A program made the position numbers and the translations under genes. Of a DNA stretch of 48,410 nucleotides, positions 1 to 48,410 are shown piece after piece. The notes beneath the pieces are model-generated. The model was not told the DNA's origin, did not search any database, and was given only the letters and a program-made list of their open reading frames with translations. Position 1 is the first letter of the stretch, and every line of letters starts with the position of its first letter. The stretch is taken from the IMG/VR virus record IMGVR_UViG_3300020281_000037, positions 1-48,410 of that record, one strand, 5' to 3'. The DNA comes from a virus.

Positions 1-2
1 TA

Positions 3-80
3 AAAATGCGTCAAGAACTGACATTCGATAGACGAAGAGATAAAGAAAAGTGGGATAAAAAGGAAGCGAAAAAGAAATGA
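3..80 (+). CDS. 3' end of an unknown basic protein (partial, or a 24-aa ORF)
   Basis: This frame is open to the left edge of the window and ends at TGA 78-80. An in-frame ATG lies at 6, so it could also be a complete 24-residue peptide. The visible residues are very rich in Lys, Arg, Asp and Glu, with no hydrophobic core, like the charged tail of a longer protein. The stop overlaps the ATG of the next gene (ATGA at 77-80), which suggests translational coupling. No function can be assigned. Confidence 0.4.
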   Translation, partial: KMRQELTFDRRRDKEKWDKKEAKKK

Positions 81-436
81 AATGGGCTATTATATTTTAT
101 GCAATCATGGGTTATGAGGGGTTTGTAAAGGACACCGAACTCTTAATCAGTTGGAATTTGACGTTTGATAATCAGGCTCAATGCGAGTCATTTTATCGTG
201 GAAACGAGGTCAATCTACATTCTGGTGTGTTACAGTATGCAAAAAATACCTACAAATCTAGAATGCACGTAGTCGAAATGGGTTGTGTTCATGCAACAAC
301 ACAATCTTCTACAGACACAAAACCAGAACTCAAGGACTTCAATCCTCTATATAAACGACCAATAAGTCCGTATGGTGGACAAGAATGGAGAGAGAACAAA
401 CACTATGACAACGAATTATTACTACGAGGGAACTGA
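77..436 (+). CDS. hypothetical protein, possibly exported
   Basis: 119 aa, not recognised. The N-terminus (MKWAIIFYAIMGYEGFV) is short and hydrophobic after one Lys, so it could be a signal or anchor segment, but it is weak and has no clear cleavage site. Two Cys residues (about 36 and 69) could form a disulfide if the protein is exported. The C-terminal third is polar and Pro-rich. The start ATG at 77 overlaps the upstream stop, and a purine-rich AAAGGAAG lies about 11 nt upstream. The next gene begins inside its 3' end. Confidence 0.6.
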   Translation: MKWAIIFYAIMGYEGFVKDTELLISWNLTFDNQAQCESFYRGNEVNLHSGVLQYAKNTYKSRMHVVEMGCVHATTQSSTDTKPELKDFNPLYKRPISPYGGQEWRENKHYDNELLLRGN

Positions 437-584
437 TTATGGAACAATGCACCCATTTCATTTTGACTTTTGGTATCATCTATTCGTGCCTTGGGATGGT
501 CTAAATTGGTGTATGTTGGTATGTTTATTGATACCTGTGGTGGTATATATTAATGATAGGGTGCATTGGTATGATATAAGATGA
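405..584 (+). CDS. small single-pass membrane protein, unknown
   Basis: The open frame starts at ATG 372, which would overlap the upstream gene by 65 nt. I prefer ATG 405, which has GGAGAG about 13 nt upstream and gives a 59-aa protein. The protein has a Tyr/His/Phe-rich N-terminal part and one strong hydrophobic segment (WCMLVCLLIPVVVYI), then a short polar tail ending DRVHWYDIR. The stop TGA 582-584 overlaps the ATG at 581 of another small membrane ORF, so the two may be co-translated. The function is unknown; small membrane proteins in phage early regions often act on the host envelope, which is inference here. Confidence 0.5.
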   Translation: MTTNYYYEGTDYGTMHPFHFDFWYHLFVPWDGLNWCMLVCLLIPVVVYINDRVHWYDIR

Positions 585-670
585 TGATAATTTTTTATCT
601 TATCATTTTTATGGGTATAACATGGATATTGGCTTGGTTAGTATGGATTGCAATGTATGATGACGAATAA
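581..670 (+). CDS. 29-aa single-TM microprotein
   Basis: This short ORF starts at ATG 581 (ATG 584 is also possible) and ends at TAA 668-670. It is almost entirely one hydrophobic helix (IIFYLIIFMGITWILAWLVW) followed by an acidic tail, MYDDE. The start overlaps the previous stop and the 3' end overlaps the next gene, the same coupled layout as its neighbours. The ORF is short enough to be chance, but its composition and position favour a real membrane microprotein. Confidence 0.35.
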   Translation: MMIIFYLIIFMGITWILAWLVWIAMYDDE

Positions 671-884
671 CAAAAGTAAAAAGATTATTTTTATCACAGA
701 TCTAATAGAAAGTAAGTTACAAAAACAACGAGAAATTGAGAAGTACGAGAGTCAACTCAAGATTATCGAAGAAAAACTCTTCTTCCTACGAAAAGAAAAA
801 GAGATCACAGAAACAATACTTGAATTGATTGAACACGAAAAGATCATGGATCTTAAAAATTATATGATAGAGGATGATACATGA
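657..884 (+). CDS. small coiled-coil protein, unknown
   Basis: The open frame can be extended to TTG at 648, but the first ATGs are at 657 and 660, and I take 657, giving about 75 aa. After a short basic N-terminus the protein is a nearly continuous amphipathic helix rich in Lys, Glu, Gln and Leu, with heptad-like hydrophobic spacing (residues ~15-65), so it probably dimerises as a coiled coil. It overlaps the 29-aa membrane ORF upstream by 14 nt and shares ATGA with the glutaredoxin gene at 881. It is not a recognised family. Confidence 0.5.
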   Translation: MMTNNKSKKIIFITDLIESKLQKQREIEKYESQLKIIEEKLFFLRKEKEITETILELIEHEKIMDLKNYMIEDDT

Positions 885-1114
885 AAATATTGATGTACTC
901 CAGACGCAAACCACCTTGTCAATTCTGCGTCCGAGCCAAGTCTATGTTAGATTATTATGGAGTCGAATACGAAGAAAAACTCCTAGACGATATCAATCAT
1001 CTGATAGAGTTCAAAGACAATTACCCCAACATCAAACAAGTACCAGCGATCTTCATTGATGACGAATATATTGGTGGATATAATGAACTAGAAAAGAGAT
1101 TATGGAAAAAGTAA
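881..1114 (+). CDS. glutaredoxin
   Basis: 77-aa single-domain glutaredoxin of the thioredoxin fold. It starts with the beta strand MKILMYS, then the redox motif C13-Q-F-C16, and has the cis-Pro loop V54-P55-A56 followed by IFIDDEYIGGYNEL, the glutathione-site GG element of glutaredoxins. In T4-like phages such proteins (for example NrdC) supply electrons to ribonucleotide reductase or reduce disulfides in the cytoplasm. No reductase gene lies in this window, so the partner is unknown. The start overlaps the upstream stop (ATGA). The C-terminus overlaps the sulfotransferase-like gene by 13 nt, indicating one operon. Both catalytic cysteines are intact. Confidence 0.9.
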   Translation: MKILMYSRRKPPCQFCVRAKSMLDYYGVEYEEKLLDDINHLIEFKDNYPNIKQVPAIFIDDEYIGGYNELEKRLWKK

Positions 1115-1704
1115 AAAGACTCTTCATACACATACCCAAGAATGGTGGAACGTCAGTACACAAAGAAATGACAAACGCACTCTCATTCGGTCATTATAGA
1201 TGGAGAGATGTTCCTAGAGATATACGATACATATATCAATCTTTTGCAGTGATTCGTAATCCTTGGGCCAGAATGGTATCAAGATATGTCATGGGAATAC
1301 CTACTTCAAATACAAATGATCATGGAGTAAAATGGAATACTTTTGAAGAGTTTCTAGAAACCAGATATGTATGGAAAGTCGATATACATTCAGTTGTTGA
1401 TCCCATCAGAAGCTGGAGTACACAATATGATTATGTCTGTGACGAGAGTGGTATAGTACGCTGTGATATATTAAGATTAGAATTTATTGATGACGAATTG
1501 AGTCCTTATCTGAATCTGAATACACCATATATTGTCATAGAAAATGTAGGTGACTATACAAGAAATTACCAAGATTATTATAATAACGAACAAACCATAC
1601 AAATAGTCGCTGATTGGTATAAACAGGACATAGACTATTGGGGGTTTGATTTCGATACAAGTGCAACAAAAAATTATCATTATAGTGAAAGGAGAATAAC
1701 ATGA
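1102..1704 (+). CDS. sulfotransferase-family protein
   Basis: 200 aa, matching the PAPS-dependent sulfotransferase fold (Sulfotransfer_2-like). The N-terminal strand-loop FIHIPKNGGTS (residues 8-18) is the 5'-phosphosulfate-binding loop. FAVIRNPWARMVSRY (48-62) has the Arg52 and Ser60 of the 3'-phosphate-binding motif. The C-terminal stretch around NYQDYYNNEQT, then an Asp-rich helix and YWGFDF, also follows the family pattern. The expected reaction is transfer of sulfate from PAPS to a sugar or other hydroxyl, but the substrate cannot be read from the sequence. It overlaps the glutaredoxin gene at its 5' end and the lipoprotein gene (ATGA) at its 3' end. Confidence 0.8.
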   Translation: MEKVKRLFIHIPKNGGTSVHKEMTNALSFGHYRWRDVPRDIRYIYQSFAVIRNPWARMVSRYVMGIPTSNTNDHGVKWNTFEEFLETRYVWKVDIHSVVDPIRSWSTQYDYVCDESGIVRCDILRLEFIDDELSPYLNLNTPYIVIENVGDYTRNYQDYYNNEQTIQIVADWYKQDIDYWGFDFDTSATKNYHYSERRIT

Positions 1705-1892
1705 TGAAATACTGTATATTAATAGGACTATTATTAGGTGCGTGTAGTACAAACTATGTAACCAAAGAGGGTCAAAGACTACTAGGAAATACAGCTGCTG
1801 GATGTATATTAGGTGAAGTCGCATTTGGTAAGTGTGAAGAGGGTGCAGCTATCGGTGCATTTACGACAGTAATAACAGATCAGAAGAGGTAA
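1701..1892 (+). CDS. small lipoprotein
   Basis: 63 aa. MMKYCILIGLLLGAC is a lipoprotein signal peptide with lipobox L-G-A-C (Cys15 would become the lipidated residue), followed by STNYVTKEGQ. The mature part is small and rich in Gly and Ala (LLGNTAAGCILGEVAFG), with two more Cys residues that could pair. Its Gly/Ala-rich end resembles small envelope lipoproteins with a glycine-zipper. A strong AAGGAG lies at 1690-1695, and the start codon overlaps the upstream stop. Possible roles are host envelope modification, superinfection exclusion or an outer-membrane spanin-like part. No inner-membrane spanin partner is evident nearby. Confidence 0.65.
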   Translation: MMKYCILIGLLLGACSTNYVTKEGQRLLGNTAAGCILGEVAFGKCEEGAAIGAFTTVITDQKR

Positions 1893-1897
1893 TAAGT

Positions 1898-2128
1898 ATG
1901 ACATTTAAAGTGAACAAAATGCATAAGCTACAAGATCAAATAGAATCACTTACATATGATTGGGTATGGGAAGATATCAGAGAACAATATGGAGTCGAAG
2001 AAGTAGAAGAGTTGAATCAAGAACAAATTGATGAAATATCTACCTTTGCAGAGAGTGATGATTGTTATGAAGGATATGTAAGTATGACATTAAGAAGTAT
2101 ATGTGACTCATGGGAGGCGAACTATTAA
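1898..2128 (+). CDS. hypothetical acidic protein
   Basis: 76 aa, strongly acidic (many Glu and Asp), with predicted helices (LQDQIESLTYDWVWEDIREQYG; EELNQEQIDEIST). Acidic proteins of this size in phage early regions are sometimes DNA mimics or host-enzyme inhibitors, but nothing here proves that. The start follows an AGAGG 10-15 nt upstream. The stop TAA at 2126-2128 lies 1 nt before the ATG of the next gene. Confidence 0.6.
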   Translation: MTFKVNKMHKLQDQIESLTYDWVWEDIREQYGVEEVEELNQEQIDEISTFAESDDCYEGYVSMTLRSICDSWEANY

Positions 2129-2129
2129 T

Positions 2130-2696
2130 ATGCAAGTGACCAAACAAATGAAAAATAAATGGGGTAGTTATTCAGACCGACAAAACAATTATGATGACGA
2201 TTCAGATTGCGAAACTTTTATTGAACATACAAAGAACAATCGTGATCTTCAAACCTATATTCTACGATATGTCAATTCATGCTCATCAGTACAATTCCAT
2301 ATGAAACAATGGCCTCATTGCAGATGGAAAATCAAACCAGATGGTAAGTATGGTATTGATCTCGCTCTTGTGAATGATGATAAAAGACTTCTTCATATAG
2401 ACGTAGAAAGATGGTCACAATGGAAAGGTGATTGGCCTTCATACTATAAACATCTTCATTTTCTAGGAAGAAAAGATCATTTTCTAGAAGATGATCCTCG
2501 TTTTCTTATGGTGTATATGAACTATGAACGAAATAAACTCATTGTAGTGAGTAAAGACGTTATAAAAAGATATAAAACCAAAAACAAGTATTTTTCTCAT
2601 AAAAAATGTTATGATCAAGTTAAAGAAATGAAAATAAGTGATGGCCATATATTCGGATATAACATCACTCCTACAGAGAGAAGAAACTTTGCGTAG
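2130..2696 (+). CDS. possible restriction-endonuclease-fold protein
   Basis: The open frame can begin at 2103, but that would overlap the upstream gene. ATG 2130 follows its stop directly and has GGGAGG at 2112-2117, giving 188 aa. The core reads GKYGIDLALV, then RLLHIDVERW (Asp77, Asp91 and Glu93 in this numbering), followed by a basic segment FLGRKDHF and the strand RFLMVYMNY. An acidic residue, a strand with acid-x-acid, and alternating strands recall PD-(D/E)xK nucleases, but the final Lys of the motif is not clear. It may be a degenerate member or another fold. It is the last gene before a 320-nt spacer with a promoter. Confidence 0.55.
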   Translation: MQVTKQMKNKWGSYSDRQNNYDDDSDCETFIEHTKNNRDLQTYILRYVNSCSSVQFHMKQWPHCRWKIKPDGKYGIDLALVNDDKRLLHIDVERWSQWKGDWPSYYKHLHFLGRKDHFLEDDPRFLMVYMNYERNKLIVVSKDVIKRYKTKNKYFSHKKCYDQVKEMKISDGHIFGYNITPTERRNFA

Positions 2697-2838
2697 ATTC
2701 ATGGGAAATCGTGGGATAAAATGGGATTTGCGTACAATATTAAAAAAGGTATAAAAAAAGGTAGTTAGGTGTTTTCTTTTGTGCATTAAAGGTCGTATTC
2801 TATCACGAAAATTTTTTTTTGTCAAGGGGTTTTTTCAC

Positions 2839-2867
2839 TTGACAGAGAGAACGAATCGGTGTAAAGT
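2839..2867 (+). promoter_or_regulatory. sigma70-like early promoter
   Basis: TTGACA at 2839-2844, a 17-nt spacer, and TAAAGT at 2862-2867. The spacer ends in ACGAATCGGTG, almost identical to the spacer end of the promoter at 6391 (ACGAATCAGTG). A GATTCG follows at 2876-2881. The start site would be near 2873, leaving almost no leader for the ATGs at 2868/2874. Confidence 0.7.
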
Positions 2868-2960
2868 ATGAATATGATTCGATTTTTAATAGTAGCAATA
2901 GTCATGTGGTTAATAATTGTGGGTGTGTATGCGGCCATATTATTATCAAATATCTCTTGA
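2868..2960 (+). CDS. possible 30-aa single-TM microprotein
   Basis: ATG 2868 to TGA 2958-2960. The product is one hydrophobic helix (FLIVAIVMWLIIVGVYAAIL) flanked by MNMIR and SNIS. Its ATG lies at or just before the predicted start site of the promoter at 2839, so it would be leaderless if translation began at ATG 2874. No ribosome binding site is seen. The stop codon overlaps the -35 box of the next promoter. It resembles the 29-aa membrane ORF at 581, but chance cannot be excluded. Confidence 0.25.
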   Translation: MNMIRFLIVAIVMWLIIVGVYAAILLSNIS

Positions 2961-2985
2961 CAAACTCTTGACAAGTTGATATACT
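2957..2985 (+). promoter_or_regulatory. sigma70-like early promoter (with second -35 box)
   Basis: TTGACA 2957-2962, 17 nt, TATACT 2980-2985. A second TTGACA lies 11 nt further at 2968-2973, with a poorer -10 (TATGCT 2989-2994, 15-nt spacing). This is the same double -35 design as at 3534/3546. It drives the gene at 3020. GATTCG at 3011-3016 lies in the leader next to the ribosome binding site AAGGTG. Confidence 0.8.
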
Positions 2986-3019
2986 GACTATGCTAGGAAT
3001 GATATAAGGTGATTCGATT

Positions 3020-3262
3020 ATGATTATATCCGATTGGGATTCAGAATGTTATATGGGTAGAGATTCGAGTGATTCGGAGTCTGTCTATAATACTACAGAG
3101 ATGCACACAGGGCCAGAGAATAAGAAAAATTGTCCTTGTGATTCGTGTCCTCTTTCTCTCCAGTGTATGCAGAACATCACAGAATGTTCTGCATTTCGCA
3201 ATTGGGCGAGTAAGGGTGATTACAATGATAATGATTTAGGAAAGAGATTGAGGAGTTGTTAA
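3020..3262 (+). CDS. small Cys-rich (zinc-binding-type) protein
   Basis: 80 aa. An acidic, Ser-rich N-terminus is followed by a cluster of six Cys in the pattern C-x-C-x2-C-x5-C-x5-C (starting CPCDSC), then AFRNWASKGDY. Such Cys clusters usually bind zinc or an iron-sulfur cluster; the spacing does not identify a named family to me. AAGGTG lies about 8 nt before the ATG, and the gene follows the promoter at 2957. An 11-bp perfect inverted repeat (3167-3194) lies inside the Cys-rich coding part. The last codons overlap the start of the next gene (TAATG at 3260-3264). Confidence 0.65.
   Translation: MIISDWDSECYMGRDSSDSESVYNTTEMHTGPENKKNCPCDSCPLSLQCMQNITECSAFRNWASKGDYNDNDLGKRLRSC
3167..3194. 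repeat. 11-bp perfect inverted repeat inside a gene
   Basis: ATGCAGAACAT at 3167-3177 is exactly reverse-complemented at 3184-3194, with a 6-nt loop. The 8-mer CAGAACAT also appears in the spacers of the promoters at 5339 and 5600. It could be an mRNA hairpin or a dyad protein-binding site within the coding region. Confidence 0.8.
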
Positions 3263-3537
3263 TGACAAAAGAAACATCTATAGGAGAACTATTACAGTTT
3301 GATGAGGCATTGAAGTCTGACTTGTTTCTACAACAAGCTGAGAACAAGAAGTTGTTTGATGAGATATGTGATGATAAAGATTGGAAGATGCCCTTTACTT
3401 GTTACATTCCTACAGAGATGTATGCGTCTTATAATGAAGCGTGTATCTGGTTTACAGGTGCAGAGTTGGTTGTGCAAAACGAATCAGGTGGTGTGACACA
3501 TTGTTCTTGTGAGGGATATTATAACGCAATGGGTTGA
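3262..3537 (+). CDS. hypothetical protein
   Basis: The open frame extends to a TTG at 3256, but ATG 3262 sits in a TAATG overlap with the upstream stop and has AGGAG at 3251-3255, so I take 3262 (91 aa). The protein starts with a helical part (IGELLQFDEALKSDLFLQQAENKKLFDEI), then a segment with aromatic residues and three Cys (FTCYIPTEMYASYNEACIWF; HCSCEGYYNAMG at the C-terminus). No family is recognised. The stop codon overlaps the first of two tandem promoter -35 boxes. Confidence 0.6.
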   Translation: MTKETSIGELLQFDEALKSDLFLQQAENKKLFDEICDDKDWKMPFTCYIPTEMYASYNEACIWFTGAELVVQNESGGVTHCSCEGYYNAMG

Positions 3538-3574
3538 CAAATGAGTTGACACGCACTATATAGTATGATATAAT
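3534..3574 (+). promoter_or_regulatory. tandem sigma70-like promoters, one perfect consensus
   Basis: Promoter a: TTGACA 3534-3539, 17 nt, TATATA 3557-3562. Promoter b: TTGACA 3546-3551, 17 nt, TATAAT 3569-3574, a perfect consensus at both boxes and spacing. The two are offset by 12 nt. They would produce a leader of about 75 nt for the gene at 3655. GATTCG at 3584-3589 lies just downstream. Confidence 0.85.
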
Positions 3575-3583
3575 AATAGAAAT

Positions 3584-3618
3584 GATTCGGCCGCCCCCCT
3601 AAAACTGGGCAGCCAATC
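3584..3618 (+). promoter_or_regulatory. GC-rich hairpin in the 5' leader
   Basis: GATT-C-GGC-C-GCCC (3584-3596) pairs with GGGC-A-GCC-AATC (3607-3618) around a 10-nt loop. There are 11 base pairs, one bulged C and one C/A mismatch. It is strikingly GC-rich for this genome, starts within a few nt of the predicted transcription start, and has no T tract, so it is more likely an mRNA 5'-end stabiliser or regulator than a terminator. Confidence 0.7.
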
Positions 3619-3654
3619 ATAATCTATAAATGCAATAAAGATACAGAAAAATAT

Positions 3655-3864
3655 ATGAATTGTTGGCATTGTAATACAGAGTTGATATGGGGCGGCGATC
3701 ATGACGCAAATGATGATGAGTTAGAATATTCTATGGTCACTAATCTCTCATGTCCGAATGAACAATGCAAAGCTTCTGTTTTAGTCTATCTACCTAAAGA
3801 AGATACAGAAGATATGCCATGGACAGTTCAAGGAACAGAGAGTCAATATGACACACAGAACTGA
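3655..3864 (+). CDS. small zinc-ribbon-type protein
   Basis: 69 aa with two Cys pairs: CWHC at residues 3-6 and CPNEQC near residues 33-38, the usual four-Cys zinc ribbon. Between them is an acidic loop (GGDHDANDDELEY). Small proteins starting MNCWHCNTELIWGGDHD are familiar to me from marine T4-like phages, where they are annotated as hypothetical. No clear Shine-Dalgarno precedes the ATG. The gene follows a leader with strong tandem promoters and a hairpin. It overlaps the phosphoribosyltransferase gene by 17 nt. Confidence 0.75.
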   Translation: MNCWHCNTELIWGGDHDANDDELEYSMVTNLSCPNEQCKASVLVYLPKEDTEDMPWTVQGTESQYDTQN

Positions 3865-4264
3865 AGCAAGATTATTTGAATATGGTGAGTTTACTTCTCA
3901 CTCTGGTAATACTCTTAAATTTAAATTAGAGTGTGATGCGTTTGATATGAAAGATTGGAATAGTATTGCTTCTATCATTATGACATATCAGACAGAACCA
4001 TTTAGATCTGTAGAGGGTATTCCTAGAGGTGGCATTCCTCTTGCAGATGCATTAAGAAAATATGCGACAGGTGATCCGACACATCAGCCAATGTTAGTAG
4101 ATGATGTATTTACGACAGGTAAATCCTTTATAGATTTTATTGATGAACATTATCCAAATGATTTAATGTCATGGTCTTATAAATGGGTTGTCTTTGCACG
4201 AACACCAATACACACAACACCAGCAGATAAGTTGGGTATTAGAGCCTTATTCACAATGCCATGA
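3848..4264 (+). CDS. phosphoribosyltransferase-family protein
   Basis: 138 aa, type I PRTase fold. VEGIPRGGIPLADAL (55-69) is the usual strand-loop before the PRPP site, and MLVDDVFTTGKS (82-93) is the PRPP-binding motif with two Asp and the Thr-Thr-Gly-Lys/Ser loop. The C-terminal strand WVVFAR follows the normal order. Phage PRTases of this length occur in marine T4-like phages. They could act in nucleotide salvage or synthesis, but the base substrate cannot be predicted. The start lies inside the upstream gene and the stop overlaps the next ATG (ATGA 4261-4264), so translation of the three genes is probably coupled. Confidence 0.85.
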   Translation: MTHRTEARLFEYGEFTSHSGNTLKFKLECDAFDMKDWNSIASIIMTYQTEPFRSVEGIPRGGIPLADALRKYATGDPTHQPMLVDDVFTTGKSFIDFIDEHYPNDLMSWSYKWVVFARTPIHTTPADKLGIRALFTMP

Positions 4265-4764
4265 GAAAACCTTTGTTACTTTTAATTTTTGTTCTTGTAG
4301 TTCAAGAGATAATCGCAAAAGAATCACAGATGTATGAACTGATAGGGTTCATAGAAAACAATAGTGAATACTCTTACACAGGCACACCTCTACCCACAGT
4401 ACAAGTTATGTCAAACGAATCAATCTGTAAAGAGTTTAAATTGACATACCCATGCGATATTGCAGGCTATTATGATAATCGTACTGACATTATTGCAATT
4501 GCAACAAAACCGACAGGTGGTATGATTGAGAAAAATTTTTACGAAGTGGTACTGATACATGAGTTAGTACATTACTTGCAGTATCACAATGGATATTATG
4601 AAGTGGTGGAATGTAAACAACAATTAGAAGCTGATGCGTTTCGTCTGCAAGACGAGTATATAGATCATATGGGATACGATCCAGCAAATAAAAATGATCC
4701 TCTCTTTGCTCTGATGGCAAGTATGTGTCGAGGTCAGAATGGATATATAAGTGGTGGAATGTAG
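4261..4764 (+). CDS. secreted zinc metallopeptidase-like protein (HExxH)
   Basis: 167 aa. A signal peptide (MRKPLLLLIFVLVVQEIIA, cleavage probably after Ala19) leads to a domain with H100-E-L-V-H104 in a helix (EVVLIHELVHYLQYHNGYYE), and QLEADAFRLQ, whose Glu123 is a fitting third zinc ligand. That is the gluzincin layout. Four to five Cys residues could form disulfides in the periplasm. The start overlaps the PRTase stop. A phage protein exported to the periplasm could process host envelope proteins, or could be released on lysis; the target is unknown. The catalytic residues look intact. Confidence 0.75.
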   Translation: MRKPLLLLIFVLVVQEIIAKESQMYELIGFIENNSEYSYTGTPLPTVQVMSNESICKEFKLTYPCDIAGYYDNRTDIIAIATKPTGGMIEKNFYEVVLIHELVHYLQYHNGYYEVVECKQQLEADAFRLQDEYIDHMGYDPANKNDPLFALMASMCRGQNGYISGGM

Positions 4765-4773
4765 GATAAAAAA

Positions 4774-5115
4774 ATGATTCAAAAAATCGGAAAATGGTTC
4801 GGAAGAGTTTGTATAAGTTGGAGTATCTTTGTAAATACTTTCTTTGGTGGAAAGAATAATCAAACTGTGAGCGCAAGACAGTACTTTCGACAATTACAAA
4901 ATAGATGGAATTTTTGTTTTTTGATTAATGGATTCTTCTGGTGGCAAGAGAATCATTGTAAAGATAGTTATGATAAATGGGAAGTGATTAATAACGCAAT
5001 GCAGTATTATGATGAATACAAAGAGAAGTATTCTATCAATGCATATGAATTAGGAGAAGATCATGTTGAGGAGAAAGATCCTTTACATGATTATTATCGT
5101 TTGATGACTCAGTAA
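4774..5115 (+). CDS. hypothetical protein of a marine phage family
   Basis: 113 aa. It has a basic/aromatic N-terminus (IGKWFGRVCISWSIFVNTFFGG), then NQTVSARQYFRQLQNRWNF, a hydrophobic stretch FLINGFFWW, and a helical acidic C-terminus. The GG-x-x-NQT-x-SAR block followed by a hydrophobic stretch and HCxxSY/W resembles a family I have seen annotated as hypothetical in marine phages and bacteria. The two hydrophobic parts could associate with a membrane, but neither is a clear TM helix. It stands 10 nt after the metallopeptidase gene, in the same orientation. Confidence 0.6.
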   Translation: MIQKIGKWFGRVCISWSIFVNTFFGGKNNQTVSARQYFRQLQNRWNFCFLINGFFWWQENHCKDSYDKWEVINNAMQYYDEYKEKYSINAYELGEDHVEEKDPLHDYYRLMTQ

Positions 5116-5129
5116 TAAGGAGATAGAGT

Positions 5130-5342
5130 ATGAGTAGTAAACCATTTGGAACACCAGCCCAAGATCTGTTAGATGATGGACAGATAGAAGAACCCACCAT
5201 ACATTATAAGATTAAGAAGAAAAGAAAAACTATGAAAGAGATGTGGGATAATCAGTATGGTGAGGGTACACGATTTGATCTCGACTATGGTAAATTAATA
5301 ATCCTTGCACTTTGCATTTATATAGCCGTAAAAGTTTCTTGA
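5130..5342 (+). CDS. small membrane-anchored protein
   Basis: 70 aa. A polar, Lys-rich N-terminal part (HYKIKKKRKTMKEMW, residues ~26-40) is followed by one C-terminal hydrophobic helix (LIILALCIYIAVKV). This gives a tail-anchored arrangement with the basic part probably in the cytoplasm. AAGGAG at 5117-5122 lies about 7 nt before the ATG. The stop TGA overlaps the -35 box of the following promoter (5339). Function unknown. Confidence 0.6.
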   Translation: MSSKPFGTPAQDLLDDGQIEEPTIHYKIKKKRKTMKEMWDNQYGEGTRFDLDYGKLIILALCIYIAVKVS

Positions 5343-5367
5343 CATTGTTATCAGAACATGGTATAGT
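5339..5367 (+). promoter_or_regulatory. sigma70-like early promoter, copy 1 of a duplicated control region
   Basis: TTGACA 5339-5344, 17 nt, TATAGT 5362-5367, followed directly by GATTCG (5368-5373) and TAAACAA. From the spacer to 5380 it is nearly identical to the region at 5600-5641. It drives the gene at 5400, with AAAGAGAG before the ATG. Confidence 0.8.
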
Positions 5368-5399
5368 GATTCGTAAACAAAAGAAAGAGAGTATATATT

Positions 5400-5591
5400 A
5401 TGAAACTTACTGAAAAGCAATTAAATGAAATTCAATCTAGATTAGGTGAACTTGCTAAAATTAAAAAAACTTTACCAGATTTAGTCAATGACTTAGGTTG
5501 GGAGTTTGAAAGAATGTCCAGCTCTGGTCAGAAAACCTTAAATAAAATTGCAAAAATTGTTGGTGTTCAACCTTTCGTTGATTTTTCTTAA
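5400..5591 (+). CDS. small helical protein, unknown
   Basis: 63 aa, predicted all-helical, basic overall (LTEKQLNEIQSRLGELAKI, then LPDLVNDLGWEFERM and SGQKTLNKIAKIVGV). It is the only gene between two nearly identical promoters, so it is expressed from its own promoter. The helix-turn-helix-like arrangement raises the possibility of a small regulator, but no DNA-binding motif can be shown. Confidence 0.6.
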   Translation: MKLTEKQLNEIQSRLGELAKIKKTLPDLVNDLGWEFERMSSSGQKTLNKIAKIVGVQPFVDFS

Positions 5592-5599
5592 AAAAAGAC

Positions 5600-5628
5600 T
5601 TGACTTTGTTCTCAGAACATGGTATAGT
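5600..5628 (+). promoter_or_regulatory. sigma70-like early promoter, copy 2 of a duplicated control region
   Basis: TTGACT 5600-5605, 17 nt, TATAGT 5623-5628, followed directly by GATTCG (5629-5634) and TAAACAA, then a purine-rich leader. The spacer TCAGAACATGG matches copy 1 at 5351-5361. It drives the LPD29-like gene at 5661. Confidence 0.8.
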
Positions 5629-5660
5629 GATTCGTAAACAAGAGAAAGAGAGAGAAACGA

Positions 5661-6086
5661 ATGGCATATATTTCAACTAATGATGTTAAACATATCCGAA
5701 ATACTTTAAAGAAAGAATTTCCACAGTATAAATTTTCTGTAAGACGAGATAGTATTTACAGTGTTACTGTTTCATTTATGAAAGGCCCTTCTTTTAAAGA
5801 TTGGGAATACAGAGATAAATATACTGGCGAAATGAAAGTTGGTTCTTTAAATGATGGTGAACATCATCAGATCAATCATTTCTATACAACAGATTTCTAT
5901 GGAATAGAAAACGCAAAAATCTTAGATAAAGTTTATAGAATTATGAAAGTTGCTCCTGCTTTAAATGGTGGGAAAGCATGGTATGATAATTCAGATGCCA
6001 TGACAGATTATTTTGATACTGCATACTATATGCATATCGAAGTTGGTAAGTGGGATAAATCTTATGAAGTTATGGAGGCTGCGTAA
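5661..6086 (+). CDS. LPD29-like domain protein
   Basis: 141 aa. The N-terminal ISTNDVKHIRNTLKKEFP, then YKFSVRRDS, and the C-terminal WYDNSDAMTDYFDTAYYMH with EVGKWDKSY correspond to the LPD29 module (large polyvalent protein-associated domain 29). That module was first defined as a part of very large mobile-element proteins and also occurs as short free-standing phage and plasmid proteins. The biochemical role of the domain is not established; protection of incoming DNA or regulation of the host has been suggested for polyvalent proteins. Here it is a single domain under its own strong promoter. It overlaps the next gene by 1 nt (TAATG). Confidence 0.7.
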   Translation: MAYISTNDVKHIRNTLKKEFPQYKFSVRRDSIYSVTVSFMKGPSFKDWEYRDKYTGEMKVGSLNDGEHHQINHFYTTDFYGIENAKILDKVYRIMKVAPALNGGKAWYDNSDAMTDYFDTAYYMHIEVGKWDKSYEVMEAA

Positions 6087-6382
6087 TGAACTTAGTACAT
6101 GAAAAATTTACTGAAACTGAATATCGTAAATTCAATATAGTTTCAGACGAAACACAAATGTTTGTTAGTTATGTTTGGTCTTTTTACAATCATGTTGATG
6201 GTGTTTATCCTATTGAGGGATTGACTAAAGATATGGTTGTAGATGCAACACACAAGTATATAGCTGATCTGCGTGACGATATTACTTGGGGTGGTGGTGA
6301 CTCCTTAGATAGAGAAAGAGTACGAGATATAATCCTAGAAGATAATGATCTAGGACATGATTGTTTTTTTACAAGATTTTAA
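6086..6382 (+). CDS. hypothetical protein
   Basis: 98 aa, acidic, with no recognised motif. The N-terminal half is aromatic-rich (TQMFVSYVWSFYNHVDGVYP), and the C-terminal half reads DLRDDITWGGGDSLDRERVRDIILEDND, predicted helical. The start is coupled to the LPD29-like gene (TAATG 6084-6088), so the two are expected to be expressed together and may work together. The stop lies just upstream of the promoter at 6391. Confidence 0.6.
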   Translation: MNLVHEKFTETEYRKFNIVSDETQMFVSYVWSFYNHVDGVYPIEGLTKDMVVDATHKYIADLRDDITWGGGDSLDRERVRDIILEDNDLGHDCFFTRF

Positions 6383-6390
6383 TTATTTAC

Positions 6391-6419
6391 TTGACATACA
6401 AAACGAATCAGTGTATAAT
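6391..6419 (+). promoter_or_regulatory. perfect-consensus sigma70-like promoter
   Basis: TTGACA 6391-6396, 17 nt, TATAAT 6414-6419. The spacer ends in ACGAATCAGTG, matching the promoter at 2839 (ACGAATCGGTG). It drives the gene at 6453. Confidence 0.9.
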
Positions 6420-6452
6420 ATATGTATAATTAATGAGAGAGGAAATAATAAT

Positions 6453-6656
6453 ATGTTTGGACAACCATTACCAAAAGTTAAGTTAACACCAAAGTTTAGT
6501 TTATTTTTAAATGATGATAAGTTTGTTACTTTTACATCTGACACTTTAGCAAAGTGTAAGGCGATGGCAAAGAAACTTGGTAAACCTTGTACTGTCTATG
6601 TTGACTATGGACGTAATTTTGCCCCTATATGGTCTAAGAGAGATTGGAGTATATAA
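6453..6656 (+). CDS. small hypothetical protein
   Basis: 67 aa. The open frame extends upstream to 6357, but that part crosses the promoter at 6391; ATG 6453 follows the promoter with GAGAGG about 13 nt upstream. The protein reads FSLFLNDDKFVTFTSDTL, then AKCKAMAKKLGKPCTVYVDYG, a beta-beta-alpha-beta pattern like small DUF-type phage proteins. It has two Cys and is basic. The stop TAA 6654-6656 overlaps the next ATG. No function is recognised. Confidence 0.65.
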   Translation: MFGQPLPKVKLTPKFSLFLNDDKFVTFTSDTLAKCKAMAKKLGKPCTVYVDYGRNFAPIWSKRDWSI

Positions 6657-7072
6657 TGTCGTCCTTTAATGAAGAATATTATAAGAGTATAGGTGGTGTT
6701 TTGGAATCAAATGATTATACTGAACAATCAAATTTATTTAATGTATCTTGGGCTCTTCATGAGGGTTATAAAGATATATCAGAAAAGTTAGATGATCTTA
6801 TTCCACTTGAGGGTGCAGTTCCACAAGGGCGTTCTGTTAACAAGTGTCTTGAAAAATTTAGAGTTGCACAAAATCTAATCTATGATTTATTTAATAATGG
6901 ATTGTGTAATAGAAGATCTCATTTCAAACAGTTCTTTGGTTGGGCTCCTTATACTAGGAATAGTATAAGTCAAAATGAATTTAATTATTATGAGATAGAA
7001 TTAGAGCCTGTCTTTACAAAGATTATAATAGATGCATACAAAGAACAAAAGAATCTAGGGAATATAGAATGA
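6656..7072 (+). CDS. hypothetical protein
   Basis: 138 aa from ATG 6656 (TAATG overlap with the upstream stop; TGGAG at 6645-6649). A TTG at 6644 would add only four residues. The protein is predicted mostly helical, with LFNVSWALHEGYKDISEKLDD in the first half and CLEKFRVAQNLIYDLFNNGLC plus a basic CNRRSHFKQFFGWAPY in the second. No family is recognised. The stop overlaps the next ATG (7069-7072). Confidence 0.6.
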   Translation: MSSFNEEYYKSIGGVLESNDYTEQSNLFNVSWALHEGYKDISEKLDDLIPLEGAVPQGRSVNKCLEKFRVAQNLIYDLFNNGLCNRRSHFKQFFGWAPYTRNSISQNEFNYYEIELEPVFTKIIIDAYKEQKNLGNIE

Positions 7073-7302
7073 AAAAGTATTTTGTAAAATATAAGTATAA
7101 ATTTCCTTTAGATGCATGGGATAGGCCTGGTGGTCGATATAGTCTTGTAGACTTACCCATTCGTAGTCATAAAGTATTAACTAGAGAGGGTATTATCCTT
7201 TCTAAAAATGACGAACATGATATGTTTAAAATTAAAGACTTACATAATAAATTAATTACTGTGTGGGTTGATAAATCAGAAGTGGAGATATTAAACCCAT
7301 GA
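7069..7302 (+). CDS. hypothetical beta-rich protein
   Basis: 77 aa with many predicted strands: YFVKYKYKFPL, YSLVDLPIRSHKVL, GIILSKND, LITVWVDKSEVEIL. This suggests a small SH3- or OB-like barrel. The function is unknown. It is coupled to both neighbours by ATGA overlaps (7069-7072 and 7299-7302), so it shares the transcript starting at 6391. Confidence 0.6.
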   Translation: MKKYFVKYKYKFPLDAWDRPGGRYSLVDLPIRSHKVLTREGIILSKNDEHDMFKIKDLHNKLITVWVDKSEVEILNP

Positions 7303-7577
7303 AAAAATTATTAATTATTATAACTTTAATTATTATGGGTTGTCATCCACTCAATGCATTTGAATTGCGAATGAATAATCAAGATGCACTTAAACAACAA
7401 ATGATTGGTTTGTTATTAAACCAACTCTTTAATGGCAATCAAGTAAATGTTGGTAATACAAATATCAACAAGAATGTGATTGCAAATTGGGCTACCAACA
7501 AACATGAAAGAATGTGTTGGATTTCTCAAAAGTATAATTCCAATGGTACAATTGTAAACAAACTACAATGTGATTAA
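7299..7577 (+). CDS. small exported protein, possibly a lipoprotein
   Basis: 92 aa. MKKLLIIITLIIMGCHPLNAFE is a signal peptide. It could be cut after LNA (residue ~20) or, because IIMGC resembles a lipobox, lipidated at Cys15. The mature part is rich in Asn and Gln (NGNQVNVGNTNINKN) with two further Cys (around CWISQKY and the C-terminal QCD). It is the last gene before the 7610-7645 palindrome, so it closes the early operon. It may act in the periplasm; no family is recognised. Confidence 0.6.
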   Translation: MKKLLIIITLIIMGCHPLNAFELRMNNQDALKQQMIGLLLNQLFNGNQVNVGNTNINKNVIANWATNKHERMCWISQKYNSNGTIVNKLQCD

Positions 7578-7609
7578 TTTTTCCTTTTTGATTTCTTAAC
7601 TATAACTTT

Positions 7610-7645
7610 CCCTTTGCAGTATAAATACTTCAAAGGGATTTTTTT
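7610..7645 (+). terminator. near-perfect palindrome plus T tract (terminator-like), containing the late promoter
   Basis: CCCTTTG (7610-7616), C, AGTAT (7618-7622), AA, ATACT (7625-7629), T, CAAAGGG (7631-7637): twelve base pairs with one mismatch and a tiny loop. Seven T residues follow at 7639-7645, directly before the ATG at 7646. As RNA from upstream it would form a terminator-like hairpin. Its 3' arm contains AAAGGG (7632-7637), which fits as the ribosome binding site of the next gene. Confidence 0.75.
7620..7627 (+). promoter_or_regulatory. T4-type late promoter
   Basis: TATAAATA, an exact match to the T4 late promoter, 18 nt before the ATG at 7646. It lies in the centre of the palindrome 7610-7637. 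The start site, about 6 nt after the box, falls near 7633, so late RNA lacks the 5' arm of the hairpin. Confidence 0.85.
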
Positions 7646-8710
7646 ATGCAAACACAAAGACTATCATATTTTTCTGGTAGAGATGGATTTCTCTGGTGGG
7701 TTGGTGTTGTAGAAGATCGTATAGATCCTATGTCACTAGGAAGAGTACGAGTTAGAGTATTTGGTTATCATACATCAGATAAAACAAAACTTGCGACAGA
7801 AGATTTGCCGTGGGCGTTTTGTATTCAACCTTGTACATCTGCTTCCGCTGGTGGTGTAGGAACTTCTCCGACAGGCCCAATAGAAGGAACATGGGTAATT
7901 GGTTTTTGGAGAGATCCAGACTTTCTACAAGAACCTATGGTGTTTGGAACAATACCTGGCTATATAGGCCCTAATGGTGCTCCTCAAGGTGGAGCTCCAT
8001 ATGATTATTCACAAGATCAAAATCGTGAACCAGGCACGATAAGTGAGAACACAGTAATTGCAGATGGGGTTACATCAGAGTTTGATCTACCAGCAAGTTC
8101 TCAAGACTCTACAGTATTAGTAACTAAAGATGGTATACCAGATAAAGCAACAAACGCACCACCCTCTTCATTTATGAATACTGAAGTTTCTACGGCAGAA
8201 TTTTCTGGTGCAAGAACATATACTAAAAATGACTTTCCATTATCTACCAGAGGAACTACAACTGCAAATGCATTAAATAAATTATTACCATTTGTAAGAG
8301 ATAGGATTGCAAAAGGTATTAATAGTTTTCTTCAATCTAATAGTGGTTGGGATATAAGCATAGGTTCTGGATATAGAACAAACGCACAACAACAAGAATT
8401 GTATAACAAATATAAAGCAGGTAGAATGGGTAAAGCTGCAAAACCTGGCTTCTCTTGGCACAACTTTGCGTGTGCAGTTGATGTAACAATATTTAGAGCA
8501 GATGGTTCTTATGATGATGGAAGAAGAGGAGATAGTAACTATAAAGGAAGAGCTCGTTCTGCATTTAAAGCTTTCAATATGCAGAATAGTATTCCAAATG
8601 ATATGGGTCACTTTTATCCATCAGAGTTTCCAAAGTATCCACCAAAGGCTGTAAGGATAGGAAAGAAGTCTGTTACCAAGTATGCGAGAGAAAGAGGAGT
8701 GTCAATTTAA
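7646..8710 (+). CDS. 5: gp5-like baseplate hub/spike protein with M15 peptidase domain
   Basis: 354 aa. Residues 1-110 (RDGFLWWVGVVEDRIDP, LGRVRVRVFGYH, DLPWAFCIQP) match the gp5/VgrG OB-fold at the base of the spike. A Pro/Gly-rich linker follows. Residues ~225-340 form an M15 D,D-peptidase domain: SGYRTNAQQQELY, then S270-W-H272-N-F-A-C-A-V-D279 (the SxHxxGxAxD motif, with Ala in place of Gly), and G-H322-F-Y as the last zinc ligand. In T4 gp5 the equivalent position holds a lysozyme; here a peptide-cutting enzyme probably opens the peptidoglycan during DNA injection. It is the first late gene, expressed from the promoter at 7620. Confidence 0.85.
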   Translation: MQTQRLSYFSGRDGFLWWVGVVEDRIDPMSLGRVRVRVFGYHTSDKTKLATEDLPWAFCIQPCTSASAGGVGTSPTGPIEGTWVIGFWRDPDFLQEPMVFGTIPGYIGPNGAPQGGAPYDYSQDQNREPGTISENTVIADGVTSEFDLPASSQDSTVLVTKDGIPDKATNAPPSSFMNTEVSTAEFSGARTYTKNDFPLSTRGTTTANALNKLLPFVRDRIAKGINSFLQSNSGWDISIGSGYRTNAQQQELYNKYKAGRMGKAAKPGFSWHNFACAVDVTIFRADGSYDDGRRGDSNYKGRARSAFKAFNMQNSIPNDMGHFYPSEFPKYPPKAVRIGKKSVTKYARERGVSI

Positions 8711-10482
8711 TGGCATATGAAATAGAAGAAAGAAAAATCAAATTTGATAAACCACCAGCAAAAGGTACAGAGGTAAATCTAAAAGTTTCTACTCAACAAT
8801 CTCTTAATGGTTTTGCTGATCCTCGTTCTTTTTATCCTCGTAGAGTTAATGAAGTTGATACAAACAGACTTGCAGTAAATGATGCAACTAAACAACACCC
8901 TGTGGTCAATCTTAAAAGACAAAGAGTAGATGATCTGGTAGGAGAACCAGAAACACAGTATGCATCAAAGTATCCATACAATCATGTAAAAGAAACTGAG
9001 TCTGGTCATATCGTAGAGTTTGATGATACTCCAGGCCATGAACGTATACATGAATATCATAGGTCTGGTACTTTTTACGAAGTACATCCAGATGGTACAA
9101 AGGTTACAAAGATTATCGGTGATGACTATGAGATTGTGCATCAGAATAAAAAGTTAAGAGTAAGAGGAAATATTGAAGTCTACTGTGATGGTGATGCAGA
9201 TTTATATGTGCGTGGTTCTTTGACAGGACAGGTAGACGAGAATATAGATTTACACGCTGGTAAGAATATTAATATTCATGCTGGTAAGAATATGAGATTT
9301 TATGCAAATGACTCTATAGAGTTTACATCACAGAAAGAATTAACTGCAACATCTGTGGCAAAGATGACATTACAATCTTTAGCAGATATGAATATTAATG
9401 CAGAAGGCAATTACCTTACCAACATAAAAGGATATAGTCAAGTTCTTTCTGATAATCATATTACTTTAAATTCAAAATCTAAAATAACAGTAAAAACAAG
9501 TAGTGAGATTGATATCCTATCAACAAATGATTTGACGCTTGTGGGTGGTTCTATAAAATTAAATGATCCTAGTGATAGTGTTGGAACTGTGCAAGATGCA
9601 GAAGATACAAAATATAGAGATAGTTCTGGTGTAAATTTATATAGTGAAGGTAAAGAAGTTGACGCACCTGTAGAAGCTACAGTATTAGATGCAAAAGATT
9701 TAAGTGCATTAGCAGATGAACAATCTGTATATGGTGAAGATGATATTCCGAAATCAGATGCAGATATTAAAGCTGATGTTGCATCTGGAAATGCATTACC
9801 TTCTTCATCTTCAGATTATAGTTATAATTCTATTGATGGTAACTATAATTCGGAAAGTGCATCAAGACCATTAATATCAGTTCCAGCAGTTCCAGACTTT
9901 CCAAAAGAACATGGATATTCAACTGGACAATCAGAATTACTTTATACAGAAAACGCAAAGGTTACATCAGTAGTAAAACCTTCATTGATAAAACTTCCAG
10001 ATGATGGATCTATAGATTATAATATGTACATATCTTCCAAGTATAAACTTTCTAAACTTACACTTGCACCACCTGTAGGTCAGAAAATAAACAAAAGTAA
10101 AGAAGAAGCAGAAAAGATTATTAATAATTTAAGAGTTCTTGCAGTTAATTGTTTAGATCCATTACTTGCAGAATATCCTAAACTAAGAATTAACATGGGA
10201 TATTTTGAATCAAGGCCTGGTACATCTTCTGCACATTCATTGGGTGAAGCAGTTGACATACAGGTTGCAGATGCAAGTAAAGGAGAATACTTTGAGATTG
10301 CAATATGGATTAGAGAAAACTTACCACACGATTCTATTATATTACAATATAGAACTACTGGTTCTGGTATGCCTTGGATTCATCTTGGTTGTAAGGAGTC
10401 TGGTAATAGATCAGATATGATAACACAATACAATGGAAAAACAACAACCGAATTAGGACAGATTGCACAGTATTATGCCTAA
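8710..10482 (+). CDS. spike beta-helix protein with second M15 peptidase domain
   Basis: 590 aa. Residues ~95-300 (FDDTPGHERIHEYHRSGTFYEV, VRGNIEVYCDGDADLYVRG, then NIDLHAGKNINIHAGKN) are the gp5/VgrG-type triple-stranded beta-helix. A low-complexity Ser/Asp linker follows (~300-430). The C-terminus is another M15 domain: A-H509-S-L-G-E-A-V-D516 and P-W-I-H558-L supply the three zinc ligands. In T4, OB-fold, lysozyme and beta-helix are in one chain; here the spike is split over two genes, each with its own peptidase. AGGAG at 8695-8699; TAATG overlap with the upstream stop. Confidence 0.8.
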   Translation: MAYEIEERKIKFDKPPAKGTEVNLKVSTQQSLNGFADPRSFYPRRVNEVDTNRLAVNDATKQHPVVNLKRQRVDDLVGEPETQYASKYPYNHVKETESGHIVEFDDTPGHERIHEYHRSGTFYEVHPDGTKVTKIIGDDYEIVHQNKKLRVRGNIEVYCDGDADLYVRGSLTGQVDENIDLHAGKNINIHAGKNMRFYANDSIEFTSQKELTATSVAKMTLQSLADMNINAEGNYLTNIKGYSQVLSDNHITLNSKSKITVKTSSEIDILSTNDLTLVGGSIKLNDPSDSVGTVQDAEDTKYRDSSGVNLYSEGKEVDAPVEATVLDAKDLSALADEQSVYGEDDIPKSDADIKADVASGNALPSSSSDYSYNSIDGNYNSESASRPLISVPAVPDFPKEHGYSTGQSELLYTENAKVTSVVKPSLIKLPDDGSIDYNMYISSKYKLSKLTLAPPVGQKINKSKEEAEKIINNLRVLAVNCLDPLLAEYPKLRINMGYFESRPGTSSAHSLGEAVDIQVADASKGEYFEIAIWIRENLPHDSIILQYRTTGSGMPWIHLGCKESGNRSDMITQYNGKTTTELGQIAQYYA

Positions 10483-10801
10483 GATATGTAGAGAAGAAGA
10501 TCCGCTTAACACAGGACATACCTGTGATGCGACTAGTAAATTAGCTGCACCTTCATCAGAGGTTGCAAACACAACTGTTTTTGTTGAAGGTAAACTTGTT
10601 GCAAGAAAAGAAGATCCTACTGACTCTCATGAAATTTTAGTAGGCGATACTTGTATAGAACATACTTCAAAAATAGTTGGTACTTGTAGTCCTAATGTTT
10701 TTGTTGTAGGTAAAGCTGTTGCAAGAGTTGGAGATGGTGTTGATGCTGGATTGCCAAATGGTAAAATGACAGGTGGTGCTTCTACTGTAAGTGTAAACTA
10801 A
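10475..10801 (+). CDS. PAAR-type spike tip protein
   Basis: 108 aa from ATG 10475, which overlaps the end of the spike gene. A TTG at 10463, closer to AGGA 10455-10458, would add four residues. The protein is built from two similar halves: NTTVFVEGKLVARKEDPT and SPNVFVVGKAVARVGDGVD, each preceded by a His/Cys region (GHTCDATSK; GDTCIEHTSK). This is the pattern of PAAR proteins, which bind a metal ion at the sharp end of VgrG/gp5 spikes (T4 gp5.4). Its place after the beta-helix gene fits a complete spike assembly set. Confidence 0.85.
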   Translation: MPKICREEDPLNTGHTCDATSKLAAPSSEVANTTVFVEGKLVARKEDPTDSHEILVGDTCIEHTSKIVGTCSPNVFVVGKAVARVGDGVDAGLPNGKMTGGASTVSVN

Positions 10802-10811
10802 AGGAAATAAA

Positions 10812-11207
10812 ATGTTTGAATACAAATGTAAAGTTACAAAGGTGGTTGATGGTGATACAGTTGATGTAGACATTGACTTGGGGTTTGGTGTATGGTTAAG
10901 AGATCAAAGAGTTAGACTATATGGTATTGATACACCAGAGTCAAGAACAAGTGATCCATTTGAAAAACAATATGGAAAAGCTGCAACTGAATTTTTAAAA
11001 AAATGGTTAGATGGTGGAGATGTTACAATCAAAACTCATAAAGATGGAAGAGGAAAGTTTGGTAGAATACTTGGCGAACTGTGGGTGTTTGATACTAACG
11101 TCAATAAAAAGATGATTGAAGAACATCATGCAGTAGAATATCATGGACAATCTAAAGAAGAGATTGCAGAACAACATATTATAAATCGTAGGTATCATGA
11201 TTTGTAG
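10812..11207 (+). CDS. staphylococcal-nuclease-like protein
   Basis: 131 aa, SNase fold without a signal peptide. VTKVVDGDTVDVDIDL (residues ~7-22) is the first catalytic segment, with Asp at the calcium site. RVRLYGIDTPE follows, with the catalytic Arg and the conserved Asp-Thr-Pro-Glu, and GKFGRILGELW carries the second Arg region. A C-terminal helical part completes the fold. Catalytic residues appear present. Thermonuclease-like genes are seen beside baseplate genes in marine T4-like phages. Whether the protein is packaged in the virion or degrades host DNA late in infection is not known. It lies 10 nt after the PAAR gene in the same late unit. Confidence 0.85.
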   Translation: MFEYKCKVTKVVDGDTVDVDIDLGFGVWLRDQRVRLYGIDTPESRTSDPFEKQYGKAATEFLKKWLDGGDVTIKTHKDGRGKFGRILGELWVFDTNVNKKMIEEHHAVEYHGQSKEEIAEQHIINRRYHDL

Positions 11208-11214
11208 AAATCGT

Positions 11215-11222
11215 TATAAATA
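11215..11222 (+). promoter_or_regulatory. T4-type late promoter
   Basis: TATAAATA, exact match, 18 nt before ATG 11241. GGGAG in the leader (11229-11233) is the ribosome binding site. It drives the gp25-gp6-structural protein unit. Confidence 0.85.
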
Positions 11223-11240
11223 CAAATAGGGAGAAACGTA

Positions 11241-11684
11241 ATGGTTGCAAATCCAAATGCATTTAAAGACGCAGAGAGTACTAATGACTCTACTAGAAAT
11301 GCACAAGTATTTACTGATTTAAATTTAAATATGGTTAGGCATCCAGTTACTGGTGATATTGCAAAACTATCAAATGTAGAAGCTGTTAAAGCAAGTGTAA
11401 GAAATTTAATTAATACGAATAAAGGAGAAAGACCATTCCAACCAGATATTGGTTCTGATATTCGTAAAGCTCTTTTTGAACCAATGACAAGTGCAGTATC
11501 AAGTTCTATTAAAACATTTGTGAGAGATTTGATAGAAACCTATGAACCAAGAGCAGAATTAGTAAGTGTTGATACTACTGAGGATTTTGATAACAACACT
11601 TATAATGTTACGATAACATTCTTTTTGATAAATTCACCTAGTGGTGTTCAATCAATGAATATACTTTTAGAGAGATTAAGATAA
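11241..11684 (+). CDS. 25: baseplate wedge protein gp25
   Basis: 147 aa (T4 gp25 is 132). It contains the gp25/GPW core: FTDLNLNMVRHPVTGDIAKL near the N-terminus, the conserved NLINTNKGERPFQPDIGSDI, and Y-E102-P-R104 in the helix-strand ETYEPRAELVSV. The EPR triad links the sheath to the wedge in T4 and in related contractile systems. Together with gp6 it forms the inner baseplate. The family is sometimes called a lysozyme, but that activity is not supported for the T4 protein. The stop is followed, 1 nt later, by the gp6 start. Confidence 0.92.
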   Translation: MVANPNAFKDAESTNDSTRNAQVFTDLNLNMVRHPVTGDIAKLSNVEAVKASVRNLINTNKGERPFQPDIGSDIRKALFEPMTSAVSSSIKTFVRDLIETYEPRAELVSVDTTEDFDNNTYNVTITFFLINSPSGVQSMNILLERLR

Positions 11685-11685
11685 A

Positions 11686-13647
11686 ATGGCTGGTAAATTA
11701 CAAGTAACAGAATTAGATTTTGATAACATCAAAACAAATTTAAAAACCTATTTAAAAGGACAAAGTGAATTTTCAGATTATAATTTTGAAGGTTCTGGTT
11801 TATCTACTCTTGTAGATCTTCTCGCATATAATACACATTACTTGGCGATGAATGCAAACTATTTTACAAATGAAATGTTTTTAGATACTGCAACGACTCG
11901 TGACTCCGTTGTATCACACGCAAAAACATTAGGGTATACTCCTCGTTCTGCAAGAGCTCCAAAAGCATTTATTGATGTATCTGTACCAGTAACTAATGGA
12001 AATATTACTTCTGTTACTATGAGTAAAGGAACAAGGTTTACAACAAATTTTGATGGAACAACTTATGGGTTTTTAGTAAATGAAGATATAACAGCATCAG
12101 TATCTGGTAGTCGTGCTAATTTTGTAAATGTTCCTATCTATGAAGGTACACTTGCAACAGCAAAGTATACTGTAGACAGTAACAATCCAGATAAGAAATT
12201 TATTATTACAAGTAATAGAGCTGATACAACAACATTAAAAGTTTCAGTTCAAACATCTGCAACTGATACATCACTTACTACATATACTCTTGCAAATGAA
12301 TTAACAAATGTTACTGCAACATCTCCTGTATACTTTTTACAGGAAGATCATCATGGAGAATTTGAAGTTTACTTTGGTGATAATGTTTTAGGTCAAGGTT
12401 TAGTAGATGGTAATATTGTTATATTAGAATATGTTGTTACAAATCAAAAAGAAGCTAATGGATCATCTATATTTTCTTCACCAAGTATCGGTGGACAAAG
12501 TGGTGGAACTGTGACAACTATTGCAGAGGCAACTGGTGGTGATATTCCAGAAAGTATACAATCAATAAAGTATTATGCACCATTAAGTTATACTGCACAA
12601 AATAGAGCTGTTACTGCATTTGATTACAAAGCACTTATTCCGAAAGTTTATCCAAATGTAAAAAGTATTCAAGTATGGGGTGGAGAAGATAATGATCCAC
12701 CAATATATGGACAGGTATATGTTTCAATATCTCCTACCGCTGGAACAAGTCTTACACAAACACAAAAGGCAAATATTGTTTCAGATTTAAAACAATATAA
12801 TATTGCATCAGTAAGACCAGTAATAGTAGATCCAGAAGTTTTATATGTTATTGTAGACATAGACTTTAGATATGATCCTAATAAAACTGTAAAAACTGCT
12901 ACTGATTTACAAAGTAGTATTGACACTATTGTAAGTAATTATAGTGGAGATACTTTAGAAAAATTTGATGGTATGTTTAGATATTCAGAATTATCTAGAC
13001 TAGTTGATAATTCTGATAGTTCTATTTTAAGTAACATTATGAATATAAGATTATATAAAGCCATTACTCCTACCATATCAACATCAAAACAATATGACGT
13101 AAATTTCTATAATAAAATATATCATCCATATGATGGTAATGAATCTCCTGTTATATCTTCTACAGGATTTACAATTGCTGGTTCTACTGAAACACACTTC
13201 TTAGATGATAATGGTTCTGGTGTTGTTAGACTTTATAGAATGGTTGCAGATACCAGAACATATGTAAACAATAATGCTGGAACTATTAATTATACTACAG
13301 GTGCGATTAGTATTACAGATTTAAATGTTACATCTACTGTTAATGGAAATGGTACGATTCATATATTTACTATACCAGATTCAAATGATATTATTCCAGT
13401 AAGAAATCAACTTATCTCTATTGATCTTGGTGGTTCTTCTATAACTGCACAAACAGATCAGAATGGAACAACTGCATCAGTTGGTTCTCATACTAATGTA
13501 GGTTCTTTTGGTGGAACAACTACAGGAACTGGCACAGTAACATTTGGAACAACAACATCAACAACATCTGTGGCTAGTACTGCAAGTAGTTCATCATCAA
13601 GTTCATCATCATCATCAAGTAGTTCATCTTCATCTAGTGGTTATTAA
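11686..13647 (+). CDS. 6: baseplate wedge protein gp6 with poly-serine tail
   Basis: 653 aa (T4 gp6 is 660), baseplate J-like family. The N-terminus ELDFDNIKTNLKTYLKGQ, then DYNFEGSGLSTLVDLLAYN and LDTATTRDSVVSHAKTLGY, is the strongly conserved gp6 beginning. The middle includes a segment with YAPLSYTAQNRAVTAFDYK, typical of J-like wedge proteins. gp6 dimers join the wedges in a ring and form the iris that opens on contraction. Unusual: the C-terminus is Thr/Gly-rich and ends with 18 consecutive Ser residues, then GY. The next gene starts 2 nt after the stop without a clear ribosome binding site, so reinitiation is likely. Confidence 0.92.
   Translation: MAGKLQVTELDFDNIKTNLKTYLKGQSEFSDYNFEGSGLSTLVDLLAYNTHYLAMNANYFTNEMFLDTATTRDSVVSHAKTLGYTPRSARAPKAFIDVSVPVTNGNITSVTMSKGTRFTTNFDGTTYGFLVNEDITASVSGSRANFVNVPIYEGTLATAKYTVDSNNPDKKFIITSNRADTTTLKVSVQTSATDTSLTTYTLANELTNVTATSPVYFLQEDHHGEFEVYFGDNVLGQGLVDGNIVILEYVVTNQKEANGSSIFSSPSIGGQSGGTVTTIAEATGGDIPESIQSIKYYAPLSYTAQNRAVTAFDYKALIPKVYPNVKSIQVWGGEDNDPPIYGQVYVSISPTAGTSLTQTQKANIVSDLKQYNIASVRPVIVDPEVLYVIVDIDFRYDPNKTVKTATDLQSSIDTIVSNYSGDTLEKFDGMFRYSELSRLVDNSDSSILSNIMNIRLYKAITPTISTSKQYDVNFYNKIYHPYDGNESPVISSTGFTIAGSTETHFLDDNGSGVVRLYRMVADTRTYVNNNAGTINYTTGAISITDLNVTSTVNGNGTIHIFTIPDSNDIIPVRNQLISIDLGGSSITAQTDQNGTTASVGSHTNVGSFGGTTTGTGTVTFGTTTSTTSVASTASSSSSSSSSSSSSSSSSSGY
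13585..13638 (+). repeat. tract of 18 serine codons (imperfect TCA/AGT repeat)
   Basis: Eighteen Ser codons in a row: ten TCA, six AGT and two TCT. Mixed codons show that it is not a simple recent trinucleotide expansion and that the amino acid run itself is kept. It forms the C-terminal tail of gp6. Confidence 0.95.
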
Positions 13648-13649
13648 TA

Positions 13650-16424
13650 ATGTCAGGCTGTCCTAGAACATCTAAATTAGAAAGTAAAGTATCTCCTCAT
13701 ATTGAGGAACAACTACCAGAGTTTGTTCGTTCTGAACATCCTTTGTTTGCAACTTTCGTTAAACACTACTATCAATTTTTAGAAGCTGGTTGTTTAACAT
13801 TAGGTGGTTCTAATGAATACTTAGCACAAGAAACGCTTACCAATAATTTAATCCTTGATAACAATGATGATAAAATTGTTCTTGAAAGTTCTGTGGGTAA
13901 GTTTCATGAGGGTGAAACTATTCGTGGAGATAAAAGTGGATATACTGCAACGATACTGGTAGATGATTATGATTCTACTGGTAAACTTTATATTAGTTCA
14001 CAACAAAAATTTTCAGAAGGTGAAAACGTAGTTGGATTAACTTCTGGTGCAAAAGCTGTTATTACAAACTATCAAGGTAATCCTATACAAAACATACAAC
14101 AATTATTAGCGTATGCAGATATAGATAATACAGTTTATACTTTTTTTGATAAATTTAAAAAATCATTTTTAGAATCTTTGCCTGAGTCTATTACAGACAA
14201 TATTGATATAAGAAATTTAATTAAGAGTGTAAAAGATTTATACGAAGCAAGAGGTACAGAAGAAGGTCATAAGTTATTTTTTAGAATACTATTTGATCAA
14301 GAATCTAGTTTACTATATCCAAAAGATAATATGATGAAACTTTCTGATGGTCAGTGGAGTACTGATTATCTTATGAGAGTTAGAGAAGATGGTAATTCAG
14401 ATTTTTCTCAACTGGTTGGAAAAACTATTACTGGACAAACATCTGGTGCAACAGCTGTTGTACAAAGTGTTACTAAATTTATTTATGGTGCAGATGTTAT
14501 TGCAGAATTGAATTTAGATCGTGGAACAATCTTAGGAACTTTTGATTCTGGTAGTGCTGATTTACTTTTATCAGAAGATGGAGATAATCTTGTTACAGAA
14601 AGTGGTGAACAAATAAGAGAAGAAGGTTCTATAGGAGAGGTTGTTACTGGCGTTTCTAATACTTTAGATCTTACTATTACTGCAAGAGTTGTTGGTATTA
14701 CAAATAATATTAGTCTTTCTAGTAGAGGACAATATTATAGAGTTAATGATATTATTCATTTTTCTTTACCACAAGATGTTTCGGTTGGTGTTAAAGGTGA
14801 AGTACGAAGTATTGGAACTGGTGGCGTAACTGATGTTTATGTTGAAGATGGTGGTACAGGATATACATACAATGATACTGTAACTTTTAACAATGCAAAT
14901 ACAAATGGAGTTGATGCAACTGCTAATATAGCTGTATTGGGTGGTATTCTAACAATAGAAAACGATACATATCCAGACAATATTGTCTTAGAGGGATCAT
15001 CAGATCATAACAAGTTAATTATAAAAGACGCAAATGGTGAACTGCATGAGTTACAACAAGAAGAACAACTAGGAGATAATAGTGGACTTCTATTAGAAAA
15101 TGGTCACAATATTATTTTAGAAAGTGAAACTCTACCTTCTGCACAAAGAACGTCAATAAGAAAAATAAGAGTTACTAAAAAGGGTAATGGTTATACAAAA
15201 CTTCCAGATGTTACAATAACATCTTCTACAGGATCAAACGCAAAAGTTTTTGCTACGACAACTGATGGTGTTGGAAGAATATTAGAAATACAAATGAAAG
15301 ACTATGGTGTAGGTTATGTTCGTCCACCTACTGTTACTTTCAATAAAAATGTAATTGTAAAAAATGTAAGTGGTACTTTTAATAAAGGTGATATAATATT
15401 AGACTTTGATGGAACTGTAGAATCCTACGATAGTACAACACAGTTATTAGAAATAAAATCTGAAATAGAACACTTTACTGAAGGTGATCCTATAACCACA
15501 GCTAGTGCAAATGCAACTGCTCATCAATGTGTTCATGCAGAAGCAACTGCAAATAATGGTGCAATAGTTATTTCTAGTGGCGATTATTCTGGATTAAGAG
15601 GACAACTTGACGAAGAACAAATGAAGATTCAAGATTCTAGATTTTATCAAGATTACTCTTATGTAGTAAAGGTTGGTGAATCTATTAATACTTGGAGAGA
15701 TAGTATTATAAGGTCAGTTCATCCTGCTGGTTGGAATGTATTTGGTGAAGTATCTATTGCAACATCTCTTGCAGAAGCACAACTTCATTCTATGAAGATA
15801 CGAAATCCAGCTGCTGGTGATGTTATAGACTTTACTTCTGATACAACAACATACTCACCAGAACTTGCATCTACATTTAGAACATTATTCTCTGCAAGGT
15901 TTAGAAGAAGATTAGGTACTACTGATGATGGTACAACATTGAATACAACAAATCCAATGAGCAGTACAGAGTTTGAAGATATATGGGAAACAAATTCTCC
16001 TAATAATAAATTAGATAATGATAACAAACGTGAAAGAACTATTAGTAGTTCTTATGAATTTGAAATTGGAGTAGGTGGTGGTATAATTGGTGTCTTTAGT
16101 CCTACTTTAGAACTATTACCTAAGTATGCATTTTCACAACCACCAACTGGAACAAATGTTGCAATTCCACACTACCCAGGCCTTACAAGACAAGTAAGAC
16201 TTGATGATACAAACCAAAGTGCATATTTTACAATTGGACAGTTTTCACAATTCAGAATTAATCAAGTGAGTGATTCAAACGGAGATATTCCAGAAACTGC
16301 AAAGAGTGTAAAAATAAATGTTCAACCACCAGGCGAAATTATTTTAAGAAGAACTGGATCAGTAACACTTGATACTGTAGGTGTTACTATGGATGATACT
16401 ACCAGAACATTTGATGATTTGTAA
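13650..16424 (+). CDS. large virion structural protein, gp7-position baseplate wedge candidate
   Basis: 924 aa. The N-terminus (SPHIEEQLPEFVRSEHPLF, FVKHYYQFLEAGC) and the block TVYTFFDKFKKSFLESLP with YEARGTEEGHKLFFRILFD are familiar from the structural protein after gp6 in marine T4-like phages. The middle carries beta-rich repeats of the type GxTSGATAVV and GKFHEGETIRG. The C-terminal third includes GLRGQLDEEQMKIQDSRFY and a low-complexity linker. In T4 the gene after 6 encodes gp7, the wedge initiator, and position suggests the same role, but sequence alone does not prove it. It is co-transcribed with gp25 and gp6. Confidence 0.75.
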   Translation: MSGCPRTSKLESKVSPHIEEQLPEFVRSEHPLFATFVKHYYQFLEAGCLTLGGSNEYLAQETLTNNLILDNNDDKIVLESSVGKFHEGETIRGDKSGYTATILVDDYDSTGKLYISSQQKFSEGENVVGLTSGAKAVITNYQGNPIQNIQQLLAYADIDNTVYTFFDKFKKSFLESLPESITDNIDIRNLIKSVKDLYEARGTEEGHKLFFRILFDQESSLLYPKDNMMKLSDGQWSTDYLMRVREDGNSDFSQLVGKTITGQTSGATAVVQSVTKFIYGADVIAELNLDRGTILGTFDSGSADLLLSEDGDNLVTESGEQIREEGSIGEVVTGVSNTLDLTITARVVGITNNISLSSRGQYYRVNDIIHFSLPQDVSVGVKGEVRSIGTGGVTDVYVEDGGTGYTYNDTVTFNNANTNGVDATANIAVLGGILTIENDTYPDNIVLEGSSDHNKLIIKDANGELHELQQEEQLGDNSGLLLENGHNIILESETLPSAQRTSIRKIRVTKKGNGYTKLPDVTITSSTGSNAKVFATTTDGVGRILEIQMKDYGVGYVRPPTVTFNKNVIVKNVSGTFNKGDIILDFDGTVESYDSTTQLLEIKSEIEHFTEGDPITTASANATAHQCVHAEATANNGAIVISSGDYSGLRGQLDEEQMKIQDSRFYQDYSYVVKVGESINTWRDSIIRSVHPAGWNVFGEVSIATSLAEAQLHSMKIRNPAAGDVIDFTSDTTTYSPELASTFRTLFSARFRRRLGTTDDGTTLNTTNPMSSTEFEDIWETNSPNNKLDNDNKRERTISSSYEFEIGVGGGIIGVFSPTLELLPKYAFSQPPTGTNVAIPHYPGLTRQVRLDDTNQSAYFTIGQFSQFRINQVSDSNGDIPETAKSVKINVQPPGEIILRRTGSVTLDTVGVTMDDTTRTFDDL

Positions 16425-16432
16425 TATAAATA
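16425..16432 (+). promoter_or_regulatory. T4-type late promoter
   Basis: TATAAATA, exact match, directly after the stop of the 924-aa gene and 27 nt before ATG 16460. It opens the unit with the cupredoxin-like protein and the first fibre cassette. Confidence 0.85.
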
Positions 16433-16459
16433 AGAGGAAACCTTTGGAGAAATTCTAAA

Positions 16460-17149
16460 ATGGCAAAACAAGTAATAGGAATAGGTAATGCAGCTAATGA
16501 TGGAAGTGGAGATCCATTAAGAACTGCTGGTGATAAAATAAACGATAATTTCAATGAATTTTATACTAAAATTGGAGATGGTACAAATTTATATTCATTA
16601 ACATTTCCAAATGCAAGTGCTACAGTATTAACCACAGCAAATTCAGATGCAGGCACAACTACAACATCAAGTTCAGATGCAGACCATGTTTTAATAAATG
16701 ATGGTGGTGTACTAAAAAAGATTACTCCTGCTAATCTTGGAATAGGTGGGGGTGGTTTATCAAATGTTGTAGATGATACTACGCCCCAACTTGGTGGCGA
16801 CTTAGATGTAAACGGCAAAACAATTATGCATACTTTTAACATAACTGCAAGTGGAAATAACCATTATGTTTTTGCTGATACTGGAAATGTTTGGTTTCCA
16901 ACATCAGAAAATGATCCGACCTTATATTTAAGAAGAGGTGAACAATATAAATTTAATAATATTTCTGGTGGTCACCCAATCAGAATACAATCAACACAAG
17001 GTTCAAGTGGAACAGCATATAATGTTGGTGTAACAAATAATGCTGGTTCTGGTGCAGTTATATTCAAAGTACCAATGAGTGCGCCTGCAACACTTTACTA
17101 TCAATGCACATCTCATGCAAATATGAATGGTACAATTAATATAGTTTAA
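16460..17149 (+). CDS. virion protein with cupredoxin-like C-terminal domain
   Basis: 229 aa. The N-terminus, GNAANDGSGDPLRTAGDKIN followed by DNFNEFY, is a common attachment motif of phage fibre proteins. A Gly/Ser/Asp-rich linker and the motif TPQLGGDLDVNGK (seen in many fibres) follow. The C-terminal ~85 residues look like a blue-copper fold: G-H172-P-I, then Y-Y-Q-C216-T-S-H219-A-N-M222. The C-x2-H-x2-M spacing and an upstream His about 44 residues away match the copper ligands of amicyanin-type cupredoxins. A second protein with the same features starts at 47565. Copper binding is inferred; the fold could serve only as a structural tip. Confidence 0.75.
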   Translation: MAKQVIGIGNAANDGSGDPLRTAGDKINDNFNEFYTKIGDGTNLYSLTFPNASATVLTTANSDAGTTTTSSSDADHVLINDGGVLKKITPANLGIGGGGLSNVVDDTTPQLGGDLDVNGKTIMHTFNITASGNNHYVFADTGNVWFPTSENDPTLYLRRGEQYKFNNISGGHPIRIQSTQGSSGTAYNVGVTNNAGSGAVIFKVPMSAPATLYYQCTSHANMNGTINIV

Positions 17150-17161
17150 TAGGAGTCTATA

Positions 17162-18052
17162 ATGGGAATTGATACTATAGGAACAAATGCACTTACAGAT
17201 AATTCTGTTACTGCACCTAAAATTGTAGATGGAGTAGTTGCATCTGAAATAGGAACTGGAGAAATTACAACTGCAAAATTAGCTGATAATGCAGTAACTA
17301 GTCTTAAAATAGCAGATGCACAAGTTACAAGTGCAAAAATATATGATGGTGGTATTACCACTGCAAAATTAGCTGATGATGCAGTTACTTCTGCAAAATT
17401 AGCAGCTGGATCAGTAAATCCACTCGCTCTTGCTACTGATTCAGTTACTTCTGATAAAATAGTAGCTAATGCAGTTACTACTTCTAAAATAAACAATGAT
17501 GCAGTTACTTCTGCAAAAATAGTGGCAGATGCAGTAGAGTCAAGTGAAATTAATAGTGGTGCAGTTGGAACTGGCGAATTAGCTAATAATGCAGTTACAT
17601 CAGATAAAATAGGAGCAAACCAAGTTGGAAGTTCAGAATTAAATACTACAGATAGTTATGCATTTAGTGGTTATATAAAATCAAATAATTTTATAGATGC
17701 TCATGTAGAAATAACATCTGATGGAACTGATACTCTTAATTTATCAACTGCTAATTCTTTTAATATTCAATTAGTAAATACAACAAATACTGTAGTGACA
17801 TTTAGTTCACCACCTAGTCTTACAAATAGTGCATATGTTTTTATGGTAAAAATAAAACAACCAGCATCTGGAACTACACGAAGTGTAACATGGACAGGTG
17901 GGGGTGGATATAATGTTAGATGGAAAGATGGAAGTCCACCTACGTTATCATCTGGAAATAGTGATGAAGATATATTTGTTTTTGTAACACAAAATCCAAA
18001 CGCAGGCACTCCAACCTATTATGGAATGTTTGCTGGTAAAGATTTATCGTAG
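17162..18052 (+). CDS. fibre adapter protein A (decapeptide repeats + conserved C-domain)
   Basis: 296 aa. Residues ~11-160 are about 14 consecutive 10-residue repeats of consensus (L/I)ADNAVTSAK, likely forming a trimeric fibrous shaft. The C-terminal ~110 residues (SFNIQLVNTTNTVVTFSSPP, KQPASGTTRSVTWTGGGG, ILG-like end YYGMFAGKDLS) are also found at the ends of the adapters starting at 30765, 37429 and 40789. Each of those is followed by a long gene, so this is probably a shaft with a connector for the distal protein encoded 11 nt downstream. Start: AGGAG 8-10 nt upstream. Confidence 0.75.
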   Translation: MGIDTIGTNALTDNSVTAPKIVDGVVASEIGTGEITTAKLADNAVTSLKIADAQVTSAKIYDGGITTAKLADDAVTSAKLAAGSVNPLALATDSVTSDKIVANAVTTSKINNDAVTSAKIVADAVESSEINSGAVGTGELANNAVTSDKIGANQVGSSELNTTDSYAFSGYIKSNNFIDAHVEITSDGTDTLNLSTANSFNIQLVNTTNTVVTFSSPPSLTNSAYVFMVKIKQPASGTTRSVTWTGGGGYNVRWKDGSPPTLSSGNSDEDIFVFVTQNPNAGTPTYYGMFAGKDLS

Positions 18053-18063
18053 GGTATTACTTT

Positions 18064-19698
18064 ATGAGTAATATGATGAAAATATTGCAAGGTGCAGCTG
18101 GATCACAAGATGAAGATCTAATTTATATGCCAATGGGTAACAATGGTAGCAATGCCAACTGGACAGGTGGCAAGCCCGCTCAAAATTATATTACTATAAT
18201 AGATCCAATAAACAGAGTTGAAAAAGGACACATATCTTTAACTTATAATTATGGTTGGGGTAACTATGGTATTGAACGAGCAAGACTTACATTAGGTGAT
18301 GACGATTACATATACATTACTGGTACTCATCATCCTAATAGACTTAATAATCTTAATGGAAATCAGAGTGGATATGATGTAAGAGATGGTCTTTTTAGAG
18401 TTCATAAAAACTCAACAACTTTAGACTCTGGTTCTTATCATAGTATGTTTCATCAATTAACAAATGGTTTTAATTATTACTCTTGGCAATCAGTATCAAA
18501 TGCAAACGAGTATGGAACAATGTTTGATAATACAACATCACATTTTTGGATAACTAATGGGCGTGGTGCATATGTTGCTGGTGCTGGACAATCTGGTGGT
18601 CTTGGACACCATAGTAATTATCCTTCTGTGGTTGCAATAGATACACAAAATTGGCCGACAAGTATAACTCAACCTTCAGATCCAGGCCAAGTGGTTTATA
18701 GACCACCAAATCATCATACTAGTAGTTTAAATTCTCAAACTGCTTACATAGCTGGCCATTCTGGTGGTAAGAAACATGGTATTACTACCAATGGAAAATC
18801 TGGTTCTGATAGAGAATATGTTGCAGCTGGAACACACGAAGATACTTTACAAAACGCTGATGGAAATATTCATGGGTTGCATGGTTTCGACTTTATGGAA
18901 GCGTATGGTATGAATAGAGATAATTCTGGTTCAAATCCAGCAGGAGATTACACAACTGGACACTATGGACAACTAAATGGTGTTGGTGATGATATTAATT
19001 TAAAATTAGCTAATATTAGTAATACAAGTTATGGTGTTAGTAATATTCCACAGGGAACTGGTCATAGTGCTCCAGCAATTTTTTATTATAATAATCATTA
19101 CTTTTCAAGAGAAGGTAGTGGAGGAAATTCTGGAGGCTTAATATGTGTTGATGAAGGTGGTCAAGCAGGTGCAACTTATCCAAATACAAATGCAAAACGT
19201 AGCAATTCCATTACTGCTAGTCAAGGGATTTATAAATTACCAAATGGTTATGCTCTAGGTTTAAATGATGGTACTGGAAGAACTAGATCTTGTTTTAGAG
19301 TTTATAATTTAGATACATTAATTAATGCTACTGGAACTAGTACTAATATCAATACTAGAAATGGTATGTCACCAGACTATTTTGAAATTCCATCCTCTGT
19401 GCATCCAAATATATCTAGCATCTATAATTTTCCAGCTCCAATCGTAAACTGTGTTGTAACTAATTCTGGTAAAATTTTTATTTTAAGTGACTATTATGAT
19501 TCTTCTACAAATAGAATTATCAATATTATTCAATGTCACTTTAATTCAACTTATACAACTTGTACATTTAGTGGTGGTACATTTTTAGACTCCACATACC
19601 CATATTTAATATCTTCTGGAGCAAATGCTAGTTGGAATGTATTTGTAAGAGAAGCTATAGGAAATTTAACTAGATCAAAACTAGAATGGAATGAGTGA
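18064..19698 (+). CDS. long distal fibre/adhesin protein A
   Basis: 544 aa. It begins MSNMMKILQGAAG and ends LTRSKLEWNE, like the 1314-aa protein at 31683 (MSNMMKLVNAAAG... QSRMEWDAV). The last ~100 residues of both share (S/T)xGKI(F/W)..(S/L)DY(Y/E)D..., then FNSxYxxxxxSGG. The body is rich in Gly, Asn, Ser, Tyr and His with strand-turn patterns (GDDDYIYITGTHHPN), consistent with a beta-propeller or beta-helix tip. It probably binds the host surface together with the adapter encoded upstream. No enzymatic motif is seen. Confidence 0.65.
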   Translation: MSNMMKILQGAAGSQDEDLIYMPMGNNGSNANWTGGKPAQNYITIIDPINRVEKGHISLTYNYGWGNYGIERARLTLGDDDYIYITGTHHPNRLNNLNGNQSGYDVRDGLFRVHKNSTTLDSGSYHSMFHQLTNGFNYYSWQSVSNANEYGTMFDNTTSHFWITNGRGAYVAGAGQSGGLGHHSNYPSVVAIDTQNWPTSITQPSDPGQVVYRPPNHHTSSLNSQTAYIAGHSGGKKHGITTNGKSGSDREYVAAGTHEDTLQNADGNIHGLHGFDFMEAYGMNRDNSGSNPAGDYTTGHYGQLNGVGDDINLKLANISNTSYGVSNIPQGTGHSAPAIFYYNNHYFSREGSGGNSGGLICVDEGGQAGATYPNTNAKRSNSITASQGIYKLPNGYALGLNDGTGRTRSCFRVYNLDTLINATGTSTNINTRNGMSPDYFEIPSSVHPNISSIYNFPAPIVNCVVTNSGKIFILSDYYDSSTNRIINIIQCHFNSTYTTCTFSGGTFLDSTYPYLISSGANASWNVFVREAIGNLTRSKLEWNE

Positions 19699-19737
19699 TA
19701 AATAATGAAAAGTATTAACAATCAATCTAAGATGGTG

Positions 19738-19745
19738 TATAAATA
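19738..19745 (+). promoter_or_regulatory. T4-type late promoter
   Basis: TATAAATA, exact match, 22 nt before ATG 19768. A one-mismatch relative (GATAAATA) lies 41 nt upstream at 19697-19704, directly at the stop of the preceding gene. AGGAAA in the leader is the ribosome binding site. Confidence 0.85.
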
Positions 19746-19767
19746 ATACTATAATAGGAAAAAAACA

Positions 19768-21306
19768 ATGGCAGCAATTATTACAGAAAAATTTAGATTA
19801 CACAATGCAGACCAATTTAAGGAATCTTTTTCCGAAACAGCTGCATCTAATTATTATTTGTTTGTAGGAAAGTCAAGTCCTTTTACTACAACAACAAAGT
19901 ACTCAGATACTGAAACTACAGGGGGTACTGATGCATCTCCACCTAATCCACATGATAGAGTCATAGAAGAAAATTACAAGTGGGATTCTATGTTAGCTGC
20001 CAAAAAGATAACATCTACAGATGTTGAATCTGTTATTCCTCGTAGAAACTATCCAACAACAGCAACTACATTGGATATGTATGAACATGATATATCATCT
20101 TTAAATACAACAACAAGTGGTGCGACTAATCTTTATGATAGTACATTTTATTTTGTAACTACTGCATACAGAGTATATAAAGTTTTAGATAATGATAATG
20201 GTACTGCATTAAATACAACTACAGAACCAACATCAACAGCATCTGCACCATTTTTTCATGGTAATTATTATATTCAATATATGTACACATTAAGTACTGC
20301 TGATACTATAAAGTTTTTAACCACAGACTTTGTTGCAGTTAGAACTGATGCAAGTGTGGTTACTGATGTTGAAACTGCATCTGGTGATACTGCACCTTTT
20401 AATGGAGCTCCAATACAGGTTGTTCGTATAACGCCTGGAAGTGGTTTAGCTGGTAGTATTGCAAATACGGATTATTATACAGCAGTAAATGGTGATGGTA
20501 CTGGTGGTATTGTTAAATTAAAAGTTGCAAGTAATAATATTGTTAGGTTTGGTCAAAATGGTTCATTAATTCATGCTGGTGGTGTTGGTTATACTTTTGG
20601 AACTATTGATTTAACAAAATGTTATACTGATGTTGGGTTATCACAAAACGAAACAAATTTATCTGGTGGTGGTTCAACAGTTGTTCCAATCATATCACCA
20701 AGAGTTGGGCATGGACATAATCCAGTTGCAGAACTGGGTGGACACTTTGTTATGATGAATGCAAGACTAGAACAAACAGAAAGTGGTGACTTCACAGTTG
20801 CAAACGATTTCAGAGAAGTTGGTATTGTTGTTGATCCACATCTAAGAGGTGGAACGACAGTTTCTACTGTATCACAAGTAAGAATGACTTATGCAATTAA
20901 AATGACATCATCAAGTGGTTCATTTGATGTTGACGAAAAAATAACACAAGCAACAACAAATGCAACTGGTAGAGTTGTTGAGTGGGATGCGACAAATAAA
21001 ATTTTATATTATTTACAAGAACAATGGGAAAACTATGGTATAGACTCTAATAGTTCATCATCAACATATAGAAATCATGTTGCTTTTAGTTCTAATCATT
21101 TAGTTACTGGTGCATCAAGTAATGCAAATGGAACTCCAGATAGTGGTACTGCATCTCAAACATTATCTGGTATAACATTTGCAAATGGATATGCACCACC
21201 AGAACTAGAACATGATAGTGGAAATATTATCTATGTAGAAAATCGTAGACCAATCTCCAGAGCATCAGACCAAACAGAAGATATAAAAATAGTTATAGAA
21301 TTTTAA
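19768..21306 (+). CDS. 8: baseplate wedge protein gp8
   Basis: 512 aa (T4 gp8 is shorter, 334). The N-terminus ITEKFRLHNADQFKESF, then YYLFVGKSSPF, DSMLAAKKITSTDVESVIPR and the block YDSTFYFVTTAYRVYKVLDN with YIQYMYTLSTADTIKFLT are characteristic of gp8 in marine T4-like phages. gp8 dimerises and binds the gp7/gp10 arm of each wedge. The C-terminal part (EVGIVVDPHLRGGT, ENRRPISRASDQTEDIKIVI) is also typical. It is followed by the 2220-aa DUF4815-type gene and shares its transcript from the promoter at 19738. Confidence 0.9.
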   Translation: MAAIITEKFRLHNADQFKESFSETAASNYYLFVGKSSPFTTTTKYSDTETTGGTDASPPNPHDRVIEENYKWDSMLAAKKITSTDVESVIPRRNYPTTATTLDMYEHDISSLNTTTSGATNLYDSTFYFVTTAYRVYKVLDNDNGTALNTTTEPTSTASAPFFHGNYYIQYMYTLSTADTIKFLTTDFVAVRTDASVVTDVETASGDTAPFNGAPIQVVRITPGSGLAGSIANTDYYTAVNGDGTGGIVKLKVASNNIVRFGQNGSLIHAGGVGYTFGTIDLTKCYTDVGLSQNETNLSGGGSTVVPIISPRVGHGHNPVAELGGHFVMMNARLEQTESGDFTVANDFREVGIVVDPHLRGGTTVSTVSQVRMTYAIKMTSSSGSFDVDEKITQATTNATGRVVEWDATNKILYYLQEQWENYGIDSNSSSSTYRNHVAFSSNHLVTGASSNANGTPDSGTASQTLSGITFANGYAPPELEHDSGNIIYVENRRPISRASDQTEDIKIVIEF

Positions 21307-21323
21307 ATTAGGAATTTGATTTA

Positions 21324-24300
21324 ATGGCTACAAACTTTAATGTAAAACCCTACTATGATGATTACGACTCATCAAAGAATTTTCACAGAGTTATGTTTCG
21401 TCCTGCTTATTCAGTACAAGCTCGTGAATTAACACAACTACAGACAATACTACAAAATCAAATTACTAAGTTTGGAGAACATATTTTTCAAAATGGTTCT
21501 ATGGTTATTCCAGGCGATCTTAACTTTGATATGCAGTATGATTATATTAAAGTTAACTCTGCATATAATACATTAGAAGTTGAAACATACAGAACAAGTT
21601 TTTTAGATAAAATAATTGTAGGTGCAACAAGTGGTGTAAAGGCAAAGGTTATTGGTACAGTTGCAGCTACAAGTTCAACATCAACCACATCTGCTGATCC
21701 TATAACTCTTTATATCAAATATGAAGATAGTGGAACAGATAATGCAACACTTAAATTTGCATCTGGAGAAGTTGTTACATCAACAAATGCAAATAATACT
21801 ACAACTGTAAATCCAAGTTTAAGTGAAAATCAAACAACTGAATTAAATGCAACTATACAATCAACTGATACCCCAGTTGGTACTGGTTCTGCTGTACTAG
21901 TTCATGCTGGTGTTTATTTTATTAATGGTCATTTTGTTTCTAATACAGAACAAGTTATTCTTTTAGATAAGTATACTAATACACCATCATATCGTGTTGG
22001 ATTTGTTGTATCAGAAACTTTTACAACACCAGAGGAAGATATCAGTTTATTAGATAATGCAACTGGATCATCTAATGTAAATGCACCAGGCGCTCATAGA
22101 TTTAAAATCGCAGTAACGCTAACAAAGAAATCGTTAAGTGCAACTGATGATTCTGACTTTGTTGAACTTGGAAGAATAAGTAATGGTAAAGTACAATCTT
22201 ATAAGAAAAATGCAGATTATGCTGAACTACAACACACACTTGCAAGAAGAACATTTGATGAAAGCGGTAACTATGAAGTCAGACCATTTTTAGCAGAGGT
22301 ACGTGAACATTTAAAGAGTGGAACAAATAGAGGTATCTATTCTGCATCTGATGGTGGAGATGCTGATAAAATTGTATTTGCAGTAGAACCAGGCAAAGCT
22401 TATGTTGATGGTTATGAGATAGAAACCATGTCAACACAGTTTATTAAAACTGATAAACCAAGAACATTTGATAGAGTAGAAGATAAAACAATACAAACAC
22501 CAGTGGGTAATCATGTTATTGTTGACACAATCAAAGGACTTCCAAACATTAGTCAATTTGGAGAAGTTAATTTATATGATGGGTTAAGGAATCCATTTGG
22601 TTATGCAAGTTATGGATCTAAAGTAGGAACTGCAAGAGTAAGGTTTTACGATTTACATTCTTCTGGTTATACAAATGCACAATTTAAACTTGGTCTTTTT
22701 GATGTTAAATTAAATGATGGTATAAGTTTTTCTGATGTAAAACATATTAGATATGATTCTGGTACTCCCAATTCCTCAACGTATACTAATACACAGTGGG
22801 CTGGTAACGCTGGTTCTAATAATTTACCAGATTTTATTGCTGATATAGTTCCAGATTTAGTTACATTATCTGGTGCAGCTACTTCATCAAATAGCACTAC
22901 ACAAATTACTGGTTCTGCTGGTTCATCATTTTTAACAGAACTTAAAGCTGGAGATGCAGTATATTTAGATGGTAGTTTTATGGGTATGGTAAATGCTGTT
23001 AGTAGTAATACTGTATTAACATTAACTTCTAATGCACTTTCAACTGTAGCAACTGCTGTTAAAATACAAAAGTTTTCTGCGAAATTAATTAGACCAGATC
23101 AAAAACTTTTAGTATTTCCTACTAATTATCGTAGAGTTAGAAAAATTCGTGGAGATACAGTATCAAATCCAGACAACTCATTGGGAACAACATATACAAT
23201 AACAAAAACACTCAGTGCTACATCCAGTGGTACTGGAGCTGTAACATTTGACTTAGATCCAAATGAAGAATTTCAAAGTACAAGTGATATTGGAAATTAT
23301 AATCTTGTAGTTGGAAATGGCACTAATGGTGGTAATCAAGTTATACTTACCTCATCTAGTATAACTCTTAGCAATTCAAATAGAACTGCTGTTATTACTA
23401 CTAGTGGTAATAATACTGCCTATAAATTAATTGCAGCTGTAAAAGTGTCTGGTGCAAAAGGTCAAGAAAAAACTAAAACTTTAGTTAGTGGTGAAATTAA
23501 AAATACATCTACACAAGCAGAATCACAAAATACAGAAATAAAGTTGGGTAAGGCAGATGGTTATCAGTTAGTGTCTATAAAGATGGCTGCAGATTTTACT
23601 GCTAATGCAACAGCATCAGATCCAGATATTACAAGTAGATATACTTTTGATGGTGGACAGAGAGATGCATTTTATGATCTTGCAAGAATAAATCTTAAGC
23701 CAGGTCAACCAGTTCCAACTGGAAGATTACGTATTACCTTTAATTATTTTACTCATAGTTCTAGTGGTGGTGGTGATTATTTTTCTGTAGACTCTTATGC
23801 TTTAAATTATGAAGATATACCAAGTTATACTTCCACACAAGGTAATGGAAGAAAATTTGAATTAAGAGATTGTTTAGATTTTAGACCAAGAATAGATGAT
23901 ACTGGTGCAAATTTTACTGGCACTAATGCTATTTTATCAGAAATACCTAAATTTGGAACAAATGCAGAAGCAGACTTTTCTTATTTCTTAGGAAGAAAAG
24001 ATTTAATTTTCGTAGATAGATTAGGAAGTTTTGATGTATTACAAGGTGTACCTTCATTAAATCCAGAAAAACCACAAGAACCAGAAAATGGTATGGTTTT
24101 ATTTGAAGTTGCATATGAACCTTATGTTGTAAATTTAAAAGAAGTAAGACATAAAAAATTAGACAATCGTAGATATACTATGAGAGATATAGGTAGACTA
24201 GATAAAAGAATTTCTAATCTAGAATATTATACATCTCTTAATCTTTTAGAAAAAGAAACAGCGGATCTTGCAGTTAAAGATTCAGATGGTAACGATAGAT

Positions 24301-27300
24301 TAAAAAATGGATTTATTGTAGATAACTTTTCTGGTCATGTAATAGGTGATTTTATAAATCCAGATTATAAAAATTCTATAGACATGAAGAAAAGAGAGCT
24401 TCGTCCTATGGCATTCAGTGATAATGTGGGATTGATAGAATCTGTTTCTAGTAATTCATCTAGAACATCTGCAAACTATAGAGTACATGATGATGGTATT
24501 ATAACATTACCATATACAGAAACAACTCATGTAGAAAATCCATATGCATCTGATAGTTTTGATATAAATCCATATAAAGTTGCACCATTCAATGGTAAGG
24601 TTGTTCTTGTACCATATTCTGATGATTGGAATGATGTAACAAGAAGGCCTGATATTGTTGTGAATGATGACAATAACTTTGATGCGATTAAAGAAATTGC
24701 AGATGAAACAGGTGTTACTGGTGTTGTATGGGAAAGTTGGCAAGATAATTGGTATGGTTCTCCAGTATCTGCTGGAACTCAAAGTTTGGGTAGTACTCAA
24801 TCAACAGCATCAACAAGGGTGTCTGGTGGTACAGTTACAACAACTACAGAAACAAGTCAAAGTAGAGAAGTATTTTCTCAAACTGTAGGACAAGTTCGTT
24901 CTGGTATAGAAACAACTTTACAATCTACAGTTGAAACTCATAATATGGGTGACAGAATTGTAGGTATTTCTATGATACCTTTTATTCGTTCTAGACCAGT
25001 AAGTATTTCTATTCAAAATATGAAACCTAATGCAAAGTTATATGGTTTCTTTGATAACGAAAATGTAACGTCTTTTATTAGACAAGCAGATATTTTTAAT
25101 CTTACAATAACTCAACAAACTTTAACTGATAATGGGCCAATAGAATTAAGTCCAAATCAATTAGAAACGCCTGGTGCTTCAGCTGCATCTGATTCTGGTA
25201 GAATTTGGGATGGTGCTACTGATGCAGTACAAGCTTTTGGTTTTGGTGACATTATTAGAAATTCAACTCATACTGCAACAGCTGTTACTAATGTTTCTTT
25301 CACAGGAACTGGTGGATCAGATACAACTTCTGCACAAGTTACAGTTGCAAGTGTTGATGAAATAAAGCCTGGTCATCATATCCAGTTAAGCAGTTTAACT
25401 GGAACTACAGAATTAAATTTTACTGTATCAAGAAATAATAACTATGTTGTAACTGCTGTAGACTCATCAACTAAAATAGTTACCATTGGTGCGATAGGTG
25501 GTGGTAGATTAGATGATGGATCAAATTCTCTTACATCTTCTGGTGCTCAAACTGGAACTTTACAACGACTCCAAGCATCTGCTCATATTGCAACTCAAGG
25601 GCCTGGAACATCAACTGCAAGAGATGTTTTTGTAACAAATGTTTTAAATGGATTTGCAGTGGGCGAAACTGTAAATGGAACGATTGCAAAAATTTCTAAT
25701 GGTAAAGTAAATATTACAATGGTTGTATCTTCTATTAATGGAAGTACAGTTACAACATCTGCTCCAACAATGAAAACAAATTCTAGTGATATGATTACAA
25801 ATGCAAATGGTCAGTTTGTTGGTGTCTTTTATATTCCAAATACAGAAGAAGTAAGATTTAGAACTGGTGAAAGATTATTAAGATTAATTGATAATATTAA
25901 TAATAGTACAGAATTTGGATTATGGTCTACTAAAGGTGAAAGAGAATATAATGCAACTGGTATTGCAGAAGAAAGAGAACAGACTATTCTTAACATAAGA
26001 AAGGCTCACTTTCAAAGAGATTATAAAGAAGAAACACAAACAGTTAATAGAACTGTATATGGTGCAGTTCAAACAAGTACTAGACCAATCGCATCTGCAT
26101 TTGTTGCTGATCCACCCCCACCACCACCAGATCCACCACAAAGACATGATCCTCTCGCACAAACATTTTTAAATGTAGGACAAGAAGGTGCATTTGTTAC
26201 TAGTGTAGATTTGTTTTTTAGTGTAAAAGGTACAAGACCAGTAACAGTACAGATAACTGATACAATAGATGGATTTCCATCTAATAAAGTAATGTCAGAA
26301 GTAACATTAGAGATTGATGATATCAATGTATCTGATGATGCTTCATCTGCAACTCGATTTACTTTTCCATCACCTGTATATCTAAAGGACGATATAAATT
26401 ATGCAATCTTAATCAAGGTTGATGAGCCTGGAACAAGAGTATTTTTCTCTGAAGTTGGTGGAACAAATTTAACTGATAGTAGATTAATATCTGCAAACCC
26501 ATTAACAGGAACATTATTCTTATCACAAAATGGTCAGACATGGACACCACACCAGACTCGTGATGTTAAGTTTACTTTATATCGTGCTGATTTTGATATA
26601 AGTGGTACTGGAACTCCATCATTTGTAAATACTACAGTTCCTGCTGATACTTTAAAATTTAATCCATTTCAGACTAACACAGGAACTGGAACTAATGATG
26701 ATTTAGATACAAAAGTTAGAGTTTTTCATCAAAATCATGGAATGAAAGCAAATGATAAAGTTACAATTTCAAATGTTGCAAATGGTTTTTATGGTGCAGA
26801 ATCAACAACTCAAGGTATTACATCAGATGCACTAAATGGAACTCATACAATTAGTAGTGCAGATAATGATAGTTATATTATTGCTATTACTGATGATGCA
26901 GCTGCAACTAATATACCAGGCGGAAAACCTGCTTTGAAATCTGTATTTAGTGGTGGTAATGGCGTTGTTGCAACAAGAAACCTTGCAGCTGATATTGTAC
27001 AACTTGCAGTATCAGAAATTAAAGTTCCTGGCACAACTATTGGATACCAATGGACAGGTATGAATACATCTTATACAAAACAAAGTCCTAGATCTATACC
27101 AGAAAATAGAAGTTATTATCCACCATCAAGAGAAATAGTTGCTTCAGAGGTCAATCAAAATAATAGTTTAAGTGGTGGTAGAACTGGAAACTCAAGTCTT
27201 GTTGCTGGAACTTCTGCAAATGTTGTTGCTTCAATGAAATCTACTAGTTCATTTTTAACACCTGTATTAGATAGTGAAAGAATATCACTATGTTTAACAT

Positions 27301-27986
27301 CTAATAAGATTTCTAATTATACTAGGTCAACATTTAATGATACTGATTTAGATGATAGAGCTCTAAGTGCATCAACTGCTATTACTATGGATGCTACTGG
27401 TACAATATCTGTTGGTTCATCTGGTACTATTAGAGATGAAATTAAAACTTTGGACATAGGTAAAGAAATAACCATATCTGGTGGTAATAATGATGGCAAT
27501 ACCTTTACTGTTACTAGTGTTGCAGATGATGGTTCTTCATTTAATGTTTCTCCTGCTACTGCGGCAGATTCTTCTAATACATCTACTACTATTACTCAAC
27601 ATGAAAGATATCTTGATGGTATTGCACCAACTGGAACATCAAATGCATCTAACTATATGACAAAAAGATTTAGTTTAGATAATCCAGCAACTGCACTAAA
27701 AGTATTATTTGATGCAAACAAACCAAGTTCATCAACAATAAATGTTTACTATAAGATTGTTGAAGAAGGTGATACAAGAGATTTTGACAAAATACCTTAT
27801 AGACTTGCAACAATAGATAATTTGGATTCTTCTGATGACAATCCAAACTTATTTAAAGAAAGAGAATTTACTATTAATGATTTAAATTCTTTTTCATCTG
27901 CAGCTATTAAGATAGAAATGAAATCATCTAATAGTGTTTTCGTACCAAGAATTAAAAACCTAAGAGTATTAGCATTGGCATTGTAA
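21324..27986 (+). CDS. giant DUF4815-type virion structural protein
   Basis: 2220 aa, the largest gene here. The N-terminus FNVKPYYDDYDSSKNFHRVM, FRPAYSVQARELTQLQTILQ and QITKFGEHIFQNGSMVIPGD is the DUF4815 start seen in baseplate-associated proteins of marine T4-like phages. The middle has GPIELSPNQLETPG-type fibre segments and beta-rich repeats. A short run of six Pro (about residues 1597-1602) precedes RHDPLAQTF, which opens a domain with VTVQITDTIDGFPSNKV and ATRFTFPSPVYL, common in gp10-like and fibre proteins. It ends in a beta domain with coiled linkers. The probable role is an outer wedge or short-fibre attachment protein; assignment to gp10 or another T4 gene is uncertain. Confidence 0.85.
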   Translation: MATNFNVKPYYDDYDSSKNFHRVMFRPAYSVQARELTQLQTILQNQITKFGEHIFQNGSMVIPGDLNFDMQYDYIKVNSAYNTLEVETYRTSFLDKIIVGATSGVKAKVIGTVAATSSTSTTSADPITLYIKYEDSGTDNATLKFASGEVVTSTNANNTTTVNPSLSENQTTELNATIQSTDTPVGTGSAVLVHAGVYFINGHFVSNTEQVILLDKYTNTPSYRVGFVVSETFTTPEEDISLLDNATGSSNVNAPGAHRFKIAVTLTKKSLSATDDSDFVELGRISNGKVQSYKKNADYAELQHTLARRTFDESGNYEVRPFLAEVREHLKSGTNRGIYSASDGGDADKIVFAVEPGKAYVDGYEIETMSTQFIKTDKPRTFDRVEDKTIQTPVGNHVIVDTIKGLPNISQFGEVNLYDGLRNPFGYASYGSKVGTARVRFYDLHSSGYTNAQFKLGLFDVKLNDGISFSDVKHIRYDSGTPNSSTYTNTQWAGNAGSNNLPDFIADIVPDLVTLSGAATSSNSTTQITGSAGSSFLTELKAGDAVYLDGSFMGMVNAVSSNTVLTLTSNALSTVATAVKIQKFSAKLIRPDQKLLVFPTNYRRVRKIRGDTVSNPDNSLGTTYTITKTLSATSSGTGAVTFDLDPNEEFQSTSDIGNYNLVVGNGTNGGNQVILTSSSITLSNSNRTAVITTSGNNTAYKLIAAVKVSGAKGQEKTKTLVSGEIKNTSTQAESQNTEIKLGKADGYQLVSIKMAADFTANATASDPDITSRYTFDGGQRDAFYDLARINLKPGQPVPTGRLRITFNYFTHSSSGGGDYFSVDSYALNYEDIPSYTSTQGNGRKFELRDCLDFRPRIDDTGANFTGTNAILSEIPKFGTNAEADFSYFLGRKDLIFVDRLGSFDVLQGVPSLNPEKPQEPENGMVLFEVAYEPYVVNLKEVRHKKLDNRRYTMRDIGRLDKRISNLEYYTSLNLLEKETADLAVKDSDGNDRLKNGFIVDNFSGHVIGDFINPDYKNSIDMKKRELRPMAFSDNVGLIESVSSNSSRTSANYRVHDDGIITLPYTETTHVENPYASDSFDINPYKVAPFNGKVVLVPYSDDWNDVTRRPDIVVNDDNNFDAIKEIADETGVTGVVWESWQDNWYGSPVSAGTQSLGSTQSTASTRVSGGTVTTTTETSQSREVFSQTVGQVRSGIETTLQSTVETHNMGDRIVGISMIPFIRSRPVSISIQNMKPNAKLYGFFDNENVTSFIRQADIFNLTITQQTLTDNGPIELSPNQLETPGASAASDSGRIWDGATDAVQAFGFGDIIRNSTHTATAVTNVSFTGTGGSDTTSAQVTVASVDEIKPGHHIQLSSLTGTTELNFTVSRNNNYVVTAVDSSTKIVTIGAIGGGRLDDGSNSLTSSGAQTGTLQRLQASAHIATQGPGTSTARDVFVTNVLNGFAVGETVNGTIAKISNGKVNITMVVSSINGSTVTTSAPTMKTNSSDMITNANGQFVGVFYIPNTEEVRFRTGERLLRLIDNINNSTEFGLWSTKGEREYNATGIAEEREQTILNIRKAHFQRDYKEETQTVNRTVYGAVQTSTRPIASAFVADPPPPPPDPPQRHDPLAQTFLNVGQEGAFVTSVDLFFSVKGTRPVTVQITDTIDGFPSNKVMSEVTLEIDDINVSDDASSATRFTFPSPVYLKDDINYAILIKVDEPGTRVFFSEVGGTNLTDSRLISANPLTGTLFLSQNGQTWTPHQTRDVKFTLYRADFDISGTGTPSFVNTTVPADTLKFNPFQTNTGTGTNDDLDTKVRVFHQNHGMKANDKVTISNVANGFYGAESTTQGITSDALNGTHTISSADNDSYIIAITDDAAATNIPGGKPALKSVFSGGNGVVATRNLAADIVQLAVSEIKVPGTTIGYQWTGMNTSYTKQSPRSIPENRSYYPPSREIVASEVNQNNSLSGGRTGNSSLVAGTSANVVASMKSTSSFLTPVLDSERISLCLTSNKISNYTRSTFNDTDLDDRALSASTAITMDATGTISVGSSGTIRDEIKTLDIGKEITISGGNNDGNTFTVTSVADDGSSFNVSPATAADSSNTSTTITQHERYLDGIAPTGTSNASNYMTKRFSLDNPATALKVLFDANKPSSSTINVYYKIVEEGDTRDFDKIPYRLATIDNLDSSDDNPNLFKEREFTINDLNSFSSAAIKIEMKSSNSVFVPRIKNLRVLALAL

Positions 27987-27987
27987 A

Positions 27988-28212
27988 ATGGATAAAATTA
28001 AAGTAGAAGGATATGGAGAACTTGTAAGAGAAACATCTAGTGGTGCAATCATTAATACAAGTCGTTCATCATATCATACATACATGGAAACTATGAAGAA
28101 AAAGAAAATGGAAAAAGATCAACTGAGAGATGCAGTAAGAGAAATTAATACATTAAAAAGTGAAATGCATGAAATCAAATCTCTCATATTAAAACTAGTG
28201 GATAGAGAATAA
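27988..28212 (+). CDS. small coiled-coil protein
   Basis: 74 aa. A short N-terminal strand part (IKVEGYGELVRETSSGAII) is followed by a long amphipathic helix, YMETMKKKKMEKDQLRDAVR and then EINTLKSEMHEIKSLILKLV, with regular hydrophobic spacing; it very likely forms a coiled coil. Similar small proteins lie between structural genes in marine T4-like phages. The ATG lies 1 nt after the stop of the giant gene, and its stop overlaps the next ATG (28210-28214), so it is translated as part of that operon. Confidence 0.65.
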   Translation: MDKIKVEGYGELVRETSSGAIINTSRSSYHTYMETMKKKKMEKDQLRDAVREINTLKSEMHEIKSLILKLVDRE

Positions 28213-28601
28213 TGGCAGATCGTAACGCACCAGCCTCGTTTACCTTTGAAGAGTGGAGAGTAGAATTTAATCAACTTGCAACTGATGTAGGTGATATTGG
28301 TAATCTTCCAAATGTAGGTGGTAATAATCCTACAGATATTATTGAGGCATTAACACAACTAAATTCTGGAATTACTCTTTCAGATGGGTCAAACACACAA
28401 GCACTTCAAGCTGGTAATACCTTGACAATAAATGGAACTGCAAATGAAATAGAAGCAACTGTTTCTGCAACTGATACTTTAACAATAGGACTTCCTAATA
28501 ATGTAACAATAAGTGGTGATTTAACAGTAAATGGAAACATAAGTGGTGCTGGTGTTGCAGATCAAGGATTTGCAATTGCAATGGCGGTTGCACTTGGTTA
28601 G
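28212..28601 (+). CDS. small fibre-like structural protein
   Basis: 129 aa. An N-terminal helical attachment part (PASFTFEEWRVEFNQLATDV) is followed by NPTDIIEALTQLNSG and a beta-rich shaft with NNVTISGDLTVNGNISGAGV, a repeat common in phage fibre proteins. It ends FAIAMAVALG, similar to the end of the protein starting at 29800 (AALAIALG). This suggests a common C-terminal docking peptide. The late promoter at 28606 follows directly. Confidence 0.65.
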   Translation: MADRNAPASFTFEEWRVEFNQLATDVGDIGNLPNVGGNNPTDIIEALTQLNSGITLSDGSNTQALQAGNTLTINGTANEIEATVSATDTLTIGLPNNVTISGDLTVNGNISGAGVADQGFAIAMAVALG

Positions 28602-28605
28602 TGAA

Positions 28606-28613
28606 TATAAATA
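28606..28613 (+). promoter_or_regulatory. T4-type late promoter
   Basis: TATAAATA, exact match, 21 nt before ATG 28635, just after the preceding stop. AGGA in the leader supports translation of the first gene. Confidence 0.85.
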
Positions 28614-28634
28614 GGATAAAAGGAACGAAAGACT

Positions 28635-28982
28635 ATGGCAAATAATTTTAAAAACGCTTTTGCAACAAACGTAAGTATTAATAGTGGATCTCCTACTGAT
28701 GTGTATACTTCATCTGTAAGTGGTAGTGGTGTTAATTCTATCTTAGTAGAACTTGATATTGCAAATACAGGTAATAGTGCAGTTAATGTTACAGTTCTTA
28801 TAAGAGATAATTCAGCATCAACTTCATATCATGTTATAAAAGGCGCACCAGTACCAGTAGGATCAACATTAAAAGTTGTTTCTGGACAAAAGATAGTCTT
28901 AAACGCAGATGATAAAATACAAGTTTATGCGACAGCCAATACAGTAGATGTAGTTGCATCAATTCTAGAGGGCGTTTCATAA
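28635..28982 (+). CDS. small beta-sandwich structural protein, copy 1
   Basis: 115 aa. MANNFKNAFATNVS, then a series of strands (NSILVELDIANTGNSAVNVTV, LIRDN, GAPVPVGSTLKVVSGQKIVL, DDKIQVYA) ending in VVASILEGVS. It is clearly paralogous to the protein starting at 30423 (MANTFKNAMKSNVS..., LEVLGGQKYVLEAGDILKVQA, FLGVMERT). It is probably a virion decoration or fibre-joint protein of jelly-roll or Ig-like fold; the exact role is unknown. The stop overlaps the next ATG (28980-28984). Confidence 0.65.
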   Translation: MANNFKNAFATNVSINSGSPTDVYTSSVSGSGVNSILVELDIANTGNSAVNVTVLIRDNSASTSYHVIKGAPVPVGSTLKVVSGQKIVLNADDKIQVYATANTVDVVASILEGVS

Positions 28983-29785
28983 TGTCAGATAGTTCTTACA
29001 TTGGAGTTCCATTTGTAAATAGAGTTTCACCAAACTTTATAAAAGAGGATTTTAATGGATCAAATCTTTCTACGATAAATGGTCATGCAAATTCATATGA
29101 ACTATCTAATGAAGTTCCTGGCGCTAATCCAGAAAATCTTATGGTTGTTTTGGATAATGTTATTCAACAACCAGATGTTGCATATGTTATTAGAACAAAT
29201 GCATCTAGTGAACCAAAAATATTAAATTTTCAAGGTAGTGTTCCTGTTACTGCATCAATTTATGTTATTCATAGAGGAATAGGTGGATTTTCAATGAAGC
29301 CACCAACTGGTTCTGTAGGTTCAAATGAACTTGCACCTAACTTAACATCTTTTACTACAGATACATTTACAGGAGATGGTTCAACAACTGCATATACTCT
29401 TTCAGAAACGCCACCAAATGTAAATTCAATTTTAGTATTTGTTGATGGTATCTTACAAAAAGTAACAACGAACTTTACTCTTTCTGGAAATACATTAACA
29501 TTTACTGGAGCTCCAGATAATAATGCAGAGATAGAAATTAAACATCTTGCAGTTCGTTCAATTGTTCGCAGATCAACAGATTTTCAGTTAGATACTTTTA
29601 CTGGAGATGGAAGTGATACTACTTTTACGTTATCTAATTTTGGTATTCCAACAAATAGTGCTTTTGTTTTTGTTAATGGTAGTTTGATGCGACCAACTAC
29701 GGATTATGCAATTAGCGGTAATGTATTAACCTTTACTTCTGCACCAGCTAATAGTGCAGTAATATTAGTAAGATATCAATTATAG
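28982..29785 (+). CDS. fibre protein with FTGDGST-type repeats
   Basis: 267 aa, with three related beta domains. The pattern is DxFxGDGSxTxFTLSxxxP, then NSxxVFVxGxxQxxxTDYxxSG and LTFTSAPxxxxxIxVxY: a divergent copy lies in residues ~20-100, and clear ones at about 123-190 and 203-267 (DTFTGDGSTTAYTLSETPP; DTFTGDGSDTTFTLSNFG). Such repeats are frequent in tail fibres and curly proteins of phages. A GSVGSNELAPNL decapeptide-like unit lies before the second copy. It is translated together with the preceding gene. Confidence 0.7.
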   Translation: MSDSSYIGVPFVNRVSPNFIKEDFNGSNLSTINGHANSYELSNEVPGANPENLMVVLDNVIQQPDVAYVIRTNASSEPKILNFQGSVPVTASIYVIHRGIGGFSMKPPTGSVGSNELAPNLTSFTTDTFTGDGSTTAYTLSETPPNVNSILVFVDGILQKVTTNFTLSGNTLTFTGAPDNNAEIEIKHLAVRSIVRRSTDFQLDTFTGDGSDTTFTLSNFGIPTNSAFVFVNGSLMRPTTDYAISGNVLTFTSAPANSAVILVRYQL

Positions 29786-29799
29786 TGAGGTAGAATTTA

Positions 29800-30408
29800 A
29801 TGTCATATATCGGATCACAACCTTCCTATGGTGCATTTGAAAAACAGTTTTTTACTGGTAATGGAACTACAACACAATATAGTTTAGATCATGTTGTAAA
29901 TTCTGCAGCTTCTCTATTAGTAAGTGTAAATGGAGTTATATTAGAACCAGATGTAGGTTACTCAGTTGGTTCAGCTGGTGGTGTATCAAGTATTACTTTT
30001 ACATCTGCGCCTGGAAATAGTCATAGAATTTTTATTGTTTATATGGGTAAACAATTATTAACACAACCAGAAATAACACCACACATAGATGAGTTTAATG
30101 GTAATGGATCAACAACTGCGTTTACTTTAACTAAAACTCCGATAGGAACTCCATCTGCAAGTAGATTTATGGTTTTTGTTAATAATGTATATCAAAGATA
30201 TGGATCTTCATATGCATATACAGTAAGTGGTTCTACTATTACATTTACAAGTGCTCCACCAGCTGGAACGAATAATATTCAAGTATTGCAACTTGATGTT
30301 GCTATGACAAATGTAATAAATACAGTTGCAGATGGGTCAGTTACTAGAGCTAAATTAAACTTTGATCCAGATGATGAAGCTGCGGCTCTGGCAATTGCGT
30401 TAGGATAA
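29800..30408 (+). CDS. fibre protein with FTGNGTT-type repeats
   Basis: 202 aa with two repeats like those of the preceding gene: FFTGNGTTTQYSLDHVVN... ITFTSAPGNSHRIFIVY, and DEFNGNGSTTAFTLTKTP... ITFTSAPPAG. After these comes one 10-residue unit of the adapter type (VADGSVTRAKL), then an acidic C-terminus DPDDEAAALAIALG, similar to the end of the protein starting at 28212. It therefore mixes three fibre elements of this region. GAGGT lies 12 nt before the start. Confidence 0.7.
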   Translation: MSYIGSQPSYGAFEKQFFTGNGTTTQYSLDHVVNSAASLLVSVNGVILEPDVGYSVGSAGGVSSITFTSAPGNSHRIFIVYMGKQLLTQPEITPHIDEFNGNGSTTAFTLTKTPIGTPSASRFMVFVNNVYQRYGSSYAYTVSGSTITFTSAPPAGTNNIQVLQLDVAMTNVINTVADGSVTRAKLNFDPDDEAAALAIALG

Positions 30409-30422
30409 AATAGGAAAATAAA

Positions 30423-30761
30423 ATGGCAAACACATTTAAAAATGCAATGAAATCAAATGTAAGTAATGGTTCTTACGATTCATTATATACTGCACCAAGT
30501 GGTTCTGGTAATGCTGGTATAATTCTTGGTCTTGCACTTGCAAACAAAACAACTTCTGCTGTTACAGTAATAGTACAAATAACTGCAGCTGGAACTGGTG
30601 CTACTATTCAACTTTTAGAAAATGTAAGTATTCCAGCAAATACTACACTAGAAGTATTGGGTGGACAAAAATATGTATTAGAAGCAGGAGATATATTAAA
30701 AGTACAAGCTGGAACTGGAACTGCTATAGATGCATTTTTAGGAGTAATGGAGAGGACTTAG
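30423..30761 (+). CDS. small beta-sandwich structural protein, copy 2
   Basis: 112 aa, paralogue of the protein starting at 28635: FKNAMKSNVSNGSYDSLYT, then strands IILGLALANKTTSAVTVIVQ and the shared core LEVLGGQKYVLEAGDILKVQ. The end, AFLGVMERT, matches ASILEGVS of copy 1 in position. AGGA at 30412-30415 precedes the ATG at normal spacing. It is probably a structural joint or decoration protein for the following fibre cassette. Confidence 0.65.
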   Translation: MANTFKNAMKSNVSNGSYDSLYTAPSGSGNAGIILGLALANKTTSAVTVIVQITAAGTGATIQLLENVSIPANTTLEVLGGQKYVLEAGDILKVQAGTGTAIDAFLGVMERT

Positions 30762-30764
30762 TAA

Positions 30765-31670
30765 ATGCCTATTTCAAAAATTAATACAAGTGGTATTGCT
30801 GATAATGCAGTTATATCATCAAAGATTGCACAGGATATTGTAGTTGCAGATGATATAGCTAACAATGCAGTTACAGTAAATGAACTTGCAACTGATGCTG
30901 TGACAACAATTAAAATATTAGATAGTGCAGTTACTTCTGCTAAAATAGCAGATGGAACAATTGTAACTGCCGATCTTGCAAATGATTGTGTAACTATTGA
31001 TAAACTTGCAAATGATTCTGTCGGTGCAGATCAAATTGTAAATAATTCAATAACATTAGGAACACATACCACTGGTAACTATGTGTTAGATATTATCCCT
31101 GCTCCTGGCTCTAGTGGACTTACTATAACACATACGCAAGGAGAGGGATCTACTGCATCCATAGCATATTCACCAGCAAATGATTCAATAACATTAGGAA
31201 CTCATACTACTGGTAATTATATGTCAAATGTTACTGCTGGTACTGGTATTAGTGTATCTCATACGCAAGGAGAAGGATCTAGTGCAACTATAAGTATAAA
31301 TCAACCTTTAGTTGATGTTCATCAATCTGTTTCTTATACATCTGGAACAAATGATTTTAGTTTGAATTTATCAAATGCTAACAGTTTTACTATAACACTT
31401 ACTCAAAATTCTGACATTATATTTACTAATGTTCCTACTTCAACAACAGAAACTTTTTTATGGACAATAACTATTATACAAGGATCATCAAATTATTCAG
31501 TAGTTTATCCCACAAATGTTCATTGGCCTAATGGACAAAAACCAACTCTTTCATCAACTAATGGTGCTATAGATCAATTTGTTTTTATGAAAAGTGGTGC
31601 TACAGGTAGTGGTGGTAATATCTATGGGTTTACTGTCGGACAAGATATAAAAGCACCAGCATCACCATAG
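30765..31670 (+). CDS. fibre adapter protein B
   Basis: 301 aa. Residues ~11-97 are nine decapeptide units (IADNAVISSK, LATDAVTTIK, ILDSAVTSAK, LANDCVTIDK ...). Then comes a pair of direct repeats, each with NDSITLGTHTTGNY and a downstream THTQGEGS(T/S)A, about 41 residues apart. The C-terminal domain (NANSFTITLTQNSDIIFTN, VHWPNGQKPTLSS, IYGFTVGQDIK) is the one shared by the adapters starting at 17162, 37429 and 40789. It is followed 12 nt later by the 1314-aa distal protein gene. AGGA stands 10 nt before the start. Confidence 0.75.
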   Translation: MPISKINTSGIADNAVISSKIAQDIVVADDIANNAVTVNELATDAVTTIKILDSAVTSAKIADGTIVTADLANDCVTIDKLANDSVGADQIVNNSITLGTHTTGNYVLDIIPAPGSSGLTITHTQGEGSTASIAYSPANDSITLGTHTTGNYMSNVTAGTGISVSHTQGEGSSATISINQPLVDVHQSVSYTSGTNDFSLNLSNANSFTITLTQNSDIIFTNVPTSTTETFLWTITIIQGSSNYSVVYPTNVHWPNGQKPTLSSTNGAIDQFVFMKSGATGSGGNIYGFTVGQDIKAPASP

Positions 31671-31682
31671 GAGAATTTATTT

Positions 31683-34600
31683 ATGAGTAATATGATGAAA
31701 TTGGTCAACGCAGCTGCTGGTCAAGTGGTTGGTGATCAAATATTGTATATGTCACAAACAAGTCACACATCCAGTTCAGGCGGTCAACAAAGATTAAATT
31801 CAATCAATGTTGATACTGGAAATGTGACATTAGGTCAAAACACATTTAATTTTTATTCAGATACTATGAATGAAACTACTGGTGTTGGACAAAACATATT
31901 TCTTCCATCTCATGGAAATTATGGAACTGGGTTGGTTTCTACCTATTGGTCATATCCATATTTAGATGAAGATGGAAGTTATTATATTGGTAGTTCTACT
32001 AATTTAGCAAGCACACACAATTTAAGAGATGCAGTATACAATCATATAGAAGGACATCAACTTACTACTATTTTGATGAAATTTAATTCTAAGACATTAA
32101 CAGGTGAGCCTGGATATTTTTATGATCTATTTGCTCCATCTGATGATGGAAATATGACCTCTTATATTGATAATATAGGTATTCATTCACCATCAAATTC
32201 AATAGCAGTTGGAGGGTATTCTACAGTAAGTGGTACTTATTATGGTAGTAATGTTACAACTCATTCATCACCCACTCAAACACTAAGAGTTACTTCTTGG
32301 CCATCAACTGGTGTAAATGCATTTAAATCTGGTTTTTATAATAGTTCTAGTAATCCTACTGGTGTAAACTACGGGCCTTTTGCAAAAACAGGTAATTTGG
32401 TTACAAGTCCTACCGATCATACTACGACAACAATGAGCAGTTCTTACTTTGCAACATCCTTTGTTACTAATGGAACTGATCAATTTGGAGCATCTGTCGC
32501 GCCCCATAGTAATGATCAAGCTTTGACTTTTAGATATGCATATTCATCTGAACCATACTATTCTGATTATCCACATTCAGCAAGTGCTGGTGGAACATAT
32601 TCACCTAACAGTATATATTATAGTACAGCATATAGTGGAAATACAAATGCATCGCCTGCCTTAAATCAAAATTTTGGTGATTATTTTCCAGCTTTATCTG
32701 CACCAGAAAATCCATTTACTAATATGTCTGGAGTATCATTACCGCCTAATAACTATGGAATAATAGGTGGTCATGCTCCTAATGCGTATCAGTGGGGAAC
32801 ATATTATAATACTACAGGCAGTGGAAATCAACCTCTTGGGATTATGAGGGTATTTTATAGGCCTGGAAACAAAAACAATAATGTGCCTGGAATGTATTAT
32901 ATACTTGATTTGAATCGTAATGTCTGGATGTGTCCAGAGGATACTGGTTGGCCACAATATCTTGGATCTTTTTCAAATAATCGCTATTCAGGCAACAATA
33001 TGCTCCGATCTTTTGTAACATCTGGTTCTGTTAACGGCGGTCTTTTGATTGCCTATTACAATGGTGGACAAAATCCATCTGGAGGATATCAGGAGAAAAC
33101 TGTAGGATTTATGGATTTAGATAATAGAGTTGGGGGAATACAAGGCGGAGGAGCTGGTGGTAATCCTCTTTATTATCCCAATGGGGGAACAGCACTTAAT
33201 ACTTGGCCTGGGCCTAGTTATCTATCACAATCACAAAATCCAAACGATAAACCTATAGAAAAAATTGTCCAAGTTGCAAGTGGTAGATTGTTTGGAATTA
33301 CTGGATATGAAAATCCTCAAACAATGGGAAACACTTATGGTGGTTTTAGAATACATGAACTTTTTATTAGTGCAGCTGATCCTAATAATCATTTTGCAAG
33401 AAGTATAACTTGGGGAAATAGTTATGTAATTGATCAGGGTTATCAAGCAGCGCCAATTATTAAAACAACAATAGGTAATATGCCTAACCCAAAACAACAA
33501 CACGCAGATTTTACCTCTATTGCAAGAACAAGATGGTTAGATTATGGTAGAAATTTTATAAAAGATGTACCTACTGATATAATTTATCTTAGAGAAAATG
33601 AAACCATATATGCTATTAACCCAAACACTAGAACTAATGTGACATCTATAAATTTTGCTAATAATCCAAGTAGTGATTCAAATGGTAATAGTTTAACACA
33701 GATCATACATGATAATCATGTTCAACAATCTGGTGGTTACTTATCTTTTGATGCTGGTGGTGAAAATGCCAGTGCAACAAATAATGATGCCGTTCCAGAA
33801 AATGAACGATATAAAACTTTTGATATGATTTTTGGTGATGATGGAAGAGTATATCTTGCACTTACTGCCAGACAAAACCAACATTCAGGATCTAACTTGG
33901 ATTATGCTCTTGTAAGATTTTATACAGGTACTGCTGGAGATAAACTTCAAATAGGATATAGTGGTTCTTGGGCAAATCAAGGTGTGAGTAGACATAATGA
34001 TAACAACCAAGAAAATTATTCAGAACTTTATTGGATTAATTTAATAACAAATTTTGGTGGTTCGCCTGGTACTAATCAAGATTCAATATCTGGAAGATCT
34101 TATTATGTAAATGGTAGTGGTTATCCTCATTACTGGAATCACGTAAACTTAATGTTTGATAATAAAAGATGTAGTGTTTTTGCAGTTGCAAGAAGAGATT
34201 ATTCTAGAGAGGCAGGAGCGGACTCAACTGGTTGGGCTGGTTACTCTTGTATAACTGCTGTTGCAGTATCTGATTCATATAATACACCAATTGCTGGTTA
34301 TCAAGGAAGTCGTGGATATAGATGGCCAGGTGGTAGTAATTCTACTGTGAGAGCAGATTATAATACTGGTCATGGTGGAAGAACCTATGGAAAATTAGGT
34401 CAAGTTCATACAAATACTAATGGATCAACTATAACTACTATGTTTAATGATATAAAAAATTCTGCAACATCAGATAATCCAAATGGACATGAAAGAAATG
34501 GATTTGTTGCTGGAGAAGCGAGAAACATTACTCAAAATGGTAAAACAGCTATTGGTAACGAGTATTCATATGCACCAGGCAATAATTATCCAGCTCACTA

Positions 34601-35627
34601 TAGTCCAGATACACACAGTGATAATAGTTCTCCTTTTGCTGGAATGAAAGGCCCTCAAATGTATTTTTCTGGATCAGAATTAGATGCAACTCAATTTACA
34701 GTAAATACATCTTTAATGAACTCTCCTGTGACAAGTAGTAATGGTAGTTGGTCTAAGGGAACAAATAGATTTGGTGCTTTACCTAAAGATTTAAGGCAAT
34801 CTAGCACAACTCCTTTTTATGGAGATGTAAATTTAAGACATTGGCCTCATGCATTGCAAGGTAATAGTACTTATGGATCTGGTGGTTATCCACAATTTTA
34901 TAGTCTATATCATGCAGAATTAAATTTAAAACAAACAAGTTCTGGTGGTGCAAATAATGAAGAGGGTTTAAAATGTGTTTGGTATTATAAAGGTGCATTT
35001 CATGGTGTAACGACATATAATGAAGGAACTTATGTTTATATGCCTGAGCCATCACACATAAGAGAAAATTCTAATTCAAATAATATAACTCACTATGTTA
35101 GTCAATGTGAGTCTGCTGTTGCATCTAGTAATAATGTTATTAACGGACAAAATACAAAAATAGGAACAGCAGAAGGATGTGAAAACGCAGATTGGGCTGC
35201 GTGTCTTGCTCCAGGCGGAATACTCTGTATACCAAAACAAGATAGTGGATATAATAATGCTGGATTTCTTACAATTAATTTAGGAACAAGACAAATAATA
35301 AACACGAATGGTAATTCACCACCACTATTAGGTGGAGAACCTTTTGTTGCACCATCTAGTTTAAATCCAAATGGTAGACAGATAAAACAAATGATTGTAA
35401 CTTCTACTGGAAAAATATGGGCCATACTGGACTATGAAGATCCAAGTGCATCAACTCTTCAGTTTAGAATTTTACAAGTTGTTTTTAATTCAAACTATTC
35501 AAGTGTCACTTGGAGTGGTGGTCTTTACACTTCACAAGCAAATAATACTTTATCTGGACATACTAGACACGTAAGAACTGTTTGTGGAAATATGCCTCAA
35601 TCCAGAATGGAATGGGATGCAGTATAA
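31683..35627 (+). CDS. long distal fibre/adhesin protein B
   Basis: 1314 aa, larger paralogue of the 544-aa protein at 18064. Both begin MSNMMK with a following AAG, and both end (Q/T)RSxLEW or QSRMEW. It contains several similar segments of the type (V/T)xSGR(L/I)(F/W)xIxxYE(N/D)P, then strand-rich stretches, for example QVASGRLFGITGYENP and VTSTGKIWAILDYEDP, suggesting an internally repeated propeller-like body. It is very rich in Asn, Ser, Gly and Tyr, typical of receptor-binding tips. It has 770 more residues than its paralogue, so cassette B has been expanded. No enzymatic motif is recognised. Confidence 0.65.
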   Translation: MSNMMKLVNAAAGQVVGDQILYMSQTSHTSSSGGQQRLNSINVDTGNVTLGQNTFNFYSDTMNETTGVGQNIFLPSHGNYGTGLVSTYWSYPYLDEDGSYYIGSSTNLASTHNLRDAVYNHIEGHQLTTILMKFNSKTLTGEPGYFYDLFAPSDDGNMTSYIDNIGIHSPSNSIAVGGYSTVSGTYYGSNVTTHSSPTQTLRVTSWPSTGVNAFKSGFYNSSSNPTGVNYGPFAKTGNLVTSPTDHTTTTMSSSYFATSFVTNGTDQFGASVAPHSNDQALTFRYAYSSEPYYSDYPHSASAGGTYSPNSIYYSTAYSGNTNASPALNQNFGDYFPALSAPENPFTNMSGVSLPPNNYGIIGGHAPNAYQWGTYYNTTGSGNQPLGIMRVFYRPGNKNNNVPGMYYILDLNRNVWMCPEDTGWPQYLGSFSNNRYSGNNMLRSFVTSGSVNGGLLIAYYNGGQNPSGGYQEKTVGFMDLDNRVGGIQGGGAGGNPLYYPNGGTALNTWPGPSYLSQSQNPNDKPIEKIVQVASGRLFGITGYENPQTMGNTYGGFRIHELFISAADPNNHFARSITWGNSYVIDQGYQAAPIIKTTIGNMPNPKQQHADFTSIARTRWLDYGRNFIKDVPTDIIYLRENETIYAINPNTRTNVTSINFANNPSSDSNGNSLTQIIHDNHVQQSGGYLSFDAGGENASATNNDAVPENERYKTFDMIFGDDGRVYLALTARQNQHSGSNLDYALVRFYTGTAGDKLQIGYSGSWANQGVSRHNDNNQENYSELYWINLITNFGGSPGTNQDSISGRSYYVNGSGYPHYWNHVNLMFDNKRCSVFAVARRDYSREAGADSTGWAGYSCITAVAVSDSYNTPIAGYQGSRGYRWPGGSNSTVRADYNTGHGGRTYGKLGQVHTNTNGSTITTMFNDIKNSATSDNPNGHERNGFVAGEARNITQNGKTAIGNEYSYAPGNNYPAHYSPDTHSDNSSPFAGMKGPQMYFSGSELDATQFTVNTSLMNSPVTSSNGSWSKGTNRFGALPKDLRQSSTTPFYGDVNLRHWPHALQGNSTYGSGGYPQFYSLYHAELNLKQTSSGGANNEEGLKCVWYYKGAFHGVTTYNEGTYVYMPEPSHIRENSNSNNITHYVSQCESAVASSNNVINGQNTKIGTAEGCENADWAACLAPGGILCIPKQDSGYNNAGFLTINLGTRQIINTNGNSPPLLGGEPFVAPSSLNPNGRQIKQMIVTSTGKIWAILDYEDPSASTLQFRILQVVFNSNYSSVTWSGGLYTSQANNTLSGHTRHVRTVCGNMPQSRMEWDAV

Positions 35628-35630
35628 ATA
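35623..35630 (+). promoter_or_regulatory. T4-type late promoter
   Basis: TATAAATA, exact match, overlapping the stop codon of the 1314-aa gene and 24 nt before ATG 35655. AGGAG at 35641-35645 is the ribosome binding site. Confidence 0.85.
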
Positions 35631-35654
35631 GAATAAAATTAGGAGAAATTAAAA

Positions 35655-36158
35655 ATGTCAGAATATTACAATGAAACGACTAAAAAGGTAGGAAGTTGGT
35701 CAGACATTGTGTCTGCAAATCCAAATACAAGTTTTCCATCAACTCCATCAGAGGATATTGCGAAAAGTTTTGGTTGGGAATTATTGCATCAAGGAGAAAT
35801 TCCTGCTATCACTTCAGATCTAAAAATTCTTGTGCAAGATGGAATAGAAAAAAATGAACAAAACCAATGGGTAAAAAAATGGTTAGTTGCAGATAGACAT
35901 AAAGCATATAAAGATGGTGATGGAAAAACAGTAACAAAAAAATCTCAAGATGATGCTTGGAATAAAGCAAAATCTGATAATATTGCAGCTGAAAATAGAA
36001 GTAGAAGAAATAGAACATTAGAAAAAACTGATTATTATGGTTTATCTGATGTAACTATGAGTGATAAAGTAAAAACTTATAGACAAGCTTTGAGAGATTT
36101 ACCGACACATAAAAATTGGCCTGATTTAAAAGAAGAAGATTGGCCTACTCTTTCATAG
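35655..36158 (+). CDS. tail fibre assembly chaperone-like protein, copy 1
   Basis: 167 aa. The C-terminal ~60 residues (RRNRTLEKTDYYGLSDVTMS, then YRQALRDLPTHKNWPD, ending EEDWPTLS) match the phage tail assembly chaperone pattern RNxxLxxTDW...YRxxLRDLPxxxxWP. Such proteins help fold or trimerise fibre tips. The N-terminal ~100 residues are unrelated to the second copy and carry FGWELLHQGEIPAITSDLKI and a Lys-rich stretch. The shared part is also similar at the DNA level to the gene starting at 37114. It probably serves the fibre proteins encoded next to it. Confidence 0.75.
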   Translation: MSEYYNETTKKVGSWSDIVSANPNTSFPSTPSEDIAKSFGWELLHQGEIPAITSDLKILVQDGIEKNEQNQWVKKWLVADRHKAYKDGDGKTVTKKSQDDAWNKAKSDNIAAENRSRRNRTLEKTDYYGLSDVTMSDKVKTYRQALRDLPTHKNWPDLKEEDWPTLS

Positions 36159-36167
36159 GAAATTAAA

Positions 36168-37112
36168 ATGCCTTACTTAGGAAAACAACCAGTAAATCTA
36201 ATAAAAGATAATGCAGTATCTACAAATAAAATTGCAGATGATGCTGTCACTAATGCAAAACTGTCAAACAATGCAGTTAATTCTACTGAAATTGTAGATA
36301 ATGCAATCACTACTGATAAAATAAATGGTAGTGCAGTTACAGATGCAAAATTAGCTAATGATGCAGTTACTACAAATAAAATTAATAATTTAGCGGTTGA
36401 ACAAGGAAAAATTGCAGATCAAGCAATAAACGAAGCAAAGTTACAAGTAAGTAATGCACCAGTAAATGATTATGTTTTAACTGCACAATCTGGAAATACT
36501 GGGGGATTAACTTGGGCCTCGCCATCAGTTCTTAAAAATTGGGCAATTGTTTCAGAATTTACAGAAGCAAATGGTAATCCTTTAAGTAATGCAACAGAAT
36601 TAGTTTTTGATGTAGTTCCAAATAAAAGATATGTAATTGAAGCAGATATATATTCTGCAAATGCTACTACTAGTTCTGCTACTTATTTTGCTTGTGAATT
36701 TAGTGATGTTAATAACAGTACTTTTAATATTAATACTATTTATAGTAGAATAGGAAGAAGTGGACAGGCTGCTCTATATCAAGGATCACAAGGTGGTGCG
36801 AGTACCACAGGAATACTTACAAATCCAACAAGTGATCCAATAGGTACTCTTAACTCGACAAGTGGTGAGGGGCCATATGGTGTTCATGGAACTTGGCAGT
36901 ATTTTCAACATAATACAACAAATAACTCCTTAACTAGAACTAGTCATCCAGCGATGTGGGGTATGTATCACAATTATGCAGCTGGAACTTATACAGTTCA
37001 AACAACTTATTTAACTGTTAATGGAACTCTTGGTACTAATGTAGATAAAGTAAGATTATTCCTTTCTACACAAAATATGTCAGGCGATATTAGAATATTA
37101 AGGAGAGATTAG
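36168..37112 (+). CDS. fibre protein with decapeptide repeats and a different C-terminal domain
   Basis: 314 aa. Residues ~12-105 are decapeptide units (IADDAVTNAK, LSNNAVNSTE, IVDNAITTDK, LANDAVTTNK, IADQAINEAK), as in the adapters. It continues with NDYVLTAQSGNTGGLTWASP, a common fibre motif. The C-terminal ~190 residues (VPNKRYVIEADIYSANATTS, YTVQTTYLTVNGTLGTNVDK, VRLFLSTQNMSGDIRILRRD) form a beta-sandwich-like domain unlike the adapter C-domain. The gene lies between the two chaperone-like genes, so it is probably an independent fibre that uses one of them. Seen directly: repeats; inferred: receptor binding by the C-domain. Confidence 0.7.
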   Translation: MPYLGKQPVNLIKDNAVSTNKIADDAVTNAKLSNNAVNSTEIVDNAITTDKINGSAVTDAKLANDAVTTNKINNLAVEQGKIADQAINEAKLQVSNAPVNDYVLTAQSGNTGGLTWASPSVLKNWAIVSEFTEANGNPLSNATELVFDVVPNKRYVIEADIYSANATTSSATYFACEFSDVNNSTFNINTIYSRIGRSGQAALYQGSQGGASTTGILTNPTSDPIGTLNSTSGEGPYGVHGTWQYFQHNTTNNSLTRTSHPAMWGMYHNYAAGTYTVQTTYLTVNGTLGTNVDKVRLFLSTQNMSGDIRILRRD

Positions 37113-37113
37113 T

Positions 37114-37419
37114 ATGGTTCAAACTATAATACATAATAATAAAATAATTGAAATTGAAGATGATGCAAAATCTTATCTTATAGGAACTACAACTTATGAT
37201 ATTCATAAATCTCCTTCAGAAGAAGAAACAAATGCATTATTAGAGATTACAAACAGAGATAGAAGAAATCAGTTGTTACAAGAAACTGATTGGACAGCAA
37301 ATTCAGATGTTACTATGTCATCTGATATGAAAACATATAGAAAAGCTTTAAGAGATTTACCGACACACAAAAACTGGCCTAATTTAGAATCTTCAGATTG
37401 GCCAACCAAACCTAGTTAG
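37114..37419 (+). CDS. tail fibre assembly chaperone-like protein, copy 2
   Basis: 101 aa. The C-terminal 55 residues (NRDRRNQLLQETDWTANSDV, then YRKALRDLPTHKNWPN and DWPTKPS) match the phage tail assembly chaperone pattern and copy 1 at 35655. The N-terminus is a short beta part (IIHNNKIIEIEDDAKSYLIG). The DNA encoding LRDLPTHKNWP is nearly the same in both copies, showing a rather recent duplication of the C-terminal half with exchange of the N-terminal half. It begins 1 nt after the upstream stop and ends 9 nt before the next gene. Confidence 0.75.
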   Translation: MVQTIIHNNKIIEIEDDAKSYLIGTTTYDIHKSPSEEETNALLEITNRDRRNQLLQETDWTANSDVTMSSDMKTYRKALRDLPTHKNWPNLESSDWPTKPS

Positions 37420-37428
37420 GAAAGTAAA

Positions 37429-37953
37429 ATGCCATTTATAGGACAAACACCAACAATGCTTTTAGATATAGATGATGATGCAATTACTTCTGCAAAGATT
37501 GCTACAAACGCAGTAGGTTCTTCTGAAATTGCAGCTGATGCTGTTGGTAGTTCAGAGGTTAATCTTGCAAATGATTACAATTTTACTGGAATTATAAAGT
37601 CTGGAAGATATCACGAAACTAAACAAACATTATCTGGAACAACTCCTACATTAGATATGAGAACTGGAAATGTTTTTGATTTAACAACAAGTGGTACTAC
37701 TACACTCACAATAAACAATCCACCAGCAAGTGGAACTGCACAGGGATTTACGTTAAAACTTACCGCTGGTGGTGCTCATACTGTGACCTATGTTTTTAAA
37801 CAAGCAGATAATACAACAAATGGTGCCATAAAATGGGAAGGTGGAAATACACCGACAACTCCAGCAAATGGAGAAACAGATATTTTACAATTTTTCACTA
37901 CAGATGGTGGGGTAACCTATTATGGTATTAGATCAATAGATGCAGCTGGATAG
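37429..37953 (+). CDS. fibre adapter protein C
   Basis: 174 aa, the shortest adapter. After MPFIGQTPTMLLDI there are three decapeptide units (DDDAITSAK, IATNAVGSSE, IAADAVGSSE), then YNFTGIIKSGRYHETKQT, like the matching part of adapter A (YAFSGYIKSNNF). The C-terminal domain (NVFDLTTSGTTTLTINNPP, IKWEGGNTPTTPANGETDIL, FFTTDGGVTYYGIRS) is the shared connector domain. The 932-aa gene starts 2 nt after its stop, so the two are tightly linked. AGGAAAG lies 7-10 nt before the start. Confidence 0.75.
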   Translation: MPFIGQTPTMLLDIDDDAITSAKIATNAVGSSEIAADAVGSSEVNLANDYNFTGIIKSGRYHETKQTLSGTTPTLDMRTGNVFDLTTSGTTTLTINNPPASGTAQGFTLKLTAGGAHTVTYVFKQADNTTNGAIKWEGGNTPTTPANGETDILQFFTTDGGVTYYGIRSIDAAG

Positions 37954-37955
37954 AT

Positions 37956-40754
37956 ATGAGTATATGGAGAAAATTTTCAAAAGGTGGTTCTGGTGGTATT
38001 GCCCCTTTATCAACATCTGGTGAAAGTGGTGAAGTATTTTCATCTTTTACATACAGATCAACTAACAATACAGCTTTAGACATACACAATAATGTAAATT
38101 TATTAGATAATGGTGGTTTAGTTATTACTAAACTTATGGATGCTTGGAGTGAATATACTGCAACACAATCAATTAATTCTAGCATGGGTGTTTGGTCATT
38201 TATTGACACAGAAAGAGGTGGAGATAGAGCTTTTCCTTTACCAGGCCTTACCAGTACTTATTATCCAACAACTGGAAGTGCTACAAACAATCCAGGCTTT
38301 ACTTATGCATCTGGTTCAAATACTGAAATTTCTAATAACGAAGCAATAAAACAATTCTATACCAATGGATATCAGTTAGGAACATGGCCGCAAGTAAATA
38401 GATCACAACTTAGTGTAGATGTAAGTAATGTAACTGCAACTAATAGACCATCTTTTCATTCACTCACCTTTAGACGTGCCGAAAAGTTTTTTGATGTTAT
38501 AACATATACTGGCGATGGAACAACTAATCAAGAACTTGAGCATGGATTAGGTGTAACGCCAGGTTTTATGATAATTTTTGATAGAGAAGTACAAGCCACA
38601 GGAACATCTACTTCAGCAAATCCTGCTTTTGTTCCATGTAGATTTTCAGACTATGGCAATACTAGTTTTAATGGTAATCAAACTGATTCTGTTAACTCTG
38701 CACTTAATTTTGTTGGTGGTTGGAATAATACTGGAACTTTTAATTATAATGGTTTAGCTACCTTTAATAATATATGGGGAACAAGTTTACCAGATGCATA
38801 TAAATTTAGAGTAGGTCATGCACATACAAATACCTCTGGTAGAAAGTATGTTGCTTACTTATGGGCAAATGATACATCTACAGACAGTATTATAAGAACT
38901 GGTTATTATTATTATGGAAATGCTACTTCTACTGCTACTAATCCATATGGTAATAGTGGAGCAGGCCTTGGTATGGGTGATTCTAATGATAACTACATTG
39001 ATATTGGATTTGAACCATCTTTTTTAATGGTAAGAGCAATCAATAGACCCATAGATCTGACCACTGGATCTCTAACTAATCAGTTTACTCAATATTTTTC
39101 TCAATTTTATTTTTTTGATAATGAACTTGGTGGTATGAATGGTGCATGGCATAGACACACAGAAATAGCAAATCCACCATCTGGAGCAGTTGGTACTGAC
39201 CATTTCAATGATCCATTTTTCTCATTTGGAGATCATACTGGTTATGATATAGGAAATCAAGCTAGAAGTTGTAATAACTTAATAATTTATCCAAGAGGAT
39301 TTAAAATTGGAGGCACAAACCATTTTGATCAAAATTCTGTATTAAAGGGTAGAGATACTCAACACACATATACTGTATGTTGGTTAGCAATAAAAAAATC
39401 AATGCCTCAACCAACTTCAATCGCTCAAGTTTTTAAATCGTCTGCTGATAGTGCTTGGTCATCACCTTGGCCTGCAAATGTTAATCAAAGATTAAGAAGT
39501 TCTGATACTTGGTGGAGAGTACCAAGAGATACAGTTGGATCTACTTATAATGCAGCAACACATATTTTTGATAGACTAAGATCTAGTAGAAGTTTAAGAC
39601 CAGTTAGGAACGAAGAGGAAGGTTCTGGTTATGGAGTAGGATATGGGCCTACTAGATACGAATTTCGTGGATCTCCTTTTTCATTGTTATCTGCTCAAAA
39701 TGATGAAACAAATAAAGAACCAGATCAGTTAGTTGAACTTGATGCAAATTCTTCGGCTGGTGATACTTCAAAAAATTGGGTAAATTTTCTTTTAAAAAGA
39801 GGAAAAGGTTTTTATGACTCTTTTATCTACATAGGTGATGGTCAAACTTATTCGTCAGCTCCAGGCAGAGCATTAGCTCATAACTTAGGTGTAAAACCAG
39901 AATTAATTATTATTAAACCTCTATCAAATGAAATGTGGCAAACTTATAACACATATCAAGCTAATGGTATTACTGCACATACCTCGCCGTGGTATTTATG
40001 GCATAAAGATTATAAAGTTTTACCAGAGTATCTTTCTCACAGAAATACTGGTGGTAATTCAAATATGTTAATGAGTAACTATCAAAATAATTTGACCAAC
40101 ACGAATAACACTTGGCCAACATCAGATATGGGAAATGATCAATATTTACCTTCTTATGATACCTTAACTGGAGGCCCAGAACCAGAAAAATACATATACT
40201 TAGGAAATACATCTTATCAAACTGCTCTTAATCATACAGCTGGTGGAAGTGGCAGTAGTGGTATACCAAAACCTTATATTGTGTATCTTTTCGCAACTCT
40301 GCCTGGAATTAGTAAAGTAGGTTACTTTGATATGATAGATCCTAATTGGGCTAGCATTCCTGGCCATACTGGTCATAATGATGTAGATTGTGGATTTGGA
40401 AATAAACAACCACAATTTGTTATGGTTTGGAGATGGGATCAGCATGGTTTTCCTTATCTTTGGACAAAATCATCTGGTTCAATATATGGTGGTGGTAATT
40501 ATAGTGCATCTGCAAATGATGGTAATGGTGGATATTTAACTAGACTTCAACGATTTGATCATTTTAGGAATAATACTCAATATGAAGAAACTGGTAATAC
40601 TAATAATATAAGTCATGAAACTATAAGACCACATCCTACTTATGGTGGGCCTGCTGGTGGATTTACTGTTGTAAGAACAGGACAATTTAATGAAGGAACT
40701 TACAATTCAACACACCAAACAAGAAGAATATTTCTTGCTTTTGTAGATGAATAG
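37956..40754 (+). CDS. long distal fibre/adhesin protein C (DUF7483-type repeats)
   Basis: 932 aa. After a Gly/Ser-rich start there are two copies of a domain: KFFDVITYTGDGTTNQELEH with GLGVTPGFMIIF (about residue 177) and GFYDSFIYIGDGQTYSSAPG with RALAHNLGVKPELIIIK (about 617). Each is followed by YVAYLW- or YIVYLF-type strands and (D/G)xGFxP(S/Q)F(L/V)MV segments. This resembles the DUF7483-type fibre domain in marine phages. The domain also occurs in the 1386-aa protein at 41364. The protein is likely an outer adhesin that joins to adapter C. No enzyme motif is seen. Confidence 0.7.
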   Translation: MSIWRKFSKGGSGGIAPLSTSGESGEVFSSFTYRSTNNTALDIHNNVNLLDNGGLVITKLMDAWSEYTATQSINSSMGVWSFIDTERGGDRAFPLPGLTSTYYPTTGSATNNPGFTYASGSNTEISNNEAIKQFYTNGYQLGTWPQVNRSQLSVDVSNVTATNRPSFHSLTFRRAEKFFDVITYTGDGTTNQELEHGLGVTPGFMIIFDREVQATGTSTSANPAFVPCRFSDYGNTSFNGNQTDSVNSALNFVGGWNNTGTFNYNGLATFNNIWGTSLPDAYKFRVGHAHTNTSGRKYVAYLWANDTSTDSIIRTGYYYYGNATSTATNPYGNSGAGLGMGDSNDNYIDIGFEPSFLMVRAINRPIDLTTGSLTNQFTQYFSQFYFFDNELGGMNGAWHRHTEIANPPSGAVGTDHFNDPFFSFGDHTGYDIGNQARSCNNLIIYPRGFKIGGTNHFDQNSVLKGRDTQHTYTVCWLAIKKSMPQPTSIAQVFKSSADSAWSSPWPANVNQRLRSSDTWWRVPRDTVGSTYNAATHIFDRLRSSRSLRPVRNEEEGSGYGVGYGPTRYEFRGSPFSLLSAQNDETNKEPDQLVELDANSSAGDTSKNWVNFLLKRGKGFYDSFIYIGDGQTYSSAPGRALAHNLGVKPELIIIKPLSNEMWQTYNTYQANGITAHTSPWYLWHKDYKVLPEYLSHRNTGGNSNMLMSNYQNNLTNTNNTWPTSDMGNDQYLPSYDTLTGGPEPEKYIYLGNTSYQTALNHTAGGSGSSGIPKPYIVYLFATLPGISKVGYFDMIDPNWASIPGHTGHNDVDCGFGNKQPQFVMVWRWDQHGFPYLWTKSSGSIYGGGNYSASANDGNGGYLTRLQRFDHFRNNTQYEETGNTNNISHETIRPHPTYGGPAGGFTVVRTGQFNEGTYNSTHQTRRIFLAFVDE

Positions 40755-40758
40755 AAGA

Positions 40759-40766
40759 AATAAATA
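40759..40766 (+). promoter_or_regulatory. probable T4-type late promoter (variant)
   Basis: AATAAATA, one mismatch (first base) to TATAAATA, 22 nt before ATG 40789. The distance is the same as for the exact boxes, which supports it. AGGATAA in the leader is the likely ribosome binding site. Confidence 0.6.
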
Positions 40767-40788
40767 GATAAAAACAGGATAATAGAAA

Positions 40789-41364
40789 ATGCCTATTAGA
40801 AAAATTAACTCAAGAGCAATCGGTGCAAATGTTATTGTTGCAGAAGATGTAGCTGCAAATGCAATTACAACTGCCGAAATACAAGATACTGCTGTAACAC
40901 CAGCAAAACTTGCATTATCAACTGCATTTGATTTTGCAAATGATTTAAAAGGAAGTGGTGGTATCGTAGAAAATTTTCAAGCTGCAACTTTTAATAGTGG
41001 AGTTCTTACTTTAGATTTTAGTAATGGAAATAACTTCTATCACAATTTTGGTGGAAATGCAAGTGGTGATTCAGTAACAAGTATAGATTTAACAAATGTG
41101 CCTGCACCAGATAATACTCCAAACACTGGAGATGGAACTGCATTTTTCTTTACCTTGAAATTAAAACAACCAGCATCTGGAACTTTACAAACAATAAGTT
41201 GGGTTTCTAATCCAACCACAGATCATGAATTTTATTGGGCTGGTGGTAGTTCAAATGCACCTACTATTACAAATACTTTAGGAGCTCATGATTTATTTGG
41301 ATTTTATACACATGATGGTGGTTCGACAGTATATTCATTTAAATTAGGACAGGATCTGAAGTAG
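40789..41364 (+). CDS. fibre adapter protein D
   Basis: 191 aa. It has about three decapeptide units (VAANAITTAE, IQDTAVTPAK and a degenerate one before them), then FDFANDLKGSGGIVENFQAA. The shared connector domain follows: NGNNFYHNFGG, FFFTLKLKQPASGTLQTISW, HEFYWAGGSSNAPTITNT, FGFYTHDGGSTVYSFKLGQD. The block LKLKQPASGT matches IKQPASGT of adapter A. Its TAG stop (41362-41364) overlaps the GTG start of the 1386-aa gene, the closest linkage among the cassettes. Confidence 0.75.
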   Translation: MPIRKINSRAIGANVIVAEDVAANAITTAEIQDTAVTPAKLALSTAFDFANDLKGSGGIVENFQAATFNSGVLTLDFSNGNNFYHNFGGNASGDSVTSIDLTNVPAPDNTPNTGDGTAFFFTLKLKQPASGTLQTISWVSNPTTDHEFYWAGGSSNAPTITNTLGAHDLFGFYTHDGGSTVYSFKLGQDLK

Positions 41365-44300
41365 TGAGTCAATCGAAAAAAATATTTCCAACATCTGGTG
41401 TTTCTCAAACTGGTCAAGGTAGTCCTTTAGGAGAAGGTGGTAACAGTACTGGTCTTTTTAACATTTCTACTTATCAATTTGGTGGTACTACTGGTAGTTA
41501 TGGAGAGGTTAGAAGTCCACAATCTGTAGGAGAAATAGATACAGGAGTTGATTTATCTGGAACACCATCTACTGATATTGATGATTATTATTCTGTAGAT
41601 ATGTGGACAGGTCAATCACCATATGGACAAGAGATTGTCAATGGTATTGATATGGTTAATAATAAAACTATGACTTTTATTAAAGGTTATGGAGAACAAA
41701 AACAACAAGGTACTAATAGTAATAGACACATGGAAACTTCTCCTATGTTTCTAGATTCAGAAAGAGGAAATTCAAAAGTTTTCTTTACAAATGGCGGGCC
41801 AGGTAATAATTATCCAGAAGAAACAACATTAGAAGGGAACTCTAATTTTTTTCAATATACAACAAGTGGTTATAAATGGGGATATGGACAAGCACAAGCA
41901 ACTAATTGTTTAAATACAGATGGTCAAACATATTTAGGTTATACTTTTAGAGCAAAACCTAAGTTTTTTGATGTAGTCAAATGGACAGGCGATGGAACTT
42001 TAGATCGTCAAATATCACATGGTCTACAATGTCAGCCAGGATTAATGATAATTAAAAGATTAGGAACATACACATCTGGTTTACGTTATGATACTCTTTT
42101 TGTTATTGATCCATCAGCGAATGGTCAACTTACCAGTTTAAGATATGTATTATATCCACAATTTGAAGGCGGAATTAACAATACAACTCTTGGTAACAAT
42201 CAAATTGGAGAATGGTTTGATTCAACTACTGGCACACAAAACAACTTAGGATCGAATAATAGTTTATCTTATAATACTTTAACATTTGACCTTAAATATA
42301 ATATGGGGGATGGAACTAATGCTAAACCCCCTACTACTACAAATTTTACAGTAGGTCATAGTACAAATACTAATCCAGTTCTTTGTAGTGGTTATACAAA
42401 TGAAAATAACGTAGAGTATATAGCTTATCTATGGGGTCATGATACAAGTTCATCTTCTATGATTAAAGTGGGAAATTTTGGAGTTAGTGCTTCAGATCAG
42501 ACAGGTGGTTTGAGTGTAAATCTTGGTTGGCGTCCTCAAACAATACTGACATTTCCATATTGGAGAAGTAGTGGAAACTTAGGTGGACATAACTCTGGTG
42601 ATAATTTACTGGATAAAAAATTATATTGGGGCAGTGATAGTTATGATAAGTCATCTCATATAAAAAGAGTTTGGGGTGGTTCGGATAGAAATGGTACTAG
42701 TGGTGCGATAACAGGTACACACGCTGGTTCTCAAATAGCTGATTGGCATTTAGGTAATGGTGCAAATGACACATTAGTTGTTCATAGTCAAGGTTTTAAA
42801 ACTGTACCTGGCCAGGGTGGTGGAGCTTATTTTGCAGCCGATATGAGTGTTATGTACATAGCAATAAGAGATTCAGAATATACTTGGAGTAATACAAATT
42901 CTAATAGAGGTTTTTATCTTTTAGGTAATATTAAAAGAGAAAAAACTATTGATGTTACTTCAGTCACTAATCAACAAACAAGAAAACATTGTGATAATCA
43001 AGTTATAGATACTATAAGAGCTAACTACCAACAAACAGGAAGTGTAGGTTCAAATAATAATGATGAACCTAACCAAGTTTCAAATGCATATGCAACTTTT
43101 CAACAGCCTAGTCCTTTTTATGGTTATTTTAATGATTCTGGAATTAGATATTTTGATAGAACTAAAGTTGGAATACATCCAGAAACACCAGTATCTTCTG
43201 ATAGTGGAAAATATTGTATTTGGGGAATGAAAGCGTATCCAAAGTTTTTTGATCTTGTAGAATGGACAGGCGATGGAACTACTAATAGACAAATTTCTCA
43301 TAATTTACAATCTGTGCCTGCAATGATTGTGATAAGTGAAGTTACTGCTTCTGATGAATATCCAAGAGTATGGCATAAAGATATGCCAAATGCAATGGGT
43401 TTTTTAAATAGATATGGTGCATTTGAATATAATTCTTTTAATAATTGGGGTAATTATCATGATACTGCACATCCTCATAAAAATTTTGGTGGAGATATTA
43501 ATAATACTGCGACTCCAACAAGCACATATTTTACTGTTTCTCACGCTGAGGGTGTTTCTGGTGGGTATCCAAATAATCATACACCCCCTAATTATATTAC
43601 AAAAAGAGCTGGTAATAATACTGGTGTAAAATATTATGCATATTTGTTTGCAGACCAAAGAACTACAGGAAACATTGCAGTAGGATCTTATACTGGAAAT
43701 GGTTGGTCAAGTGCAACAACTAATAATCTAGGTCATGAAAGAGTAGCGTCTTATGTTTCGCCTGGTGTTGTAAATTCATATGGGCCTAGTCCATACGATA
43801 GTGGTGTATTTGTTGATTTGGGTTGGGAGCCTCAATGGGTACTAATTAAAGCTATGGATGGTGATGGTGGATGGACTATATTTGATACAACAAGAGGTTG
43901 GGATTGGACTCAAGGTGAAGGATATGATGCAACATTTCAATATAATTTGCAAGGATTTCACTCAATCGGTAGTGATCCAATATTTGATAGAGGAAAATAT
44001 CACGATCATTCAGATGTTGGTCACCCAATGGCAAATGGTTTTGAGGTAAGAGGAATAGGAAATGGCACAAGTGCAACTGGAGAAAATGGTTATGCTAATG
44101 GACAGTATAATAGTTGGAATTGGAATCGAGGCGGTATTAAGTATTTGTACGTAGCTATTCGTAGAGATGAATTATCTCCAACCGAAGGTAGACAAGTTTA
44201 TGCTATTTCTAGAGCAAAAGATAGTCATCCAATAGTTGGCGATAATTTTAGTATTGGTAGTCCTCTTAGTCTTATTGGTCATCAAGCTGCAACTTTTGGT

Positions 44301-45524
44301 TCAATTTCATCTACATCAATACATAATGATCACAAAGTTCCTAATTTATTCAAACCAGATTTAGTTATAGTTAATGATGCGAATATTCATAGTAGTACTT
44401 ACAATCATATGAGAATTATGACAAGAGGTTGGGGTAAATATGCTCCATCAACTTTAGACGCTCGTGATAATCGTGTTCAAAGTGATTTGTTTCCTTATAC
44501 AACCTTCAAAGGAACTAATCCTTTTAGTATGTCCTCTGGTTTTGGTCTGACTTATCCACAAACATCACAAACATGGAATGTTGTTAATCCAACAAATACA
44601 AACTATCAAAATTCTAGAATGTATGCTCATATGTTTAAAAGAGCAAGAGGTTTTATGGATATTATTCATTATCGTGGGGGTGGTACAACTATGACAAAAC
44701 CTCATGCATTGGGTGTAGCTCCAGAGATGTTAATATTTAAGATGGCAAGGTTTCAAGTTTTTTCAAATTATAGCACTGGTGTTGGTAGTTTTGGTAGTTT
44801 AAATACTGGTTGGGAAGTTTATCATAAAGATATGACACCAGCTGGTTCTGGTGATTGGACTTCCATGAAAATGATGTTTAATAGGGGAACTGGATCACAC
44901 ACAAGCGATAATAATGGGTTTGGAACATATAGAGCAGATGATTCAATGACAAACACAAACACACCAAATTATGTAGGAGATGGAAGTATTTCTGTTGGAT
45001 CTGCTGATGATGCATCTGGTAGTCATTTTTCGGCTGGTCTTTCAGTATCATCTACAGATATAACACTTGGTGGTGGTAAGGCAGCTAATAATGGTGGCAG
45101 TGATCCTTATTATCATCAGTGTATAATGTTTGCAACATTGCCTGGTGTAAGTAAAGTTGGATATTATCTTGGAACTGGTACAAGTGATGTAAATGTTAAT
45201 TGTGGATTTTCTGGTAATGCAAGATTTATATTAATTAAAAGAGAAGATGATAAAGGGCCGTGGATAGTATTTGAAAGTGGAGATGCACATCAAGCAAGTA
45301 CCAGTTATTATCAATCTAATATTAGAACTGGAGCTTCTGATTATTTCACATATTTAAATAGAACTGATCAACCAGCTACTCAAGACGTTATAGATCCATT
45401 TGCAAATGGTTTTACAGTGAAGGCAAACTCATATACAAATGGTGCAACACAAAGTTTACCTCAAAATGGTGGGTGTCCAATTAATATAAATGGTGCAAGA
45501 TATATCTTCCTTGCGATTGCATAG
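41364..45524 (+). CDS. long distal fibre/adhesin protein D (DUF7483-type repeats)
   Basis: 1386 aa, with GTG start at 41364 (overlapping the adapter stop; no ATG nearby). It contains three copies of the domain in the 932-aa protein: KFFDVVKWTGDGTLDRQISH (~200), KFFDLVEWTGDGTTNRQISH (~627) and GFMDIIHYRGGGTTMTKPHA (~1096), each with later YIAYLW-type strands and (G)WEPQWVLIK-type segments. The DNA of the first two copies is almost identical over about 39 nt (41961-41999 and 43242-43280), so recombination between them is possible. Probably an adhesin or receptor-binding protein. The C-terminus ends ARYIFLAIA, like RRIFLAFVDE of protein C. Confidence 0.7.
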   Translation: MSQSKKIFPTSGVSQTGQGSPLGEGGNSTGLFNISTYQFGGTTGSYGEVRSPQSVGEIDTGVDLSGTPSTDIDDYYSVDMWTGQSPYGQEIVNGIDMVNNKTMTFIKGYGEQKQQGTNSNRHMETSPMFLDSERGNSKVFFTNGGPGNNYPEETTLEGNSNFFQYTTSGYKWGYGQAQATNCLNTDGQTYLGYTFRAKPKFFDVVKWTGDGTLDRQISHGLQCQPGLMIIKRLGTYTSGLRYDTLFVIDPSANGQLTSLRYVLYPQFEGGINNTTLGNNQIGEWFDSTTGTQNNLGSNNSLSYNTLTFDLKYNMGDGTNAKPPTTTNFTVGHSTNTNPVLCSGYTNENNVEYIAYLWGHDTSSSSMIKVGNFGVSASDQTGGLSVNLGWRPQTILTFPYWRSSGNLGGHNSGDNLLDKKLYWGSDSYDKSSHIKRVWGGSDRNGTSGAITGTHAGSQIADWHLGNGANDTLVVHSQGFKTVPGQGGGAYFAADMSVMYIAIRDSEYTWSNTNSNRGFYLLGNIKREKTIDVTSVTNQQTRKHCDNQVIDTIRANYQQTGSVGSNNNDEPNQVSNAYATFQQPSPFYGYFNDSGIRYFDRTKVGIHPETPVSSDSGKYCIWGMKAYPKFFDLVEWTGDGTTNRQISHNLQSVPAMIVISEVTASDEYPRVWHKDMPNAMGFLNRYGAFEYNSFNNWGNYHDTAHPHKNFGGDINNTATPTSTYFTVSHAEGVSGGYPNNHTPPNYITKRAGNNTGVKYYAYLFADQRTTGNIAVGSYTGNGWSSATTNNLGHERVASYVSPGVVNSYGPSPYDSGVFVDLGWEPQWVLIKAMDGDGGWTIFDTTRGWDWTQGEGYDATFQYNLQGFHSIGSDPIFDRGKYHDHSDVGHPMANGFEVRGIGNGTSATGENGYANGQYNSWNWNRGGIKYLYVAIRRDELSPTEGRQVYAISRAKDSHPIVGDNFSIGSPLSLIGHQAATFGSISSTSIHNDHKVPNLFKPDLVIVNDANIHSSTYNHMRIMTRGWGKYAPSTLDARDNRVQSDLFPYTTFKGTNPFSMSSGFGLTYPQTSQTWNVVNPTNTNYQNSRMYAHMFKRARGFMDIIHYRGGGTTMTKPHALGVAPEMLIFKMARFQVFSNYSTGVGSFGSLNTGWEVYHKDMTPAGSGDWTSMKMMFNRGTGSHTSDNNGFGTYRADDSMTNTNTPNYVGDGSISVGSADDASGSHFSAGLSVSSTDITLGGGKAANNGGSDPYYHQCIMFATLPGVSKVGYYLGTGTSDVNVNCGFSGNARFILIKREDDKGPWIVFESGDAHQASTSYYQSNIRTGASDYFTYLNRTDQPATQDVIDPFANGFTVKANSYTNGATQSLPQNGGCPININGARYIFLAIA

Positions 45525-45537
45525 AGGGTTTAAACAT

Positions 45538-45545
45538 TATAAATA
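45538..45545 (+). promoter_or_regulatory. T4-type late promoter
   Basis: TATAAATA, exact match, 25 nt before ATG 45571. AAGGAG at 45553-45558 is the ribosome binding site, with a T-rich stretch between it and the ATG. Confidence 0.85.
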
Positions 45546-45570
45546 GACAAAGAAGGAGTCTTTTTGTTTT

Positions 45571-45909
45571 ATGGCGACAATATCAAATTTATTTATAGAT
45601 CAAGGCACAACATTCACAACAACAATAAGTGTTGCAGATGGAAATGGAACAGCTTTAGATCTAACAGGATATTCTGGAATTGCACAATTACGAAAAACGT
45701 ATGAGTCAATAACTTCAGTACCTTTTAATGTATCATTTGAAACGCCAAGAACAAATGGACAAGTAACAATTTCGTTAACTGATGCACAGACATCTGCACT
45801 TGAATCTGGTAAATATGTTTATGATGTTAATTTGACTTTGCCTGGGGGAACAAAAACAAGAGTAGTAGAAGGGATTGCAAATGTCAATCCTAGTGTATCA
45901 AGGGCATAA
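45571..45909 (+). CDS. small Ig-like/BppU-like structural protein
   Basis: 112 aa. FIDQGTTFTTTISVADGNGT, then LDLTGYSGIAQLRKTYES, GQVTISLTDAQTSALESGKY and VYDVNLTLPGGTKTRVVEG form the strand order of small phage baseplate/fibre proteins related to the N-terminal domain of BppU-type upper baseplate proteins. It is probably a connector at the fibre base. It is the first gene of a late unit. AGGAG precedes the next gene, 12 nt after its stop. Confidence 0.7.
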   Translation: MATISNLFIDQGTTFTTTISVADGNGTALDLTGYSGIAQLRKTYESITSVPFNVSFETPRTNGQVTISLTDAQTSALESGKYVYDVNLTLPGGTKTRVVEGIANVNPSVSRA

Positions 45910-45921
45910 TAGGAGTTAAAG

Positions 45922-46164
45922 ATGGCAATAGTTACAAATCAACCACAAGTAATTCGTGTTACAGTTCCAGGCCCTCAAGGCCCATCTGCTGGTGCAGCTG
46001 CGGCTGCTACCATTAGTTTGAATGACATTAGTAATGTTGATGTTACAACTGTAGGATTACAAAATGGTGCAATACTACAATATAATTCAACCACCCAAAA
46101 GTGGACAGCACGAAATGAACTAGATACAACAGCGGACATTACGCTAAATTCTGGAAGTTTTTAG
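45922..46164 (+). CDS. short fibre-type protein with GPQGP element
   Basis: 80 aa. The N-terminal QPQVIRVTVPGPQGPSAGAA has a two-triplet collagen-like element, followed by SLNDISNVDVTTVGLQNGAI and LQYNSTTQKWTARNEL, a common fibre motif (ILQYNSxTxKWxA). It looks like the front part of a larger fibre protein that has become, or is kept as, a separate short chain. AGGAG lies about 9 nt before the ATG. Confidence 0.65.
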   Translation: MAIVTNQPQVIRVTVPGPQGPSAGAAAAATISLNDISNVDVTTVGLQNGAILQYNSTTQKWTARNELDTTADITLNSGSF

Positions 46165-46178
46165 AGAGGATATAAAAA

Positions 46179-47540
46179 ATGGCAATTACAATACAGATAA
46201 AAAAATCTACAGCTTCTACAGCACCATCAAACCTTGCAGATGGTGAATTAGCGTATACACATGGAGCTGGAACACAAGCAAACAATGGAAAAAGATTATT
46301 CATAGGTGATGGATCAACTGAAACAGTTATTGGTGGTCAATATTTTACAAATATGTTGGATCATCCACTTGGAACATTAACTGCATCATCAGCAATAGTT
46401 ACTGATACAAATAGTAAAGTAGACACTATTAAATTAAAAGGTGCTGATAATCAAACGCCAGGTAATATTGTCTTTGATGATAATGATAGTAGTCATGCAA
46501 TAACTCTAAAAGGTGCAGCTACTCTTAGTAATAATCTTGATATAACATTACCCACCACATTAACTAATAATGTTGGTACAGTAATTACTACAGGAAATCT
46601 TGATAATATTACTGAAGTAGGAACTTTATCAACTCTTGATGTTGATAATGTTAATATAAATGGTAATACTATTTCTGCAACTGGAAATTTAGTATTAGAC
46701 GCAAATGGAACTGGTGTAACAATTAGTGCATCTAATAAAAGAATTACTCAAGTTGCAACTCCACAGAATGGTAGTGACGCTACTAATAAAAGTTATGTTG
46801 ATGGATTGGTTCAAGGTTTAGATGTTAAAGGTTCTGTAAGAGCTGCTACAACTGCACATGGAACTCTATCTACTGCGTTTGCAAATGGACAAACAGTTGG
46901 TGGTGTAACAGTTGCAACTGGAGATAGAATACTTATCAAAGATCAACAAACTGGTTCAGAATCAGAAAATGGTGTCTACACAGTAAACGCAAGTGGAGCT
47001 CCATCAAGAGCATCTGACTTTGATAGTAGTGCTGGTATTACTGCTGGTGCATTTGTGTTTGTAGAAGAAGGAAATAATGCTGATCAAGGTTTTGTTTTAA
47101 CAAATAATGGTACAATTACTATAGGAACAACAGCATTAGCATTTACACAATTTTCTGGTGCTGGTAATATTAGTGCTGGTAATGGTTTACAACAATCTGG
47201 AACAACACTTTTAGTTAAATTAGATGGTGCTGGAATTGCTAGTGGACTTGCAATTAGTAGTAGTGGTACTAAAATTGCAGCTGGTGGTGTTACAGATGCA
47301 ATGATGGCAGCCAGTTCAGTTGATTTAGCCACTGATACAGTAACTAATGAGTTAACTGTAGATCATGGTGGTACAGGATTAAGCACCATTCCAAAAGGTT
47401 CTCTTTTAGTTGCGAATGCACTAGATACTATAACTGCATTAGATGGTGGTGCAAGTAATACTGATGATAAAGTTTTATTATATACTGGTAGTTCTGATAC
47501 TCTTGGTTTTACCAGTTCCCTTGATGGTGGAACATTCTAA
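46179..47540 (+). CDS. fibre/tail structural protein
   Basis: 453 aa. It starts with the fibre N-terminal motif ITIQIKKSTASTAPSNLADG and ELAYTHG, KRLFIGDG. The middle has ITQVATPQNGSDATNKSYVD followed by GSVRAATTAHGTL, GDRILIKDQQTGSESENGVY and GAFVFVEEGNNADQGFVLTN, a domain present in many phage fibre and structural proteins. The C-terminal part has LTVDHGGTGLSTIPKGSLLV and ends DTLGFTSSLDGGTF, where many fibres continue with a tip domain. Together with the next gene, which starts with the same kind of N-terminus, it suggests two alternative fibre subunits. AGAGAGGA precedes the ATG. Confidence 0.75.
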   Translation: MAITIQIKKSTASTAPSNLADGELAYTHGAGTQANNGKRLFIGDGSTETVIGGQYFTNMLDHPLGTLTASSAIVTDTNSKVDTIKLKGADNQTPGNIVFDDNDSSHAITLKGAATLSNNLDITLPTTLTNNVGTVITTGNLDNITEVGTLSTLDVDNVNINGNTISATGNLVLDANGTGVTISASNKRITQVATPQNGSDATNKSYVDGLVQGLDVKGSVRAATTAHGTLSTAFANGQTVGGVTVATGDRILIKDQQTGSESENGVYTVNASGAPSRASDFDSSAGITAGAFVFVEEGNNADQGFVLTNNGTITIGTTALAFTQFSGAGNISAGNGLQQSGTTLLVKLDGAGIASGLAISSSGTKIAAGGVTDAMMAASSVDLATDTVTNELTVDHGGTGLSTIPKGSLLVANALDTITALDGGASNTDDKVLLYTGSSDTLGFTSSLDGGTF

Positions 47541-47543
47541 ATA
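47536..47543 (+). promoter_or_regulatory. possible variant late promoter
   Basis: TCTAAATA, one mismatch to TATAAATA, overlapping the stop of the preceding gene and 21 nt before ATG 47565. Position and spacing fit the other late promoters, but the mismatch is at a strongly conserved base. Confidence 0.3.
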
Positions 47544-47564
47544 GTCACATAGGAGAAACGCCTA

Positions 47565-48410
47565 ATGGCTATTGATGTAAAACTTAAAAGGTCGCATACC
47601 CACTCAACCATACCAACAACATCTAATTTGGTTGAGGGTGAAGTTGCTATCAACACGTATGACCGAAAAATGTATATGCGTGATGGAAGTAGTAATGTTG
47701 TTACTATTTCAGATCATTATGCAACAGCGTTTGAATCATCTGCTCAAACCTTATATGTAACAGTTGCAACTTCAACAGCTGCACACCCATATCATGGAAC
47801 TGGTTCTAGTAACAAATATAAAATTAATGGTGTATTTTCTCCATTTCTAAAATTAATTCCAAAGAACACTTATAAGTTTGATCAATCTGATTCAAGTAAC
47901 TCTGGTCACCCTCTTAGGTTTTATCTAGATGCAGCTAAAAATACTGCATATACTACAGGAGTTACATCAAGTGGAACGCCAGGAAATTCTGGTGCATATA
48001 CACAAATTGTAGTAGCAGAAAATGCTCCTTCTGTTTTGTATTATCAATGTTCTGCACATGGATATATGGGTTGGGCTGCGACTACCAATACGATTGGTAC
48101 TACAGATACAATAACTGAAGGTTCAACTAATTTATATCATACAACTGCTAGAGTTCAAGCAATTTCTATTAATGCTCTTTCAGAAGATACAACTCCTGCT
48201 CTCGCAGGCAATCTTGATGTAGTAACACATAAAATTGTTTCGACAACAAATAGAAATATTGATATTGAACCACATGGAACAGGTAATGTATTATTAGGAA
48301 ACTTTACATTTGATGCAGATCAATCTGTAGGTTCTGGACAAGACAACTATGTAATGACATATGACCACTCAGCAGGTACGATTGGTTTAGAAGCTGCAGC
48401 TTCTGGTGGT
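47565..48410 (+). CDS. fibre protein with second cupredoxin-like domain (3' end outside the window)
   Basis: 282 codons with no stop to the right edge. AGGAG at 47551-47555 precedes the ATG. The N-terminus, DVKLKRSHTHSTIPTTSNLV with EGEVAINTYDRKMYMRDG, is the same type as in the protein starting at 46179. Residues ~70-172 resemble the cupredoxin-like domain at 16460: G-H115-P-L, then Y-Y-Q-C162-S-A-H165-G-Y-M168, again C-x2-H-x2-M with His ~47 residues before. It continues with LSEDTTPALAGNLDVVTHKI and NIDIEPHGTGNVLLGNF, common fibre segments. Copper binding is inferred from the ligands only. Confidence 0.75.
   Translation, partial: MAIDVKLKRSHTHSTIPTTSNLVEGEVAINTYDRKMYMRDGSSNVVTISDHYATAFESSAQTLYVTVATSTAAHPYHGTGSSNKYKINGVFSPFLKLIPKNTYKFDQSDSSNSGHPLRFYLDAAKNTAYTTGVTSSGTPGNSGAYTQIVVAENAPSVLYYQCSAHGYMGWAATTNTIGTTDTITEGSTNLYHTTARVQAISINALSEDTTPALAGNLDVVTHKIVSTTNRNIDIEPHGTGNVLLGNFTFDADQSVGSGQDNYVMTYDHSAGTIGLEAAASGG

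What the first reader, a model, noticed from the sequence alone, without database searches (positions are those of the whole stretch)
7610..7646. Late promoter inside a terminator-like palindrome that also hides the ribosome binding site of the first spike gene
The 28-nt near-perfect palindrome 7610-7637 is followed by seven T residues, and has the exact late box TATAAATA in its centre and AAAGGG, the likely ribosome binding site of the gene at 7646, in its 3' arm. RNA read through from the early operon would form the whole hairpin, so it would terminate or have a sequestered site. RNA from the late promoter starts near 7633, lacks the 5' arm and would be freely translated. In T4, gene e and a few others are known to block translation of early read-through RNA with such a hairpin. 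Here one 36-nt element would combine early stop, translation block and late start.
Basis: partly seen in the sequence, partly recalled or inferred. Interest (0 to 1): 0.85.

Follow-up and report, generated by a model that had tools for sequence, protein, structure and literature searches.

The report
Late promoter inside a transcription terminator
At the border between the early and late genes of a T4-like aquatic phage, one conserved 37-base hairpin looks able to stop early transcripts, hide the ribosome binding site of any transcript that slips through, and start late transcripts from its own tip, so that late RNA polymerase escapes the stop signal it starts in.

Summary
A 30-nt near-perfect palindrome (7609-7638, one C/U mismatch) encloses the T4-type late box TATAAATA (7620-7627). 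It is followed by seven T (7639-7645) and the ATG of the first gp5 (baseplate hub/spike) gene. It is the only hairpin on the + strand of the 48-kb window that scores as an intrinsic terminator, and lies exactly between a region of sigma70-type promoters and a region of late promoters.

The element recurs before gp5 in two deep clades of uncultured relatives and in the isolate Melnitz. Its arms co-vary: over 22 distinct arm pairs, 228 Watson-Crick, 22 G-U and 1 A-C pairs. Stem and T tract go together. The same design occurs before the neck gene and, in single cases, other genes. In one neck form the ribosome binding site lies outside the hairpin, so stop plus late start is the constant core.

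T4 gene e is the known precedent for RBS hiding with an internal late promoter; my scan recovers it, but it lacks the T tract and does not score as a terminator. I call this a new variant of a known kind. No RNA data exist; termination and translation block are inferred.

The parts
7609..7622 (+). 5' arm of the hairpin (TCCCTTTGCAGTAT), present only in RNA coming from upstream
   Evidence: co-varies with the 3' arm in relatives
7620..7627 (+). T4-type late promoter box TATAAATA at the hairpin apex (-13 to -6)
   Evidence: invariant ATAAATA in the alignment of relatives; position of box relative to start from PMC1524935
7633..7633 (+). inferred +1 of late RNA; leader AAGGGAUUUUUUU, 13 nt
   Evidence: inference from box position -13 to -6; purine in all relatives examined
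7625..7638 (+). 3' arm of the hairpin (ATACTTCAAAGGGA)
7632..7637 (+). Shine-Dalgarno-like AAAGGG, the only candidate RBS of the gene at 7646, buried in the 3' arm
7639..7645 (+). T tract of the intrinsic terminator, also the spacer between RBS and ATG
7646..8710 (+). first gp5 gene: Gp5 N-terminal OB domain plus VanY-like peptidase domain (354 aa)
   Evidence: Pfam PF06714 E 4e-17, PF02557 E 4e-6; PHROG 430
8710..10482 (+). second gp5 gene: rest of the hub/spike (590 aa)
   Evidence: PHROG 430 E 1.5e-58
6391..6419 (+). nearest strong upstream sigma70-type promoter (TTGACA-17-TATAAT, 12/12) reading towards the element; others at 2957, 3546, 5339

Best explanation
A compact boundary element in which the late promoter lies at the apex of an intrinsic terminator. 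Early RNA polymerase coming from the sigma70-type promoters at 2957-6419 transcribes both arms; the hairpin and U7 release it at about 7640-7645, just before gp5. RNA that escapes still carries the hairpin, and its only Shine-Dalgarno sequence is base-paired, so gp5 is not translated early. Late polymerase (host core with gp55/gp33/gp45) starts at about 7633 inside the 3' arm. Its RNA lacks the 5' arm, so it can neither terminate there nor hide the RBS, and gp5 and the baseplate genes are expressed late. Shown by sequence: hairpin, box, T tract, position, conservation, co-variation, association of stem and T tract. Inferred: termination efficiency, early versus late timing, +1 position, translation block.
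For: Stem: arms complementary across 22 distinct arm pairs, 228 WC, 22 G-U, 1 A-C, 6 other. Swapping 3' flanks between relatives always lowers mean complementarity (0 of 20000 permutations, for gp5 and for the neck gene). The excess of G-U over A-C says RNA of the + strand, not a DNA operator. Terminator: d'Aubenton-Carafa-type score +28; positive in 35/35 gp5 and 7/7 neck hairpin elements, 6/31 and 0/24 box-only ones, and 0/40 other TATAAATA sites of window and T4. It is the only + strand hit in 48 kb. T run and hairpin go together (gp5 p 6e-6, neck p 2e-5, not corrected for phylogeny). RBS: unpaired probability 0.0001 in read-through, 0.90 in late RNA. Position: 4 strong + strand sigma70-type promoters in the first 7.6 kb (shuffle mean 0.34), 1 in the next 40.8 kb. 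Related isolate Melnitz has the element at 76334 between tRNA-Leu and gp5 and is annotated with a gp55-like sigma, a late-transcription coactivator and a gp45-like clamp.
Against: No RNA data. The sister clade L009-L018 does without hairpin and T tract. The RBS match to the anti-SD is modest (AAGG). Seven T at +7 to +13 could cause slippage or abortive release of late RNA. The terminator score formula was taken from memory, and relatives are not independent samples.
Confidence: 0.78

Rival explanations
1. Pure T4 gene e-type translation block: the hairpin only hides the RBS on read-through RNA and contains the late promoter; the T run is just an AT-rich spacer or ribosomal protein S1 site.
For: T4 genes e, soc, 49 and I-TevI work this way (PMC3014915; PMC2988022). 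T4 gene e is recovered by my scan and has no T tract. Some gp5 relatives have short RBS-hiding stems without a T run (L287, L306-L308).
Against: T run is tied to the full hairpin in two unrelated genes. Neck-gene elements keep hairpin, box and T6 although the ATG is about 22 nt beyond the stem with no RBS in it. Terminator scores separate the classes. There is no other + strand terminator in the window.
Confidence: 0.1
2. Terminator plus late promoter only; the RBS lies in the 3' arm because the late start site forces purines there, and translational hiding has no role.
For: Neck-gene and L171-type elements have no RBS in the stem.
Against: In the gp5 elements and the 274-aa neck form the only RBS is the 3' arm, and in gp5 it is almost fully paired in read-through RNA (mean 0.004 unpaired against 0.59 in late RNA).
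Confidence: 0.1
3. DNA palindrome acting as a protein operator over the late promoter, as I-TevI does at its own late promoter.
For: The palindrome covers the promoter; I-TevI autorepression is a precedent (PMC2988022).
Against: 22 G-U against 1 A-C non-WC pairs, a one-sided T tract, and arm sequence that changes as long as pairing holds.
Confidence: 0.01
4. 3'-end stabiliser or RNase III processing site of the early operon rather than a terminator.
For: A stable hairpin at the end of an operon also protects 3' ends (general knowledge).
Against: Does not explain the T tract or the box at the apex; could be an added effect rather than an alternative.
Confidence: 0.01

Closest known systems
T4 gene e (also soc, 49, I-TevI, segB; Aeh1 mobE) RBS-sequestering hairpins with an internal or adjoining late promoter
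   Same: Late box placed so that late RNA lacks the 5' strand of the hairpin; RBS paired only in RNA from early or middle promoters (PMC3014915, PMC2988022). My scan finds T4 e at 67018.
   Different: T4 e has no T tract and scores -16 as a terminator against +28 here. There the early RNA runs on into the gene; here it should stop. Different genes (gp5 hub, neck).
PeSL cassettes of T4-like phages (promoter-early stem-loop; Arbiol 2010, Comeau 2014; papers not held, known from citation in PMC4503421, and from memory)
   Same: Composite of terminator stem-loop and promoter in one short cassette between genes.
   Different: PeSLs carry sigma70-like early promoters, occur in many copies in hyperplastic regions and mediate recombination; as I recall, promoter and terminator lie side by side. 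Here the promoter is late, sits inside the stem-loop, and there is one copy per genome examined.
Terminator followed by a separate late promoter (e.g. L063-L065, L075 before gp5; Melnitz 129242)
   Same: Same boundary job, for gp5 at the same place.
   Different: Two adjacent parts instead of one merged part.

Membership tests
T4-type late promoter | TATAAATA box about 10 nt upstream of the start of late RNA, before a late gene | tested here: met
   Exact box before gp5; other exact boxes 18-27 nt before ATGs of late genes; start not mapped
T4-type late promoter | gp55/gp33/gp45 encoded by the phage | tested here: inconclusive
   Present by annotation in the related isolate Melnitz: genes 215, 90, 226; not searched in the window's own phage, of which the window is a fragment
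Intrinsic (Rho-independent) terminator | Stable G+C-closed hairpin followed directly by a T-rich tract | tested here: met
   -13.4 kcal/mol, T7; score +28; only + strand hit in the window
Intrinsic (Rho-independent) terminator | RNA released at the T tract | not testable with these tools
   needs in vitro transcription or 3'-end mapping
T4 gene e-type RBS-sequestering hairpin | RBS paired in read-through RNA, free in late RNA because the 5' arm is missing | tested here: met
   unpaired probability 0.0001 against 0.90; prediction only
T4 gene e-type RBS-sequestering hairpin | No terminator; early RNA reads on through the gene | tested here: not met
   T7 and score +28 here, -16 in T4 e
PeSL cassette | sigma70-like early promoter joined to a terminator stem-loop, many copies | tested here: not met
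   late box, one copy per genome
Rfam families | match at the gathering score | tested here: not met
   no match in the window

The most novel reading that the evidence does not exclude
Terminators with a late promoter at their apex form a widespread, repeatedly evolved class in aquatic T4-like phages: stop signals that the promoter they contain automatically bypasses. They sit at gp5, at the neck gene (at least two sequence forms), and in fewer cases at terminase and tail-fibre-assembly genes. Their primary job is to insulate neighbouring transcription units, with RBS hiding added where spacing allows.
Probability: 0.55. Interest if true: 0.7.

Novelty: new variant of a known kind. Interest (0 to 1): 0.62.

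Why it matters
It would show how phages with streamlined genomes can place early stop, translational lock and late start in under 40 bases, using the geometry that a promoter at a hairpin apex starts RNA inside the 3' arm. The late box TAT-AA-ATA is itself a near palindrome, which may predispose it to this. It also gives a sequence marker for late promoters and operon borders in pelagimyophages, where published late-promoter prediction was unsuccessful (PMC7029224). The isolate Melnitz on OM43 strain H5P1 makes the model testable.

Tried and rejected
Chance palindrome: rejected. DNA operator: disfavoured by the G-U bias. Rfam family: none. Direct near match in named phages: none by megablast, so tblastn and IMG/VR were used. 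The consensus terminator tool did not list the hairpin, probably because of its internal mismatch and loop rules, so I scored it myself. A first test with whole-fold pair counts was too loose to separate classes and was replaced by an enclosing-stem score. The MAFFT alignment is nearly ungapped across arms of unequal spacing, so column-wise covariation counting on it was not used. A single fixed pattern searched in whole genomes found nothing and was replaced by a stem scan. The PeSL papers are not in the library. HTVC008M and P-HM2 lack the element; in P-HM2 gp5 directly follows a tail gene, and in HTVC008M it follows a tail gene and two small ORFs.

Full report
What is there. The window is a virus record of 48,410 bases from a T4-like phage: gp5 OB domain, gp25-like and gp6-like baseplate wedge genes and a gp9/10-like gene lie downstream of 7646. 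The sequence at 7609-7638 is TCCCTTTGCAGTAT-AA-ATACTTCAAAGGGA, two 14-nt arms with one C/T mismatch, then T7 (7639-7645) and ATG 7646. The box TATAAATA fills the apex. RNA folding gives -14.2 kcal/mol for 7600-7650, z -5.0.

Position. On the + strand, sigma70-type promoters with 11 or 12 of 12 matches number four in bases 1-7600 (2957, 3546, 5339, 6391; mean of 300 shuffles 0.34) and one in the remaining 40.8 kb. Exact late boxes lie 18-27 nt before the ATG of six later genes. So the element stands at the border of a probable early region and a late region, both read left to right. A scan of all hairpins of the window with a d'Aubenton-Carafa-type score (formula from memory) finds one positive site on the + strand: this one.

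Relatives. Homologues of the gene at 7646 were fetched from IMG/VR with no condition on the upstream DNA (the query was itself found by a pattern search). Among 84 distinct gp5 upstream regions, 35 have a late box enclosed by a strong hairpin, 31 a box without a strong one, 18 no ATAAATA box. Six of the 31 still score as terminators, and two of these (L026, L050) are near-copies of elements in the first class. The arms differ between clades in a complementary way: CCCTTTG/CAAAGGG, CCCTTG/CAAGGG, CCCCTTTAC/GTAAAGGGG, CCCCTTTTC/GGAAAGGGG, CCCCTTTGG/CCAAAGGGG, CCTCTTTG/CAAAGAGG, CTCCTTTAC/GTAAAGGAG. Over 22 distinct core stems (gp5 and neck) there are 228 Watson-Crick, 22 G-U, 1 A-C and 6 other pairs. 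G-U pairs are tolerated only in RNA of the + strand; a DNA palindrome would not favour them over A-C. If 3' flanks are swapped between types, mean complementarity falls in every one of 20,000 permutations. A gp5 tree puts the hairpin in two deep groups with about nine gains or losses. In the sister clade of the window, L009-L018, hairpin and T run are both absent while TATAAATA stays.

Other genes. A search for homologues of the neck gene (head-tail adaptor, PHROG 211) with no condition on upstream DNA finds the same design, CCCTTCTTG-ATAAATA-CAAGAAGGGATTTTTT sharing its central bases, with compensatory forms CCCTATCTG/CAGGTAGGG and CCCTACCTG/CAGGTAGGG, some with a CTAAATA box. There the ATG is about 22 nt beyond the stem, so the RBS is not hidden. 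A second neck form, TCTCCCCCTTATAAATA...AAAGGGGAGATTTTTTTATG, and one case before a terminase large subunit gene came from a pattern search that required the purine block and T run but not the 5' arm. Further cases (L147, L167, L171, L213) came from a pattern that required the arms and are weaker evidence; that these contigs use T4-type late promoters was not verified.

Terminator or only translational lock. The longest T run between box and ATG is 5 against 3 (medians) for gp5 elements with and without the hairpin, and 6 against 1 for the neck gene (p values not corrected for phylogeny). Terminator scores are positive in 35/35 and 7/7 hairpin elements, 6/31 and 0/24 box-only sites, and 0/40 other TATAAATA sites of window and T4. 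T4 gene e, the textbook RBS-hiding hairpin with late promoters, is the one T4 late-gene site my stem scan recovers, a positive control, and scores -16. RBS hiding is predicted as well: the G run of the RBS is unpaired with probability 0.0001 in read-through RNA and 0.90 in late RNA from 7633; over 31 relatives 0.004 and 0.59.

How it works, most likely. The late box occupies -13 to -6 (PMC1524935), so a box at the apex places +1 in the 3' arm. Late RNA therefore never has the 5' arm and passes the T run freely, with its RBS at its very 5' end. Upstream RNA has both arms and stops, or if it passes, is not translated. Melnitz, the nearest isolate (52% identity in this protein), carries the element between tRNA-Leu and gp5, one per genome, as do the long contigs tested, and is annotated with the late transcription factors. 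Its authors predicted promoters and terminators; the passages I read do not mention this overlap.

Known or new. RBS hiding with a late promoter that removes the 5' strand is known from T4 e, soc, 49, I-TevI (PMC3014915, PMC2988022). Promoter-terminator composites are known as PeSLs with early promoters (cited in PMC4503421). I found no report of a late promoter inside an intrinsic terminator in the searchable open-access library, which does not cover subscription journals. I therefore rate it a new variant of a known kind, with good comparative support and no RNA data.

Noticed in passing
window 3546-3619: A perfect sigma70-type promoter (TTGACA-17-TATAAT with TG) is followed at 3583-3619 by a GC-rich inverted repeat (TGATTCGGCCGCCCCCCTAAAACTGGGCAGCCAATCA, -19.4 kcal/mol for the - strand) ahead of a short ORF; no Rfam match.
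   Followed up: no
window 7646-10482: gp5 is split into two genes: OB domain plus VanY-like peptidase, then a gene with the remaining hub/spike and endolysin-like part.
   Followed up: partly
L009-L018 upstream of gp5: Sister clade of the window keeps TATAAATA but lacks both hairpin and T tract; in L018 the 3' arm AGAGGA could pair with TCCTCT of an upstream hairpin.
   Followed up: partly
L287, L303, L306-L308, L319 upstream of gp5: Short stems CCTTA/TAAGG around TATAAATA that would pair the RBS but lack a T run: a possible e-type state without the terminator.
   Followed up: no
Melnitz MZ577097 129242: T9 run preceded by a possible terminator, then a late box, then an AAAAGGGA RBS complementary to the CCCTTTT before it, after the major capsid gene.
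   Followed up: no
L147, L182, L205 and relatives: Hairpin CCCCTTAT-AATAAATAT-...ATAAGGGG-TTTTT before a 98-aa protein with a lipoprotein-like N-terminus, in several contigs.
   Followed up: no
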